This document shows, one piece after another, positions 1-59,343 of a stretch of 59,343 nt of DNA. The notes beneath the pieces were generated by a model. That model saw nothing but the letters and a program-made list of their open reading frames with translations. It was not told where the DNA came from and searched no databases. How positions within the stretch are numbered: position 1 is the first letter of the stretch; each line of letters begins with the position of its first letter. The stretch is from Chlamydiota bacterium (GTDB lineage: Bacteria; Chlamydiota; Chlamydiia; Chlamydiales; Rhabdochlamydiaceae). The stretch is from contig JABDAY010000001.1 of assembly GCA_013288895.1 (NCBI GenBank), positions 1-59,343 of the forward strand. The letters run 5' to 3'. The position numbers and the translations under genes were made by a program.

Positions 1-1
1 T

Positions 2-238
2 GGTACACGGACAGTTAATTGTAATGCACTATATATTACTGGAAACACGCCGCAAATAGTGCAAGAAGCCATGAAAAGGCTTATTTCAAACGGAGAAGCA
101 CTTACTGACGAATCAGATCCTCCACATTTGATTGCCGGCAATACCACAATCATGCTCCTACCTCGTAATGCTCAAACGGGCAATGGCGCATTTTCTACCG
201 CATTCACCTCGAAGATCGTTAGAATATTAACCGGCTGA
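2..238 (+). CDS. 3' end of an unidentified gene (partial)
   Basis: An open frame enters from the left edge and runs to TGA at 236-238, giving about 78 residues of a C-terminus. The visible part starts GTRTVNCNALYITG and contains IVQEAMKRLIS, IAGNTTIMLLPRN and a Ser/Thr-rich end. No start lies inside the window and I do not recognise the family. It is convergent with the uridine kinase gene, with only about 16 bases between the two stops. The frame could be fortuitous, but composition and length suit a real gene end. Confidence 0.45.
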   Translation, partial: GTRTVNCNALYITGNTPQIVQEAMKRLISNGEALTDESDPPHLIAGNTTIMLLPRNAQTGNGAFSTAFTSKIVRILTG

Positions 239-254
239 GCTACTTGTAAAACTT

Positions 255-920
255 TTATAGCTGTTCTTTTAGTTTGGCGATGATTAGGGCTAGAGCAACT
301 TGGTTTTGTCCGCCCTCGGGAATGATCACATCAGCATATTTCTTGCTTGGCTCAACGAACTCATCATGCATCGCCTTTACAGTGGTTAAGTATTGGTTTT
401 TTACACTGTTAAAGTCGCGTGAGCGTTCCGTCATATCCCGCTCGATTCTGCGAAGCACTCGAGTATCGCTATCTGTATCGACAAAAATCTTTATGTCACA
501 AAGATCTCTGATTTCAGGGACTGCAAACAAAAGAATCCCCTCAAGGATAATCAGGTCTGTAGGCTCAATCCGTTTTGTCTCTTTTTCCCTTCCATGAATG
601 TGAAAATTATAGATAGGCTGATTAATCGCCTGATTATTTTTCAAATTGATTAAATCCTGGCCTAGCAGACCAAAATCCAAAGAAGAAGGATGGTCAAAAT
701 TATTCTTCGCCCTTTCTTCAAAAGTAAGATGAGGGGTGTCTTTATAGTAAGAGTCTTGACTGATTAAGATAGAATTATCAGGAAAGGCTTCGTGAATTTT
801 CTCAGCAAGTGTTGTTTTCCCCGACCCCGTTCCCCCTGCAATTCCAATCAGTATTTTGGGATTTGCACAAAGGGAAAAACTTGCAAAACAACAGACTATA
901 AATAAAAATCGATATTTCAC
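255..920 (-). CDS. udk: uridine kinase with an N-terminal signal-like segment
   Basis: Uridine/cytidine kinase, which phosphorylates uridine or cytidine to UMP or CMP with ATP or GTP in pyrimidine salvage. The P-loop GGTGSGKTT and the family segments ISQDSYYKD, NFDHPSSLDF and ILEGILLF are visible, and the length of about 221 aa is normal. The start is set at GTG 920 because AGGAG lies five bases upstream; a longer reading from TTG 935 would run through that site. The chosen start gives VKYRFLFIVCCFASFSLCA directly before the kinase fold. That is a Lys/Arg followed by a hydrophobic stretch ending at a plausible signal-peptidase site, unusual for a cytosolic enzyme. Third gene of an operon with the FMN reductase (17-base gap) and the desaturase. 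Confidence 0.88.
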   Translation of the reverse strand: MKYRFLFIVCCFASFSLCANPKILIGIAGGTGSGKTTLAEKIHEAFPDNSILISQDSYYKDTPHLTFEERAKNNFDHPSSLDFGLLGQDLINLKNNQAINQPIYNFHIHGREKETKRIEPTDLIILEGILLFAVPEIRDLCDIKIFVDTDSDTRVLRRIERDMTERSRDFNSVKNQYLTTVKAMHDEFVEPSKKYADVIIPEGGQNQVALALIIAKLKEQL

Positions 921-925
921 ATCAA

Positions 926-930
926 CTCCT
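926..930 (-). promoter_or_regulatory. ribosome binding site deciding the udk start
   Basis: AGGAG on the minus strand, five bases before GTG at 920. It fixes the uridine kinase start at GTG rather than the upstream in-frame TTG at 935, which would place this site inside the coding sequence. Confidence 0.7.
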
Positions 931-937
931 TCCAATT

Positions 938-1549
938 TTATTTGCTGTCAACCTCGACCACTAGAGCTTGAGTTAACTGCTCTTGGAGTTGTTTTTTGAC
1001 TTGTGGGCTGTCTAGCGCCCCTTTTTCGTAGGCTTGAGGAATGGTGACTTGCTTTTCAATAACTTCGCCGCCAAGGACTTCAATGATCGCTCTTAGGTGG
1101 ACTAACCCTTTGGCGCCCCCTCCCCTTCCTGGAGATGCACTCATAATAACAAACTTTTTCCCCTTAAACGCCTCTTGAGAGTAGGCTCCTTCCTCACTTC
1201 GTGATGCCCAATCTAGCACATTTTTCAATAGAGCTGGAATGGAAGCATTATACTCGGGCGCAGCAATAATGATCACTTGATTGGAAATCATCGCATTTCT
1301 GAACCGCTTAGCGTTTTTTGGCATCCCCTCATTTTTTTCTAAATCAGCATTATAGAAAGGCATAGAATAATCTTTAAGATCAATGACAGTGACTTTAGCG
1401 CCCATTTCTTTTGCAATTGCTGCAGATTCTAGAGCTAGCTTTTTATTATACGAGCCATCGCGGGTGCTTCCTGCAAACACTAAAACATCAGTGCCCGCAA
1501 AAAGAGAACTGGTCATGACTACGCAAGCGGCTAAAAGAGCTTTTTTCAT
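938..1549 (-). CDS. NADPH-dependent FMN reductase family protein, signal peptide-like N-terminus
   Basis: Flavodoxin-fold NAD(P)H:FMN or quinone/chromate reductase family, 203 aa. The FMN-phosphate loop AGSTRDGSYNKKLA, the segment APEYNASIPALLKNVLDW and the late loop SASPGRGGG are all present, and in this family they form the flavin site. The protein begins MKKALLAACVVMTSSLFAG, a classical Lys-Lys plus hydrophobic signal peptide with a likely cleavage near Ala/Gly, followed at once by the flavodoxin beta strand. Export to the periplasm or beyond is therefore inferred. The start ATG overlaps the desaturase stop (ATGA), so the two are translationally coupled; uridine kinase follows. Substrate is unknown. 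Confidence 0.85.
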   Translation of the reverse strand: MKKALLAACVVMTSSLFAGTDVLVFAGSTRDGSYNKKLALESAAIAKEMGAKVTVIDLKDYSMPFYNADLEKNEGMPKNAKRFRNAMISNQVIIIAAPEYNASIPALLKNVLDWASRSEEGAYSQEAFKGKKFVIMSASPGRGGGAKGLVHLRAIIEVLGGEVIEKQVTIPQAYEKGALDSPQVKKQLQEQLTQALVVEVDSK

Positions 1550-2700
1550 TGCTTCACCGGGTTTGATTCAGCCACTTCCATCACTTCCTTGGAGAGGTTG
1601 ATCCAATGAATGCACTCTTTTCTGATCCCCTTTTTGAGGGTTTTGAGCTGGGCTTGCAAATCGCGAAGGGAGTCTTTTCCCGCGTCCTTTTTCTCTTTGC
1701 ATACGCGATAAAGTTCGTTGATTTGTTTCGCTTCTCGGAATTTCGTGATCACGTTTTCAGTCACTCTCGTGATTTTTTCTTCCCAAACGTCTTTATATTC
1801 ACCCAAAGAATTTTGAACTTTCTCTAAAAGCAGCTGTTTGCGCTCGAGCAAGATTTTTTCTTCAATAAAATAGTGTTGATTTTTCTTTAAATTGCGCGCC
1901 ATCCCTATTTTACTCATAGTCCAGATGAGCCATTTGGTCGGGTCAAAGTGGTACCAGCGGATCCCGTTTCTATAGTCATTGGCGAAAGTGTGGTGATAGT
2001 TATGATATCCTTCTCCAAAGGTGACGATCGATATTAAATAATTATCTACCGCGGAAAGGGCCTGAGAATAAGGACGGTCGCCCCAAGTGTGAGCAAGGGA
2101 GTTGATAAACCAGGTAAAATGGTGGAGGAAAAACATCCTTACCAGCCACGCAAAGAAGAAAGCTCCTAAATAATCGTTAAAACACCAGCCTACAACAAGA
2201 ACGCAAATAGCGTTAGTCACCACCATGAGGAGGCCATAATAACGGTGTTGAAAGCGTAGGAGGGGCTTCCTTACCAAGTCAGATATCACTTTGTTGTCTA
2301 TTTCCTTTGGTTTTTCAAAAAGCCAAAGGAAGTGAGCATACCAAAAACCTTTTTTAATCGAATAAGGGTCCCGGTCAGTATCCACAAAGGCATGGTGATG
2401 GCGATGATCGAAAGACCAACGAAAAGCACTTCCCTGAGTGGCCATCGTGGCAAAAAAGAGGAGGACAGCCTCGGCTATAGGATTTATTTTATAACTTGTA
2501 TGGGAATAAAGGCGATGGTAGCCAGCTGTAACGCTCATCCCTGTTACGTATACAAGGACAATTGAAAGGGCTACAAGCCACCAAGAAGGTGTGTGACTGA
2601 TTAAATATATGGGCAGGGCTATCACCAAAAGAAGATGATATCCCAATATAAACAGGCCCGGTATCCAATTAAAATTTGATAATTTCACGCGACACCCCAT
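1546..2700 (-). CDS. acyl-CoA / fatty-acid desaturase (delta-9 type)
   Basis: Integral membrane di-iron desaturase that introduces a cis double bond into acyl chains. The three His boxes are visible: HRLYSH, HRHHH and HNYHH, with hydrophobic segments at about residues 12-55 and 160-200 and the family segments FRWSFDHR and SLAHTWGDRPY. At 384 aa it has an extra C-terminal region of roughly 100 residues rich in Lys, Glu and Leu that should be helical or coiled coil and is not part of the usual core. First gene of a three-gene operon. ATG 2700 is used; an alternative is GTG at 2688, where the preceding GGGGTG could act as a weak Shine-Dalgarno. Confidence 0.9.
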   Translation of the reverse strand: MGCRVKLSNFNWIPGLFILGYHLLLVIALPIYLISHTPSWWLVALSIVLVYVTGMSVTAGYHRLYSHTSYKINPIAEAVLLFFATMATQGSAFRWSFDHRHHHAFVDTDRDPYSIKKGFWYAHFLWLFEKPKEIDNKVISDLVRKPLLRFQHRYYGLLMVVTNAICVLVVGWCFNDYLGAFFFAWLVRMFFLHHFTWFINSLAHTWGDRPYSQALSAVDNYLISIVTFGEGYHNYHHTFANDYRNGIRWYHFDPTKWLIWTMSKIGMARNLKKNQHYFIEEKILLERKQLLLEKVQNSLGEYKDVWEEKITRVTENVITKFREAKQINELYRVCKEKKDAGKDSLRDLQAQLKTLKKGIRKECIHWINLSKEVMEVAESNPVKQ

Positions 2701-2780
2701 CTTATAATCTATGTGTAAATCAACCGTCAGTGTATACTAGCCCTGATTTTGTAGCCAATCATAAAAGGAATTTTTAGATA

Positions 2781-3956
2781 ATGTCAAATTTTACCCAGTT
2801 CGGAGTTTCAGAAGCCCTCGTAGGAACCCTTAAGCGGATGCTCATTACAGAACCTACGCCTATTCAAAGTAAAACTTTACCAATTACTCTCACTGGGGCG
2901 GATATTCTAGCTTCGGCTCAGACCGGATCGGGTAAAACAATAGCTTATTTAATCCCTCTTATAATGAAGGGATGCCCAGCGCTCATTCTAACACCTACAA
3001 GAGAACTTGCCACACAAGTTCACGATGCCTTAAATGCGATCTTAGGCAGAGAAGCCTCTTTTAAGACGGCTTTACTCATTGGCGGCGCTCCCATGGGCAG
3101 ACAGCTAGCAAGATTAAGAAGCAAGCCTCAAATCATTATCGGAACTCCCGGTAGGATTAACGACCATTTGGAAAGGAAAACTCTTTCGTTAAAAGAAACC
3201 CGCTTTTTAGTGATTGATGAAGCAGATCGAATGCTCGACATGGGTTTTGGCGTGCAGCTAAATAGGATAGCGGAATACCTGCCTAAAACAAAACAAACTC
3301 TCATGTTCTCTGCAACACTCCCCCCAAATATTGAAAAGTTATCAAAACGGTATTTGAGCAATCCGCAAAGAATCACAATTGATGTTTCTGTGCAAAGCGC
3401 ACCTAAAATTAAACAAGAAATCATTCGCACAACAACTGGTGAAAAACAAAACCAGCTTGTAAAAGCCCTCACAGAACGGGAAGGTTCGATTATTGTTTTC
3501 GTAAAAACAAGGCGACGTGCGGAGAGCCTTTCAAAACAGCTTAAAATACTTTCTCATAGTGCTAACGCCATCCACGGAGATCTCCGTCAAAGCCGCCGCG
3601 ACCAAGTGCTTCAACTCTTCAGAAACGGCAAAAGCCGGATTTTAGTTGCAACAGATGTCGCAGCTAGAGGGCTTGATATCCCTCTTGTCATGCACGTGAT
3701 TAACTTCGATCTACCCGAATGCCCCGAAGACTACGTTCACCGTATCGGCAGAACGGGCAGAGCCGGGGCAGAAGGCTTTGCACTATCTCTGGTATCCCCA
3801 GAAGATAATCATAATTGGAGAGCCATTGCTAGGTTAATGGGTCTGGAAACACCGCCGCCAAGTCAACCTCTTCTAAGATCAAATACGTCCCAGCCAAGAA
3901 GGCCAGCTGGAAGAAGACGTCCTTTCTTTAAAAAAGGCCCTGGAAAAAGATATTAA
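2781..3956 (+). CDS. DEAD-box ATP-dependent RNA helicase (RhlE-like)
   Basis: RNA helicase acting in RNA unwinding, ribosome assembly or mRNA decay. All core motifs are visible in order: Q-motif region (TEPTPIQSKTLP), AQTGSGKT, PTRELA, TPGR, DEAD, SAT, then the second RecA domain with HGDLRQ, VATDVAARGLD and HRIGRTGR. The 391-aa protein ends in a short Arg/Lys/Pro-rich basic tail, typical of RhlE/SrmB-like proteins and useful for RNA binding. Upstream is the divergent desaturase operon with about 80 bases between. The exact subfamily (RhlE, SrmB or DeaD) cannot be settled by eye. Confidence 0.92.
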   Translation: MSNFTQFGVSEALVGTLKRMLITEPTPIQSKTLPITLTGADILASAQTGSGKTIAYLIPLIMKGCPALILTPTRELATQVHDALNAILGREASFKTALLIGGAPMGRQLARLRSKPQIIIGTPGRINDHLERKTLSLKETRFLVIDEADRMLDMGFGVQLNRIAEYLPKTKQTLMFSATLPPNIEKLSKRYLSNPQRITIDVSVQSAPKIKQEIIRTTTGEKQNQLVKALTEREGSIIVFVKTRRRAESLSKQLKILSHSANAIHGDLRQSRRDQVLQLFRNGKSRILVATDVAARGLDIPLVMHVINFDLPECPEDYVHRIGRTGRAGAEGFALSLVSPEDNHNWRAIARLMGLETPPPSQPLLRSNTSQPRRPAGRRRPFFKKGPGKRY

Positions 3957-3977
3957 AAAACAACCCATGGAGGTTCT

Positions 3978-4247
3978 ATGTCTGGTTCTGTTAGTAAAGC
4001 TTCATCAACACCACAAAATCCCCCTAATCCTGCGCCTAGTACGAGCCCAGAGAAAAAATATACCCCTCGCCTCTATGGACAACAGGATTCAATGAGGGAC
4101 CCCCTACCAGAACATTGCGTTAGACAATGGCAAAGAGTGGGATCCACCACTGGCCTATCAAGGAACCAATTCATGAGAGAGTGCGCTGAGGCCGATGAAT
4201 TTGATAGGCTTATGTTCTACTTCGTAGGTCATTCACCTTTTGGGTGA
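3978..4247 (+). CDS. small two-cysteine protein, tandem family member 1
   Basis: Unrecognised 89-aa protein, 21 bases after the helicase stop and preceded by GGAGG. The N-terminal third is rich in Ser, Thr and Pro (MSGSVSKASSTPQNPPNPAP), a composition typical of chlamydial type III secretion substrates, though that is inference. The C-terminal half holds a pattern shared with the next genes: PEHC, then Trp four residues after the Cys, then FMREC, with exactly 21 residues between the two cysteines, followed by an aromatic-rich helix (EADEFDRLMFYF). Two of the four genes here begin with almost identical bases, pointing to tandem duplication. Confidence 0.75.
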   Translation: MSGSVSKASSTPQNPPNPAPSTSPEKKYTPRLYGQQDSMRDPLPEHCVRQWQRVGSTTGLSRNQFMRECAEADEFDRLMFYFVGHSPFG

Positions 4248-4341
4248 TAATTGACTATAATTACATGTTTATCGTAAAATTATTTACATGCTTATATTAA
4301 GCATGTACTATTACTAATAAAAAATAATTTAAGGAGGTTCT

Positions 4342-4629
4342 ATGTCTGGTCCTGTTCAAAATGATTCAAAAACAACTCCCCCTGCTAACCCTACGCCTGT
4401 TCCCACCCAACCAAGTGGATTACGGGGAAGATATGTCTATTACTACAATGAAAGAAATGCAATAGAAACAACCCCACCAGAACAATACTGCATAGGAAAA
4501 TATCAAGCTGGTGACCGGACCTACGGAAAAACGAAAGGTCAATACATGAAGAATTGCATTTCAACTGCTGAATTTGCTCAGAGATTTTCCTTTTGCGGCC
4601 CCATTGGATGTAACCCTCCCAAGGACTAG
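4342..4629 (+). CDS. small two-cysteine protein, tandem family member 2
   Basis: Unrecognised 95-aa paralogue of the preceding gene, with a strong AAGGAGG ribosome site. It begins MSGPVQNDSKTTPPANPTPV and is again Pro/Thr-rich. The core reads PEQYC, Tyr four residues later, then QYMKNC, with the same 21-residue spacing between the cysteines and a following aromatic stretch AEFAQRFSF. The 94-base gap before it is A+T-rich. Function unknown; secreted effector or disulphide-stabilised mini-domain are both possible. Confidence 0.75.
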   Translation: MSGPVQNDSKTTPPANPTPVPTQPSGLRGRYVYYYNERNAIETTPPEQYCIGKYQAGDRTYGKTKGQYMKNCISTAEFAQRFSFCGPIGCNPPKD

Positions 4630-4704
4630 GTGAAGAGTACTTCTTGACTTTAGTTGACCGTTCATGGCAAACTTCTTTTCTTTCACCGAAAAAATGGAGC
4701 CGCT

Positions 4705-5088
4705 ATGTCTCATACTATTTTTAGAAAACCAAAGCCAGAGCCAGTCGATTCTGTCTACTATACCTTTGACCCGAGACCACCTGTACCTGTTTATAATTCT
4801 TGCAAAAAAGAGTGGGCTCTCATGACACACTCCCCATGGTATGATCCTATCAGGGGTCAAGATCTCTTTGCCGCAACCATGCGTCAGTGCTTTAAGGAAG
4901 GTGGTTCAAAAATGAAAGAAGCGCCCACCACTAAGCCCGATCCCCAGGTCACTCAAGAGTGCCAAAGACGATGGAAAGTTAATGGATCCGAAGCAGGAGA
5001 ATCACATAAAACATTCATGAAAAATTGCAGCATATGGGCTGAGTATGATAGGGCATGGGTTGAATGGCATAGAGAGAACAAACATTAA
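4705..5088 (+). CDS. two-cysteine protein with a duplicated core, tandem family member 3
   Basis: Unrecognised 127-aa protein that carries the family core twice. The first copy has YNSC, Trp four residues on, and TMRQC with a longer 28-residue spacing. The second has QEC, Trp four residues on, and TFMKNC with the standard 21, ending WAEYDRAWVEWHREN. The start is set at ATG 4705 because GGAG lies five bases upstream; an in-frame ATG at 4654 has no such site. A rho-independent terminator follows within ten bases. Probably arose by fusion or internal duplication of the single-core paralogues. Confidence 0.75.
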   Translation: MSHTIFRKPKPEPVDSVYYTFDPRPPVPVYNSCKKEWALMTHSPWYDPIRGQDLFAATMRQCFKEGGSKMKEAPTTKPDPQVTQECQRRWKVNGSEAGESHKTFMKNCSIWAEYDRAWVEWHRENKH

Positions 5089-5093
5089 CAGAA

Positions 5094-5121
5094 AGAGATG
5101 CTCATTTGAGCATCTCTTTTA
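5094..5121 (+). terminator. rho-independent terminator after the two-cysteine gene 3
   Basis: A perfect 10-bp stem AGAGATGCTC / GAGCATCTCT with a four-base loop, followed by a T-rich tract. The same hairpin is repeated at 5515-5543. Confidence 0.8.
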
Positions 5122-5133
5122 TAAGGAGAGACA

Positions 5134-5397
5134 ATGACTGTTAATAATGATCCAAAAACCACACCAGCTTCTCAGCCCATACCACCTGTTTCGGTGCGTC
5201 CTATCTTATTAGAGGAAGCTATTGCCAGCATCCATCAGCTGAATGAAATAAGATCACTTCCCCCTGGAAAACAATTCATTCATGACTACTGCGTTAGAGT
5301 TCGCCATCCAAATGGACCTGCATCAGAAACTTCCATAGGCATGAGAACTTGCAAATTAATTGTTTCATATCTTCAATCACCTAGACCGCCAGAATGA
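5134..5397 (+). CDS. small two-cysteine protein, diverged tandem family member 4
   Basis: Unrecognised 87-aa protein preceded by AAGGAGAG. The N-terminus MTVNNDPKTTPASQPIPPV resembles member 2 (NDSKTTPPANP), supporting common origin. The cysteine pair is kept (HDYC to GMRTC) but with 19 residues between, and the Trp/Tyr at position four is lost. The aromatic tail is also shortened to IVSYL. It may be a decaying or specialised copy. Confidence 0.65.
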   Translation: MTVNNDPKTTPASQPIPPVSVRPILLEEAIASIHQLNEIRSLPPGKQFIHDYCVRVRHPNGPASETSIGMRTCKLIVSYLQSPRPPE

Positions 5398-5404
5398 GCT
5401 AATT

Positions 5405-5503
5405 TAAAGTTGCCCCTAGACCACAATAACCTATTTACAGTAAACTCTTATCCGTTGGGTTGACTTTGCCAAGTCATTCGCTGAGTGGCACAAGAAAAAC
5501 TAA
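5405..5503 (+). pseudogene. remnant of a fifth two-cysteine gene
   Basis: The bases before the second terminator encode LIRWVDFAKSFAEWHKKN then TAA. This matches the last residues of member 3 (WAEYDRAWVEWHREN) at W, V/A, D/E, F/Y, EWH and N. No start or cysteine core remains upstream, and the frame is interrupted. With the repeated hairpin just downstream, this is best read as the 3' end of a deleted paralogue. Confidence 0.55.
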
Positions 5504-5514
5504 CATTCACACAC

Positions 5515-5543
5515 AGAGATGCTCATTCGAGCATCTCTTTTTT
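5515..5543 (+). terminator. duplicate rho-independent terminator
   Basis: Stem AGAGATGCTC / GAGCATCTCT, loop ATTC and a T run. It is identical in stem to the hairpin at 5094 and lies at the same distance from the gene remnant, so hairpin and gene end were duplicated together. Confidence 0.75.
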
Positions 5544-5596
5544 AAAATAAATTTTTCACTATTTTTTATCTTTTATTTTTGGTAAAATTATCCATT

Positions 5597-6373
5597 ATGC
5601 GTAAAACATTTATTATTATTCCGGCCCGTATGGCCTCTACCCGATTCCCTAATAAACCCCTTGCGATGATCTATGGAAAAACCATGATCGAGCGGGTCTG
5701 GTCTATCGGCATATCTGTTCCCCAGGCAGATGAAGTGATTATCGCTACAGATGACCCCGGGCTAAAAGAATTTGCCAAAGGATTTGGGGCAAAAGTTTTA
5801 ATGACAAGTCCGAGGCATCTAACGGGAACCGACAGAGTTGCCGAAGCTGCAAGGGTTTTCGGGGAAGAGGATGATATTTTCTTTAGTTTTCAAGGAGACG
5901 CCGTTTTGACCCCTCCTTGGGTCATAGGAGCTGTCCTCCAAGAGATGCTTGACGACCCTTCTGTTCAAATGGCAACACCCGCAGTGCTTTTAAAGGGACA
6001 GGCATTAACCGATTTTGTGCAAAGCAAAAAAACGGGAAGCACAAGTGGCACTGTCGCGGTGTTCGATAAACAGAGGAATGCTCTTTATTTTTCTAAGATG
6101 GTTATCCCTTATCTTAGAGATGAAAACACCCCTATTTTCCGCCATATCGGCCTGTATGCTTATCGCACTCCCATCCTACAAAAACTCAGCGAATTTCCGG
6201 AAGGTCCCCTAGAAAAAGCAGAAAAGCTCGAGCAGCTGCGCGCTTTAGAAAATGGGATCCCCATCCGCGTGATTCCCGTAGACTATAAGGGGCGCACCCA
6301 TGGCTCTGTCGATAAACCTGAAGATGTGGCTTTTATTGAAAGCGTTATTTCAAAAGAGGGAGAATTACTATGA
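5597..6373 (+). CDS. kdsB: 3-deoxy-manno-octulosonate cytidylyltransferase family (KdsB-like)
   Basis: CMP-Kdo synthetase family, which activates Kdo with CTP for lipopolysaccharide core synthesis. The nucleotide-binding signature IIPARMASTRFPNKPL is intact at residues 7-22, and later family segments TGTDRVAE, NALYFSKMVIP, RHIGLYAYR and EKLEQLRALENG are present. The Mg-binding Asp of VDKPED is kept. The usual QGDEP motif reads QGDAV here, so the Glu-Pro is lost; a paralogue acting on a related sugar acid is possible. Start at ATG 5597; the in-frame TTG upstream has no support. The stop overlaps the next gene's start (ATGA). Confidence 0.8.
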   Translation: MRKTFIIIPARMASTRFPNKPLAMIYGKTMIERVWSIGISVPQADEVIIATDDPGLKEFAKGFGAKVLMTSPRHLTGTDRVAEAARVFGEEDDIFFSFQGDAVLTPPWVIGAVLQEMLDDPSVQMATPAVLLKGQALTDFVQSKKTGSTSGTVAVFDKQRNALYFSKMVIPYLRDENTPIFRHIGLYAYRTPILQKLSEFPEGPLEKAEKLEQLRALENGIPIRVIPVDYKGRTHGSVDKPEDVAFIESVISKEGELL

Positions 6374-6942
6374 TCCGCCTCATCTTAGCCCGCCATGGCA
6401 ATACCTTTGAAAAAGGGGAAACCCCCACTCAAGTCGGGGCAAGATCAGATCTCCCCTTGACCGCTGAGGGGCGAAAGCAAGCTGAAGCATTAGCAGGCTG
6501 CCTTACCCCTCATGTTGTGTATGCTGGCTCTTTAAGAAGACAAATTGAAACTGCCATGCTTTTCGGGAAAAAACACACCCTTGAGCCCGCACTTACTGAA
6601 ATTGATTACGGCCTTTGGGAAGGGCTAACCACAGAAGAAATCACAGATAGATGGCCAGAAGAATATACGCAATGGACGACAAAAGGGATCTGGCAAGAAG
6701 GCATTTTCGGAGGCTCCCTCGAAGAGCATCAACGTAAAATCGCCAATTGGCTTGAATTTTTGCGAAGTACATACAAAAACGGCGACACAATTCTAGGCGT
6801 TACAAGTAACGGGATCATCCGCCTCTTTTACCCTACCACAGTGGAAAACGTGGAACAACTCAAAGTCAAAACCGGTCATTTCTGCGAACTCAACCTATTG
6901 GATAATTCTGTTGAAGTTGTGAGCTGGAATACGAAACCCTAG
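6370..6942 (+). CDS. histidine phosphatase family protein with altered second histidine
   Basis: Phosphoglycerate-mutase-like phosphatase, 190 aa, translationally coupled to the kdsB-like gene. The phosphohistidine motif LARHGNT is at the N-terminus, and LTAEGRKQAEALA and EIDYGLWEGLT follow as in the family. The second catalytic His, normally in a SHG-type motif, reads VTSNGIIR here, that is Asn in place of His. In the family that His helps bind phosphate, so activity may be reduced or changed. The coupling suggests a dephosphorylation step next to CMP-sugar formation, but this is inference. Confidence 0.75.
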   Translation: MIRLILARHGNTFEKGETPTQVGARSDLPLTAEGRKQAEALAGCLTPHVVYAGSLRRQIETAMLFGKKHTLEPALTEIDYGLWEGLTTEEITDRWPEEYTQWTTKGIWQEGIFGGSLEEHQRKIANWLEFLRSTYKNGDTILGVTSNGIIRLFYPTTVENVEQLKVKTGHFCELNLLDNSVEVVSWNTKP

Positions 6943-6944
6943 AG

Positions 6945-7056
6945 AGATCGGGCACGCACGCGGGCACGGGCACGGGCACGAAAGAGGGAAGAGGTTAGGG
7001 CTTCTTTTCTTTCCCTCTTTCGTGCCCGTGCCCGTGCCCGCGTGCGTGCCCGATCT
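6945..7056. repeat. hexamer-unit palindrome, copy A (complete)
   Basis: Perfect 46-bp arms with a 20-base loop. Each arm starts AGATCGG and continues with the hexamer-like units GCACGC, ACGCGG, GCACGG, GCACGG before an A-rich end that also pairs. It lies between the convergent phosphatase and PhoH genes with only a few bases to either stop, so it can serve as a bidirectional terminator. Related copies are at 9345, 22802 (half), 44153 and 47788, and a sequence-variant at 31144. Confidence 0.9.
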
Positions 7057-7061
7057 TCCTC

Positions 7062-8450
7062 TTAAAGAATTTCAGCCGCAATTGCCGCAAGTTCCGATCT
7101 TTCCGTTCTCTCTAAGAATACATGCCCGTAAATGGGGCAGTTTCTGAATTTGCCCACCACGTAAGTCAGCGCATTGGAGTCCTTATCCAGATAAGGGTTG
7201 TCAATCTGCGTTGGGTCTCCAGTAAGAATCACTTTTGTTCCATGGCCTGCCCTTGAGATAATTGTTTTTACTTCATGAGGGGTCAGGTTTTGCGCCTCAT
7301 CGATGATCAAATACATTTTAGGGAGCGTCCTACCACGAATAAACGTGACAGCTTCCATCTCAATCTTTTTGCTTTCCATGATCCACTTTTGGGTCTCTTC
7401 CCCATTGCCCTGACCACTGGCATTTTGGCAAAGATACTCTAAATTATCATAGATCGGCTGCATCCAATGAAAGAGTTTTTCCTCTTTTGTTCCAGGTAAG
7501 TACCCAATGTCTTTTCCGAGAGGAACAACGGGTCTGCTGACTAAGATTTTAGTGTAAATCCCCTCGTCAAATACTTTGCGCAAGCCCGATGCCAATGCAA
7601 GCATTGTTTTTCCTGTGCCTGCCTGACCCATCAATGAGACGAGCTTAATGTCATCGCGAAGAAGAAGATCGATCGCACACTTTTGCTCTGTATTTATTGG
7701 ATTGATCCCCCAAATATCTTTGGGTGTTTTTAATAAGGGTTCTAACCGATTTGTATGACGATTGTATTTGCATATGACTGATGACTGCTCGGGAGATGAA
7801 AGGAGACAATACTCATTTGGAGCAAAGTCCTTTATAGCCTCCATTACAATCGATCCATCTCTGAGAAAAAGATCGATCTCTCTTTTAGGTACCTCAATCT
7901 TCCTAAAGCCTTTGTAGATGTGATCGTAAGAGACTTTGAGATTTTCGTAATCTACTGCTTCAAGGCCGATTGCCTCTGCTTTTACCCTCATAACGATATC
8001 CTTGGAGACTAAAACAACCTTTTCTCCAATTTCGCTGAGTTGAAAAGCGATCTGCAAAATCCTATTATTGCTTCTCTCTAAGGAAAGGGGGAAAGTCCGT
8101 TTTTCCCCGTTTTTTATTTCTAGAGCAATCCTGACTCTGATATCCCCTTCAATGACCACCCCTTTATGTAAATCTCCCTTTCCCTTCCTTTTTAGGCTAT
8201 CTATATAACGGACTACATGGCGGGAGTTTTTGCCAAGTTCATCCGAAAGGCGTTTCATATTATCAAGCTCCTCTAAAACAGGTAGAGGGATCACAACGTC
8301 GTTTCCATTGAATTTACTAATTGCATCGGGATCATGCAAAAGTACGTTAGTATCTATAACAAAGGTTTTTCTGTTCACAGGGATATTCTCCTTGTTGGTG
8401 AAACTTGCTGTCGGATTCAAATTAATCGCTTCTTTCGCTCTATTTTCCAT
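7062..8450 (-). CDS. PIN domain-PhoH family ATPase
   Basis: PIN nuclease domain fused to a PhoH-type P-loop ATPase (PhoH2/YlaK-like), thought to act as an RNA helicase-nuclease. The PIN domain near residues 25-160 shows VIDTNVLLHDP, LPVLEELDN and the late acidic region VVLVSKD. The PhoH domain shows GQAGTGKTMLALA, SRPVVPLGKDIGYLPG, LIIDEAQNLTPHE and LTGDPTQID. The start is placed at ATG 8450, preceded by AAAGAG at five bases; an upstream in-frame ATG at 8489 would add 13 residues without a good site. It ends facing the phosphatase across palindrome A. Confidence 0.9.
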   Translation of the reverse strand: MENRAKEAINLNPTASFTNKENIPVNRKTFVIDTNVLLHDPDAISKFNGNDVVIPLPVLEELDNMKRLSDELGKNSRHVVRYIDSLKRKGKGDLHKGVVIEGDIRVRIALEIKNGEKRTFPLSLERSNNRILQIAFQLSEIGEKVVLVSKDIVMRVKAEAIGLEAVDYENLKVSYDHIYKGFRKIEVPKREIDLFLRDGSIVMEAIKDFAPNEYCLLSSPEQSSVICKYNRHTNRLEPLLKTPKDIWGINPINTEQKCAIDLLLRDDIKLVSLMGQAGTGKTMLALASGLRKVFDEGIYTKILVSRPVVPLGKDIGYLPGTKEEKLFHWMQPIYDNLEYLCQNASGQGNGEETQKWIMESKKIEMEAVTFIRGRTLPKMYLIIDEAQNLTPHEVKTIISRAGHGTKVILTGDPTQIDNPYLDKDSNALTYVVGKFRNCPIYGHVFLERTERSELAAIAAEIL

Positions 8451-8656
8451 ATCAACTCTTTTTTTTAATGTTCCCAAAAACCGGAGCATAGCGGGTACTG
8501 TAACATCTTACAACAACTTTTTTTCTGTATATATAACTACCTGTAATACAGCATGTTAAGGCCAGAATAAGCAATCGAATGCAATAAGTGCTAAATCGCT
8601 TGACACAGAAATGCTTCTCAGTATATAATAATGATATAAGAAAATTGAGGTCACTT

Positions 8657-9334
8657 ATGAAAATAACCATTAATCATAAAATGTTAAGCATACCCCCCTA
8701 TGTATCAGTGGCTTGGAAGAATATCGCCTCCTTGCACGCAGAATACAGACTTGCTCAAACAGTCCTTGTTATCAGCCTTTTAAATGGATCTATTCTCGAA
8801 ATCCCCAATTTGGACGGAGAGACCCTTGAAATAATTTTCTTTGCGCACGCAAGATATATGGAGTCGGAACTCCCTATTAAAAAGTTTTCATTGCCTATCA
8901 CACCTGATTTTCCTATGCCCACCGATGGAGGAGGGATAGAAAACGTTGCAGGAGCATTGCAGCACAACCCTGATTTAGCAAATACCCCCGATCTTCCGGA
9001 AGATTTTTTGAAAAAAATCGCCGACGTCACTAAAGTGATCTCAATCGATGAAAATCTACTTTCTAAACCTGAGCCTCATTGCAATTGCGTCCACTGCCAA
9101 ATTGCTAGAGCTATCCACAAAACGATTGATGGCTCACCTGAGCAGCAAGAAGAGGTCACAGAAGAAGATCTTAAATTCCGCACCTGGGATATCGACCAAT
9201 CTGGCGACAAGCTTTATATTGTCAAGAACCCTTTGGATGAAAAAGAGCAATACAGTGTTTTTCTAGGCGAGCCCATTGGCTGTACATGCGGCGAAAAAAA
9301 CTGTGAACACATACAAGCAGTCCTCAAGAGCTAA
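8657..9334 (+). CDS. conserved-looking Cys-rich protein with a SWIM-like zinc motif
   Basis: 225-aa protein of unknown function starting at ATG 8657 (GAGGTCACTT just upstream). The N-terminal 70 residues are a compact mixed segment starting MKITINHKMLSIPPYVSVAW. The C-terminal half carries two cysteine clusters: CNCVHCQIARA near residue 145, and CTCGEKNCEH near the end. The second fits the CxC-x(n)-CxH spacing of SWIM zinc fingers, and together they could form one or two zinc sites. It looks like a chlamydial conserved hypothetical, but I cannot name a characterised homologue. Confidence 0.7.
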   Translation: MKITINHKMLSIPPYVSVAWKNIASLHAEYRLAQTVLVISLLNGSILEIPNLDGETLEIIFFAHARYMESELPIKKFSLPITPDFPMPTDGGGIENVAGALQHNPDLANTPDLPEDFLKKIADVTKVISIDENLLSKPEPHCNCVHCQIARAIHKTIDGSPEQQEEVTEEDLKFRTWDIDQSGDKLYIVKNPLDEKEQYSVFLGEPIGCTCGEKNCEHIQAVLKS

Positions 9335-9344
9335 AAAGAAAAAA

Positions 9345-9454
9345 AGATCGGGCACGCACGCGGGCGCGGGCACGGACACGAAATCCGGAGAGAAAAAACC
9401 TTAACCTTTTCTTTCTTTCGTGCCCGTGCCCGTGCCCGCGTGCGTGCCCGATCT
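9345..9454. repeat. hexamer-unit palindrome, copy B (slightly degenerate)
   Basis: Right arm (9419-9454) is identical to that of copy A. The left arm (9345-9380) carries two differences, GGGCGCGGG and CGGACACG, so the stem is imperfect. It stands just after the Cys-rich gene and before the SH3 gene, again at a gene 3' end. Confidence 0.88.
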
Positions 9455-9528
9455 TCTTTCTTAGCTTGTAATAAAAATCGTTAATATCTAGAATGACCTT
9501 TAACTATTCATGTTAGGAGGATCGTTCC

Positions 9529-10734
9529 ATGTTCAAACATTGTCTTATTTTGTTAAGCATTATTTCCTTTGCCAGTTCTTATGCAGACGAAGCACCGAAT
9601 CCAGAACAAGCTCCGGTCGTTGCTACAGTGATGTCTGAGACACCCGTTATTCAAGATGAAGTTTCTGCAAACCCCGCTCTAGATATTCCCTTCAGTGCAT
9701 TTACAGGGAAAGTTAAAGGGAAAAAAGTTCGTTTACGCCTCAAGGCTGATCTAGAAAGCCAAATTGTTAAAGAGCTTGGCAAAAATGATCTCCTTACAAT
9801 TATCGGTGAGAAAGGAGACTTCTTTGCAGTAGAACCTCCCACAAACACTAAAGCTTATGTGTTCCGCAGATTTGTGATCGATAACGAAGTGGAAGGGAAC
9901 AAAGTCAATGTGAGACTTGAGCCTAGCTTAGAATCCCCAGTCATAGGACATCTTAATGCTGGAGAGAAAGTAAACGGAATCATTTCTACCCTTAATAATA
10001 AATGGTTAGAGATTGTACCTCCTTCAAATACACAGTTTTTTATCGCAAAAGATTTCATTGAAAACGTAGGCGGACCCGAATACAAAGAAAGAATTGAGCT
10101 AAAAAGAAGAAAAGCAGACGAGTCTTTTGACAAAGCTGCACTCATAACTAAGAATGAGCTTGAAAAGTCTTTTGAAGAGATCGACATTGATGAGGTCAAT
10201 CTAAGCTACAGCGCCATCCTTGATAAATACACAGATTTTCCAGAGTATGTAAACAAAGCAAAAGAAGCACTGACACTTGCGCAAGAAGCCTATCTTCAAA
10301 AGAAGCTTGCGTACCTTGAAATGAAAAAAGAGGAAGCAGCTTCTGAAACTGTCACCATAGAAGTTCCCTCTGAGATGAGCGCCCGCATGCTCATGGCCGC
10401 AATCACAGATAAAATGAAACTTTGGGAACCTGTTGAAGAGGCTCTGTATCTTACTTGGGCACAAATCAACGATGATAAATCGACTGACGATTATTATGAG
10501 CAGCAAAAAGTCAATCCTGTAATTCTTACAGGCATTGTAGAGGCCTATACTGCACCAGTTAGAAATAAGCCGGGCGATTTTATCATAAGAGATAAAGATA
10601 TCCCAGTGGGCTATCTCTACAGCACCAAAATTAATCTGCAAGAATTTGTTGGCAAAAAAGTCACGGCTATTGCAGCACAAAGACCCAATAACAACTTCGC
10701 CTTCCCCGCATTCTATGTGCTAAGTGTGGAGTAG
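9529..10734 (+). CDS. secreted protein with two bacterial SH3 domains
   Basis: 401-aa exported protein preceded by TTAGGAGG. Signal peptide MFKHCLILLSIISFASSYA. Two SH3b repeats follow at about residues 50-108 and 112-175, each with the pattern VRLRLKADLESQIVKELG or VNVRLEPSLESPVIGHL and then a Gly-Glu/Asp turn and a W/F-V-P strand. A charged, Leu-rich helical region at 185-280 looks like a coiled coil, and a small beta-rich domain ends the protein. Such domains usually bind peptidoglycan or peptides in the periplasm. Its stop directly abuts the next start, so the two genes are co-transcribed. Confidence 0.8.
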   Translation: MFKHCLILLSIISFASSYADEAPNPEQAPVVATVMSETPVIQDEVSANPALDIPFSAFTGKVKGKKVRLRLKADLESQIVKELGKNDLLTIIGEKGDFFAVEPPTNTKAYVFRRFVIDNEVEGNKVNVRLEPSLESPVIGHLNAGEKVNGIISTLNNKWLEIVPPSNTQFFIAKDFIENVGGPEYKERIELKRRKADESFDKAALITKNELEKSFEEIDIDEVNLSYSAILDKYTDFPEYVNKAKEALTLAQEAYLQKKLAYLEMKKEEAASETVTIEVPSEMSARMLMAAITDKMKLWEPVEEALYLTWAQINDDKSTDDYYEQQKVNPVILTGIVEAYTAPVRNKPGDFIIRDKDIPVGYLYSTKINLQEFVGKKVTAIAAQRPNNNFAFPAFYVLSVE

Positions 10735-11538
10735 ATGGAATTAAGAGAATGGGCCATACACATTCTCTCTGCAGATCGGATGGAAGATAAGCTCTTTGAA
10801 CCTAAAGAGCTAACAGATCAGGAACCGGGAGGCGCTTTATTTTGGAAGATGCCGACCCGGCCTCCTGGGATGGAGTTTAAGCGGCACACTTCTAGAGAAA
10901 AGCTTCCCAGTTTTCAAGAACATAACGATTCTGATAAAAGAGCTGTTTGTCTACATAGATTTGCCGGACATGAGCTTTTGGCCGTGGAAATCATGGCCTA
11001 CGCACTACTTGCCTTCCCAGAAGCCCCTAAACATTTCAGAAAAGGTGTTGCCAATACGCTCAAAGAAGAGCAAGGACACGTCCGCCTTTATGTTGCCCGA
11101 ATGGAAGAGATGGGGCTAAAGTTTGGAGACCTCCCCTTATACCGCCACTTCTGGGCGCATATCCCCTATCTGACAGACCCCTTGCGTTATATCTCCGTGA
11201 TGAGCCTAACTTTTGAAATGGCTAACCTTGATTTTGCTCCCCACTACGGAAAATCCTTTGCCTCCCATGGAGACGAAAAATCTGCAAAGCTCATGCAAAT
11301 CATTTTACAAGACGAGATTCAGCATGTCTCTTTTGGCTATAACTGGCTAAAAAAAATGAAAGGCAACCTCACAGATTGGGAAGCTTGGGAACAATCCCTT
11401 CCCCCCTTAATGACCCCCAAAAGAGCCCGCGGCTTCATCTTCAACGCAGCCGATCGCATAGCCGCCGGCCTTCCCCAACACTGGATTGACAATGCGCGCA
11501 CATACAATCCAGTTCCAGGGATGAAATCCCCGGACTGA
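10735..11538 (+). CDS. DUF455 ferritin-like protein
   Basis: 267-aa member of the DUF455 ferritin-like family, a four-helix bundle expected to bind two metals. Likely ligand clusters: HRFAGHELLAVE, KEEQGHVRLY, LTFEMANLDFAP and QDEIQHVSFG, giving the Glu/ExxH pairs typical of di-iron carboxylate proteins. It was compared with the chlamydial CADD protein, also a metal-binding helical bundle, but the spacing fits DUF455 better. Start ATG immediately follows the SH3 gene's stop. The last codons lie inside an inverted repeat (11481-11566), so the C-terminal DNARTYNPVPGM may have been reshaped by it. Substrate unknown. Confidence 0.75.
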   Translation: MELREWAIHILSADRMEDKLFEPKELTDQEPGGALFWKMPTRPPGMEFKRHTSREKLPSFQEHNDSDKRAVCLHRFAGHELLAVEIMAYALLAFPEAPKHFRKGVANTLKEEQGHVRLYVARMEEMGLKFGDLPLYRHFWAHIPYLTDPLRYISVMSLTFEMANLDFAPHYGKSFASHGDEKSAKLMQIILQDEIQHVSFGYNWLKKMKGNLTDWEAWEQSLPPLMTPKRARGFIFNAADRIAAGLPQHWIDNARTYNPVPGMKSPD

Positions 11539-11566
11539 ATTGTATGTGCGCGCATTGTCAATCCAG
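11481..11566. repeat. inverted repeat overlapping the DUF455 gene end
   Basis: Arms of 32 bp (11481-11512 and 11535-11566) with one mismatch, around ATGCGCGCACATACAAT. The 22-base spacer itself holds a small GGGAT/ATCCC hairpin. It contains the last coding bases and the stop at 11538, and could act as a terminator. The bases just after it (CCAGGGATTTCATCCCTGG) open the promoter-like module of the next gene. Confidence 0.8.
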
Positions 11567-11568
11567 TT

Positions 11569-11668
11569 CCAGGGATTTCATCCCTGGCTATAAACCATGA
11601 TCCCTACGGGATAAAGATTAAATACATTCTTGTAGAAAATTATCCTGTAAATACATAAGATCCTTGGT
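11569..11668 (+). promoter_or_regulatory. shared upstream module of the MYND genes, copy 1
   Basis: Begins with hairpin CCAGGGAT-TTC-ATCCCTGG, then a second small hairpin ATCCC-TAC-GGGAT, then A+T-rich DNA with TTCTTGTAGAAAATTATC and ACATAAGATC. The last part recurs upstream of the second MYND gene and, with the hairpins, three times in front of comM. A promoter (TTGTAG and CATAAGAT as weak -35/-10) is the simplest reading, but spacing is not canonical. Confidence 0.5.
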
Positions 11669-11684
11669 TTCCAAAGGAGGAAAT

Positions 11685-12497
11685 ATGTCAGCATCAGTTT
11701 CAGCATCCCCAGCACCAGCTTCAGCATCATCAGGAAGATTAGTCTGTTGGAATAAAACTTGCCACACTGATAATCCAAGTTATTTTCTAGGATGTTCCCG
11801 TTGTGCTACTGCTCTATATTGTGGCAAAGACTGCCAACAGGTAGACTGGAAGATTCATAGAGTTTCATGTGTCCAAACGATCGCATCTATTGCCGAATCT
11901 TTTAATAGATTAATGACAAGTGCTATGTCAGATGAAGACTTTGCCCCATTACGTGAATTTATAGATTCACTAAATGCAATTCCCGTAGCTGAAGATATGC
12001 GGAGCGAAATGATTTTCTCTATGATTTCTGCCGGCCTAATCGGAACAACTTTACAAGTCATTTCCACATTGAACCCTGAAATGCAATTAAAGGAGATGAA
12101 GAAAGTGCTTAACCACTTGGTGCGCATTAGAGCTTTTGAAGTGCTTGATCAGATTAAAAATGGTCATTATCAAGAGCATATGACAGAAGCAATGACTTTC
12201 AAATGTACAGAATTTGAACATCAAATCTCTGCTGCTAAAAGGGAAGTTGGCGATGCCTCTATTTCAATTGATCAGATGCTAGAGATTATTAATAAAGGTC
12301 GAAAACAGATTGGTGCTTTGGGTCGGTTTGAGAGCTTTAAAGGAAAAATGGATGCAACTGTTCAGGAGCTATTTACTAGAGTTAACACCCTTTCTGACTT
12401 ATATGAAAAGGCCCATGACATGCGTTCTTCAGCTTCATCCAGCTTCATTAGAAATGCCTATATATTTCAATTGCTGCAGATAACTTTTAAAGACTAG
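11685..12497 (+). CDS. MYND-type zinc finger protein 1
   Basis: 270-aa protein with a eukaryotic-type MYND finger near residues 14-60. The ligands can be read as C..C (WNKTC), CSRC, YCGKDCQ, then W..H and C, the seven-Cys/one-His MYND arrangement. The N-terminus is Ser/Ala-rich (MSASVSASPAPASASSG) as in secreted effectors. The remaining 200 residues are predicted helical with no family I know. Start at ATG 11685 after a perfect AAAGGAGGAAAT. In eukaryotes MYND domains bind proline-rich peptides, so a host-protein interaction role is inferred. A close paralogue follows. Confidence 0.82.
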   Translation: MSASVSASPAPASASSGRLVCWNKTCHTDNPSYFLGCSRCATALYCGKDCQQVDWKIHRVSCVQTIASIAESFNRLMTSAMSDEDFAPLREFIDSLNAIPVAEDMRSEMIFSMISAGLIGTTLQVISTLNPEMQLKEMKKVLNHLVRIRAFEVLDQIKNGHYQEHMTEAMTFKCTEFEHQISAAKREVGDASISIDQMLEIINKGRKQIGALGRFESFKGKMDATVQELFTRVNTLSDLYEKAHDMRSSASSSFIRNAYIFQLLQITFKD

Positions 12498-12568
12498 CTT
12501 TACCGCCTAAGCGAGCAGAGCGAGCTTTGGTCCGCAATTTTTGTCCCATGGAGCAACGGCTAGAAAAT

Positions 12569-12609
12569 ATTCTTGTAGAAAATTATCGTGCTAATGCGTA
12601 AGATCTTTG
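12569..12609 (+). promoter_or_regulatory. shared upstream module of the MYND genes, copy 2 (short)
   Basis: Contains ATTCTTGTAGAAAATTATCG and a GCGTAAGATCTTTG end, matching the promoter-like part of copy 1 but lacking both hairpins. Same distance to the AAAGGAGG site of the MYND gene. Confidence 0.5.
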
Positions 12610-12627
12610 GGTTTTAAAGGAGGAAAT

Positions 12628-13422
12628 ATGTCAGCATCACCGGCATCAGTTGTAGGCTCACCAATGGGGTTAGGTTGTTGGAATACGAATTGCCCCACTT
12701 ATAACCCAAGTAGTTTTTTGGGATGTTCCCGTTGTGCTAATGCTCTGTATTGTGGCAGAGACTGCCAACACGCAGATTGGAAGAGGCATAAAGTTACATG
12801 TGTCCCAACGCTCGTATCTACTGTCGAATCTTTTAATAGATTAATGGCAAGCGCTATGTCAGATCAAGACTTTTCTCCGTTACTTGAATTTATAGATTCA
12901 CTAAATGCAAACCAAATAGCTATAGACATGCGGAGCGCAATGATTTCCGCTATGGTGTCTGCCGGCCTAATAGGAACAGCTTTGCAAGTCATTTCCGCAT
13001 TGAACGTTGAAATGCAACCAAGGGAAATAAAAAAAGTGCTTAACCTCTTGGTGAGCGCTAGAGCTTTTGCAATGCTTGATGAGATTGGAGAAGGTTGTTA
13101 CGGTGAGTATATGACAAATAGAATGGCTGAAATATTTGCTACATCCGGAGGTCAAATCTCTCGTGCTAAAGCAGACGTTAGCAATGCCCTTATTTTACCC
13201 GATCAGATGCAAGAGAATATTTATAAAGCTCGAAAACAGATTGACGCTTTGAGTCGGTATGAGAGTTTTAAAGGGAAAATGGATGAAACTGTTCAGGAGC
13301 TATTTACTGGAGTTGACACTCTTCCTGATGTATATGAAAGGGGTCATTCAATGCGTTCTTCAGCTTCGTCCAGCTTCATTAGAAATGCCTATATATTTGA
13401 ATTGCTGCAAAAGTTTTCTTAG
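12628..13422 (+). CDS. MYND-type zinc finger protein 2
   Basis: 264-aa paralogue of the preceding gene, similar over its full length: FLGCSRCANALYCGRDCQHA against FLGCSRCATALYCGKDCQQV, and both end SASSSFIRNAYIF. MYND ligands are complete. The N-terminus MSASPASVVGSPMG is again low-complexity. Start at ATG 12628 after AAAGGAGGAAAT. Tandem duplication with its promoter module is evident; divergence between the copies is spread along the helical part. Its stop is directly followed by the first unit of the 132-bp tandem repeat. Confidence 0.82.
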   Translation: MSASPASVVGSPMGLGCWNTNCPTYNPSSFLGCSRCANALYCGRDCQHADWKRHKVTCVPTLVSTVESFNRLMASAMSDQDFSPLLEFIDSLNANQIAIDMRSAMISAMVSAGLIGTALQVISALNVEMQPREIKKVLNLLVSARAFAMLDEIGEGCYGEYMTNRMAEIFATSGGQISRAKADVSNALILPDQMQENIYKARKQIDALSRYESFKGKMDETVQELFTGVDTLPDVYERGHSMRSSASSSFIRNAYIFELLQKFS

Positions 13423-13818
13423 ATGGTTCTTTCGAAGATTCAATCAGCTCCAGGGATTTCATCCCTGGCTATAAACCGTAATCCCTAACGGGATAAAGAT
13501 TTAATACATTCTTGTAGAAAATTATCGTGTGAGTGCATAAGATCTTTGTTCTGTATGGTTCTGTCGAAGATTCAATCAGCTCCAGGGATTTCATCCCTGG
13601 CTATAAACCGTAATCCCTAACGGGATAAAGATTTAATACATTCTTGTAGAAAATTATCGTGTGAGTGCATAAGATCTTTGTTCTGTATGGTTCTGTCGAA
13701 GATTCAATCAGCTCCAGGGATTTCATCCCTGGCTATAAACCGTAATCCCTAACGGGATAAAGATTTAATACATTCTTGTAGAAAATTATCGTGTGAGTGC
13801 ATAAGATCTTTGTTTTGT
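13423..13818 (+). repeat. three 132-bp tandem repeats leading into comM
   Basis: Units start at 13423, 13555 and 13687, with comM itself beginning at the next unit start, 13819. Each unit opens with the first 27 bases of comM (ATGGTTCTGTCGAAG...), then the hairpins and promoter-like part of the MYND module. Each therefore contains a 21-codon mini-ORF MVLSKIQSAPGISSLAINRN plus one residue. Units differ at only a couple of positions. The arrangement is explained by repeated duplication of a segment joining the MYND upstream module to the comM start. Confidence 0.92.
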
Positions 13819-15282
13819 ATGGTTCTGTCGAAGATTCAATCAGCTGCCTTCTGGGGACTTGAAGCGTCTGTTATTGACGTTGAGGTTGACGTTAAGCAAG
13901 GGGACAAGTTTCTCTTTATTATTGTGGGGCTTCCTGATGCTGCAGTAAAGGAATCTAAGGATCGGGTGCTTGCAGCCATTAGAAACTCCAACTATTCTTT
14001 GGGATTTGTCGTTTGTACCATTAATCTTGCGCCAGGCGATATCAAAAAAGAGGGGCCTCTTTATGATCTGCCCATTGCCCTTGCCTTGTTACATGCAGAG
14101 GTATCGACAGAGTATTTATGTATAGGAGAGCTTGGCCTAAGTGGAGAGACCCGCCCTATGAAAGGGGCCCTTTCAGCTACGCTGCTGGCCAAAAAGTTGG
14201 GGAAAAAGGGGATAATTTTGCCCAAGCAAAATCAGCGAGAAGCCTCCTGCGTACCCGGTATTGACATTGTGGGGGTGAGCTCCTTGAAAGAGGCCTACGA
14301 TTTTCTCCAAGACCCCACTCCTCAGAAATCCATCCCTCTCGAACCATTTACTAGTGTGCCACCTCTAGTTGATTTTGCAGATATCAAGGGGCAGCTGCTG
14401 GCCAAACGGGCACTCGAAATTGCTGCATCTGGGGGTCACAATCTTTTATTATCTGGGCCACCGGGATCAGGCAAGACCCTCTTGTCCAAAGCCCTACTTG
14501 GAATCTTACCCCCTCTCTCTATTGAAGAGGCTATTGAAATCACACGGATCCACTCCTTTGTTGGCAATTCTCCTGGCCTTGTTCGAGAGCGCCCTTTTAG
14601 AGCGCCCCACCATACGATTAGTTCTATTGGCCTCGTCGGTGGAGGAGGGATCCCAAAACCTGGAGAGGTTACCCTAGCTCACTTAGGAGTTCTTTTTCTA
14701 GACGAGCTTCCTGAATTTGCAAGGGCCACGTTGGAAGTTTTGAGACAACCACTCGAAAATAAGACAGTCACCATATCAAGAGCAAGACAAGCTGTCACTT
14801 TCCCTACAAATTTTCTCTTCATCGCAGCGATGAACCCTTGTCCTTGCGGCTATCAGGGACACCCACAAAAAGTTTGCACTGACACTCCACCGCAGATACA
14901 ACGTTATAAAGCTAAAATTTCTGGCCCCCTATTAGACAGGATTGACATGCATATAGATGTGCCGGCACTACCCTTTTACGATATGCATAAATCGACAAAA
15001 GAGGAATCTTCCTCATCTGTTCAACAAAGGGTGATTGCCGCGCGCGCCCTGCAATATAAACGGGCCGGAAAAACCAATTCTCTACTGTCTAATAAGGAGA
15101 TCACCATTAGCCCTGAGTGCCAAAATATTATGGGTCAGGCAATGGAATCGATGAGTTTAACTGCCAGAGGCTATTACCGGATCATCAAAGTCGCCAGAAC
15201 CATCGCCGACCTGAGCCAAAATGAGGAGATCCTCCCCGACCATATTATGGAAGCTCTTTCCTTCCGTTCTTCCCAACGATAA
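13819..15282 (+). CDS. comM: ComM/YifB family Mg-chelatase-like AAA ATPase
   Basis: 487-aa hexameric helicase of the ComM (YifB) family, which promotes branch migration during natural transformation. N-terminal domain with VDVEVDVKQ-like strand, IVGLPDAAVKESKDRV and GDIKKEGPLYDLPIALA. ATPase with GPPGSGKTLL (Walker A) and VLFLDELPEF (Walker B), plus AAMNPCPCGY with the cysteines of the family zinc site (CPCGYQGHPQKVC). Start is ATG 13819, since MVLSKIQSAAFWG matches the usual N-terminus. No Shine-Dalgarno is visible and the promoter-like -10 is about 10 bases upstream, so a leaderless transcript is possible. Confidence 0.93.
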   Translation: MVLSKIQSAAFWGLEASVIDVEVDVKQGDKFLFIIVGLPDAAVKESKDRVLAAIRNSNYSLGFVVCTINLAPGDIKKEGPLYDLPIALALLHAEVSTEYLCIGELGLSGETRPMKGALSATLLAKKLGKKGIILPKQNQREASCVPGIDIVGVSSLKEAYDFLQDPTPQKSIPLEPFTSVPPLVDFADIKGQLLAKRALEIAASGGHNLLLSGPPGSGKTLLSKALLGILPPLSIEEAIEITRIHSFVGNSPGLVRERPFRAPHHTISSIGLVGGGGIPKPGEVTLAHLGVLFLDELPEFARATLEVLRQPLENKTVTISRARQAVTFPTNFLFIAAMNPCPCGYQGHPQKVCTDTPPQIQRYKAKISGPLLDRIDMHIDVPALPFYDMHKSTKEESSSSVQQRVIAARALQYKRAGKTNSLLSNKEITISPECQNIMGQAMESMSLTARGYYRIIKVARTIADLSQNEEILPDHIMEALSFRSSQR

Positions 15283-15362
15283 CGGAAAAATTATTTTAAT
15301 CCTTGCATGTTTAATATTTTCTTGCTCTGATAGACGTCGAATAACTAACTAAGGAGTTATTT

Positions 15363-15818
15363 ATGACTAATTCACCTAGCGCTTTAGCGCAAACAGAAAG
15401 ACGGGATCCTCCTCGTCTCCCCTCCCCAAATATAGCTAGAGAGTCTAATCCTCTAGTACCTCAGGCAGCTCGTGCCAACGATGCTGCAAGGGGCCCTCTA
15501 CATCTAACAGACCCTCAATCTGGAACTATTCTTCACATTACGCACGTGCCTCAAATTCATTTTAGACAGGATCCTCATGTTTACGAACAGGCTTGGTTCG
15601 ACTGGGGGGCTATTCCTATTCAAGTGACCCCAGTAGGCCCATTACCAGCATCACCAGGAGCAACTTCCAGCTCATCAGGATCTCCTTGCTCATCGGAACC
15701 ACCTGATGGCTCTCCTCTCCCGCTCCCTGAAACCCACGCAGACCCCCTTAAGAAAAAGAAGATTCCACCGCTTAAAAGAGCCCACACAGCTCCCATTGAA
15801 CTAGTAAAAATTAATTGA
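15363..15818 (+). CDS. small Pro/Ser-rich protein, possible secreted effector
   Basis: 151-aa protein with ribosome site AAGGAG. No family recognised. It is low-complexity at both ends: residues 1-45 are rich in Ser, Pro, Ala and Arg, and residues 95-130 hold runs such as SPGATSSSSGSPCSS. A short ordered part between (SGTILHITHVPQIHFRQD) could form beta strands. A terminator follows immediately. Such composition is common in type III secreted proteins, but no direct signal can be read. Confidence 0.6.
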   Translation: MTNSPSALAQTERRDPPRLPSPNIARESNPLVPQAARANDAARGPLHLTDPQSGTILHITHVPQIHFRQDPHVYEQAWFDWGAIPIQVTPVGPLPASPGATSSSSGSPCSSEPPDGSPLPLPETHADPLKKKKIPPLKRAHTAPIELVKIN

Positions 15819-15828
15819 ATATAAAGAC

Positions 15829-15853
15829 AAGCCTAGGGCATCGCCCTAGGCTT
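15829..15853 (+). terminator. rho-independent terminator
   Basis: Perfect 11-bp stem AAGCCTAGGGC / GCCCTAGGCTT with a three-base loop and a short pyrimidine-rich tail, directly after the Pro/Ser-rich gene. Confidence 0.75.
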
Positions 15854-15874
15854 CTTCTACTGAGGATTTATTTT

Positions 15875-16264
15875 ATGACTGGAATATCACCAACTTTAAG
15901 TTCTTCTAGTAATACAGGCGCTTCCAAAAGCGCTAGAGTCCAAGTCGGAGCAACTCCCTCTGGACACGTTTGTACTTTTCACCTAGATCCCATTGCCTTT
16001 TTTCAGCCATTATCATCGGAAATTCGCCGTGCTGAATTAATTCGCCGACACGAAAAGATAGCTTGTCCAAAAATACCCACTCCCTCTCAGCAGATTATCT
16101 TTGAGCAGGCAGCTCAGGCGCGTGCCGCCCGCCGTGCCTTAAGCGAGGCTCAGTACCATGCCTCACGCAAGGCTCAGTTGGCCGCTTTGAAGAATGATTT
16201 GGCTGCCATGAATGCAAAGTTCAAACAGCTAAAACTGACAATTAGCAATCAACATCAAGATTGA
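15875..16264 (+). CDS. small Ser-rich helical protein of unknown function
   Basis: 129-aa protein starting at ATG 15875 (GAGGATTTATTTT upstream). N-terminal 25 residues are Ser/Thr-rich (MTGISPTLSSSSNTG). The C-terminal 60 residues form an Ala/Arg/Lys/Gln-rich amphipathic helix (EQAAQARAARRALSEAQ), probably coiled coil. No family recognised. The 3' end overlaps the convergent rmuC stop by ten bases. The pairing of low-complexity N-terminus and coiled coil again suggests a secreted protein, which is inference. Confidence 0.6.
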   Translation: MTGISPTLSSSSNTGASKSARVQVGATPSGHVCTFHLDPIAFFQPLSSEIRRAELIRRHEKIACPKIPTPSQQIIFEQAAQARAARRALSEAQYHASRKAQLAALKNDLAAMNAKFKQLKLTISNQHQD

Positions 16265-17472
16265 TCCGTTTCTGATTCTTCCATCTCGGGAGCTTGGAGG
16301 AGGCGGGGGATCCGCTCGACAACTTCTACAGCTTCATCCTCAGTAATGATAGGCGCTGCGCCAAGGTCTTTAAATTTGCGGGCTGTGATGAGGACGCGGG
16401 ATTCTAGAGAACCCACGGCTTTATTGTAGGCTTCCACTGTCCCAGAAAGGCTCCTTCCCATTTTAGACCAATGCCCTGCCATGTCTGTGATCCGCTTATA
16501 AAGCTCATGACCAAGGTCGCTCACCTGCTGGGCGTGTTTGGAGAGGCTTTCCTGTTTCCAGCCATAAGCCACAGCGCGTAAAAGTGCAATCAGTGTGGTC
16601 GGTGTGGCAATAATGACCCCTTGATCGACACCCACTTCAATAAGGGAGGGATCATGTTCAAGGGCTGCACTATAAAAAGTCTCAGAAGGGAGAAATAAGA
16701 TCACAAATTCAGGGGTGGGTGAAAAATGTTCCCAGTAAGCTTTTTTCCCGAGGGCCATGACGTGGTTTCTCACTTGCCTTGCATGATCCTTTAGTTTTAA
16801 TTCTCGAATGGTGTCTTGATCTGTCTGCACAGCATCCAGATAAGCATCTAGAGGGGTTTTTGCATCGACGATGATCTGTTTTCCCCCCGGAAGACGGACA
16901 ACCAAATCAGGTTTTATGGGAGCTCCCTCGCCCATTTGGTATTCTTGCTCAAAAAAATCGCAATGGTTAAGCATCCCTGCAAGCTCTACAACTCTTTTCA
17001 GCTGGATCTCCCCCCATCTACCCCGTGTTGTGGGGGCGCGCAAAGCCTTAACAAGGCTGGCTGTTTCTTGTTGCAGCCTTCTTTCTGTATCTAAAAGACT
17101 TTGCATTTGAGCTTTTAGCGATTCATGTTGCTGCCTCATCCCCTGATCTATCCTGAGAAGGGTTTCTTTGACAGGGATAAGGATATTTGTGATGGCTTCA
17201 TGCTTTTTATCTAGATCCCCTTTTGCAACATCTAAAAATATCCGGTTGTTATGTTGCAGCGCATCGACGGAAAGGGCCTTAAAAGTCTCTGAGAGTCTTT
17301 CATGGGATTCTTTTAAGAAAGTTCCTTTTTCTTCAAGAGCGGCATTGGTCATCATTAGCTTAATAACCTCTTCCCGCTTTTGGCTGTATTTATAGTAGAT
17401 CCAGACAAAAGAAATGATGGACAAGAATAATAGTGCGTTAATCATCATCATTATTATCTTCTTCCGGCTCAA
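16255..17472 (-). CDS. rmuC: DNA recombination protein RmuC
   Basis: RmuC family, implicated in limiting inversions at repeats, 405 aa. One N-terminal membrane segment (MMMINALLFLSIISFVWIYY), a coiled coil through about residue 130, then the nuclease-like core with RGRWGEIQLKRVVELAGM, DLVVRLPGGKQIIVDAKTPL and PTTLIALLRAVAYGW. These are the conserved blocks of the family. The start overlaps the pssA end; ATG 17472 is listed, but one of the three consecutive ATGs near 17445-17451 may be used. From memory pssA-rmuC adjacency is conserved in chlamydiae. Confidence 0.9.
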   Translation of the reverse strand: MSRKKIIMMMINALLFLSIISFVWIYYKYSQKREEVIKLMMTNAALEEKGTFLKESHERLSETFKALSVDALQHNNRIFLDVAKGDLDKKHEAITNILIPVKETLLRIDQGMRQQHESLKAQMQSLLDTERRLQQETASLVKALRAPTTRGRWGEIQLKRVVELAGMLNHCDFFEQEYQMGEGAPIKPDLVVRLPGGKQIIVDAKTPLDAYLDAVQTDQDTIRELKLKDHARQVRNHVMALGKKAYWEHFSPTPEFVILFLPSETFYSAALEHDPSLIEVGVDQGVIIATPTTLIALLRAVAYGWKQESLSKHAQQVSDLGHELYKRITDMAGHWSKMGRSLSGTVEAYNKAVGSLESRVLITARKFKDLGAAPIITEDEAVEVVERIPRLLQAPEMEESETDQS

Positions 17473-18280
17473 AATCTTCTAGTGTTTTCGACTTTTTGCC
17501 CGCAATCACCCGAATGATTGCCAAAATAATAGCAAGGACGATATACCCCCACACAAAAAGGGCCAAAATGATGGGAAAGAAATAAAGGATCCCATAGAGA
17601 AAAAAGATGGCTATGACCACGGTAAAAAAGACGAGTTGAAACGAGGGCACTCTGAAATGAAGCGCTTTGGCGCTAGGAAACTTCCAGCGGCTGATCATAA
17701 AATAGCCAAGGGCAATCATAACACTGCTTAAAATAATGGCCCGGTACATTTCTCCAATGGCGATCAGGGGCGAAGAGAGGAGCAAATTACCTGAGACGGC
17801 TGCGAGCGCCGCTGCGGGAATGGGAAGTCCTGTAAAATGCTTTTTGTAGGCAGCCATTGACTCGACACTTTTCTTCGCTTCGCTAGATTTTACATTAAAA
17901 CGGACAAGTCTAAGTACCCCGCATATCGAAAAGAGCATCGCACCTACAATGGCAAAAAAAGAAAGTCCGGTCCCTTGTTCAAGGGATAAACTCTTTAACA
18001 TTAAAACAGAGGGAGCAACGCCAAAAGAGACAGCATCTGCAAGAGAATCAAACACAACTCCAAACTCACTTTCTGCGTGAAACGCCCTTGCGACCGCTCC
18101 ATCTAACAGGTCGGCAAACGCTGCCAGCAACAATAATAAAGCTGAAGACTGCAAAACTTGGTATGTGCCACTTCCCGGCTCAACCATATTAATCTTGAAA
18201 ATGACAAACAGACCACAGGCCAAACCAAAAGCTGTAATAATATTCGGAATTAGATATACTTGCCTCATACTTTGGAGCAT
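17438..18280 (-). CDS. pssA: CDP-diacylglycerol-serine O-phosphatidyltransferase
   Basis: Makes phosphatidylserine from CDP-diacylglycerol and serine, the step before phosphatidylethanolamine. The CDP-alcohol phosphotransferase motif D-G-x2-A-R-x8-G-x3-D-x3-D is complete in LLDGAVARAFHAESEFG and VVFDSLADAVSFG. About seven hydrophobic segments. The C-terminus is a soluble acidic tail (EDFEPEEDNNDDD). Start at ATG 18280 or the in-frame ATG at 18268 (MRQVYLIPN), which resembles family N-termini better. Its 3' end overlaps rmuC. Confidence 0.92.
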   Translation of the reverse strand: MLQSMRQVYLIPNIITAFGLACGLFVIFKINMVEPGSGTYQVLQSSALLLLLAAFADLLDGAVARAFHAESEFGVVFDSLADAVSFGVAPSVLMLKSLSLEQGTGLSFFAIVGAMLFSICGVLRLVRFNVKSSEAKKSVESMAAYKKHFTGLPIPAAALAAVSGNLLLSSPLIAIGEMYRAIILSSVMIALGYFMISRWKFPSAKALHFRVPSFQLVFFTVVIAIFFLYGILYFFPIILALFVWGYIVLAIILAIIRVIAGKKSKTLEDFEPEEDNNDDD

Positions 18281-18377
18281 AGCAGATACACAAATTTGAG
18301 AAAAATCTAAATGTTCTTCACTGTCCCTTTACATGAAAAAAGTTAACTTCTTTTTTTAGTAGACTGAAAGCTCATCG

Positions 18378-18422
18378 CTACTATATATGGTGTAGTAAGA
18401 GACTAAATACTACCAGATGTAG
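18378..18422 (+). promoter_or_regulatory. possible pair of NrdR boxes upstream of nrdA
   Basis: Two palindromic sites precede nrdA: CTACTATATATGGTGTAG at 18378-18395 and CTACCAGATGTAG at 18410-18422. Their centres are about 30 bases apart, three helical turns. The first resembles the NrdR consensus (AC-rich half sites around TATATA); the second is weaker. Tandem boxes in phase are the usual NrdR arrangement at ribonucleotide reductase operons. Confidence 0.45.
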
Positions 18423-18463
18423 TAGAGCTGCAAAACCAGTAACCTATTTAACGAGAGCACAAT

Positions 18464-21400
18464 ATGGTAAAAAAATCGACCGCCGAAACACCAACTGAGA
18501 CGATAAAAAATATGGTAAACAACCAGATCAACAACTTTACTGTTGTAAAGCGCAATGGATCGCTCGTTCCGTTCCGCAAAGACAGAATTTTCAGCGCTCT
18601 CGAAGCTGCTTTTCGAGATACAAAAAAAGTTCTCAAGTCAGATCCTCTATCTGAAGATGTGAAACAGGTCGTAGAAGAGATGACAAACGCAGTGATCTGC
18701 AATCTATTTGATGCAGCTTCTAAAGGGGCGTGTTTAACTGTCGAAGGGATTCAAGATATGGTCGAGGTCACTCTAATGAAAGAGGGACATCACGATATTG
18801 CAAAAGACTACATTATTTACCGCGATCAACATAAATCTCTGAGAGAAGATTCCCCTCAAAATCTTAAGATCTCCAGAAAAGATGGAACCCTTGTCCGTTT
18901 TAATCCCATGAAAATTGCCTCCTCAATAGAAGGGGCTTTTAGAAGAACGCGCCATGTAGAGGGGCCTTCCACCCAAGAGATCATTGAATCTGTGAATCTT
19001 CTGACTCAAAGAGTGGTTGCAAAAGCAGTTGCCAGCGCCAAAACAGGAGGAGTCCTAAATGTTGCTTTTATACAAGATGAGATAGAGCAACAGCTCATGC
19101 GGGAAGGATTTTATACCGTCGCAAAAGATTTTATCCTACATAGAGCGGGTTTAGGAGAACAGACACTTTCTACTGAAGAAAAAACGGGTAGCGAAGAAGG
19201 GGTAAAAAGGCAATTTACAGTTGTCAAACTAGATGGAACCACCCAAACAATCACAGAGAAACAAGTTCTTACCACCCTTAAATTTGCCTGCAGAGGGTTG
19301 GAAGATCTAGTCTCTGCAAAAGACTTGCTCGAGGTTTCTATTGGCAATTTTTATGAAGGGGTAAAGGAGAGTGAAGTAGACCTTTCTAATATCATGGCCG
19401 CCCGTACAAAAATCGAAATTGAGCCAGCTTATTCAAAGGTTGCATCCCGTCTTCTTCTAAATGTCCTCTACAAAGAATCTTTCCAAGTGAGTGCATCTGA
19501 TCCCTCACTTGAGTCTAAACACCGTGAGTATTTTAAAAAATATATCAAACTCGCAATCTCTCTACAAAGAATCCATCCTGCCCTTTTGGAATACGATCTA
19601 GACATCCTTGGGAAAGCCATGGAACTTCAAAGGGATGATCAGTTCTCCTACCTGGGACTCCAAACTCTTTACGACCGTTATTTTATCCACGACGAACAAA
19701 GACGCCTGGAAACACCCCAGATTTTCTGGATGCGCGTAGCGATGGGGCTTGCTCTCAATGAAAAGGAAAAAAAGAACCAAGCTGCTATTGATTTCTACAA
19801 CATCCTTTCCAAATTTCATTTCACTTCCAGCACACCTACACTCTTCAATTCGGGAACGATGACCTCCCAGCTTAGCTCCTGCTATCTCTCCACTGTCATG
19901 GACGATCTTTCCCACATATTTAAAGTTGTCTCTGACGACGCCCAGCTCTCAAAATGGGCCGGCGGGATTGGCAACGACTGGACAAACGTCCGTGCTACAG
20001 GCGCCGCCATCAAAGGAACCAACGGCAAGAGCCAAGGGGTTATCCCCTTCCTCAAAGTGGCTAATGATACTGCTGTAGCTGTGAATCAGTGCTTTGCCGC
20101 AGAAACAACGGTCTATACAGATAAAGGGATGAAGCCTATTTCCAAAGTGCAAAAAGGAGACCTGGTACTTGGAACAAGTGGAACTTATAGAGAAGTAACG
20201 GAAAAATTCGCCTACAATCAAAGAGATCCAATGGTGGCTGTGACCATCAAACATTCGATTGAAGCCATTGCAGTGACAAGTGGCCATCCTCTATATGCGC
20301 TGCGAAATGTTCCCATGGAGCAAGCAGAATCTCGTACAAAACAATGGATCGCTAAAGGAAAAGTCAAATGTGAGTGGGTGGATGCAGGAGAGCTTAAGAA
20401 GGGGGATTATGTGGCTCAAGTGATCCCTAAAGAAGTGGTTGCAGTTCCCGAATTTGATGAAGATGATGCATACCTTTATGGAATCCTCCTTGGCGATGGG
20501 CATCTTGCCCAAGATAGCTCAGAATGGGGAGTGTCAGGAAATCCTCAAAAAGATGAGCATTTAGAATTTGTAAGAAAGTATTTAGAAGAAAGAAATATCC
20601 ATTTTTGGATCACCGGTCGCGGCGAAACCTATGAACAGGTACGTTGGGCCTCAGGAAGAGGTGCTGTACGTGACGCCACAACAGGACGGATTTCAAGTGC
20701 AGGCGCGCCTACCCTCCCCTTTAGTTACGACGATCTTTACGATAAGGAAGGGAATAAACAGATCGCTCCCCGTTTAAGCCATCTACCTCGCCCACAAGCT
20801 TTAGCTATGATCCGCGGGCTTTTGGAAACAGACGGCAATGTCTCTCGAGGCAAAGAGGTCACATTTTGCAATACATCTGAGAAGCTTGTTAAAGGCTTAA
20901 GCTACCAAATGCTCCGTTTAGGTGTTCCAACAGCGGGAAATAAACGTGTCCGCAAATTCAACCATACAGGCACACGCTCTGATGGTTCTTTAGTCCATTT
21001 CAACAATGAAACTACATGCTACGACTTGCGCATCCCTGCAGTGCCAGAAATTGCAAAACTCGTGGGAGCAAAACCTTTAACTAAACGGAATTGGCTTTCC
21101 CATAGTGGCTTTGTCTTTTCTCGCGTTAGCAAGGTAGAACCTATAGAACCTCATTCTTTTGTTTTCGACCTTAAAGTGGAAGGAGACGAATCTTACATGA
21201 CATCTGCCGGCCTTGCCCATAATGGGGGTAAGCGCAAAGGGGCGATGTGTGCGTATTTGGAGACGTGGCATCTCGATGTGGAAGACTTTTTGGAGCTGAG
21301 AAAAAATACGGGTGATGAAAGACGGCGTACTCATGACATGAATACTGCTAATTGGATCCCCGATCTCTTTATGAAAAGGGTGGCGACAAATGGGGTATGG

Positions 21401-22789
21401 ACCTTATTTAGCCCAAGCGATGTTCCCGATCTTCACGATCTTTATGGCGAGGCTTTTGAAAAGAGGTACGCCGAATATGAAAAAATGGTTGAAGAGGGGA
21501 AAATCAAACTCTTCAAAAAAATTGAAGCCTTGGGACTTTGGCGAAAGATGCTCAGCATGCTTTTCGAAACAGGCCATCCTTGGATCACCTTTAAAGATCC
21601 TTCAAACATCCGCTCTCCACAAGATCATGTAGGCGTTGTCCATAGCTCAAATCTTTGCACAGAGATCCTCCTAAACACCTCTGCAGAGGAAACTGCGGTA
21701 TGTAATTTAGGCTCGATCAATCTAGCAGAGCACGTGACCCCAAAAGGGTTCGATGAGGTAAAGCTCGCTCAAACGATTCGCACTGCGGTAAGGATGCTCG
21801 ACAATGTGATCGACATCAATTACTACCCAACGATTGAAGCAAAAAATTCTAACTTGACCCACCGTCCCATCGGGATGGGATTGATGGGTTTTCAAGATGC
21901 TTTGTATATTCAAAACATCAGCTACTCAAGCCTAGAAGCTGTCGAGTTTGCCGATAAGAGTATGGAACTCATCTCTTACTATGCTATTTTAGCATCGAGC
22001 GAACTTGCAAAAGAAAGGGGCGCCTATGCCACATACAAGGGCTCAAAGTGGGAGAGAGGTTACCTTCCTTTAGACACCGTTGCCCTCCTAGAAAAAGAAA
22101 GAGGCGGCTACCTAGAGATGAACCGCTCCTCCGCGCTAGATTGGACTCCTGTTAGAGAATCGATCAAAAAACACGGAATGCGCAATAGCAACACCATGGC
22201 CATTGCCCCTACCGCTACGATCTCTAATATCACTGGCGTTATCCAATCGATTGAACCGATGTATAAACATCTGTTTGTAAAATCGAACCTCTCTGGCGAT
22301 TTTACGATTGTCAATGAACACCTGGTTGCCCGTTTAAAGAAAGCGGGACTTTGGGACAAGGAGATGCTCGATGATCTTAAATACTTCGATGGCTCGATTG
22401 CAGAAATTGAAAGGATCCCACAAGAGATCAAACAGCTATTTGTCACAGCTTTTGAAATCGACTCTGAGTGGATCATCGAATGTGGTTCACGCCGTCAAAA
22501 ATGGATAGACATGGGTCAATCTTTAAACCTCTACATGCAAGAACCCAGCGGCAAAAAACTACATCAAATGTACCTATCAGCATGGACTAAAGGCCTTAAA
22601 ACCACCTATTATCTACGCTCAGTCGCAGCCACCCAAATTGAAAAATCCACCATGGATGTCAATAAACGGGGCCTGCAACCACGCTGGATGAAAAATAAAT
22701 CAGCATCCAGCAACATCGAAGTCGCTAGAGAAGCTATGCCAATTAAAAAAAGCTGCAACCTTGAAGAAGGGTGCGAGAGTTGTCAATAA
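18464..22789 (+). CDS. nrdA: ribonucleoside-diphosphate reductase alpha subunit, intein-containing precursor
   Basis: Large subunit of class I ribonucleotide reductase, 1441 aa as translated and 1063 aa without the 378-aa intein (residues 543-920). Three ATP-cone regulatory domains precede the catalytic barrel, each starting with an FTVVKRNGS-, LKISRKDGT- or [13 protein letters not shown] strand near residues 26, 129 and 253. Active-site cysteines: Cys473 (SSCYLS), Cys1065 (NLCTEI) and Cys1080 (VCNLGSINL). The radical-transfer Tyr pair is in TTYYLRS, and the C-terminal redox pair is CESC at 1437-1440. The intein lies between NQ and GGKRKG and must be removed for activity. nrdB follows 88 bases downstream. 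Confidence 0.95.
20090..21223 (+). other. intein with LAGLIDADG homing endonuclease in nrdA
   Basis: In-frame protein-splicing element of 378 aa starting at Cys543 ([13 protein letters not shown], block A) with the block B His in TSGHPLY near 607. A two-motif DOD endonuclease follows: [11 protein letters not shown] near 670-680 and [12 protein letters not shown] near 781-793. The end shows block F ([16 protein letters not shown]) and block G LAHN, so His919-Asn920. The next residue is Gly, not the Cys/Ser/Thr needed for the standard transesterification step. The exact insertion is between Gln and Gly-Gly of a conserved NrdA loop. Confidence 0.93.
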
Positions 22790-22801
22790 TATACAAGAGG
22801 A

Positions 22802-22837
22802 AGATCGGGCACGCACGCGGGCACGGGCACGGGCACG
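22802..22837. repeat. hexamer-unit palindrome, copy C (left arm only)
   Basis: A 36-base arm identical to the left arm of copy A, starting AGATCGGGCACG. No right arm is present; instead a small TTCAAC-TTG-GTTGAA hairpin follows. It lies between nrdA and nrdB, where a complete hairpin would be expected to reduce nrdB transcription. Confidence 0.9.
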
Positions 22838-22877
22838 AAAAAAATTTCAACTTGGTTGAACATAACAGGAAAAATAT

Positions 22878-23903
22878 ATGAATAAAGATAAAAGAGTTAA
22901 TGTCACTGAAAAACGCCTTATCAATAATAATAAAGTCGATGTCAACCAACTCATGCCCCTTAAGTATAAGTGGGCGTGGGAGCACTATCTCAATGGATGC
23001 GCCAATCATTGGATGCCCTCAGAGGTTCCCATGGGGAAAGATATTGAGCTTTGGAAATCAGACGCGCTCAGCGCTGATGAAAAAAGGGTGATCATGAGAA
23101 ATCTCGGGTTTTTCTCAACAGCAGAAAGCCTTGTTGCCAATAACATCACCCTTGCCATCTTTAAGCATGTCACAAATCCTGAAGCGCGCCAGTATCTCCT
23201 GCGCCAAGCGTTTGAAGAAGCGATCCACACCCATACTTTCCATTACATCGTTGAGTCCCTTTGCCTCGATCAGGGAGAGGTCTTCAACATGTACAACGAG
23301 ATCAAAACAATCCACGACAAAGATGCCTTTGAGATGGAGCTCACAGAAGATATGCTCCGCCCTGATTTTACCACAGAGACCTTTGAAGGGGCCCAGAAAT
23401 TCCTAGAAAATCTCATTGGTTATTACATCATTATGGAAGGGATCTTCTTCTATAGTGGATTTGTCATGATCCTCTCCTTCAACCGTCAAAACAAAATGAC
23501 AGGGATCGGCGAGCAGTTCCAATATATTCTACGAGATGAAACTGTTCACCTGAATTTCGGCATTGACCTCATCAATGGGATCAAAGAGGAAAACCCCGAG
23601 CTTTGGACATCCGAGTTCCAAAAACATATCATCGAGCAAGTAAAAAAAGGGGTTGAGCTAGAAATCCTCTATGCTCAAGACTGTTTGCCCAAAGGCATCC
23701 TAGGCCTAACAGCTCCCATGTTCCGCGATTACGTCCAATACATCGCAGACCGGAGACTCGAAAGGATTGGCCTCAAAGCCCTCTACCTCTCCAAAAATCC
23801 CTTCCCCTGGATGAGCGAGACGATCGACCTCGGCAAAGAAAAGAACTTCTTCGAAACCCGAGTCACCGAGTACCAGTCGTCATCCAACTTGACCTGGAAC
23901 TAG
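22878..23903 (+). CDS. nrdB: ribonucleoside-diphosphate reductase beta subunit, class Ic
   Basis: Small subunit that houses the metal cofactor starting the radical reaction, 341 aa. Metal ligands by motif: Glu83 (STAESLV), Glu114 and His117 ([10 protein letters not shown]), Glu in [10 protein letters not shown], and Glu/His in [10 protein letters not shown]. The position of the stable Tyr radical in class Ia enzymes is Phe121 here, and the first ligand is Glu rather than Asp. Both are the class Ic hallmarks first described for Chlamydia trachomatis, which uses a Mn/Fe cofactor instead of a tyrosyl radical. Transcribed with nrdA. Confidence 0.95.
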
Positions 23904-23921
23904 AAAATTTCCGGTGATCTT

Positions 23922-24027
23922 TCTTTATCGCGGTAGCGATTATTGATGCGGAGCCCCGCGTGTAGGACAGGCCAAAGGCCTGCCGGAACGTGGGGCTCCG
24001 CATCAATAATCGCTACCGCGATAAAGA
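23922..24027. repeat. long palindrome at the nrdB 3' end (simple form of the nested element)
   Basis: Arms of about 40 bp starting TCTTTATCGCGGTAGCGATT, with one mismatch (CCCCGCGT against CCCCACGT), and a central AGGCC-AAA-GGCCT hairpin. The same outer arms and centre recur at 58270 and 59140, where an extra 94-base segment and a second centre are inserted. Located between convergent nrdB and F-box genes; bases 24028-24133 hold only an A/C/T-rich stretch with a weak AAAGAAAGC/TCTTTCTT stem that may terminate the F-box gene. Confidence 0.92.
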
Positions 24028-24133
24028 GTAGGCGCGCAAAAGAGGAAAAAACTTAGTCTGTTGTATTAAGTGCTTCGCAATAAGAAAAAGAAAGCTAAAT
24101 TCTCTTTCTTCTTCCCTCTCAAGAGCCAAGTAA

Positions 24134-25138
24134 TCAAGCCTTAAGTATCGGTACTTCCCGCAGGGCTAAGACAACATTGTTCGTTGAGAACAAGGACGAC
24201 TGACAAACGACCGACGGAGTCACGCCGCCCGGCAGAGTAGTTAAGTAATCTACTCCATTCAAGGAATGACAAACGACCGACCGAGTCACGCCGCCCGGCA
24301 GAATAGTTAAGTAAGTTTCTTCAGTTTTATCAGAAATACGTACCTGTAATCTATCAGAAGTACGCACGTGTAATTTTCCAAATAAAGACTTGCCTAAAAA
24401 TATGGATTTAACTTCCATACACATTGCTTGAGGACCAGTTGTCAGTTTCCACCGAGGATAGCCCCTAGCTCGAACAAATCCCTCCTGTCCATGTGGACCA
24501 TCATACGATTTATTCCGGCTTTCTTCTACCATACATGCTTGGTACCAACCCGGTGATAGAGCTACAGGTTGTCTCCGTATTCTTGCGCTTTCATCGGGAA
24601 AAAGACCCTCAAGGAAATAAGGATAATTAGAACCAGTTTTAGTACTATTCCAAATTTTTTCAATTGTATCGAAAGAAGCCTCCTGATCATTTGTCGAAAT
24701 AAAAAAAAGCCTCTTGGTTCCAATAAAAGGACAGAGAGGCATTTTTGAGATATCAGCGTGAGGAGGAACCTCTATATCAATACCTCTGGATCTCAACTCC
24801 CATTCTGCACGAGATTGGTCTGTCATTCTAAAGCCATTTCTAAAAATAAAATCAAATGGGTGGGGGGTATTTTTACAATTTTCGGAGAATTCTCTGTATG
24901 CAAGCTCAGCAAGCTTCTTCCAGGGGTTATGATTCTCACCAGAATTGGCTGCGTATAGGAAGCGACGGCATGTTCTCTCTAAACAAGAAAGCTCTAAGGC
25001 CCCTAAACAGTGCATTATTAGCTGGATCTCTACGTCGGCCAGCAACATTACAGGTCTATAAGTAACTTCCGAGGAGGAACTAGAATTTGCGAGGACACCT
25101 TGGGACCCCATCCCTGCAGAGGGCATTATTGCTGACAT
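24134..25138 (-). CDS. F-box-like domain protein
   Basis: 334-aa protein with an N-terminal Ser-rich stretch (residues 1-25) and then a likely F-box at 30-75. The pattern Leu-x-Asp-Val-Glu-Ile at LLADVEIQLIM, Leu repeats through LGALELSCLERTCRRF, and a following LW-like KKLAELAYREF is typical. F-box proteins recruit targets to eukaryotic SCF ubiquitin ligases, and bacterial ones are secreted effectors. The rest is unrecognised and beta-rich. The C-terminus carries a duplicated LTTLPGGVTPSVVCQS-type unit encoded by a 66-bp offset direct repeat. Start ATG 25138 after AAGGTG. Confidence 0.65.
   Translation of the reverse strand: MSAIMPSAGMGSQGVLANSSSSSEVTYRPVMLLADVEIQLIMHCLGALELSCLERTCRRFLYAANSGENHNPWKKLAELAYREFSENCKNTPHPFDFIFRNGFRMTDQSRAEWELRSRGIDIEVPPHADISKMPLCPFIGTKRLFFISTNDQEASFDTIEKIWNSTKTGSNYPYFLEGLFPDESARIRRQPVALSPGWYQACMVEESRNKSYDGPHGQEGFVRARGYPRWKLTTGPQAMCMEVKSIFLGKSLFGKLHVRTSDRLQVRISDKTEETYLTILPGGVTRSVVCHSLNGVDYLTTLPGGVTPSVVCQSSLFSTNNVVLALREVPILKA
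24201..24314. repeat. 66-bp-offset direct repeat inside the F-box gene
   Basis: Two copies of a 48-base segment (24201-24248 and 24267-24314) beginning TGACAAACGACCGACGG, almost identical, 66 bases or 22 codons apart, so length changes keep the frame. It lies in the last 60 codons and creates the repeated LPGGVT unit. Confidence 0.85.
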
Positions 25139-25262
25139 AAATCACCTTTTTCTATTTATTTAGCCTAATTTTATAATATATTTTTATTTAATTCAATTAA
25201 ATTAATTATTATATTGATATTAAATTGTTTTAAATGTATAATATTATTATATTATTCAAATT

Positions 25263-26393
25263 ATGGTATTTATGGCTATAAACTGGGTTAAGCAATCGTG
25301 TAAGGATGTTGCGCAAGGCACACTTGAGCTTAGTGCGGGCATTGCTTGTAAAATAGCAGGGGCAACATGTTGTGGCTCTCCTGGCATGGCTGAAGAAGGC
25401 TCTAGACTCATTCAAAAGAGTTTTGAGCTTATAAGAAACGCCCATCTTTCACCAGCACAGAGACACCATTTGCACCGTACATGCCCTCAGGCAGATTGCA
25501 CCATTAATTCTGACATATTTGAGCGTCTTTTTTGGAATGGAACTCCCCCTTCAAAATGCAAATACAAACATATCTCTAGGAAGGTTCCTAAGATCCCCAT
25601 GGCAGACTTTATTCATGAGCGTTTTAAAATTATTTATCAAAGTCCCGGTATTCCCCTAAAAGATATAAATACTTTTGTTTTAGCAGAAGCGCATATGGAT
25701 CCTCAACACCAAGGCGATATAGCTGAATTTATTGAAGAATACGGAGAAACTAATGCTGTTCTTTTATTAGAGGGTGTTAAATCGTTGGAGCTAGCCGATC
25801 GAAAAGATTCCCTACAAGCACATATGCCTACAGAATTTTCTATCGAAACGCGCGGCTGGGATAGTGGTTCAATATCAGACTTGATTAGGAAAATGTGTCC
25901 TCAATTAAGCGAACCTCAGATAGAGGAAACCTTAATAATGGAGAGAAAGATTGTTGAGATGGCGCGCAAAAATATGCGCATGGCCCTGGATTTTAAAAAC
26001 AATCTCGATCATTTTACTGAAGAGCAGGAAAAAGAGTTAGCTTCCAAGTTACAAGAAGAGGGTGATAGAGATAAAATAAGGTTACAAGAACTGATACAGA
26101 GGCTTCCACCAGAGGTTGTTGGTATTCTAAATGGTCTAGATACTCAGGTTCTTCTAGACACCCTAGATGAGCGCGCAGAAGCTGAAGTTGCCACCTTTAG
26201 ACATTTAGATGCTATTGGATGCAAACAAAAAATGGCCATTTCTGGGCTTCTACACGCCCTTTCCTTAAAAGGCACAAAAAAACTTTATGAATATGCAAAA
26301 AACAACAAAGTTCTTATTTTGCTCCCCAAAAAAGCAGCTACACCTGACATGGAGGCTATCGTACAAAGTGCTCTTAACATGACACAACCATAA
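25263..26393 (+). CDS. unknown protein, weak ChaN/TIKI-like resemblance
   Basis: 376-aa protein in an A+T-rich neighbourhood with no clear Shine-Dalgarno; ATG 25263 or 25272. An N-terminal Ala/Gly/Cys-rich segment (AGIACKIAGATCCGSPGMA) could be membrane-active. The middle shows VLAEAHMDPQHQGDIAEF, then VLLLEGVKS and, near the end, MAISGLLHALSLKGTKKL. These fall at the positions of the GE(x)H, LEG and GxxH motifs of the EreA/ChaN/TIKI fold, whose members include heme-binding proteins and metallopeptidases. The resemblance is only motif-level. A charged coiled-coil-like insert spans about 220-290. Function unknown. Confidence 0.45.
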   Translation: MVFMAINWVKQSCKDVAQGTLELSAGIACKIAGATCCGSPGMAEEGSRLIQKSFELIRNAHLSPAQRHHLHRTCPQADCTINSDIFERLFWNGTPPSKCKYKHISRKVPKIPMADFIHERFKIIYQSPGIPLKDINTFVLAEAHMDPQHQGDIAEFIEEYGETNAVLLLEGVKSLELADRKDSLQAHMPTEFSIETRGWDSGSISDLIRKMCPQLSEPQIEETLIMERKIVEMARKNMRMALDFKNNLDHFTEEQEKELASKLQEEGDRDKIRLQELIQRLPPEVVGILNGLDTQVLLDTLDERAEAEVATFRHLDAIGCKQKMAISGLLHALSLKGTKKLYEYAKNNKVLILLPKKAATPDMEAIVQSALNMTQP

Positions 26394-26466
26394 CCAGACT
26401 AAGTGCCCGGTCGTCCTCTTCTTCTTTTCTTTCTTTTTTATTGCTAGTTCATTATGGTTGTTTATC

Positions 26467-29347
26467 ATGGAAAACTTTGTTGTTACGAATCAGACGCGTA
26501 TTGATGAGCTCAAGTGCGATCTTGTGGAGTTGGAGCATGTGAAGACGGGGGCGAAGGTCATTCATATTGCGAATGATGATCCGGAAAATCTGTTTTGCCT
26601 TTCGTTTCAGACTCTGCCCACTACTTCCAATGGGGCTCCCCATGTTCTCGAACATACGGTGCTCTGCGGCTCAAAAAAGTTTCCTGTCAAGGATCCTTTC
26701 TTTGCAATGGGAAGGAGGAGTTTAAATACTTTTCTAAATGCTCTGACTGGATCTGATTTTACCTGCTACCCTGCTGCCACACAGGTCGAGAAAGATTTTT
26801 ATAATCTTTTAGAGGTCTATATCGATGCGGTGTTCCATCCTGAACTTAAAAAAATGAGTTTTTTACAAGAAGGGCACAGGTTAGAATTTGCCGAAGCAGA
26901 TAATCCCAAAAGTCCCCTTCTTTTTAAAGGGATTGTCTTTAATGAAATGAAAGGGACGCTTGCTGGCGCTGAATCAAGACTTTGGCATGCCATGATGAAG
27001 GAACTCTGTGTAGGCCTTCCCTATGAGTTTAACTCTGGCGGAGAGCCTAAGGAGATCCCCGATTTAACTTATGAAGAGCTTAAAAAATTTCATCACACCC
27101 ATTACCAACCCAGCAGATGTTTGTTTTTCTTCTACGGCAACCTTCCCCTAAAAAAACACTTGGAATTTATCGAAGAAAAAATTCTTAGGGGAGCTGAAAA
27201 ACTCCCCCCCCCTTCCCTCTATTGCAAAACAAAAAAGAAATATCAAGCCTGTCTTAAAAGAGATCCGCTTTCCCGTAACTGAAACAGAAGAACTATCTGA
27301 TAGAACCATGGTTGCTTTTGGGTGGCTTACAACTTCTTTAACCGATCAGGAAGCAGTTTTAGCTTTAAGCGTGCTGGATTCAGTGCTCATGGATACAGAC
27401 GCGTCATTGCTAAAATTGCCCATGCTCGAATCTAAGCTCTGTATCCATGCTGATGCTTATATGGATCTAGAAATGAGCGAAATACCCTATATCATTGTCT
27501 GCAAAGGGTGTGATAAAAAAAATGCTGAGAAATTAGAAAAGACGTTAAGAGATGCTTTAAAAGACGTTATTAAAAAAGGGATTCCCCACCATCTTATTGA
27601 GTCGGCGCTCCATCAGCTTGAGCTATCTCGCACAGAAATTTCAGGAGACCACGCCCCCTTTGGGCTCACTCTATTTATGAAATCTGCTCTTGCGAAACAA
27701 CACGGATGCAAGCCTGAGGATGCACTTAAGATCCATTCCCTTTTTGAAGAGATCAATAAAAAAATAAAAGATCCCGCCTATTTACCAGGATTTATCCAAA
27801 AGTTTTTTCTCGATAATTCCCATTTTGTCCGACTCATTATTACCCCCGATCCACAACTTGGAGCAGAAGAGAAAAAAGAAGAGGAAAACCACTTAGAAAG
27901 GATCAAGGCTTCTTTGTCTGAAAAAGAGATTTTTGAGATTTTGAAACAGACAAAAGAGTTGGAAAGATATCAGAAGGAAACGGAAAAACAGAGTACCGAT
28001 TGCCTTCCAAAGGTGGATTTAACAGATGTCCCCGTTTTAGTGCGCACCTTTCCTTTAAAACAAAAAGATTTTGTCTTTCACCACGAGTGTTTTACAAACC
28101 ATGTCTTATATGCCGACCTTATTTTCGATATGCCAGAGCTCTCTAAGGAGGAGCTCTCTTATCTTCAATTGTTTAATATAGTTGCTTCTGAAGTGGGCTG
28201 CGGCAAAAGAAAATACGGTGAAAACCTCGAATATATTCATGCCTATACAGGAGGGATCGGGATTGCCAGTTCTCTCCACATCCAAGCAGACGACCCTACA
28301 AAAATGAAACCTTGCATCAGCATCCGAGGAAAAGCGCTTGACCGGAATGCAGAAAAACTCTTTTCTCTTATAAAAGAGACTGCCACCTCTTGCCGCTTTG
28401 ATGAGAAAAAAAGGGTGCAAGAGTTAATTTCTCAATTAAATAACGCGCTGCAAACACGCCTGACCAAAAATGCCTTGCGCTACGCGATCCAACTCTCTTT
28501 AAGCGGTTTTAGCACGGGTTCCTATATCAGCAACTTATGGCATGGGATCGAATTTTACAATTTTATCGAAGAATTAAATAAAGACCTCTCTAAAAAGATG
28601 CCAGATATCTTAAGCAAGCTTACGGCTCTTAAGGAAAAAGTCCTTTGTTTAGAGAGCCCCCATCTTGTTTTATGCGCAGATAAGGAAATTTATCATGAAC
28701 TCCAAAGCAAAAACTATTACGATATCTTGGAACTTCCGGCAAAAAAATCTACCCCTTGGAAAGGTGACCTCTCTTTGCCCGAAATGACAAAAGAATCAAA
28801 AATCATCGCTTCTCCAGTGGCTTATAACTGCGAGGCTTTTAAAGCCCCCTGCTATATCCACCCCCATAGTCCCGCCCTTTTAATTGCTACCCATCTTTTA
28901 GAAAATAAACTTCTTCATCGCGCTATCCGTGAACAGGGAGGGGCATATGGAGCCGGAGCCAATTACAACATGACGATCGGGGCTTTTTATCTCCATTCCT
29001 ACCGCGACCCTCATATTACAAAAACCTTTAGTACCTTTCATGAGGCAATCCAGTTTATTGCTAAAGGGAACTTTGACGGAAAAGACATTGAAGAGTCAAA
29101 ACTTGAAGTGATTCAACAATTGGATCAACCCGTTCCCCCAGGTGCTAGAGCCATCACTGGCTACGCCCAGTGGCGTGAGGGAAAAACAAAAGAGATCCGC
29201 CAAAATTATCGAGACCGCCTTCTCGCGGTTACCGTGAAAGATGTGACCTCTGCAGTAGAAAAAGAATTACTTCCCAAAATCGAGAATGGAACCATGGTAA
29301 CTTTTGCTGGCAAGGCCCTTATTGACAAAGAGAACATAACCTGGTAA
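26467..29347 (+). pseudogene. M16C (PreP-like) zinc metallopeptidase with a poly-C frameshift
   Basis: Presequence-protease-like peptidase of about 959 aa if read through one frameshift. The 5' part reads from ATG 26467 and contains the inverted zinc motif HVLEH at residues 59-63 and the distal ligand Glu160 in VFNEMKG, the spacing used by PreP. Just after a run of nine C at 27204-27212 this frame ends at 27282. The remaining 670 codons continue in the next frame as SIAKQKRNIKPVLKEIRFP and run to 29347. Eight C would restore one frame. Both parts are otherwise well preserved, so this is a recent change, a slippage switch or a sequence error. htrA follows 26 bases later. Confidence 0.85.
27204..27212 (+). 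repeat. nine-C homopolymer causing the frameshift
   Basis: A run of nine C between AAACT and TTCCCTC. Loss of one C joins the two halves of the M16C gene. Tracts of this length are prone to slipped-strand change. Confidence 0.9.
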
Positions 29348-29372
29348 AATGCGGGGCAAAAAAGAGGTACTT

Positions 29373-30782
29373 ATGTTTCGTTTTCTGATTGCTACTACAA
29401 TGATCTTAAGCTCAGCGCTCATCGCCGATACAAAGGAGTGTGTTTGCTCACCCCAACAAACATCGAAGGCTTTTACTGCTGTTGCAAAGAAGACCATCCC
29501 TGCCGTTGTCTTTATTAAAGTAGAAGGGGCCGTTGAAGATGGAGAGAGCCCTTTTGGCGGTGGATTTCAAAACCCCTTTGATTTTAACGGTAATGATTTA
29601 TTTCAACGCTTCTTCGGCATGCCTCAGCAAGGGAAAGCACCTAAACAACCTCAGCTAAGCCAAGGCTCAGGATTCTTCGTTACTGCAGACGGCTATATCA
29701 TGACCAATGCCCACGTCGTAAAAAATGCAGACAAAATGACTGTTGTACTCAATGATGGCAAAGAGCTTACCGCCACTCTCATAGGCGCAGATGAGCAAAC
29801 AGATATCGCCATCATCAAAGTGGACGGGAAAGATTTTCCTTTCCTTGATTTTGGCGATTCAGATGCCTTAGATGTGGGTGAATGGGTGGTCGCTATCGGC
29901 AGCCCCTTCCAACTCGAAGCCTCCCTTACAGTGGGTGTTGTTAGCGCGAAAGGGAGACAAAACCTCCGCATCACAGACTTAGAAGATTTTATCCAAACAG
30001 ATGCAGCCATTAATCCTGGAAACTCAGGAGGCCCACTTGAAAACCTCGATGGAGAGGTTGTCGGGATCAACACCGCCATCGTCTCTCGCACAGGCGGCTA
30101 CATGGGAATTGGATTTGCGGTCCCGAGCAATATGGCCAAAGGGGTGATGACCCAACTAGTAGACAAAGGAACCGTGACACGGGGCTTTTTAGGAGTGTCT
30201 CTTCAACCCGTTGATAAAGATATTGCAGAAGCCTTTAACTTGAAAAAGCAAGAAGGTGTTCTCGTCTCAGAAGTGATTAAAGATTCTCCTGCCGATAAAG
30301 CGGGGATCAAACAAGGAGACGTGATCGTAGAATGCAATGGCTCCCCCATTAAATCTCTCGGCAGCTTTAGAAATGAGGTCTCCCTCATAGTTCCAGGCAA
30401 AAAAGTCACCCTTAAAGTCAGCCGCAATGGGCAAATCGTCACCATTCCTGTCACTTTAGGAACCGCTTCTGAAAACACCGCTGATGGTGGAGTCTCTCAA
30501 AAAGTAGGCCTTGAAGTAGAAAACCTCACCCCTGAGCTCGCAAGACAGCTGGGAATAAGCAAAACAGAAGAAGGTGTTGTGATCACAAAAATCAAACCAG
30601 GTACGCCCGCGGCAATGTCGGGTATGCACCCAGGTTTCCTCATCGTTCAAATTAACCACAAAAAAATTACAAACATCGAGGACTTTAACGACGCCATGAA
30701 AAACCTAGGCAAAGACAAGCGAGTGATCTTCCTCATCCGCCAAGGCACCTACATGAAATTCTACACCATCAAACTTGGATAG
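29373..30782 (+). CDS. htrA: HtrA/DegP-type serine protease-chaperone
   Basis: Periplasmic quality-control protease, 469 aa. Signal peptide MFRFLIATTMILSSALIA, trypsin-like domain with the catalytic triad His114 (TNAHVV), Asp144 (TDIAII) and Ser218 (GNSGGPL), then two PDZ domains around 280-360 and 385-465 (second ends VIFLIRQGTYMKFYT). Start at ATG 29373 (AAAGAGGTACTT upstream). The long loop with Phe/Gly/Asn near 60-80 is typical of LA loops. It follows the M16C peptidase; in chlamydiae HtrA can be exported, but nothing here shows that. Confidence 0.95.
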   Translation: MFRFLIATTMILSSALIADTKECVCSPQQTSKAFTAVAKKTIPAVVFIKVEGAVEDGESPFGGGFQNPFDFNGNDLFQRFFGMPQQGKAPKQPQLSQGSGFFVTADGYIMTNAHVVKNADKMTVVLNDGKELTATLIGADEQTDIAIIKVDGKDFPFLDFGDSDALDVGEWVVAIGSPFQLEASLTVGVVSAKGRQNLRITDLEDFIQTDAAINPGNSGGPLENLDGEVVGINTAIVSRTGGYMGIGFAVPSNMAKGVMTQLVDKGTVTRGFLGVSLQPVDKDIAEAFNLKKQEGVLVSEVIKDSPADKAGIKQGDVIVECNGSPIKSLGSFRNEVSLIVPGKKVTLKVSRNGQIVTIPVTLGTASENTADGGVSQKVGLEVENLTPELARQLGISKTEEGVVITKIKPGTPAAMSGMHPGFLIVQINHKKITNIEDFNDAMKNLGKDKRVIFLIRQGTYMKFYTIKLG

Positions 30783-30794
30783 AAAGAGCAGATA

Positions 30795-31045
30795 ATCTTA
30801 ACCGCGAAGCGGTAATTTTGCCGCGAATGCGGCTACAGTTGCTAGCCGTGGGTGACCGAAGGGAACCCACGGAAAACGTCCACCCCACATCAGAGCCGCT
30901 AACAGCGGCGACACTCTTTTTGTCTCTGTCGCCGCTGTTAGCGGCTCTGGTGGGGGCGGGCATTTCCTCCGGGGGTTCCTTCGGTCACCCCCGGCTAGCA
31001 ACTGCCATCGCTTTCGCGATTTGATTACCGCTTCGCGGTTAAGAT
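30795..31045. repeat. 251-bp nested palindrome at the htrA 3' end
   Basis: Outer arms ATCTTAACCGCGAAGCGGTA / TACCGCTTCGCGGTTAAGAT are exact. Further in are paired but diverged segments, and the centre is a long perfect arm pair around AGAGCCGCTAACAGCGGCGA. Several arm pieces are themselves small hairpins (ACCGC-GAA-GCGGT, GCCGC-GAAT-GCGGC, CCGTGGG...CCCACGG). The region is far more GC-rich than its surroundings and encodes no plausible protein. Bases 31046-31143 between this and the next palindrome show nothing recognisable except a GCAAAAC direct repeat. Confidence 0.9.
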
Positions 31046-31143
31046 AGGCTTTTGCAAATTATACTTTAGAAGCACTGTCATTCAAGTCGTAAGAACTTAA
31101 GTACTTTTTAACGCAAAACGCAAAACGTTCACGGGTAAAGAGA

Positions 31144-31228
31144 AGATCGGTTACGGTTACGCATACGGTTACGGAAGAAGGGCATTGCTTTGAGTCCCCG
31201 TAACCGTAACCGTATGCGTAACCGATCT
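31144..31228. repeat. hexamer-unit palindrome, variant copy F
   Basis: Arms built like copies A-E but with TT in place of GC: AGATCGG then TTACGG, TTACGC, ATACGG, TTACGG units. The right arm has the same units with the TTACGC-ATACGG pair shifted by one hexamer, so pairing is imperfect in the middle. Lies between convergent htrA and YHS genes. Confidence 0.88.
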
Positions 31229-31285
31229 TAAAGATTCTAAACTATATATCTAGATATCAACGCAAAGACGCATTCACCCTTAAGC

Positions 31286-31540
31286 TTATTGGTTGGTGTA
31301 TTTTTCTGGGTTCTCAGAAAGGCGTTTGGCACATCCTTCGCTACATAAATTGTAGCGCTTACCCTCATGGGTATAAGAATGCTGCCCATCTACTGGTTTG
31401 CCTGAAACTGGACATGATTGATTTTTCATTTCAATAACACCCCCACCAGATTTTCTCATTATCAACACAACTGCCAAAGCCAGCAAAATAATTACAACAA
31501 CCGCAATAACAACTTTACCACCCATTGATTTCTTCTTCAT
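31286..31540 (-). CDS. membrane-anchored YHS-domain protein
   Basis: 84-aa protein: a lysine start MKKKSMGG, one membrane segment (VVIAVVVIILLALAVVLIM) and a C-terminal YHS/TRASH-like domain with CPVSGKPV, YTHEGKRYNLCSEGC and NPEKY. The three Cys and the aromatic strand match the metal-binding YHS pattern found in copper- and heavy-metal-handling proteins. The domain would face the periplasm or cytosol depending on topology. Preceded by AGGAGAAAG. It likely binds or senses a metal; partner unknown. Confidence 0.75.
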   Translation of the reverse strand: MKKKSMGGKVVIAVVVIILLALAVVLIMRKSGGGVIEMKNQSCPVSGKPVDGQHSYTHEGKRYNLCSEGCAKRLSENPEKYTNQ

Positions 31541-31632
31541 AACTTTCTCCTATACGTTAAATTTGGTCTTATTTCCTAACTTTACCAATCTCAAATATAA
31601 AATCCAGTTTTTTTTTGAACGAGAGCGGGAAC

Positions 31633-32310
31633 TTAGCTACACTCTTCTCTTAAACAAAAGGGGAGCAAGGATAAGCTTATCCGGTTTTCCAATTCTGTCA
31701 GCTGACTTCTTAACCGAGTAATTGCAGCTTTTCTTGCAGCCACTATGCCTACGACTTTGTCAACGGTATAAGAAACAGTCTCCCCATGACCAGAATTTGA
31801 CTCTTTATAGGCGAATAGGTCAAATATGTCCTTTGCAGTATGGAGACCAAATTGACCGGGTAAGGTATGAGCCACAAGCATGATACAACTTTTTCTTCTT
31901 TGTGCTTCGAGCACTTTTTCCATTTTCTGAACCACCCTCGCTGCTTGTCCAGTAGCTTTAGAATGCCGGACCTGAAAGACGCGGAGAGCTGGCCACTGAA
32001 ATGCCGGGATGGGAGCATTAGCTTCTGAAGAGCTACTAGAGCTTTCGCCACTAAGTGCCGTTATCCGGTTATTTAAAGCATTTCGTTCAGCAGCTAGTCC
32101 ATCTAGCAATTTTTTTATATCCGTAGCCGTATAACAAAGATGCAGGCTATCATGCCCAATGGGCATCTGAAAGGCGTATTTTTCGAATACTTTCCAAGCG
32201 TTAAAGAAAATCCTCCTACGTCCTTGGTATGAGGATTGGGTCGTTACAGAATCAGCTTTTCTCTGTGAATCCACCGCATCACTGATTTGTTGTTCTAATC
32301 GTTTAATCAT
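31633..32310 (-). CDS. unknown coiled-coil protein
   Basis: 225-aa protein from ATG 32310 with no obvious Shine-Dalgarno. Predicted helices at both ends (MIKRLEQQISDAVDSQRKA and RLRSQLTELENRISLSL), with a Ser run (SGESSSSSSEANA) in the middle. No recognisable domain. Standing alone between A+T-rich spacers, it may be an accessory or secreted protein. Bases 32311-32578 upstream are strongly A+T-rich with no further gene visible. Confidence 0.55.
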   Translation of the reverse strand: MIKRLEQQISDAVDSQRKADSVTTQSSYQGRRRIFFNAWKVFEKYAFQMPIGHDSLHLCYTATDIKKLLDGLAAERNALNNRITALSGESSSSSSEANAPIPAFQWPALRVFQVRHSKATGQAARVVQKMEKVLEAQRRKSCIMLVAHTLPGQFGLHTAKDIFDLFAYKESNSGHGETVSYTVDKVVGIVAARKAAITRLRSQLTELENRISLSLLPFCLREECS

Positions 32311-32578
32311 CTAGGAAACTTTGACACTAATTCAAATACAGCTAAACTCATAATCCTCCAAAAGAATCGATCAACATTATAGTGAAAATTGAAATATACT
32401 CAAATAAAATTAAAATTTGAGTAATTTCCTATATATATATTTTAAATTGTTAATAAAATAAATAAAAATTAGTCATTCCTAAGATTATTTATTATAAACT
32501 TTTTCGTTTTATTTGCTTTTTATTTCTTATTTGTTATAATTGATCATACTTAGTAACAAATTAACAAATGAGGGATTT

Positions 32579-33517
32579 ATGACAACTTTAGATATGACAA
32601 CTTTAGACACGTATCAAAATGCAAGCAAGAATTCTGCTACCAAGGATTCTGCTACTTGGGTGCAACCACTCCTTGAAACTAGCAACACAGAAACTAGCAA
32701 CAAAACGCTATGGTCACGAGACCGTGTCATCACAGTGCTTGCGGTTGCCGCCATTGCGCTTGTGATTACAGGGGTCATCATGATGGCTGTAGGGGCTTCT
32801 AAAGGGGTTGTGGGTTCACATACTACTTTAGACCCCTCTCATGTTAAAGGTTGGACGCAAAGTCCTATTGGCTCATACACCAATAGTGGAGGGTGGGTGG
32901 CATATCCTAGGACACCAATAAGCGACATAACCTTTTCGACCAAATTTACCACAATCGGCGGGCTTTCTCCTTCAGGGATCGTTTGTGTTACCGGTGCTGC
33001 TATTACGACAGCTGGCATAGGAATCGGAGCTTTTGCCATAGGAAGGCGTAGTACCCAGAATGGCAAGCTCGCAAAGTTAAACTCAAATATTGAAGAAACA
33101 CCTAAGCTTTCAAATATAAAGACACTTAATCGAAAACGTTTAATTATGATAACAGCGGCTGTGGTAAGCGCTCTTCTCCTGATTGTAGCGGTTGCCTTGA
33201 TTGCCAAAGGCTCTTCTCCAGGAACTTCCTCTACCCAAATAGTCGATATTCAAAACCATTATTGGTATTCTGGATGGGGCTGGGCAATACCCACAGAATT
33301 TTATACCTACGCAGTGACCACTACCAATCTCCTTTCCTCTTCAGCACTCTGTGCAGCTGGGGCTACTCTTGGGGCTCTCTCTATAGGAATCGGAGGTTTA
33401 GCTGCGGGAATATATGCTGGGCTGCGTAAAAATAAAGCTGAACACGCTATGGCTGCTGCTAAACACAGCGAAATAGAACTTTGTAGTCTACCGTGTAAGT
33501 TTCCTGTGCCGCTTTAA
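32579..33517 (+). CDS. Inc-like protein with two bilobed hydrophobic domains
   Basis: 312-aa protein, start ATG 32579 after GAGGGATTT. It contains two similar halves, each with a pair of membrane segments separated by a Trp/Tyr/Ser-rich loop of about 45-60 residues. In the first, VITVLAVAAIALVITGVIMM and GIVCVTGAAITTAGIGIGAF; in the second, LIMITAAVVSALLLIVAVAL and LCAAGATLGALSIGIGGLAA. The N-terminus is a soluble Thr/Asn-rich 50 residues. Paired hydrophobic lobes are the hallmark of chlamydial inclusion membrane proteins. Here the lobes are further apart than in typical Inc proteins, so the assignment is tentative. Confidence 0.55.
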   Translation: MTTLDMTTLDTYQNASKNSATKDSATWVQPLLETSNTETSNKTLWSRDRVITVLAVAAIALVITGVIMMAVGASKGVVGSHTTLDPSHVKGWTQSPIGSYTNSGGWVAYPRTPISDITFSTKFTTIGGLSPSGIVCVTGAAITTAGIGIGAFAIGRRSTQNGKLAKLNSNIEETPKLSNIKTLNRKRLIMITAAVVSALLLIVAVALIAKGSSPGTSSTQIVDIQNHYWYSGWGWAIPTEFYTYAVTTTNLLSSSALCAAGATLGALSIGIGGLAAGIYAGLRKNKAEHAMAAAKHSEIELCSLPCKFPVPL

Positions 33518-33572
33518 TAAAAAGTTGTATTAATCTTGTTTTTTGGCTAAGCTGGCTCAAAAAGGATTTTAC

Positions 33573-34904
33573 ATGAAACTTATTCTTGGTTTATTATTTT
33601 TGTCTGTGGCGACTTTAAATGCCTCACCTTTTGCCTACGTCGTCAATAATACCGATAATACCGTAAGCATTATTGACACCGCCACGAACACGGTTGTCGT
33701 TTCGGCCTTAGCCGGATTGGGCACAACTCTTGATAGCATTGTTTCTTCCCCGAGCGGCACTATGATGTATGTGTTAAGCAAGACAAATAATACTGTAACT
33801 GCCATCAATACTTCATCGAATACTATAAGTGGATCTCCTATCCCCATAGGAGGTACACTACCCCAAGGTATGGTCATCACTCCGGACGGCTCGAAAATTT
33901 ATACTGTAAATCTTACATCTGAAAATGTGAGTGTCATTAACACAACAACTATGACAGTCGTAACACTTATCCCTGTAGGAACATTTCCTGCTGGCATTGG
34001 CATCACTCTTGATGGTTCGAAGGTCTATGCAGCAAATACGGGCGATCATAGCCTTACAGTGATCAGCACCGCAACTAATACGGCAATTGGTACTATTAAT
34101 ACTGGAAATACTCCTACTAATTTTGCTTTTACAAGTAACACAGGCTTCGTTACCAATCAAACTGATAATACCGTAACAGTATTTGATACGACTCTCGACA
34201 TGATGATTGGAACAATTACATTAGGAGGCTCCAATGTTTTGGATGTAAAAGTCACCCCAAATGGTCAATTTCTGTATGTGCTAAATCAAACAAGTCCTGG
34301 AGTAGTGAGCGTTTATAACACCACAAACCCATTCGCATCAGCCGCATCTCCTATCACCATAGGTAACGTTCCCACGGATCTAGCTATCACACTTGACGGC
34401 TCAAAAGTCTATATAGCAAATCAGTTTGATGGCACAGTTAGCATTATTAATACCGCAACAAACACGCAAGCAGCAGGATCTCCTATTTCACTTGCACCAA
34501 ATATAAACCCTACCAATCTTGCAATTACCCAAGACAGCCTAACAGTTTACGTGACTGATATGGGATCCAATGCAGTAAGTGCCATTCAGACTTCTTCAGA
34601 AACGGTCATAGCTACTCCAACTGTAGGTAACAGTCCGACGGTTATAACTATTCAAACTATACCTACTCCTACACCGACTCCTTCCCCAAGCGATGCTACG
34701 GCTATTGCTCAGCAACAACTCACTTCAAACCTTACCCAGCTAAGCAACCAGATCAATAACACCTTTAATTCTTTAAGCTCGGGTACCCCAGCAGCATCTA
34801 ATGGAGCTATTCCTTCATCCACAACGCCAAGCATTACAGGCCCCGGCAATTACTCAGGAATCCCCGTAATCAACATGGGTGTATTTAATGCCGGCTGTTA
34901 CTAA
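33573..34904 (+). CDS. secreted YVTN-repeat beta-propeller protein
   Basis: 443-aa protein, start ATG 33573 after AAAAAGGATTTTAC. Signal peptide MKLILGLLFLSVATLNA. Then about eight YVTN-type repeats of roughly 42 residues with motifs such as FAYVVNNTDNTVSIIDTATN, ITLDGSKVYAAN, FVTNQTDNTVTVFDT and VYIANQFDGTVSIINTATN, forming a beta-propeller. A Pro/Thr linker (TIPTPTPTPSP) leads to a Gln/Ser/Asn-rich C-terminal part ending VFNAGCY. The gene stop overlaps the convergent transporter gene by four bases. Likely extracytoplasmic, possibly surface. Confidence 0.82.
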   Translation: MKLILGLLFLSVATLNASPFAYVVNNTDNTVSIIDTATNTVVVSALAGLGTTLDSIVSSPSGTMMYVLSKTNNTVTAINTSSNTISGSPIPIGGTLPQGMVITPDGSKIYTVNLTSENVSVINTTTMTVVTLIPVGTFPAGIGITLDGSKVYAANTGDHSLTVISTATNTAIGTINTGNTPTNFAFTSNTGFVTNQTDNTVTVFDTTLDMMIGTITLGGSNVLDVKVTPNGQFLYVLNQTSPGVVSVYNTTNPFASAASPITIGNVPTDLAITLDGSKVYIANQFDGTVSIINTATNTQAAGSPISLAPNINPTNLAITQDSLTVYVTDMGSNAVSAIQTSSETVIATPTVGNSPTVITIQTIPTPTPTPSPSDATAIAQQQLTSNLTQLSNQINNTFNSLSSGTPAASNGAIPSSTTPSITGPGNYSGIPVINMGVFNAGCY

Positions 34905-36637
34905 TAACTAAGCATGAGTCCGAGATGCCATTTGCCAAAGCCACTGCGGTAGGCTGCGGCAACTGTATTCTGTGAAGGCATGGTGTGTAGCTTAAAGCCA
35001 TAGTCAGAGCGGAAGGCAAGATTAGGGTTAATGAGGTAACGAAGGCCCAGACCTACGCTCCAAGCATATTGATGTCCAAAATCTCCTACTCCTGAAGGGT
35101 GATAAAGGGTTCCGATTCCATAATCCATAAAACCTAAAAAGATCAATTGATCTTTAATTTTTTTTGGAAAATAACCTATGGGAGTAATAGTAGGAAGGCG
35201 AAGTTCAACGTTAACAACCAAACCATTATCTGAGTCATACTCATCTTCATTATACCCACGCACCGTATTGTATCCTCCAATCGGGAATAATTCAGTAGGA
35301 GGAAGAGCTCCTGTGGCTCTTTGAAAACGGAATAATCCTGCCAAAGAAAACTTTTTAGGAAGTTGAACTACATCTCCGACGGTTAGCAAGGCATAAGCAT
35401 ATGTATGTTTCGAAAACGGCCTCACAGCATTAAAAGCAGCATTTGATTGATGAGGAAGAAAATGGAAAGGGCTCCAATACCCATTAAAATCGACCCACCA
35501 ATAATTCGCTTTAGTTCTATTTTCGACATGGTAATTTCCTGTAAGTTGAGAAATCTGTTCTTTCTGAATAATAGAAGTGACTACTTCAATAACCACTTCT
35601 TCTGCAGTAAGATTTAATAAATTGCTATTACTATATTTTAAATCAAAACCCAATGTCAGGCTTTGACTAAAGACTGTATATAAAGGTTTAAAAGGGATCG
35701 CGTAACGCAATCTTTCCTGGTTAGCGGTTAGCCCTGCGTTAAAGCCTGGAATCTCAGGCTTGACAATGGAATAATTGCCAAAAAGTGTTAGAGAATGTTG
35801 CCAAGGTAGAAGACAAAGATAATTCCCTGTATGAGAGATATACCTCTGGGGAAAATTGGAAGTCATGTATTGATAGGTAAGAAGGTCATCGAGCCGAAAG
35901 GCATTGCCCCAAGTAAGCCCTCCGGAAAATCTGTCGTTTCCTGTCGAGGGATTTCCACTATTATCACCACTAGTAAAAAAACGGATGGGAAAACGATCTT
36001 TTGTCGTGACTTCAATATCTACCGTGTCCGGATCACTTGAATCGACATATTCATAATCAGAATGGTGAAAAGGATTCTGGTTCATCCACGCAATGTCATT
36101 TCTAAGGACTTCTTCGTTGATCTCATCCCCTTCTTTTAGATGGATATATTTAGCCAATTCTCTCTTAGGCCACCACTTAGCACCTTTAAAAATAAGTTTT
36201 CCAAGTCTTTGTTCTGTAATCAAAATTTGGACAACACCATCCCCAACATATTGCAAAGGCACTTCAACAACTACGGCCGGATGGGAGTTTGCTCGGAAAT
36301 AGCGAATAATTTCTTTTTTCAGAGCAATTATTTGATCTTTTACAAGAGGTTTTCCTAAAAAAGGCTGCGCAATTTTGACGAGGGCTTGATCCCCTCCCGG
36401 CACTTCCAAATCCACAATCTGGATTCCAACCAGATCTTGCCTACCCTCTTTAATGATCTGCCCTGACTTGCTTGTAAAGAAAATCCCTTTCGTGATGACT
36501 ATTTCCTCTGCGCCAAAAAGAAGGGATTCAATAGATTCGTTTTGATCCGGGGCTATTTCCTCTATGCCAAAAAGAAAGGGATGGGGGATCGTTAAAAGAA
36601 GGGATGCAATACTGATGAAAAGTGTATTTTTACGCAT
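34901..36637 (-). CDS. TpsB/ShlB-type two-partner secretion transporter
   Basis: 578-aa outer-membrane transporter of the FhaC/ShlB family. Signal peptide MRKNTLFISIASLLLTIPHP, two POTRA-like domains near 60-130 and 135-205 (FRANSHPAVVVEVPLQ, VQILITEQRLGKLIFKGAKW), then a beta barrel from about 215 with conserved GGYNTVRGY as in the family loop that plugs the pore, and a C-terminal strand ending WHLGLMLSY. No TpsA substrate with a filamentous-hemagglutinin domain is encoded in the window. Third gene of an operon after the cyclase and FecR genes. Confidence 0.88.
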   Translation of the reverse strand: MRKNTLFISIASLLLTIPHPFLFGIEEIAPDQNESIESLLFGAEEIVITKGIFFTSKSGQIIKEGRQDLVGIQIVDLEVPGGDQALVKIAQPFLGKPLVKDQIIALKKEIIRYFRANSHPAVVVEVPLQYVGDGVVQILITEQRLGKLIFKGAKWWPKRELAKYIHLKEGDEINEEVLRNDIAWMNQNPFHHSDYEYVDSSDPDTVDIEVTTKDRFPIRFFTSGDNSGNPSTGNDRFSGGLTWGNAFRLDDLLTYQYMTSNFPQRYISHTGNYLCLLPWQHSLTLFGNYSIVKPEIPGFNAGLTANQERLRYAIPFKPLYTVFSQSLTLGFDLKYSNSNLLNLTAEEVVIEVVTSIIQKEQISQLTGNYHVENRTKANYWWVDFNGYWSPFHFLPHQSNAAFNAVRPFSKHTYAYALLTVGDVVQLPKKFSLAGLFRFQRATGALPPTELFPIGGYNTVRGYNEDEYDSDNGLVVNVELRLPTITPIGYFPKKIKDQLIFLGFMDYGIGTLYHPSGVGDFGHQYAWSVGLGLRYLINPNLAFRSDYGFKLHTMPSQNTVAAAYRSGFGKWHLGLMLSY

Positions 36638-36660
36638 AGGAGTCTTTGTACCAATAAATT

Positions 36661-37371
36661 TTAAGGACAGTGCCCTTCCTTAGGAGTGATTTGCATGTGA
36701 CCCGGCGGTACCAGAGCGCCTCCCGCTCTGGTGCCTGATCTACCTTCAAAGTTTTTTGCCCCTTCAGGTGGCTTAAAATTAGCCCGGGAAAGCGGTGATG
36801 GCTGAGTAGATTGGGCAGCCGGTTTCCTGTTTTTTAAAATACTGGCAAACCTATCCATTCCCTCCCCTATCAGTACTGATCCCTGAGAGTTACTCACTTC
36901 AACAGTCCCCTGCAAGCAGCTACAATACATTTGTCCTTTGACGATATTAACTTCTAAAATCGTACCTCGAAGTCCAATGGTCGCAACAGGAGTTTGTATA
37001 GAAACACCTAAAGGATTTGTTGTAGCAATAGAGCCACTAATAAGCCTAAACCCTCCCTTAACCAAAGACATTAAGCTATGATCTGCCTTATTGGGATTCT
37101 TAAAACTATAAGAGTCTACACGAAATTCTGTTGAAGGAATTAAATTAACAAGCCCTCCATCCGAGAACTTCAATTGTGCTTTTGATCCGTCCTCACATAC
37201 TACAGTTTCTGATGCATAAAAAAGGTCTCCCCGTTTAAGCTCTCGTTCTACATTATCGGAAGCTACACCCTTTACAGTCCCTTCCGTTGTAATTATTACC
37301 CCTACAGGAGTATTTGCTGCAAAAATAGTGCTTTGCACAATTACAATAAGAAACAGGAGAATTTTCTGCAT
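36661..37371 (-). CDS. FecR-domain protein, exported
   Basis: 236-aa protein with signal peptide MQKILLFLIVIVQSTIFA and a FecR domain: GTVKGVASDNVERELKRGD, VVCEDGSKAQLKFSDGG, LIPSTEFRVDS and TPVATIGLRGTILEVNI. FecR domains in this setting are periplasmic and often accompany CHASE2 and TPS genes. Start at ATG 37371; the upstream in-frame ATG at 37410 has no support and lies in the cyclase gene. The C-terminal 50 residues are Pro/Gly-rich and unstructured. Between the cyclase and TpsB genes, same strand. Confidence 0.85.
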   Translation of the reverse strand: MQKILLFLIVIVQSTIFAANTPVGVIITTEGTVKGVASDNVERELKRGDLFYASETVVCEDGSKAQLKFSDGGLVNLIPSTEFRVDSYSFKNPNKADHSLMSLVKGGFRLISGSIATTNPLGVSIQTPVATIGLRGTILEVNIVKGQMYCSCLQGTVEVSNSQGSVLIGEGMDRFASILKNRKPAAQSTQPSPLSRANFKPPEGAKNFEGRSGTRAGGALVPPGHMQITPKEGHCP

Positions 37372-37381
37372 TTTGTTTTCC

Positions 37382-39637
37382 TTATTTTTCCTGGCTAGTG
37401 TAAGCACCATCCCAGTCTGGGCCAGGAGGGGTTTGGCGAAGCGAGCTAATTCTATTTAAATAAACCTCATATAATTCTTTATCTCGCGGATAGTCCATAG
37501 CTAAATGCTTAAATAAATTCTCCGCATTATCCCACTGTTGGTTAAAATAAGCCTCTAAACCTTTATGATGCCTTTCCAGTTCCACTTTTAATTCCCCGCT
37601 TGCCTCTGCTGCGCTGCAAATAGGGTTATAAATCAGAACAGCTGTTTTTTTCCCTTTTACTCTAATCTTATCCAACATTTTATAAGCAAACTCATTTTTT
37701 GTTTGCAAGTAAGTTGTTTCTCCTACAATAACATCCACATGATAAAACCTGGTTTGTGATTCTAATCTTGAAGCTAAATTTACAGCATCTCCCAAAACAG
37801 TGTAAGCCCTGCGGAATTTTGAACCCATATCGCCCACATTCATCACTCCTGTATTGACCCCAACACCAATTTTAATCATCGGTTTTCCTTCAGAAACAAA
37901 AGCTTTATTAAGCGCAATTAAACCCTGTTGCACTGCTAGTGCATTACTTACGGCATGAAATGCATGTTTTGGATCCTCTAGTGGAGCACCCCAAAATGCT
38001 ATCACCAGGTCCCCTACATATTTATCTATGGTTCCCATATGATTGAAAATAATCTCTGTCGTAGAAGTGAAATAACGGTTAAGAAGTTGCTTAAGTTCTG
38101 TCGCCGTTAATTTTTCAGATAAGGTAGTAAAGCCTATGATATCGGCGAATAAAACAGATAATTCTTTGCTCTCTCCTTCCAAGCTAAAGCCCTCCCCCTT
38201 TTTAAGCATATTTTCTAAATATGCAGGGGGTACGTACTGACCGAACACCGCCTTCAATTCTTTCCCTTTTTTTGATTCAAAAAGATATCCCCATATGAGG
38301 TTCAATAAAAAGAGGATAAACAGAAGGGTGATAGGAAGAATTGTGGAGAGAACAAGACCATATTCGGTCCAGATCCATTGATTTAAAAAAATCAGCGCTA
38401 TAGATAAGGAAAAACAGAGCAAACAAATTCCTAAAACTTCGAAAAAGGGGATCAACAGGGCATAAATGACACCTAAAGCTAACATAACAAACAGAATCAC
38501 CCCTCTTCCCCAAGAGGGTTTGTAGGGTAAATAGTTATCAATGATTCCGGCTGCTACGCTCGCATGCACTTCAATCCCAGGAAAATTAGGAGCCACTGCA
38601 GTTGCACGCACATCCCCTATTGTAGAAGCTGTCGCACCAATAAAAATTAATTTGTTTTCGATTAGGTCCCGCGCAACTTTGTCATTTAACACATCGATGA
38701 CAGAAACATAAGGAAAAGAAAAGGGGGGCCCTCGATGAGGGATTAACATTCTTCCTGTAGCATCTGTAGGAATAAATAACCGATCCATTTTAATTCCTTC
38801 TAAAACAGCAGCATTTCCATATTTTCCCGTAACAAGTTCAATTTTTTTGGCAAGCAAATACAAACTTACCGCTTGTAAAGAAAGGGAGGCATAAACTCCA
38901 GATTCATGACGTAAAAGTAGAGGGGTGAATCTTAAGACGCCATCAGGATCGGGGGCTGCATTAATAAATCCACTAGCTTTTGCGACATCTTGCAATATAT
39001 TGATATTAGCAAGAAAACTCTGCTTATTTGGAATAGCAAGCAGCTTTGTCATCTCAGGAGTTAATTCCAAAAAAGGCGGAGGGAGTACGCCAGTTGTCAC
39101 CCCGCTATCTAAAAAAACCATCCCTAATACAGATTCCCCCAAGGCAAGGCTTTTTGCAAAAACAGCATCATAATCAAAAAGCCTTTTCATCCCCTCCAAT
39201 TCAGATAAAGCATTTGCCCCCTGAATCTGGGGAGTTTTTTTCACCGTTTGGATGATCTCATCTACAATATTCTGCTCTGGATCGGGAAAAGTGATATCAA
39301 AAGCAACAACCGTCGCTCCATTTTTGTAAAGTTTATCAAGTAAATCTGCAAATCTCTCTCTGGACCAGGGCCATTTCTCTTCTGCCTTAAAACTTTTATC
39401 GTCGATGGCAACAATCGTAATAGGCACATCTTTTTTAAGAGGTTTATGCGTATGGCGCACTTCTAAATCATATTCAAAATTTTCAAGGGAATTTACCCAG
39501 GCGGCTATAGGTTCAGGATTAATAAAAAGAATCAAAGAAAAAACCACTACGAGAAAAAGTCCAAAAAAAAGAGGAATGAGTTTTTCCCTCATTCTGGCGA
39601 TGGCTTTAGGCAGAGAGTTAAAAAACAGTTTGCTCAT
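37382..39637 (-). CDS. CHASE2-sensor class III adenylate cyclase
   Basis: 751-aa membrane cyclase that makes cAMP. One membrane segment near 18-40, a periplasmic CHASE2 domain (IAIDDKSFKAEEKWPWSRE, VVAFDITFPDPEQN), three more membrane segments around 345-450, then a class III catalytic domain from about 490. Metal-binding Asp in LFADIIGF and YVGDLVIAFWG, the substrate Lys in IDKYVGD, an adenine-type Asp in LGDAVN and the Asn/Arg pair in NLASRLES are all present, so ATP is the expected substrate. A helical C-terminal tail follows. Start ATG 39637. First gene of the FecR-TpsB operon. Confidence 0.9.
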   Translation of the reverse strand: MSKLFFNSLPKAIARMREKLIPLFFGLFLVVVFSLILFINPEPIAAWVNSLENFEYDLEVRHTHKPLKKDVPITIVAIDDKSFKAEEKWPWSRERFADLLDKLYKNGATVVAFDITFPDPEQNIVDEIIQTVKKTPQIQGANALSELEGMKRLFDYDAVFAKSLALGESVLGMVFLDSGVTTGVLPPPFLELTPEMTKLLAIPNKQSFLANINILQDVAKASGFINAAPDPDGVLRFTPLLLRHESGVYASLSLQAVSLYLLAKKIELVTGKYGNAAVLEGIKMDRLFIPTDATGRMLIPHRGPPFSFPYVSVIDVLNDKVARDLIENKLIFIGATASTIGDVRATAVAPNFPGIEVHASVAAGIIDNYLPYKPSWGRGVILFVMLALGVIYALLIPFFEVLGICLLCFSLSIALIFLNQWIWTEYGLVLSTILPITLLFILFLLNLIWGYLFESKKGKELKAVFGQYVPPAYLENMLKKGEGFSLEGESKELSVLFADIIGFTTLSEKLTATELKQLLNRYFTSTTEIIFNHMGTIDKYVGDLVIAFWGAPLEDPKHAFHAVSNALAVQQGLIALNKAFVSEGKPMIKIGVGVNTGVMNVGDMGSKFRRAYTVLGDAVNLASRLESQTRFYHVDVIVGETTYLQTKNEFAYKMLDKIRVKGKKTAVLIYNPICSAAEASGELKVELERHHKGLEAYFNQQWDNAENLFKHLAMDYPRDKELYEVYLNRISSLRQTPPGPDWDGAYTSQEK

Positions 39638-39741
39638 AAAACACTCATAACACAAAAAAAATTTACTAAGATAGCTATAAAAAAACCCTTTGTTTCAAAT
39701 AATTAATTGACAGACTAATTATAATGAGTTAGGTTTAATTT

Positions 39742-40044
39742 ATGAGGACAGCTTATTTAGCATTAGTCACATTATGTTCTCTTGGAATTGGAGGGTATAG
39801 CCTGGCGGAGGTTCTTTTCGCAGCGGACACCCCCCGTAGAGAATCAGTGCCTGGTTTATATCAAGATCCCAACTGGTCCAGGTTCCAAGATCCTGAAGAG
39901 AACCAGAACCAGATCCTTTGGCACGGCCCGGGATGGTACAACGGTTCATGGTATGAAAATGAAAAGGACTATGACAGAGGCAAAACCACCGATCCCACTA
40001 AAAAATCGCCCAAAAAACAAACATCAAATGCACCCAATTCTTGA
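39742..40044 (+). CDS. small exported protein of unknown function
   Basis: 100-aa protein with signal-like MRTAYLALVTLCSLGIGGYS. The rest is short, Trp/Pro/Asn-rich (DPNWSRFQDPEENQNQILWH, GPGWYNGSWYEN) and ends with a Lys/Pro tail. No family recognised. It is divergent from the cyclase operon. Its last codons run into the start of the AbiEii remnant, so the present stop (TGA at 40042-40044) may not be the original one. Confidence 0.5.
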   Translation: MRTAYLALVTLCSLGIGGYSLAEVLFAADTPRRESVPGLYQDPNWSRFQDPEENQNQILWHGPGWYNGSWYENEKDYDRGKTTDPTKKSPKKQTSNAPNS

Positions 40045-40200
40045 ACAGTCGGCGTTTTAAAAAAGGCTGATTTCGAAAAAACCGTGCCTCTCTAATCCCA
40101 AAAGTGCCGTTTGCTGTAAAATTTCTCGGAGCTTTGTTTGTTCGCTAATTTTTGTATTTTCATATTGAGAAATCATACTTTTAATATTCTTATTGTTCAC
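40044..40200 (-). pseudogene. truncated AbiEii-type toxin gene
   Basis: On the minus strand from GTG 40200 the codons give VNNKNIKSMISQYENTKISE, then KLREILQQTALLGLERHGFF, which parallels MNPAIQLMLERYQ...ALREILQEIALVGL of the intact AbiEii at 41361. It then jumps, with a frame change, to SKSAFFKTPTVQEL, matching KSAFLKTPTVQEL of the intact gene about 75 residues further on. So an internal deletion of most of the catalytic region plus a frameshift is visible. The GTG overlaps a TGA (GTGA) of an upstream frame ending LANIIGLL, as in a toxin-antitoxin pair. Confidence 0.75.
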
Positions 40201-40301
40201 AGTAATCCTATGATGTTTGCAAGAGTTTTTACTCCGGGAGATCTGTAACTCTCTGCTATTTCAGATATTGGATATTTAAATTGCTTTTCAGGGAATTTCC
40301 T

Positions 40302-40332
40302 CCAGAATATCCAATAAAATTGGATATTCTGG
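40302..40332. repeat. 14-bp stem hairpin
   Basis: CCAGAATATCCAAT and its exact complement around AAA. It stands upstream of the AbiEii remnant; a terminator role is not clear because no T tract follows. The rest of 40201-40502 shows no intact gene. Confidence 0.6.
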
Positions 40333-40502
40333 CGTTTTCCAAGAGAATTTTTCTTTAAATAACGCTAATCATCGAGTAGGCATAGGCAATCATGCGCTTG
40401 GGAGGGATCTTCGTAGAGGAAATTTCAACTCTAATGCATCTATACCCATAATCCTCCTCAAAAACAAGTAATCGTGATAGCAGTTAACAAGCTTACTGCC
40501 AA

Positions 40503-40979
40503 TTATAGTTGCCAAGTATACCAAGAGCCATCCTCAAAACATACAGGCACTCCGGGATGATGAGGGTCATTGATCATTAACACGTTAAGATGGTCATAAC
40601 GATCCATGTGATCACAAAGGGACAGAGCTTGGTTCTGTTTAACAAATCCCTCTGAATGCATGCCTAAAGCTTTCAAACGTTTACTCTCTCCAAGCAGCAC
40701 CATACCTGCATAATAACAGAAAAATTTTAAACGGTTTTCTGGTGTATCTTTCTCAGGAATTTTACTTGTAAGTGCAGCCTTCCCAACGGCAGTCACGATT
40801 GCTTGTCTATCCTCTAAACAAACAAGTTTATGATATTTAGTCCAATCTGCAATTTGACATCCTCTTCCGCAATACAATTGATCACACGTCGGGCAAAACA
40901 CTAAAATGTCATGAGGATCTATTTGCCTTCTACAATATGGATAATGGCATATTGGTGGGAATGCTGGTGACCATGACAT
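40503..40979 (-). CDS. MYND-type zinc finger protein 3
   Basis: 158-aa protein with a complete MYND-like finger at 11-55: CHYPYC, CPTC, YCGRGCQ, then W..YHKLVC. The finger is similar to those of the two MYND proteins at 11.7 and 12.6 kb, but the remaining 100 residues differ and are not repeated there. It lacks the low-complexity N-terminus. Start ATG 40979 after AAGGAAAAA. A third eukaryote-like protein of this type in one 59-kb segment points to expansion of the family. Function in host interaction is inferred. Confidence 0.78.
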   Translation of the reverse strand: MSWSPAFPPICHYPYCRRQIDPHDILVFCPTCDQLYCGRGCQIADWTKYHKLVCLEDRQAIVTAVGKAALTSKIPEKDTPENRLKFFCYYAGMVLLGESKRLKALGMHSEGFVKQNQALSLCDHMDRYDHLNVLMINDPHHPGVPVCFEDGSWYTWQL

Positions 40980-41082
40980 GTTTTTTCCTTTTGATTAATT
41001 TTATACTGGTATGATTATAACAGAAAATACAAAATCAATCCATGTCTTTCCTTCTATAACCCAATGGGCTAAAACTATGTAG

Positions 41083-41257
41083 CCTTAGGGATCGTCAAAC
41101 AATAACTTAAAGTATTTTGCGGCCATTATGGCAGCCCATCTTTGAAGGATCGCTCCTCGAAGGTATTGAATTAATATCTCCCTCGTCGCGATTCTTCAAA
41201 TCTGAGCCACCCTAAGACCACCAAATGCTTTAATTTATTATTTGACGATCCCTTAGG
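41083..41257. mobile_element. MITE-like element
   Basis: 175 bp with terminal inverted repeats of about 30 bp, CCTTAGGGATCGTCAAACAA at the left and its near-complement at the right (two or three differences). The inside holds a second imperfect inverted pair around TCTTTGAAGGATCGC / GCGATTCTTCAAA. It codes for nothing. It is flanked by the MYND gene and the partial copy of the M50 gene end. Target-site duplication cannot be confirmed by eye. Confidence 0.65.
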
Positions 41258-41287
41258 GCACCGCCCTAGGTTTTCTTGGAGGATTTA

Positions 41288-41398
41288 AGGAATTGTTGGA
41301 AGGCTGGGGTACCACGGATGGGGTCAAAGGTGGGGTCGTTTAGGACCTCTGAAATGTTGTCTATCCCTTGTTCCCAGGCGGCTTTGAGCCAGCCGATT
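41288..41398. repeat. duplicated 3' end of the M50 protease gene (left copy)
   Basis: 111 bases, about 90% identical to 43001-43111, which encodes the C-terminus of the M50 protease. The two copies bracket the AbiE operon in the same orientation. The last coding bases and stop of AbiEii lie in this copy, read in another frame, giving its NESAGSKPPGNKG end. Confidence 0.88.
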
Positions 41399-42272
41399 CG
41401 TTGTTGTTCTTTAACTCAGTATCCGTAGTCTGAATACTCTCTATTAAATGATGGAAAAACTCCTTAGACCAGGTCCTTCTAATTGCCTCTTGATCTCTAA
41501 CAAAATGCACGGCATCCTCAATGGCAGAAGGCACATCCAATTGATCGATCCGATCTTTGGCTATTTTCAGAAAAGCGGCGCGATGTAAAATGTCTTTTTG
41601 TCCATTTAACATGGAGAAAAGGGGTAGATTTAAAGGAATTTTTCTTCGGATAAACCAGACCACGTCATACCAGTCCCTCCCTTTGACCCGACCCTTCCAT
41701 GCACGAAAAAGAGCGGCATGCATTTTGCACGCAAAAAGGCTCTCCTCACTCACGCATCTAACGGATACAGCGACAGGCTGCGATAGAAATTTTTGTTCGC
41801 AAACATACGTTAAAGAAGGATCTGTATCAATCTCCACTTTAATGCGGATCAAAGTCTCGGGATGTATCCCTTTAAAAAAATCAGAATGAACGCCTATTTT
41901 TATAAGCTCTTGGACAGTCGGCGTTTTTAAAAAGGCTGATTTTATAGCCGTTTGAGCCTTCTTTTCTTTTTCAACAAAAGAAACCTCAAAGCCAAAAGAA
42001 GCAAGCTCATTTCTAATTACATCGCCGAAAGGATGCCAGCTCCAATGAGGATTGGGTACAAGCAAAGTAAAATCGAGGTCTTCAGAGAAACGGTCGAGGC
42101 CATAAAAAATGCGTAGAGCCGTCCCCCCATAAAAAGCAGCGTGTTCAAAAAACTTTCCACGCCACAGCCCTACAAGAGCAATTTCCTGCAATATTTCACG
42201 TAGAGCCTGTTCATGCTCTTGCAATGATCTACATTGATATCTTTCTAGCATCAACTGAATGGCTGGGTTCAT
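41361..42272 (-). CDS. AbiEii-type nucleotidyltransferase toxin
   Basis: Toxin of a type IV AbiE toxin-antitoxin/abortive infection system, 303 aa. The nucleotidyltransferase signature FYGGTALR and SEDLDF are present near residues 47-70, and RIKVEIDTDP later supplies the third acidic site. Relatives (AbiEii, MenT) add nucleotides to tRNA or another acceptor and slow growth or block phage. It overlaps the upstream AbiEi by four bases. Its C-terminal 15 residues are borrowed from the duplicated M50 gene end, so the original stop was probably lost during insertion. Confidence 0.88.
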   Translation of the reverse strand: MNPAIQLMLERYQCRSLQEHEQALREILQEIALVGLWRGKFFEHAAFYGGTALRIFYGLDRFSEDLDFTLLVPNPHWSWHPFGDVIRNELASFGFEVSFVEKEKKAQTAIKSAFLKTPTVQELIKIGVHSDFFKGIHPETLIRIKVEIDTDPSLTYVCEQKFLSQPVAVSVRCVSEESLFACKMHAALFRAWKGRVKGRDWYDVVWFIRRKIPLNLPLFSMLNGQKDILHRAAFLKIAKDRIDQLDVPSAIEDAVHFVRDQEAIRRTWSKEFFHHLIESIQTTDTELKNNNESAGSKPPGNKG

Positions 42273-42925
42273 GATGATTTCCTACACTGTATGAGGTAAT
42301 TAATAGCACTATGGGGATGGGCCTGATGGATCTCTTTTAACAGATCAAGATCAAGGGTATTAAGGTCTTCTTCCTCTATGCGCAAATCTTCGAATAGAGT
42401 TGCTCGAAAATGTTTTTTCGATGAAAAAGCACCTCTACGCAATACTAATAAATCTGCAAGCGCTTTTTCTTTCGTCGCTACCAGGGCTTGCTGTTTGGAG
42501 GATAGTTTAATTAAAGTCACCCCAACAGAAAAAGCCTGCATAGGAACATGATTATAAGTGAAAAACCCGAGAGGAGTCTGAAATTCCCTCGAGCGTTGTG
42601 TAGTGACGCTTGTAACAGTTGTTACTTTTTCAGGAATTAAACGATAATATTGGCATGCCCACTCTAGAGAAACATAGGAAGGACCGTAAATCATATTAGC
42701 CAGTACTTCTGATGAGTAGGGATTTCTTGCAAATTTTTCCCCGAAAATATAAAGCCCCTTTTTAACACGAATTAATGCTTTTATTTTCAAGAGATGATTT
42801 AACTTTACTCTAGGGTTTTTATAGCTTTTAAGGCATTCCATTACAAAGCCATAATCTAACTCCTCTCCAGGAGCCTCCTCCAACAGAACACCTATCCCCG
42901 GGTCAATACCCAAAAACCTACCCAT
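42269..42925 (-). CDS. AbiEi-type antitoxin/repressor
   Basis: 218-aa antitoxin partner of AbiEii. N-terminal winged-helix region (LLKIKALIRVKKGLYIFG) followed by the conserved AbiEi segment SSEVLANMIYGPSYVSLEWA and YYRLIPEKVTTVTSVTT. In the family this protein represses the operon by binding its promoter and neutralises the toxin. Start ATG 42925; the last bases overlap AbiEii ATG. The region upstream to 42985 holds a short A+T-rich promoter. The pair lies between direct repeats at 41288 and 43001. Confidence 0.85.
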   Translation of the reverse strand: MGRFLGIDPGIGVLLEEAPGEELDYGFVMECLKSYKNPRVKLNHLLKIKALIRVKKGLYIFGEKFARNPYSSEVLANMIYGPSYVSLEWACQYYRLIPEKVTTVTSVTTQRSREFQTPLGFFTYNHVPMQAFSVGVTLIKLSSKQQALVATKEKALADLLVLRRGAFSSKKHFRATLFEDLRIEEEDLNTLDLDLLKEIHQAHPHSAINYLIQCRKSS

Positions 42926-42984
42926 ATTTCACCTGTAAGTTAATATAATGCTAACATATTGGTCATTTTCAAGCAAATAAAAGA

Positions 42985-44118
42985 TTACTTAATAACTTTG
43001 AGGAATTGCTGGAAGGGGGGGGTTTGGCGGATGGGATCGAAGATGGGGTCGTTTAGGACCTCTGAGATGTTGTCTATCCCTTGTTCCCAGGCGGCTTTGA
43101 GCCAGCCGATTGCTGGTTCGGGCTCTTTTTGGATGGCGTGAGCGTAGGCGTTGCGGAGCGCTAGTTCTGCATTAGGAAGGGTTTGGTAACAGGAGCCGCC
43201 GAGTTTGATGACAAGGGGGTAGTTTTTCTTTTGGAATGCTAGGCGGTGAAGGATGCATTTTGCTTCATCTGTTAGGTCATCGTAGGCAGAAAGGAGAAGA
43301 TCGTAGGCCTCGTCTGTTTTTCCCTCCTCATCTTTAATGAGGGCGATGTATTGGGTTGCAAGCGCATGGATCATCCCCCTTTTAGCTTCAGCTCTGACCT
43401 TTTCAAAGAGACCGAGGGATCCAGACTTATTGCCTGAGAGGAATTTTTCCTCCGCTTCTTCAAAGGAGGCTTTAACTGTGTCACTCCGATCTTTATCGGA
43501 GATGTGACGCATCTTTTTCCACGTCTCAAAGCTCTGGTAGGCAAAAAGGAAGAAAAGAGCTCCAATTAAAAAACCCTGGTAGAGAAAAAAGACAAGAGAA
43601 CCGAAGAGGGCAAAGATAGCGCTGATGAGAAGGGAGTATTTAAATCCCTTAATGCCAAAAAAGCCTTCTAGAACAATCCTCATGAGCTGGCCCCCGTCCA
43701 TGGGGAGGATGGGGAGGAGATTTAAAATGGTCCAAATGAGGTTGATCCATTGGAAAGGCCTAACAATTGCAAACCAGATGCCCGAAGTATAGGGCAAAAT
43801 ATATGTCGCAATACCAAAAAGGAGAAATCCGAAAAGAGGGCCATCTAAAACGATGAAAAATTGTTTCCAAAAAGGGAGTTTATCCCCTTGATGATAGGTT
43901 AATCCTCCAAAAGCGACGAGTTCAATTTTGGGCTCGAGACCAAAAAGAGCTGCTGTAAGTGCATGCCCAAACTCATGTACTAAAACAGACACGAAAATAA
44001 CCCCTATCCAAATAAGGGTCCCTACAAAACTCAGCGCATTGAAATAGCCGATAAGTCCTGCGACAACCCAAAAGGCAGGATGAATAGTTACGGGTATTTT
44101 TCCTGGTATTCTAATCAT
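42985..44118 (-). CDS. M50 (site-2 protease family) membrane metallopeptidase
   Basis: 377-aa protein with membrane segments around 13-60, 85-115 and 160-200. The zinc site is LVHEFGHALTAALFG (H48-E-F-G-H52) and the third ligand region LLPILPMDGGQL near 155-166. Site-2 proteases cut transmembrane segments to release regulators. The C-terminal 170 residues are soluble, helical and TPR-like (FEEAEEKFLSGNKSG...). Upstream is palindrome D. Its last 37 codons are duplicated beyond the AbiE operon. Confidence 0.85.
   Translation of the reverse strand: MIRIPGKIPVTIHPAFWVVAGLIGYFNALSFVGTLIWIGVIFVSVLVHEFGHALTAALFGLEPKIELVAFGGLTYHQGDKLPFWKQFFIVLDGPLFGFLLFGIATYILPYTSGIWFAIVRPFQWINLIWTILNLLPILPMDGGQLMRIVLEGFFGIKGFKYSLLISAIFALFGSLVFFLYQGFLIGALFFLFAYQSFETWKKMRHISDKDRSDTVKASFEEAEEKFLSGNKSGSLGLFEKVRAEAKRGMIHALATQYIALIKDEEGKTDEAYDLLLSAYDDLTDEAKCILHRLAFQKKNYPLVIKLGGSCYQTLPNAELALRNAYAHAIQKEPEPAIGWLKAAWEQGIDNISEVLNDPIFDPIRQTPPFQQFLKVIK
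43001..43111. repeat. 3' end of the M50 gene that is duplicated (right copy)
   Basis: Partner of the repeat at 41288-41398. It encodes the intact C-terminus of the M50 protease, so the operon inserted without breaking the gene. Confidence 0.88.
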
Positions 44119-44152
44119 TTTTGGCTGTTAAGCTATCCCCCATTTTAAGAAA

Positions 44153-44254
44153 AGATCGGGCACGCACGCGGGCACGGGCACGGGCACGAAAGAAAGAAAA
44201 ACTTAAGGCTTCTTCTCTTTCCGGATTTCGTGCCCGTGCCCGTGCCCGCGTGCG
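44153..44254. repeat. hexamer-unit palindrome, copy D (complete)
   Basis: Arms 44153-44188 and 44219-44254, identical in sequence to copy A. It lies after the sucD stop and before the M50 start, at the end of the sucC-sucD operon. Confidence 0.9.
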
Positions 44255-44269
44255 TGCCCGATCTTTTCT

Positions 44270-45142
44270 TCATCTTAATAGTTCCCGTATTCCCACTCCC
44301 ATCTCGGCAGGAGATTCAATAATATATACCCCGGCGTCTTTAAGCGCCTTCATTTTCCCTTCTGCCGTACCCTTGCCCCCTGAAATGATGGCTCCTGCAT
44401 GGCCCATTCTTCTTCCGGGAGGGGCTGTAATTCCTGCGATAAAAGAGGCGACAGGCTTTGTGCAGTGTTGCTTGATCCACGCGGCTGCTTCCTCTTCCGC
44501 ATTCCCTCCGATCTCCCCGATCATTAAGATCCCTTCGGTTTCTGGGTCTTGCTGAAACATTTGAAGTACATCGATAAAGCTTGTCCCATTTAAGGGATCG
44601 CCGCCAATTCCTACGCAGCTAGATTGTCCGAGGTCAAGAAGGGATGTTTGCCAAACAGCTTCGTAAGTAAGAGTTCCTGAGCGGGAAACAATCCCCACCT
44701 TTCCCCTTTTGTGAATATAACCTGGCATGATCCCAATTTTACATTCCCCCGGTGTGATCACTCCTGGGCAATTGGGGCCAATCAGGCGACTTTTTTTACT
44801 TCGCTTCATCACCTGCGCGACTTCTAACATATCGCGCACAGGGATCCCCTCGGTAATGCAAACAATGAGCTCCACCCCTGCTTCTTCAGCCTCTAAAATC
44901 GCATTTGCAGCAAAGGGGGGCGGTACAAAAATCATCGTTGCGTTGCACCCTGTGGTCTTCTTTGCTTCAAAAACTGTATCAAAAACGGGAAGACCTAAGA
45001 CCTCCTGCCCTCCCTTGCCAGGGGTAACTCCTGCAACAAAATGGGAGCCATAAAGCATACATTGCTCCGTATGGAATCTTCCCGATTTCCCCGAAATTCC
45101 CTGAGTGATCACTTTTGTTTTCTTATTTACGAGTATTGCCAT
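44270..45142 (-). CDS. sucD: succinyl-CoA ligase alpha subunit
   Basis: 290-aa subunit of succinyl-CoA synthetase, which makes succinate, CoA and ATP or GTP from succinyl-CoA in the TCA cycle. CoA-binding Rossmann motif at [15 protein letters not shown], the core [30 protein letters not shown], and the active-site His in [17 protein letters not shown]. Normal length. The start overlaps the sucC stop by 20 bases, so the two are coupled. Palindrome D follows at the 3' end. Confidence 0.95.
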
Positions 45143-46289
45143 TTTTTAACACCTCTACACTTTTTTGAGCGGCCTCGGCAAGGGAATCTGCAGTTGTAAT
45201 TGCGAGCCCCGAATCTTTTAATAATTTTTTCCCCTGTTCGACGTTTGTCCCTTCCAGTCGAACAACCAGGGGGACTTTGACTTTTAGCTCTTTTTCCGCA
45301 GCAATGATCCCTTCGGCCATTGTTGCGCAATTCATGATCCCCCCAAAAATATTCACGAGGATCGCTTTCACCTTTGGATCTGAAAGAATAATCTTAAACC
45401 CTTCAGCCACTTTTTCAGCCGATGCACCGCCGCCGACGTCTAAAAAGTTTGCAGGTTTGCCGCCATAGTAATGGATAATATCCATTGTCGACATCGCAAG
45501 GCCCGCCCCATTAACCATACATCCGATGTTTCCATCCAAAGCAATGTAGGCCAAATCAAACTCTTTTGCAGCAACTTCACTCTTCGTATGTTGAGAAGGA
45601 TCGTAAAATTCTGCAATCTCCTTCTGGCGAAATAGGGCATTGTCATCAATGCTTAACTTCGCATCAAGAGCCCAAAGTTTTTGATTTTCGTCAATGACAA
45701 GAGGATTGATCTCAAGAAGAGAGGCATCTTTTTCCATAAAAGCGCGGGCCACCCCTTGTGCAATATCCATTCCCATCTTGGCAGTCTCCCCCCTCCACCC
45801 CATAAAATTCGCGAGGCGTAAAAGGTGGTAAGGCTTGACACTTCCATCAAGGCCAATGGGCAATGTCAGAATTTTTTCCGGATGTTTTTCTGCAACTTCT
45901 TCAATTTCGACGCCACCCTCTGGCGAGGCGATCAAAACTGCCCGAGCCTTTTCCCTGTCGATGACTGCTCCGAGATAATATTCTTTTTTAATGTCGACGG
46001 GTTTTGTAATCAAAACTTTATGAGCAATCACACCCTCAGGGCCTGTTTGATTGTTCACAAGCTTCATCCCTATCAGTTTTTTTGCGTGATCCAAAATCTC
46101 TTGTTTCGACTTTCCAAACTTCACCCCTCCGGCTTTCCCTCTTCCCCCCGCATGCACTTGAATCTTGACCACACCTTCGGTTAAATTCAGCTTTTCCACT
46201 TCCACGACACTACCTACAACCCAATACTCTGGAATAGGAATCCCATACTCTTTTAAAATTTCTTTGGCCTGATACTCGTGAATATTCAT
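45123..46289 (-). CDS. sucC: succinyl-CoA ligase beta subunit
   Basis: 388-aa subunit with an ATP-grasp N-terminal domain ([34 protein letters not shown]) and the C-terminal flavodoxin-like domain ([47 protein letters not shown]). The nucleotide-binding signature is complete. First gene of sucC-sucD; the 59-base gap to ftsY is a divergent promoter region. Confidence 0.95.
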
Positions 46290-46348
46290 GACTCACCTTT
46301 TAAATCCTTTATCTGATAGAATCCTTTTTTAGACAAAGGAATAATACC

Positions 46349-47251
46349 ATGTTCTCTCTTCTGAAGTCAGGATTTCAAAAGATCCGCCAAGCTCTTAAAA
46401 AAACGAGCTCCCTTCTTGGCACCAAGCTAAAAGCTCTTTTTAGCAAGCCTGCCGATGAAGCTACCTATGAAGAACTAGAGCAAATTCTTTATGAAGCTGA
46501 TTTAGGTTCTAGCTTCATTGAATATATTAAAACCTTTTTGCGCAAAAAACCGACTACCACTTTCGAAGAAATTATCTTCGAAATGAAAAAAAAAGCACTA
46601 GAAATTTTGGAGGAGCCCCCAGCTCCCGCAATTACGGGGACCCCTCATGTGATCCTCGTCGTCGGCGTTAACGGAAGTGGAAAAACCACATCTATAGCAA
46701 AATTAGCCGCTCATTATAAAAGCCAAAATAAAAAAGTGCTCGTAGCTGCGGGCGATACTTTCCGCGCAGCTGCCATCGATCAATTAGCCGCTTGGGCAGA
46801 TCGATTAAAAATCGACATTGTAAAAGGACAGCCAAACGGCGATCCTTCCGCAGTCGTTTTCGATGCCCTAACAGCTGCAAAAGCAAGAAATGCAGACGTT
46901 GTTATTATAGACACTGCAGGAAGATTGCAAAACAAGACCGATCTCATGAAAGAGCTGGAAAAGATCAAGCGAACCGCATCAAAAGTGGTTCCAGACTCCC
47001 CGCATGAAACCCTCCTTGTCCTCGATGCAACAACAGGTCAAAACGCTATTGATCAGGCAAAGACCTTCAACAGCTTCACCCCTTTAAGCGGCATTATCCT
47101 CGCAAAACTCGATGGATCAGCCAAAGGGGGGATCATCCTCTCGATCTACAAAGACTTAAAAATACCTGTCAAATGGGTGGGCGTCGGTGAAAAAGAAGAC
47201 GATCTCCTCCCCTTTGACAAAACCGCATACATTGAGGGGCTATTCGAATGA
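46349..47251 (+). CDS. ftsY: signal recognition particle receptor FtsY
   Basis: SRP receptor GTPase, 300 aa, guiding ribosomes with nascent membrane proteins to the translocon. G-domain motifs GVNGSGKTTSIAKLA, DTFRAAAIDQL, DTAGRLQNKTDL, ATTGQNA and LAKLDGSAKGG are all present. An N-terminal helical N-domain (residues 1-85) with a short basic start replaces the long acidic A-domain of E. coli, as in many bacteria. Overlaps the next gene by four bases. Confidence 0.95.
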   Translation: MFSLLKSGFQKIRQALKKTSSLLGTKLKALFSKPADEATYEELEQILYEADLGSSFIEYIKTFLRKKPTTTFEEIIFEMKKKALEILEEPPAPAITGTPHVILVVGVNGSGKTTSIAKLAAHYKSQNKKVLVAAGDTFRAAAIDQLAAWADRLKIDIVKGQPNGDPSAVVFDALTAAKARNADVVIIDTAGRLQNKTDLMKELEKIKRTASKVVPDSPHETLLVLDATTGQNAIDQAKTFNSFTPLSGIILAKLDGSAKGGIILSIYKDLKIPVKWVGVGEKEDDLLPFDKTAYIEGLFE

Positions 47252-47775
47252 AAGAAAAACAAAAACTGATCCGCGATACAATCACTTATTTAAAACAGCG
47301 GCCTCCTGAAGAAACAGTCCTGCGCAATTTAATCACCGACATCGCCCCTTCCTTTACCCTGCGCGAGGAGCCGCTACCAGATACAGAAGCCAAGCAAAAA
47401 CCTCAAAGAATTGGAGCAGAAATCGCCCTAATTTATTTTGGCGATGATCCAAAAGAGATCGAGTTTTTGAAAAACCTCACAAAAGCCATTTCTGATAAAA
47501 TAAGATCTGCTGAAATCATCGATGCCCATAAAATAGAAAATGAAAAGGGATGGAAAAGTTTTTTAGAAGGCCCCGAGCTCAAATGGATTGTAGCGCCCAA
47601 ACGAGGCTTAAGAAAGTCGACAGAACTCGCCCAGTATTATAAAGAGCTTCCTGCAACAAAAGAGCGTTTCTTGGGGCTCATTCCCATATTCTTCATAGAG
47701 CCAATTAGCGAGTACTTCAAAAATCCTGGGCTCAAAAAGACCCTCTGGGAAGAGCTATGCAAAACCCTGAAGTAG
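47248..47775 (+). CDS. unknown protein coupled to ftsY
   Basis: 175-aa protein whose ATG overlaps the ftsY TGA (ATGA). No signal peptide or membrane segment. Lys/Glu-rich, with a helical N-terminus (MKEKQKLIRDTITYLKQRPP), a short IALIYFGDDPKEIEFLKN block and a conserved-looking ELKWIVAPKRGLRKSTELA followed by FLGLIPIFFIEP. I do not recognise it. Coupling suggests a role with SRP-receptor expression, or only operon hitch-hiking. Confidence 0.65.
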   Translation: MKEKQKLIRDTITYLKQRPPEETVLRNLITDIAPSFTLREEPLPDTEAKQKPQRIGAEIALIYFGDDPKEIEFLKNLTKAISDKIRSAEIIDAHKIENEKGWKSFLEGPELKWIVAPKRGLRKSTELAQYYKELPATKERFLGLIPIFFIEPISEYFKNPGLKKTLWEELCKTLK

Positions 47776-47787
47776 AGAACCTAAGAG

Positions 47788-47901
47788 AAGATCGGGCACG
47801 CACGCGGGCACGGGCACAGGCACGAAAGAAAGAGGGAGGAAGAGAACTTGGCCTCTTCTTTCTTTCGTGCCCGTGCCCGTGCCCGCGTGCGTGCCCGATC
47901 T
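47788..47901. repeat. hexamer-unit palindrome, copy E (nearly complete)
   Basis: Left arm 47788-47823 with one change (GGGCACAGGCACG) and right arm 47866-47901 as in copy A. Pairing continues into GAAAGAAAGA / TCTTTCTTTC. At the 3' end of the ftsY operon, directly upstream of the priA ribosome site. Confidence 0.9.
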
Positions 47902-47921
47902 TATCTTAAAGGAGAAAAGAT

Positions 47922-50102
47922 CTGAATAACTACAAGATTGCCAGTGTTCTTCTAGACGATGCTCTTGATAAGGCTCTCGACTACAAAGTTCCAGAGGGAC
48001 TTGCCGTGCAGGCGGGGATGAGGGTGCTGGTTCCGGTGAAGACGACGTTTCGGAAGGCTACTGTCCTTTTGCTTAAAGGGGAATCAGAGTTTCCAAAACT
48101 CTCTTCTATTAAGGAGATTCTTTCTGAGAAGGCTTTAATTTCTGAAGATCTCTTTGCCCTATGCGCGTGGATCTCCAGATATTACGCTACCCCCTTGCGG
48201 AAAGTATTAAGAGTTGCTCTTCCTCCGCCTATTCGGCAAGACAAGAAACATAAAACACAACTTTTTGTAAAACTCCTCCTTTCTAAAAATGAGATTGCAC
48301 AGATCTGTGAAAAAAGAAAAAGTCCTAGCCAGTCTCAAGTTTTGGATGTGATGCTTCAAAATCCCAAAGGGATATTGTTAACAGAACTTTTAGAAAAGGC
48401 AAATACAGCAAGAGGTCCCGTAGATTCTCTTGTGAAAAAAAATGTCCTCTCGGTTCAAGAGATCGACATCGATCGCACTTTTATTGCTGAAGCAGAATTT
48501 TTTCAGACAAAAAATAAACAATTAAATGTTGATCAAGAAGAAGCCCTTAAAAAAATAGTCCACGGCCTCATCCAAAGACAATTCACCACTCACCTTCTCT
48601 TTGGAGTCACAGGAAGTGGGAAAACAGAAGTTTATTTGCAAGCCATCGAACATGCGCTTAAGTTAAACATGGGCTCGATCCTTCTTGTCCCCGAAATTGC
48701 TCTGACCACCCAAACAATTGAAAGATTAAAAGGGCGCTTTAAAGAGAAGATTGCCATCCTTCATCACAGGTTAAGCCCAGGGGAAAGATTTGATGCTTGG
48801 CACCATATCGAGCAAGGGGTGGCAAAAATTGTCGTTGGAGCCAGATCTGCCATCTTTAGTCCCGTAAAAAATTTGGGACTCATCATCGTCGATGAAGAAC
48901 ACGAGCCCTCCTATAAACAAACGGATGAATCCCCCTGCTATCACGCAAGAGATGTCGCCGTGATTCGAGGAAAACTCACCTCTTCTCAAGTCGTCTTAGG
49001 AAGCGCAACCCCCAGCTTAGAGAGTTATCATAATGCCGCTGCAGGCAAATACAGCTTATCCGTTTTAAAAAATAGAGCCTTTGCATCCATGGCAACAACT
49101 ACCATTGTTGATATGCAAAAAGAGTGGGAAAAAAACAAAGGATTCACCCTATTTTCCGCTCCTCTCCTTAAGGCAATCGAGCAAAGGTTATCCGTTGGAG
49201 AGCAAACCCTCCTTTTCCTTAACAAACGGGGCTATCACAGATCTCAAGTCTGTCAAAAATGTTCCTACACCGCTACCTGTCCCCACTGCGATATCAGCCT
49301 CACCTTCCACTTAAACGATAACATCCTAGCCTGCCATCTCTGCAATCATCATACCCACCCTTCACAAACATGCCCTGAATGTCAAGAGCCTCTAAAATTT
49401 AAAGGGACGGGCACCGAGATGGTCGAAAAAGCCCTTCACGCCATTTTTGAAAACGTCCGCACCCTCAGGCTCGATGCTGACACCACAAAACACAAAGGGA
49501 GTCACGATCTCCTCTTTAAACAGTTTCGCTCGGGCAAAGCAGACATCCTCATCGGCACCCAAATGATCGCCAAAGGGCTCCACTTCCCCTCCGTTACCTT
49601 AGTTGGCATCCTAAACGCTGATGCCAGCCTTCACATCCCCGACTTTAGAGCGGGAGAACACGTCTTCCAGCTCATCACCCAAGTTTCGGGAAGATCAGGT
49701 CGAGGGAGCATCCCAGGCGAAGCGATCATCCAAACCCACATGCCCACAAACCCGATCATCCAGCACGCCGCAAACCAAGATTTTGTCGCCTTCTACTTAG
49801 ATGAAATCGAAACCAGAAAACAATTCAACTACCCCCCTTTTACCCACCTCGTCAAACTCGTCTTCAGCGGCAAAAACTCTTCGGCAGTCCAAGATTCCGC
49901 AACCAAAGTCCGAAACCACCTCATTAAAACCCTCCCCGCCACCTACGAGATCAACCCCATCGTCCCCTGCGGCCACGCCAAAATCAAAGACAACTTCCGC
50001 TTCCAATTCCTCATCAAAGGGGAAAAGACCCCCCTCCTCGAAAACCTCCAATCCGATGTGCGTATGGTCATTGACGTAGATCCCCTTTCCACTTTCTTTT
50101 AA
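47922..50102 (+). CDS. priA: primosomal protein N' (replication restart helicase), apparent CTG start
   Basis: PriA helicase restarts stalled forks by loading the primosome, 726 aa from CTG 47922. The N-terminal 3'-DNA-binding part begins YKIASVLLDDALDKALDYKV, as expected for PriA. This lies upstream of the first GTG/ATG (48006, 48018), so they would truncate the protein. GGAG seven bases before CTG supports it. Helicase motifs GVTGSGKTEVYL, LVPEIALTTQ and DEEHEPSYKQ; zinc-binding cysteines in CQKC, CPHC, CHLC and CPEC at about residues 440-490. Start choice is the uncertain point. Confidence 0.93.
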   Translation: MNNYKIASVLLDDALDKALDYKVPEGLAVQAGMRVLVPVKTTFRKATVLLLKGESEFPKLSSIKEILSEKALISEDLFALCAWISRYYATPLRKVLRVALPPPIRQDKKHKTQLFVKLLLSKNEIAQICEKRKSPSQSQVLDVMLQNPKGILLTELLEKANTARGPVDSLVKKNVLSVQEIDIDRTFIAEAEFFQTKNKQLNVDQEEALKKIVHGLIQRQFTTHLLFGVTGSGKTEVYLQAIEHALKLNMGSILLVPEIALTTQTIERLKGRFKEKIAILHHRLSPGERFDAWHHIEQGVAKIVVGARSAIFSPVKNLGLIIVDEEHEPSYKQTDESPCYHARDVAVIRGKLTSSQVVLGSATPSLESYHNAAAGKYSLSVLKNRAFASMATTTIVDMQKEWEKNKGFTLFSAPLLKAIEQRLSVGEQTLLFLNKRGYHRSQVCQKCSYTATCPHCDISLTFHLNDNILACHLCNHHTHPSQTCPECQEPLKFKGTGTEMVEKALHAIFENVRTLRLDADTTKHKGSHDLLFKQFRSGKADILIGTQMIAKGLHFPSVTLVGILNADASLHIPDFRAGEHVFQLITQVSGRSGRGSIPGEAIIQTHMPTNPIIQHAANQDFVAFYLDEIETRKQFNYPPFTHLVKLVFSGKNSSAVQDSATKVRNHLIKTLPATYEINPIVPCGHAKIKDNFRFQFLIKGEKTPLLENLQSDVRMVIDVDPLSTFF

Positions 50103-50119
50103 CAATTTGATTGAATAGA

Positions 50120-50162
50120 AATACCATGACGCGGTATTATAATGGTATTAGGAGGTGGTATT
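50120..50162 (+). promoter_or_regulatory. operator-like repeats before the VapBC-type module
   Basis: AATACC at 50120-50125 is followed by GGTATT at 50133, 50144 and 50157. The first two form the palindrome AATACC-N7-GGTATT. Spacing of about 11-13 bases fits cooperative binding by a ribbon-helix-helix antitoxin. The last GGTATT overlaps the ribosome site. Confidence 0.6.
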
Positions 50163-50426
50163 ATGTCGGCTTCAAATTTTAACCTAAGAGGAATTCCTGA
50201 AGATTTAATGGGAATTTTGAAAAAGGAGGCAAAAAAATTACATATTAGCGTTAATTCATTAATTTTAAAGATTTTAGAAAAAGGATTGGGGGCTTCTTTT
50301 CAGGTAAAAAGGCCACTTTTTCATGATTTAGATCATCTTGCAGGAACCTGGTCTGAAGAAGATGCAAAGAAATTTAAGGAAGAGACCAAATTCTTTGAGC
50401 AAATAGATGAAGGACTTTGGGAATGA
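50163..50426 (+). CDS. ribbon-helix-helix antitoxin of a PIN toxin
   Basis: 87-aa protein from ATG 50163 (AGGAGGTGGTATT just upstream). The N-terminal half fits a ribbon-helix-helix fold: NFNLRGIPEDLMGILKKEAK and KKLHISVNSLILKILEKGL. The C-terminal half is acidic (EEDAKKFKEETKFFEQIDEG), the part that usually wraps the toxin. It overlaps the PIN toxin gene by four bases. Autoregulation by the GGTATT repeats is likely. Confidence 0.8.
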   Translation: MSASNFNLRGIPEDLMGILKKEAKKLHISVNSLILKILEKGLGASFQVKRPLFHDLDHLAGTWSEEDAKKFKEETKFFEQIDEGLWE

Positions 50427-50833
50427 GACCTATATTAATTGATACCAACGCTTATACAGCCTTCAAGCGAGGAGATGCAGACATTGTTGAGTTGTTTCGC
50501 TCTGCAGAAGTTTTGGCTATTAACCCTATAGTTCTAGGTGAACTATTAGGGGGATTTGATTGTGGAAATAAGGCGCAAAAGAACCGCGATGAATTGCAGC
50601 AATTTCTTTCTTCTTCCAGGATTGAAATATTTCCCCTGACTGCAGATACTTCAACGTTTTATGCCCACATCTATGCTATTTTAAGAAATAAGGGAAAGCC
50701 TATCCCTTCAAATGATATGTGGATAGCAGCCACTGCTTTTGAACATGGATGCGTACTTTGCACCTACGACAAACATTTTAAAGAAATTGAAGGGCTTATC
50801 TCAGGAATTTTGCTTTCCGAACTAATTCTCTAA
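50423..50833 (+). CDS. PIN-domain ribonuclease toxin (VapC-like)
   Basis: 136-aa PIN toxin, start ATG 50423 overlapping the antitoxin stop (ATGA). The acidic catalytic residues are visible: Asp in LIDTNAYTAF, Glu in VLGELLGGF, Asp in SNDMWIAATA and Asp in TYDKHF. VapC toxins cut tRNA or rRNA and stop growth when the antitoxin is degraded. lysS follows about 35 bases after the stop, an insertion between housekeeping genes. Confidence 0.88.
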   Translation: MRPILIDTNAYTAFKRGDADIVELFRSAEVLAINPIVLGELLGGFDCGNKAQKNRDELQQFLSSSRIEIFPLTADTSTFYAHIYAILRNKGKPIPSNDMWIAATAFEHGCVLCTYDKHFKEIEGLISGILLSELIL

Positions 50834-50844
50834 TTCCATTTTAA

Positions 50845-52350
<1,506 letters not shown>

Positions 52351-52406
52351 AGTTGTTTTCAAATAAATACTAGTATAGTAAACTTAATTTAAACGGAGGG
52401 AACTAT

Positions 52407-52676
52407 ATGAAAGTGAATCCTAATAGCCTTGGAAAATTGCACGATGTGGCACCGCAGCCCCCAAACCAAAAAAACATGACAGAAGTTACAAACCCCATGT
52501 ATCAAGGGGCGGATGAAGCAAGAGAAGAAGGGGCAATGCATCAGCTTTCAAAAAACCACGATGTTGCGCCAATAACCGATACTTTCGCATTTAGGCATAC
52601 AACTAATATAGTAAATATAACTCTTCATAATCAAAATGAAGAGATAACTAATTTAGGACATCGCCGCATAGCTTGA
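52407..52676 (+). CDS. small low-complexity protein with an HDVAP repeat
   Basis: 89-aa protein preceded by ACGGAGGGAACTAT. Unrecognised. It contains LHDVAP near residue 11 and NHDVAP near residue 50, suggesting an internal repeat of about 38 residues. Composition is Asn/Gln/Pro-rich and soluble. It may be a secreted protein; no evidence beyond composition. Confidence 0.55.
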   Translation: MKVNPNSLGKLHDVAPQPPNQKNMTEVTNPMYQGADEAREEGAMHQLSKNHDVAPITDTFAFRHTTNIVNITLHNQNEEITNLGHRRIA

Positions 52677-52770
52677 CAAGTAACTAACCATCAGTTACTT
52701 ATAAATATGTTGAAATAATATTTATTATATGCTATAATTATCTTTATTAATAACACTAGTAAGGATAATT

Positions 52771-53382
52771 ATGGCTTCCCCAGTTTCGTCTTTGAGCTGT
52801 CGTATCGCGCCACCAGAGGAATACCCGACTATAACTAAAGTTGCTGGTGACTGGAACGGATGGGTATTTACGAGGCTCCTATTCATCCGTAATCTTGGCT
52901 TTGAATCTGATGTAGTCTGGGATCGCAAGGGCAAAAGGATTGACTGGTTTCCCAATCTAGTAGCTTCCATGTTGATCTGCGGTGATGTTCCCATTTATTT
53001 TGACGAATCAGAGGATAAGGATGAAACGAAAAATTTTGATCAGGCCTATGTTTGCCAAGACGCAAATGCTAGAATTCAAGGGATAGTTTTCACACAAACA
53101 TACAATTCAACTCTAGAAATTGTCCTGCTCGCGACTAATCCGAAAAATTTCCCTTCCTCCCATCCCAAAGAATCAGGGGAAAAAGAGGCTGAAAATGTAG
53201 GACGCACGTTAGTAACCCATCTTATCCAAGAATGTCAAAAAGACCATAAGTACGAAAAAATTGTTCTTTCTCCTAAGAAATCTTCCGAACCTTTCTATGA
53301 AAAAATGGGATTCGAAAAAAAGGGAGAGGAAATGGTCTTAACCATCAATAAGGTCGCTGCATTACAAGGAAAGGCGGCGTAA
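52771..53382 (+). CDS. GNAT-like acetyltransferase
   Basis: 203-aa protein with a probable GNAT fold. The acetyl-CoA loop region is GEKEAENVGRTLVTHLIQEC, preceded by the beta strand LEIVLLAT, and the last strands are KIVLSPKKSSEPFYEKMGFE, a classical GNAT ending. The N-terminus (MASPVSSLSCRIAPPEEYP) is low-complexity. Start at ATG 52771 (AAGGATAATT upstream). The acceptor is unknown; bacterial GNATs modify proteins, antibiotics or small molecules. Confidence 0.7.
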   Translation: MASPVSSLSCRIAPPEEYPTITKVAGDWNGWVFTRLLFIRNLGFESDVVWDRKGKRIDWFPNLVASMLICGDVPIYFDESEDKDETKNFDQAYVCQDANARIQGIVFTQTYNSTLEIVLLATNPKNFPSSHPKESGEKEAENVGRTLVTHLIQECQKDHKYEKIVLSPKKSSEPFYEKMGFEKKGEEMVLTINKVAALQGKAA

Positions 53383-53384
53383 TT

Positions 53385-53468
53385 ATGGCTTCTGCAAGTC
53401 CGTCTTTCAACATTGCTGGGTCGCCCAATCATAGCACGGGGAGGCAAGGTCAGGTTCGCAATGGGTAG
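53385..53468 (+). pseudogene. start-like fragment resembling the GNAT gene start
   Basis: Three bases after the GNAT stop, ATG opens a 27-codon frame MASASPSFNIAGSPN... that resembles the GNAT N-terminus MASPVSSLS in its first residues and then ends. It overlaps the 3' end of the glycosyltransferase gene. It may be a remnant of a second family member cut off by that gene, or chance. Confidence 0.3.
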
Positions 53469-54123
53469 AGTACCCCGGGATGGAGGAAATGAGGGTCGCG
53501 CCCATCTCTCTGAGTTTGCAGAACTTGCCGTGATCATCAGACACCTTTCGATTTAAGGAAAATTCTCTGTGGATCGGCATATGCTCAAGAAGGGTTTTAT
53601 ATTTCATTGCATAGGTGTTTGTAGTTGAAGGGGTGGTACGCCAATGGCAAGATTCTGTGTGATAGATTTTTGATGTGAGATCGGGATAAGAAAAGTATTT
53701 ATCTTTGTGGTCGTAGAGGGTGGCGTAGTCTACTCCGGGAATTGTAAAAGCTTCTCTTAAAATTTTTGGCCAGTCTGGCCTGTGTAAATAATCATCTTCT
53801 AAAAAGTAGACAATCGTCTCAGGTTTTAGCTTTAGGCTTTCAAGGAGATCTAGAAGCTTGAGAAATGAGCCTGTCTCTGTCCCCTCTTTAATTTCGATGA
53901 TCGGGTATTTTCTGATGAAGTGCTCTTCTTCTGTCGGGTAAAAGGCATCGAGAAGGTAAGTGACATTTACAGAGTCGTCAAGTGTGGCTAGCAGATTATC
54001 ATGGCATTTTTTTCTGGAATAGTTTGGAAATCTCCCCTTATGTTGACTGACCGGGGAAAAATGGCAATGGCGGACAAAAAGCTCTATTCTTTTTTGCGGA
54101 GCTTTGGAAAAAATTCTAAACAT
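53407..54123 (-). CDS. putative glycosyltransferase (GT-A-like)
   Basis: 238-aa protein with a likely GT-A type fold. The Asp-rich motif FLEDDYLHRPDW near residue 105 can be the metal-binding DxD site, preceded by IVYF, and later GVDYATLYDHKDKYFSYP and HCEPDLASPCYDW. The N-terminus is RIELFVRHCHFSP-like. Start ATG 54123 lies within the Nudix gene end (40-base overlap). No transmembrane segment. Acceptor and family number cannot be given by eye. Confidence 0.6.
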   Translation of the reverse strand: MFRIFSKAPQKRIELFVRHCHFSPVSQHKGRFPNYSRKKCHDNLLATLDDSVNVTYLLDAFYPTEEEHFIRKYPIIEIKEGTETGSFLKLLDLLESLKLKPETIVYFLEDDYLHRPDWPKILREAFTIPGVDYATLYDHKDKYFSYPDLTSKIYHTESCHWRTTPSTTNTYAMKYKTLLEHMPIHREFSLNRKVSDDHGKFCKLREMGATLISSIPGYSTHCEPDLASPCYDWATQQC

Positions 54124-54509
54124 TGTTGTTTTAATCCTTCGAAGGTCAAAAGGTGGAAGGCGTCATTTAATGAAACCCATTTTCCCTCGTTAATCTCTAC
54201 TGCTTGTATGGTCACATGCCCGTGAACAAGAGCGGGGAAATAGGTCACGGTTTTTTCAATGGAAATACCATCACGTTGAAATTGATAGGTTTCTTGCATG
54301 GGAGGCAAGGGCCACCAGTCGCCCAAGTCAAGACCGGTCTCTTCTTTTAGTTCTCTTTTGGCTACTTGATGGGGAGATTCATTCTCATCCCAATGTCCTT
54401 TAGGGAATCCCCAGTAGTCCCCTTTTTTATGATGGACTAAGAATACCTGCCACTCATTGTTGTGTTCTCTAAGAGGGATCACTCCAAAACAGGTTTCTTT
54501 TTTAAGCAT
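54084..54509 (-). CDS. Nudix hydrolase
   Basis: 141-aa Nudix hydrolase, start ATG 54509 overlapping the fabF end. The Nudix box G-x5-E-x7-R-E-U-x2-E-E-x-G is complete in GHWDENESPHQVAKRELKEE followed by TGL. The preceding HHKKGDYWGFPKG suits bis(nucleosyl)tetraphosphatase-type members. From memory a Nudix gene also accompanies fabF in C. trachomatis. Likely removes toxic or signalling nucleotides. Confidence 0.88.
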   Translation of the reverse strand: MLKKETCFGVIPLREHNNEWQVFLVHHKKGDYWGFPKGHWDENESPHQVAKRELKEETGLDLGDWWPLPPMQETYQFQRDGISIEKTVTYFPALVHGHVTIQAVEINEGKWVSLNDAFHLLTFEGLKQQCLEFFPKLRKKE

Positions 54510-55767
54510 TATACTCTGCAAATACAAGTGTTGAGTTATGTCCACCGAATCCAAAAGAATTGGAAATAGCCACCTTTACCGGATGTTTTTGTGCAACATT
54601 GGGAACAACATCGATACCTTCAAGTTCGGGCTCTGGATCGTTATGATTAATAGTGGGGTGGAGCATTCCTGTTTCAATAGCTTTAATTGTGGCAATCGCT
54701 TCGATGCCGCCTGCAGCGCCAAGACAGTGCCCAATCATCGATTTTGTTCCATTCATCTTGATGTTGGACATGCGGCCTCCGAAAACTTTTTTAACCGCTT
54801 GAATCTCGCACATGTCCCCTACCTGAGTAGAAGTGGCGTGAGCATTGATATAATCTATATCTTCTTTTGTAATTCCCGCATCTTTAATAGCTCCTTCGAT
54901 ACATAAAGAAACTCCAAGACCATCAGATCTCGGGTCTGTCATATGATGCGCATCACAAGAAATATGACCGCCTAGATACTCAGCGAAAATAGGGGCGCCC
55001 CTCGCAAGAGCATGCTCTAAACTCTCTAAAAGGAGAACTCCTGCCCCTTCTCCCATGACGAAGCCATCTCTTTGTTTATCCCAAGGGCGGGATGCTTTTG
55101 TGGGATCCTCATTTCTTTCTGACAGGGCTCTGCAAGCAACGAATCCGGCAAGACCGATAGGAAGGATGGCAGATTCCGCACCGCCGCAAAGCATGAGATC
55201 TGCATCTCCATTGCGTATGTGCTGGGCCGCTGCATGAATACAATAGTTGGAAGTGGCGCACGCTGTCGAGATAGAATAATTGGGACCCATAAAGCCAAGA
55301 TCAATGGCTAAGAGAGCTCCACCCATGTTTGTGATGATGAAGGGAACAAAGAAAGGGGTTAATCTTTTAAAACCTTTATTCAGAAGTGTATCCACTCCAT
55401 CATAAAAGCAAGACATCCCTCCCATTCCAGACCCAATCAAAACTCCACAGCGTGTTTTATCAAGCTGCGCTAAAACTTCTGGAGTGACCCCACCCATTTC
55501 CAAAGCTTTTTTACCGGCAACGGCAGTGTAACGGACAAAAGGATCAACCCGTCTTGCCTGTTTTTTATCTAGATAGGGACCTGTGTCGAAATTACGGATC
55601 TCACCGGCAAAGCGGGTAGGATAGTCTGCACACGGAAACCCTTCAATTGGGACAATCCCACTTTCTCCTGCTAGCAATTTATTGTAGAAAATATCGACAT
55701 CATTCCCAAAGCAAGAAACAAGTCCCATCCCCGTAACAACAATTCTCTTTCTGTCTTTTTTATCCAT
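54502..55767 (-). CDS. fabF: 3-oxoacyl-[acyl-carrier-protein] synthase II
   Basis: Condensing enzyme of type II fatty acid synthesis, 421 aa. Catalytic Cys in SISTACATSNYC, His in NAHATSTQVGD and His in KSMIGHCLGAAGG, and the KAS N-terminus RIVVTGMGLVS. Start ATG 55767 (MDKKDRKR) overlaps the rsfS end by eight bases; the upstream ATG at 55785 lies within rsfS. Supplies acyl chains for membrane lipids, linking to the desaturase and pssA of this window only by pathway. Confidence 0.95.
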   Translation of the reverse strand: MDKKDRKRIVVTGMGLVSCFGNDVDIFYNKLLAGESGIVPIEGFPCADYPTRFAGEIRNFDTGPYLDKKQARRVDPFVRYTAVAGKKALEMGGVTPEVLAQLDKTRCGVLIGSGMGGMSCFYDGVDTLLNKGFKRLTPFFVPFIITNMGGALLAIDLGFMGPNYSISTACATSNYCIHAAAQHIRNGDADLMLCGGAESAILPIGLAGFVACRALSERNEDPTKASRPWDKQRDGFVMGEGAGVLLLESLEHALARGAPIFAEYLGGHISCDAHHMTDPRSDGLGVSLCIEGAIKDAGITKEDIDYINAHATSTQVGDMCEIQAVKKVFGGRMSNIKMNGTKSMIGHCLGAAGGIEAIATIKAIETGMLHPTINHNDPEPELEGIDVVPNVAQKHPVKVAISNSFGFGGHNSTLVFAEYNA

Positions 55768-56170
55768 TGATTTTCCCCACCTCAATCTTTAAATCTACAA
55801 TATCCGCTTTTTGCCAAAGCTGTTCTAACTGATATTTCTCTCTTGTTTGAGGGTCGAAAATGTGGACCATGACGTGGCCAAAATCGAGTACCACCCAATC
55901 CCCTTCCTTCATCCCTTCAAAATAAAGGACTTTTTCTCCCTTCTCCTTCATCCCTTTTTGTACCGCCTCGGCAATGGCACAAACGTGTCTATTTACAGCC
56001 CCTTCAGCGATAATCACATAGTCAGTAAGGCACGAAAGCCCGCGCACATCAAGCGCCAGGATGTTCGTCCCCTTTTTATCAAAAATAATTTGAGCGATAG
56101 TGTTTAATGTCTGGGGTGTAACAGGCGCTCGCTTGCTCTCGTCTGTCATAGCGTTTTTTGAACTCATCAT
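55760..56170 (-). CDS. rsfS: ribosomal silencing factor RsfS (YbeB/Iojap family)
   Basis: Binds the large ribosomal subunit and prevents subunit joining under poor growth. The core ILALDVRGLSCLTDYVIIA, AEAVQKGMKEKGEKVLYFEG and WVVLDFGHVMVHIFDPQTRE is classical, with the family Tyr/Leu C-terminus YQLEQLWQKADIVDL. 136 aa from ATG 56170; the ATG at 56149 (MTDESKR) is an alternative. First gene of the rsfS-fabF-Nudix set. Bases 56171-56365 upstream contain A+T-rich DNA and a short GAACGATGAACGCTGAATAA-type imperfect repeat. Confidence 0.92.
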   Translation of the reverse strand: MMSSKNAMTDESKRAPVTPQTLNTIAQIIFDKKGTNILALDVRGLSCLTDYVIIAEGAVNRHVCAIAEAVQKGMKEKGEKVLYFEGMKEGDWVVLDFGHVMVHIFDPQTREKYQLEQLWQKADIVDLKIEVGKING

Positions 56171-56365
56171 TATTCCCGTATAAATTTTACAATAAATGTA
56201 TATGATCTCAGGGATATAGTCCAGCTTTTTGAACGATGAACGCTGAATAATGAATGTTGAACTACTATACGGTGATTTAAAATTTTAATTTTTATGCAAT
56301 ATATTGCTATCAATTTTAATGGCATTTTGGTACAATCCTTATAAATAATTTACAAGAGGTGCTTT

Positions 56366-58258
56366 ATGATGGCTCTGCCTTCTGGTGTTCATTCTTCTTC
56401 CTCTAGCGAGGTCCGCCCCTGCATCCCAGAATCTGCTAAAAACGTATTTCTAGTTCTTGCAGTCGCTTTAACAATTATCACTGTTTTAGGCGGCATACTT
56501 TGTACCATCAACCCCTCGTATGTGAATGCACATCTCACAGCTTTCGCAGCCAGCACCGCCGTTGCTGGGGTCATTACTCTTGCGCTTTGGGCATTGTACT
56601 TGATTGCAAAGAAATCACCTCACCAGCCCGCCTCATGCGTGCCTCCGCCATGCGTATATGTTTCAGAAAGAGCTTTAAACGTTTCTCCGCCGATTGAATT
56701 ATGGAAAAGTCAATGGAAGCGTTATAATGACTATGGTGAAGGCTATGAAGCAGATGAACGACTATTCATTGAAGCTATGAAAACCTACCCTCAACAACTC
56801 GCACAATTCGTAAGGGGATATGACCATCCAAGAGATGAGTTTACACAACGAATGATGCTAAATAGGTTGTATCAATCTGTACAGGATGAACAAGACAAGA
56901 CTTCTTTTTTTCAAGTTTTAGCCTTCTCTATGCTCGGTGATGTTGATGGTAGCGATAAGCATGAGTTTACTACCAATTTTTATTTCCTAAACAATCTTGG
57001 AAGCTCTATTCCGGATAATTATTGTCAAGTCATCGGAACTCTAATGGAGCTTGCAGATCCGATAAATGAAGAAACCTATAAAAAAATTCTCTTTAATTTA
57101 TTAGGCCAAGCCTTCTTGGAATTACATGCGTCAAATAGCGACAGGGCTCGCTCCTGCAAAATTTCTGGTGAGTATGAAACTCGCGCTCGTATTTGTGTCC
57201 AAGCCGCAAATTTCATTTTGACTAAAAATGATCCCGCCAAAATAGACCTTATGAGAATGAGAGAGGGTTTTCAATTTCTAGAAAGATTTTTCCCAGAAAC
57301 AAATCCAAATTGGGATGCAACTAGAAAAAAATTCTATGAGCTTATTTTAAAGAAATCCCATGGAATTTATGACGACCTCGTACCACAAAAATTCAGACCT
57401 GCTGATTCAAACGCATCAAGAAGCCGGTTTGATGATCCAGCAATTGGTGCTCTTCAAGTCCGAGCTGCAGCGAACGAGGTTCGTCGTAGTCAAGCCGAGC
57501 CTCGGGAAATGGTGGCAGCTGTAACGAGAGCCAAAGAAAAAAAAGCTCAATGTCTAGAAGAGGCCAAACAATCGGGTAATTGGAATTCTTATTGGGACAA
57601 TTATGGCGGCGGAGAATCGGTTGCTGAGGCTCTAAAAGATGATCCCCAAAAACTCGCAATGGTCATGAAACAACATGGCCCGCATCCGATCCTTTGGCTA
57701 ATAAGAAATCCCAATTATCGTGACCTTTCTTATAAAGTTGTGGCCTTCTATATTCTTGGCAAGAAAAGGTTTGATTATGAGTACAAAGCAAATAACGAAA
57801 ATTTATATAATTTTGTTATGGATCATTATGTCAAAATTATCCCCGCTCTAGCACAACTAGCCAATCCGAACGATAAAGAGACCTATAAACTCATTGTCCG
57901 TAATCTATTAGACCAAATCTTCTGGGGGATTGAGAGACGGCACCTTAAGCTTAAAAGCATTCCTATCGATGCAGATCTTATTTGTCGATATGCTCTAAAC
58001 GATGTTTTGGCTAAAATAGAAGACAAAGATACCAGGATAAATCTTATGGCAGAAGGCTTTTATTTTATAAAAACATTTCTTTTAAAACCTCCTTTATCCC
58101 GCCCCATAGTTGAAATAGCAAAAAAATTCTATCCATTTGTTTTAAATGGGTCTGAAGGGATTTATGATCATCTCGTGCCTGAAGCATTCAGACCTGCTGC
58201 TTCAAACGCTTCATCACAAAATGGACCGGCTGCTTCTACTTCACCAAAACAAGGATAG
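56366..58258 (+). CDS. large Inc-like protein with two C-terminal helical repeats
   Basis: 630-aa protein. Residues 1-25 are Ser-rich, then a bilobed hydrophobic region of about 55 residues (VFLVLAVALTIITVLGGILC, short loop, AFAASTAVAGVITLALWALY) that fits chlamydial inclusion-membrane proteins. Two related helical domains of about 215 residues follow; each ends with the same signature GIYDxLVPxxFRPAxSNAS near residues 335 and 612. The rest of each half also corresponds (ANPNDKETYKLIVRNLL with ADPINEETYKKILFNLL). No known domain recognised. An effector exposed to the host cytosol is the inference. Confidence 0.6.
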   Translation: MMALPSGVHSSSSSEVRPCIPESAKNVFLVLAVALTIITVLGGILCTINPSYVNAHLTAFAASTAVAGVITLALWALYLIAKKSPHQPASCVPPPCVYVSERALNVSPPIELWKSQWKRYNDYGEGYEADERLFIEAMKTYPQQLAQFVRGYDHPRDEFTQRMMLNRLYQSVQDEQDKTSFFQVLAFSMLGDVDGSDKHEFTTNFYFLNNLGSSIPDNYCQVIGTLMELADPINEETYKKILFNLLGQAFLELHASNSDRARSCKISGEYETRARICVQAANFILTKNDPAKIDLMRMREGFQFLERFFPETNPNWDATRKKFYELILKKSHGIYDDLVPQKFRPADSNASRSRFDDPAIGALQVRAAANEVRRSQAEPREMVAAVTRAKEKKAQCLEEAKQSGNWNSYWDNYGGGESVAEALKDDPQKLAMVMKQHGPHPILWLIRNPNYRDLSYKVVAFYILGKKRFDYEYKANNENLYNFVMDHYVKIIPALAQLANPNDKETYKLIVRNLLDQIFWGIERRHLKLKSIPIDADLICRYALNDVLAKIEDKDTRINLMAEGFYFIKTFLLKPPLSRPIVEIAKKFYPFVLNGSEGIYDHLVPEAFRPAASNASSQNGPAASTSPKQG

Positions 58259-58269
58259 GCACCAAGCCC

Positions 58270-58527
58270 TGAGCAAGCCCATTCTTTATCGCGGTAGCGA
58301 TTATTGATGTGGAGCCCCGCGTGTAGGACACGACGAAGGAGTGCCGGAACGTGGGGTAAACGAGCACCAGACCTCAAGCTGCAGCAGCAGCGAAACGATA
58401 TGCTTATAACGTCTAGTTTCGCCAGCTACCGCGGCTCATATATTAAATCCCTAATTTACCCCACGTTCCGGCATGCCTTTGGCCTATACGTGGGGCTCCA
58501 CATCAATAATCGCTACCGCGATAAAGA
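58270..58527. repeat. nested palindrome bracketing the toxin-antitoxin pair, copy 1
   Basis: Outer arms 58283-58527 match the simple palindrome at 23922 (TCTTTATCGCGGTAGCGATT and complement). Inside, a second inverted pair TGCCGGAACGTGGGGTAAA (58342-58360) and its complement (58455-58473) bounds a 94-base segment containing a GCGAAAC/GTTTCGC hairpin. A preceding TGAGCAAGCC is shared with copy 2 at 59140. Together with 59140-59343 it forms a direct repeat at 870-base offset. Bases 58528-58630 hold the promoter and ribosome site of the antitoxin. Confidence 0.93.
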
Positions 58528-58630
58528 AAACCCAAAGCTCAGGTTATATAGATTTTTTATGCCTGATTTTCAAAAAAAAGGCTTTCTGTGTTTCTGTATT
58601 TGTATATAATAGACTTGAAAGGAGAAAAAT

Positions 58631-58870
58631 ATGTCTACCAAAACTTCTAGATTAACAATTGACCTGCCTAAATCAGAGCATAAAAAACTAAAAATGGCTG
58701 CATTGATGTTAGGTACTAGCATGAAAGATCTTGTTCTTATAAGTGTCGATGAATTTATGCATAGGAAGCCAAACAAGGCAACCTTAAAGGCCATTAAACA
58801 ATCTGAATCGAGAAAAGGTCTTAAAAAATTTGACAACATGGAAGACCTTTTTAAAGATTTGGGAATTTAA
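58631..58870 (+). CDS. ribbon-helix-helix-like antitoxin of the YafQ-type pair
   Basis: 79-aa protein with ribosome site AAAGGAGAAA. The N-terminus TSRLTIDLPKSEHKKLKMAA and LGTSMKDLVLISVDEFM resembles RHH regulators (ParD/RelB/DinJ-like). The C-terminus SESRKGLKKFDNMEDLFKDL would neutralise the toxin. Its TAA overlaps the toxin ATG by one base. Confidence 0.8.
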   Translation: MSTKTSRLTIDLPKSEHKKLKMAALMLGTSMKDLVLISVDEFMHRKPNKATLKAIKQSESRKGLKKFDNMEDLFKDLGI

Positions 58871-59142
58871 TGTTGATACCAATAAGAACAACCCAGTTTA
58901 AAAGAGATACGAAATTAGCTGAGAAGCGTGGTCGAAACATGTCCAAGCTTAAAACGATCATGACTAAGCTTGCTAGTAAAGAACCTCTCGATCCTAAATC
59001 TAAGGATCATAAGTTAACCGGGGATTATAAAAATCATCGAGAATGTCATGTAGAACCTGATTGGCTGTTGATTTATAGTATTACAGAAAATGAAATCACC
59101 TACGTTAGAACGGGAACTCATTCTGACCTTTTCAAAAAATGA
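58870..59142 (+). CDS. YafQ/RelE-superfamily mRNA interferase toxin
   Basis: 90-aa toxin. The family core is visible: QFKRDTKLAEKRGRNMSKLK, then DHKLTGDYKNHRECHVEPDW, LIYSI and RTGTHSDLF with the catalytic His near the end. YafQ-type toxins cut mRNA at the ribosome. Its stop TGA is the first three bases of the second repeat copy, which suggests that repeat and cassette junctions coincide. Confidence 0.87.
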   Translation: MLIPIRTTQFKRDTKLAEKRGRNMSKLKTIMTKLASKEPLDPKSKDHKLTGDYKNHRECHVEPDWLLIYSITENEITYVRTGTHSDLFKK

Positions 59143-59343
59143 GCAAGCCTATTCTTTGTCGCGGTAGCGATTATTGATGTGGAGCCCCGCGTGTAGGACA
59201 GGCCAAAGGCCTGCCGGAACGTGGGGTAAACGAGCACCAGACCTCAAGCTGCAGCAGCAGCGAAACGATATGCTTATAACGTCTAGTTTCGCCAGCTACC
59301 GCGGCTCATATATTAAATCCCTAATTTACCCCACGTTCCGGCA
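59140..59343. repeat. nested palindrome, copy 2 (cut by the window end)
   Basis: Aligned without gaps to copy 1 at an offset of 870 bases over all 204 visible positions, with only about seven differences, five of them clustered around the first central hairpin (GGCC-AAA-GGCC here, changed in copy 1). The window ends exactly at the end of the inner inverted repeat. Confidence 0.93.

Follow-up and report, generated by a model that had tools for sequence, protein, structure and literature searches.

Gene-less palindromic elements around a toxin-antitoxin pair in a Chlamydiota genome, and Y1 transposases between arms of the same kind

Our main reading, to which we give a probability of roughly 0.8, is that the two nested palindromes near the right end of the window (the whole 59,343-nucleotide stretch analysed here) are two of 16 gene-less copies in the draft genome of this Chlamydiota bacterium, that arms of the same kind elsewhere enclose a Y1 (HUH) transposase, and that such an enzyme, acting on the hairpins, likely spread the copies in trans. 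Because the arms enclose a transposase in other genomes and a miniature there is an internal deletion of a full element, we take the window palindrome to be a miniature element, likely mobilised in trans.

Hairpin binding on single-stranded DNA, and the cutting and rejoining of ends, are established for IS608 TnpA and TnpA-REP. By analogy, the enzyme would bind the hairpins of the present elements on single-stranded DNA, cut their ends and rejoin them. Movement of the window copies would by now be rare or have ceased, given that the sole Y1 gene found in the 84.8%-complete assembly has another end sequence. At the locus itself, we picture a variable site into which the toxin-antitoxin pair and an element came, the element then being duplicated locally; copies 1 and 2 are probably the outcome of such copying, with the toxin pair left between them.

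The palindromes of the window and their copies in the genome

The window lies on contig C1 of its genome (G000). A direct repeat (58270-58473 and 59140-59343) of 204 nt, without gaps, 97% identical and with a spacing of 870, agrees with the initial annotation, which had described two gapless direct copies of a nested inverted repeat. Outer arms of 49 nt (94% complementary) and inner arms of 25 nt (92%) surround a 94-bp centre that does not differ between the copies; the seven mismatches fall at 58280, 58288, 58331, 58333, 58335, 58340 and 58341. Two hairpins lie in each arm, hairpin 1 and the signature stem called hairpin 2, and hairpin 3 comes next (Table 1). The toxin stop codon had been placed at the start of the second copy, and its TGA does form the first three bases of that copy. 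The 12-bp flank that the two copies have in common was not seen beside the other copies read in this genome.

Table 1. Features of the palindrome locus, with a further short copy in the window
Feature	Position	Strand	Remark
Left flank of copy 1, 12 bp	58270..58281	+	Recurs with one mismatch at 59140-59151 (copy 2)
Copy 1, left arm	58282..58360	+	Hairpin 1 at 58288-58301, loop GGTA; signature stem hairpin 2 at 58313-58356
Copy 1, centre, 94 bp	58361..58454		Carries hairpin 3 (about 58376-58434); same sequence in copy 2
Copy 1, right arm, inverted	58455..58528	-	Inverted-repeat and arm-model match
Antitoxin ORF, 79 aa	58631..58870	+	Weak ParD match, below cut-off
YafQ-family toxin ORF, 90 aa	58870..59142	+	Profile match
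Copy 2	59152..59343	+	Comprises the left arm (59152-59230), the centre and the first part of the right arm, up to the scaffold gap
Collapsed short copy of the same palindrome	23921..24028		Between convergent ORFs

The end of the window had been read as a contig end at a multi-copy repeat. That is not so here, where C1 (85,802 bases) continues past a scaffold gap of 100 N (59344-59443) inside copy 2, but it does hold for contigs C17, C77 and C23, which end or begin at copies. The elements would explain palindromes at which assemblies of such environmental chlamydiae break. Beyond the gap come right-hand pieces of the element, to about 59690, and then nadD. The readable part of the centre past the gap is the same as the centre of copies 1 and 2, and this centre is unseen in the other copies read, which looks like local copying.

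A DNA search of the genome with the element gave 35 matching pieces. R1, a covariance model of the 79-nt arm built from 15 arms, gave 25 rows at E <= 1e-3, which we grouped into 16 sites on many contigs (copies 1 and 2 count as two); C23:1, which BLAST alone detected, is outside this number, as are weaker rows, among them C5:24528 (E 0.005). Full copies measure about 245-275 bp (on C1, C45, C5 and C14), collapsed forms occur on C32, on C12 and at C1:23921, and the shortest copy is a remnant of 28-34 bp (C17:404). The foot of hairpin 2 reads GTAG in most arms of this genome, with other GNAG forms (GAAG, GGAG) elsewhere. No target-site duplication was evident by eye at the copies read; IS200-type elements are not known to make any.

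Two copies, on C5 and C14 (L012:2220-2283 and L019:2070-2136), have about 60-70 bp of left flank in common, as if it had been copied along. The genome has other repeats too. A different palindromic repeat on C5 (L201:16733-16907) also has many matches in a genome of the same genus (G001), and on C51 about four units of a separate palindrome family, likewise of AG-stem..GGA-stem layout, form a tandem array (L209:1440-1860).

Copy 1 folds as DNA to -96.3 kcal/mol, against -36.0 (sd 3.4) in 200 shuffles (z -17.6), and the copies on C45 (z -23.0) and C5 (z -20.3) fold strongly too. Folds this stable, some paired changes in the arms and the position of many copies close behind genes are also what one would see in structural or regulatory repeats, that is, RNA hairpins or terminators under selection and not mobile elements. 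The paired changes themselves vary with the measure: 98% of pair cells pair in the arms of this genome against 92% in shuffles, and the covariation score was reached by 0 of 500 shuffles (kinship is left out of account in this control), but 50 of 500 shuffles reached the count of pairs in which both sides changed, and 474 of 500 that of pair types. We rejected a terminator on account of the stretch that follows the stem of copy 1, which is A-rich and not T-rich on the strand read, and a known RNA family for lack of any Rfam match in the window at gathering scores. The DNA is moreover absent from all 46 relatives searched, and in other genomes arms of this kind surround transposase genes, so that we hold selected structural repeats to be a most improbable explanation.

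Arms and Y1 transposase genes in other genomes

The initial annotation had proposed a search of the genome and its relatives, and the answer depended on the method. The DNA search that missed all 46 relatives was joined by a second negative, in that no exact 20-mer of the element occurs in the genome-contig database, but the structure model found R1 arms in at least 19 of 232 genomes of the phylum, the present one included. The further genomes, at least 18, all lie outside the family of the present one, with 10 of them in a single family, and were reached solely by the structure model; because 20 candidates were scored per genome, these counts are minima, and the genomes are draft assemblies. 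For the two copies on C5, no clean empty site was found in G001, where the neighbouring gene content differs too.

Genes for Y1_Tnp (PF01797) are present in 18 of 20 genomes, namely the 19 with arms plus G001; G001 and G090 have none. Several of these genes are enclosed by inverted arms, so that a full element consists of arm, transposase and inverted arm. We aligned ten arm-enclosed enzymes (alignment A3) and ran the profile against the genome-contig database, keeping the best 80 of 189 loci, 13 of them chlamydial. R1 places an arm at each end of the transposase gene in 10 of these 13 loci, and at a single end in three (L113, L115 and L117); at L111 the downstream arm is 386 bp off, with another copy in between. 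All ten A3 members are seeds among the 13 loci, so the independent count is that of the three non-seed loci (L109, L118 and L120), each of which has both arms. Outside the chlamydiae, R1 matched 3 of 67 loci (L128, L149 and L181).

Inverted repeats scored around the gene without any arm model exceeded the 99% level of a swapped-flank control (score 55, with a high maximum of 117) at 10 of the 13 loci from chlamydiae and 38 of 65 from elsewhere, two of the 80 loci being without flanks; three chlamydial and 27 of the 65 other loci did not exceed it. The motif AG-stem-GNAG..GGA-stem, pointing inward, stands beside 20 of the 80 genes, on both sides in seven, where shuffles gave an expectation of 0.15, and none was found beside the other 60. 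The stems differ in letters yet pair (CCCCGCGT/ACGTGGGG, CCACGGGT/ACCCGTGG, CCACGAGT/ACTCGTGG, CCACTGGT/ACCAGTGG). Genes of A3 type (E <= 1e-20) occur in 15 of 19 genomes with arms against 14 of 213 without (Fisher p 1.6e-12), a test over 232 genomes that ignores kinship and uses a profile itself built from arm-flanked genes.

Two genomes relate miniatures directly to full elements. In G119, a gene-less copy aligns with a full element in two blocks, 309 and 331 nt long, at 94-95%. The blocks adjoin in the miniature, whereas in the full element 270 bp of the transposase gene come between them; by this alignment the miniature is the full element minus that stretch. In G102, short pieces from the two ends of the gene region are left in a miniature, at 83-85%. 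Arms beside transposase genes also tend to resemble gene-less arms of their own genome: 17 such arms gave 15 comparable ones, of which 14 were closest to a gene-less arm of the same genome (the exception, at L076, is closer to an arm of another genome), in a comparison that used 61 of 64 rows and in which some of the closest gene-less arms belong to an adjacent copy at the locus itself. One element end from an Armatimonadota genome matched at least 50 pieces there (40 of 87 candidates scored), and pairing the 40 near-full-length rows, with 10 short ones left out, gave 13 inverted pairs. One of these encloses 461 bp, the gene, and the other 12 enclose 137-203 bp, too little for it. Going by these distances, that genome holds one full element and 12 miniatures.

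In the present genome no full element for the copies was found in the assembly. Its single Y1 gene found, on C33, encodes an enzyme with the Y---Q--HH signature and has ends of the same three-hairpin layout but of other sequence, and we rejected it as the cognate of the window palindromes; no cognate was found in the 84.8%-complete assembly. The enzyme that spread the copies may be missing from this assembly, or may have been lost, or the C33 enzyme may serve both types of end. The C33 transposase ends recur (L084, G000:C35:3676-3879), and on C35 they form an outward or inverted pair too close to hold a gene, perhaps a second miniature family.

Toxin-antitoxin pairs and the question of a cassette

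Between copies 1 and 2 lies a YafQ-type pair, consisting of a toxin that matches YafQ_toxin at 119.1 bits and a small upstream antitoxin ORF that is weakly ParD-like (24.5 bits against a cut-off of 27.3). Elsewhere in the window, small Arc-like and PIN-domain genes before lysS (50142-50833) are probably another toxin-antitoxin pair.

An unlikely alternative to local copying is that copy 1, the pair and copy 2 move, or once moved, together via their outer ends, the palindromes being a vehicle for addiction modules. Such a composite unit would account for the presence of the pair elsewhere in a genome of the same genus (G001, 52% complete), where it is 82% identical over 565 bp and has other neighbours, and for the limits of that similarity, which begins 48 bp past the right arm of copy 1 and stops at the first base of copy 2. 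However, the G001 pair is without palindromes, and since the elements generally lie near gene ends, their place after the toxin stop need not be special. Joint movement would also fit the way in which the pair, a 630-aa ORF and the two palindrome copies separate nadD from rsfS, genes that adjoin in 11 of 11 relatives fetched (nadD was found in 16 of 19 genomes, the present one included). The gene order nadD-rsfS-fabF, common to the 11 relatives fetched, is broken across window positions 56171-59343 and on to C1:59715.

A second enclosed pair bears on the same question. On C5 (L013:1060-2290), a 112-aa ORF and a Phd/YefM-PIN pair stand between two half-copies in the same orientation, the second of which begins 9 bp past the toxin stop; this favours a composite unit, but both copies are halves and the left one is weak (E 0.005). 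In G107 (L093:785-2614, C18) another gene lies between copies, a near duplicate of its neighbour, both encoding small, exported-looking proteins. The initial annotation had suggested an undescribed cassette system, which different cargo between the same repeats would prove. Phd/PIN on C5 is different cargo, albeit between half-copies, and the G107 gene counts for less as a near duplicate of its neighbour; against a cassette, G001 has the YafQ pair without palindromes and the centre shared by the window copies looks like local copying; on these observations a cassette system is not established.

Two further pairs lie within 1.3 kb of a copy and are not enclosed by copies, which again speaks against a composite unit: on C43 an HTH_37 antitoxin preceded by a short ORF of 56 aa, which we would read as similar to the first part of a HigB-type toxin, and on C14 a HepT/nucleotidyltransferase pair. 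Four pairs in 40.5 kb around copies stand against two in 154.3 kb of control (one-sided p 0.02), in keeping with a link between elements and pairs, but p rises to 0.06 without the window's own pair, and counting a Fic fragment as a control pair gives 0.04, or 0.11 without the window's own pair. In the control, all 25 small ORFs (55-170 aa) in 100 kb of other contigs were scanned and gave one HigB/HTH pair and the one Fic fragment. With the window included, 9 of 18 small ORFs were scanned there, and the near-copy pairs had been picked by eye before the scan; because the window control is partial and the near set was noticed first, we treat the enrichment as a lead. A further Phd/PIN pair, in G082, stands some 510 bp outside a full element. 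Local copying at a variable site remains our preferred account of the window locus, and the observations raise a testable link between palindromic ends and toxin-antitoxin pairs.

Enzyme class and comparison with known systems

NF033573, the NCBIfam model for IS200/IS605, matches 10 of 10 A3 members, the one whose score was listed lying above the cut-off, as does the C33 enzyme of the present genome; the A3 profile matches IS608 TnpA chains. The A3 motif YIxNQxxHH equals the Y---Q--HH signature of TnpA-Y1 subclass 1.2, which occurs together with HUH in 61 of the 80 loci. Judged by these profiles and motifs, the element enzymes are Y1 (HUH) transposases of the IS200/IS605 superfamily that bear the subclass 1.2 signature. 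The REP-associated model NF047646 (cut-off 80) gave 40.3 bits for an A3 member and 20.5 for the C33 enzyme, and we rejected canonical REP/RAYT on scores below that cut-off.

The initial annotation had likened the locus to integron cassettes or REPIN-type mobile units. In integron gene cassettes, as at this locus, a folded repeat adjoins a single gene or two; the present copies, unlike such cassettes, are dispersed and in no tandem array, and their arms enclose a transposase in other genomes. The REPIN half comes close, as the copies are dispersed and gene-less and full versions carry an IS200/REP-like Y1 enzyme between the same arms. REPINs with their RAYTs are likewise dispersed gene-less inverted hairpin repeats tied to a Y1 enzyme, but the ends found here are far longer, with three hairpins per arm, and the enzymes score below the REP-associated cut-off (PMC3116915). 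The PATEs of Haloquadratum are also transposase-free relatives of IS605-type elements with palindromes near their ends, but have no terminal inverted repeats, which the present elements do have (PMC3119063). Searches of an open-access library turned up no account of such elements in chlamydiae.

TnpA-Y1 subclass 1.2 was described in 2018 as generally without typical terminal IS200 structures, of low copy number and mostly from Cyanobacteria and Bacteroidetes (PMC6006769). The enzymes found here share its Y---Q--HH signature, its IS200-like core and its few copies per genome, and differ from that account in that they occur in Chlamydiota and other phyla, have long inverted ends with three hairpins, and have derivatives without the gene (PMC6006769); the trait of lacking terminal structures does not apply to the arm-flanked genes. 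An HUH group described as close to IS200 without transposon properties would thus stand within elements with large hairpin ends and gene-less derivatives, and subclass 1.2 gains a concrete candidate substrate with which its activity becomes testable. A wider proposal, which we hold rather doubtful, is that subclass 1.2 Y1 enzymes drive a widespread class of mobile elements, ranging from Chlamydiota to Armatimonadota, whose ends are nested palindromes of three hairpins and which are accompanied by swarms of miniatures, and that in the present genome pairs of such ends have more than once taken up a toxin-antitoxin module (YafQ on C1, Phd/PIN on C5) to make a composite unit.

The nearest described arrangement is that of the TIRtrons (PMC3733652). 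As here, TIRtrons/TIRYT have a Y1 gene within long inverted repeats that are also dispersed as families; unlike here, their consensus end motif is given there as GGGGWSAS, which is not the motif that we found (PMC3733652), and their enzymes are assigned in the 2018 description to subclasses 2.1, 2.2 and 2.5 (PMC6006769).
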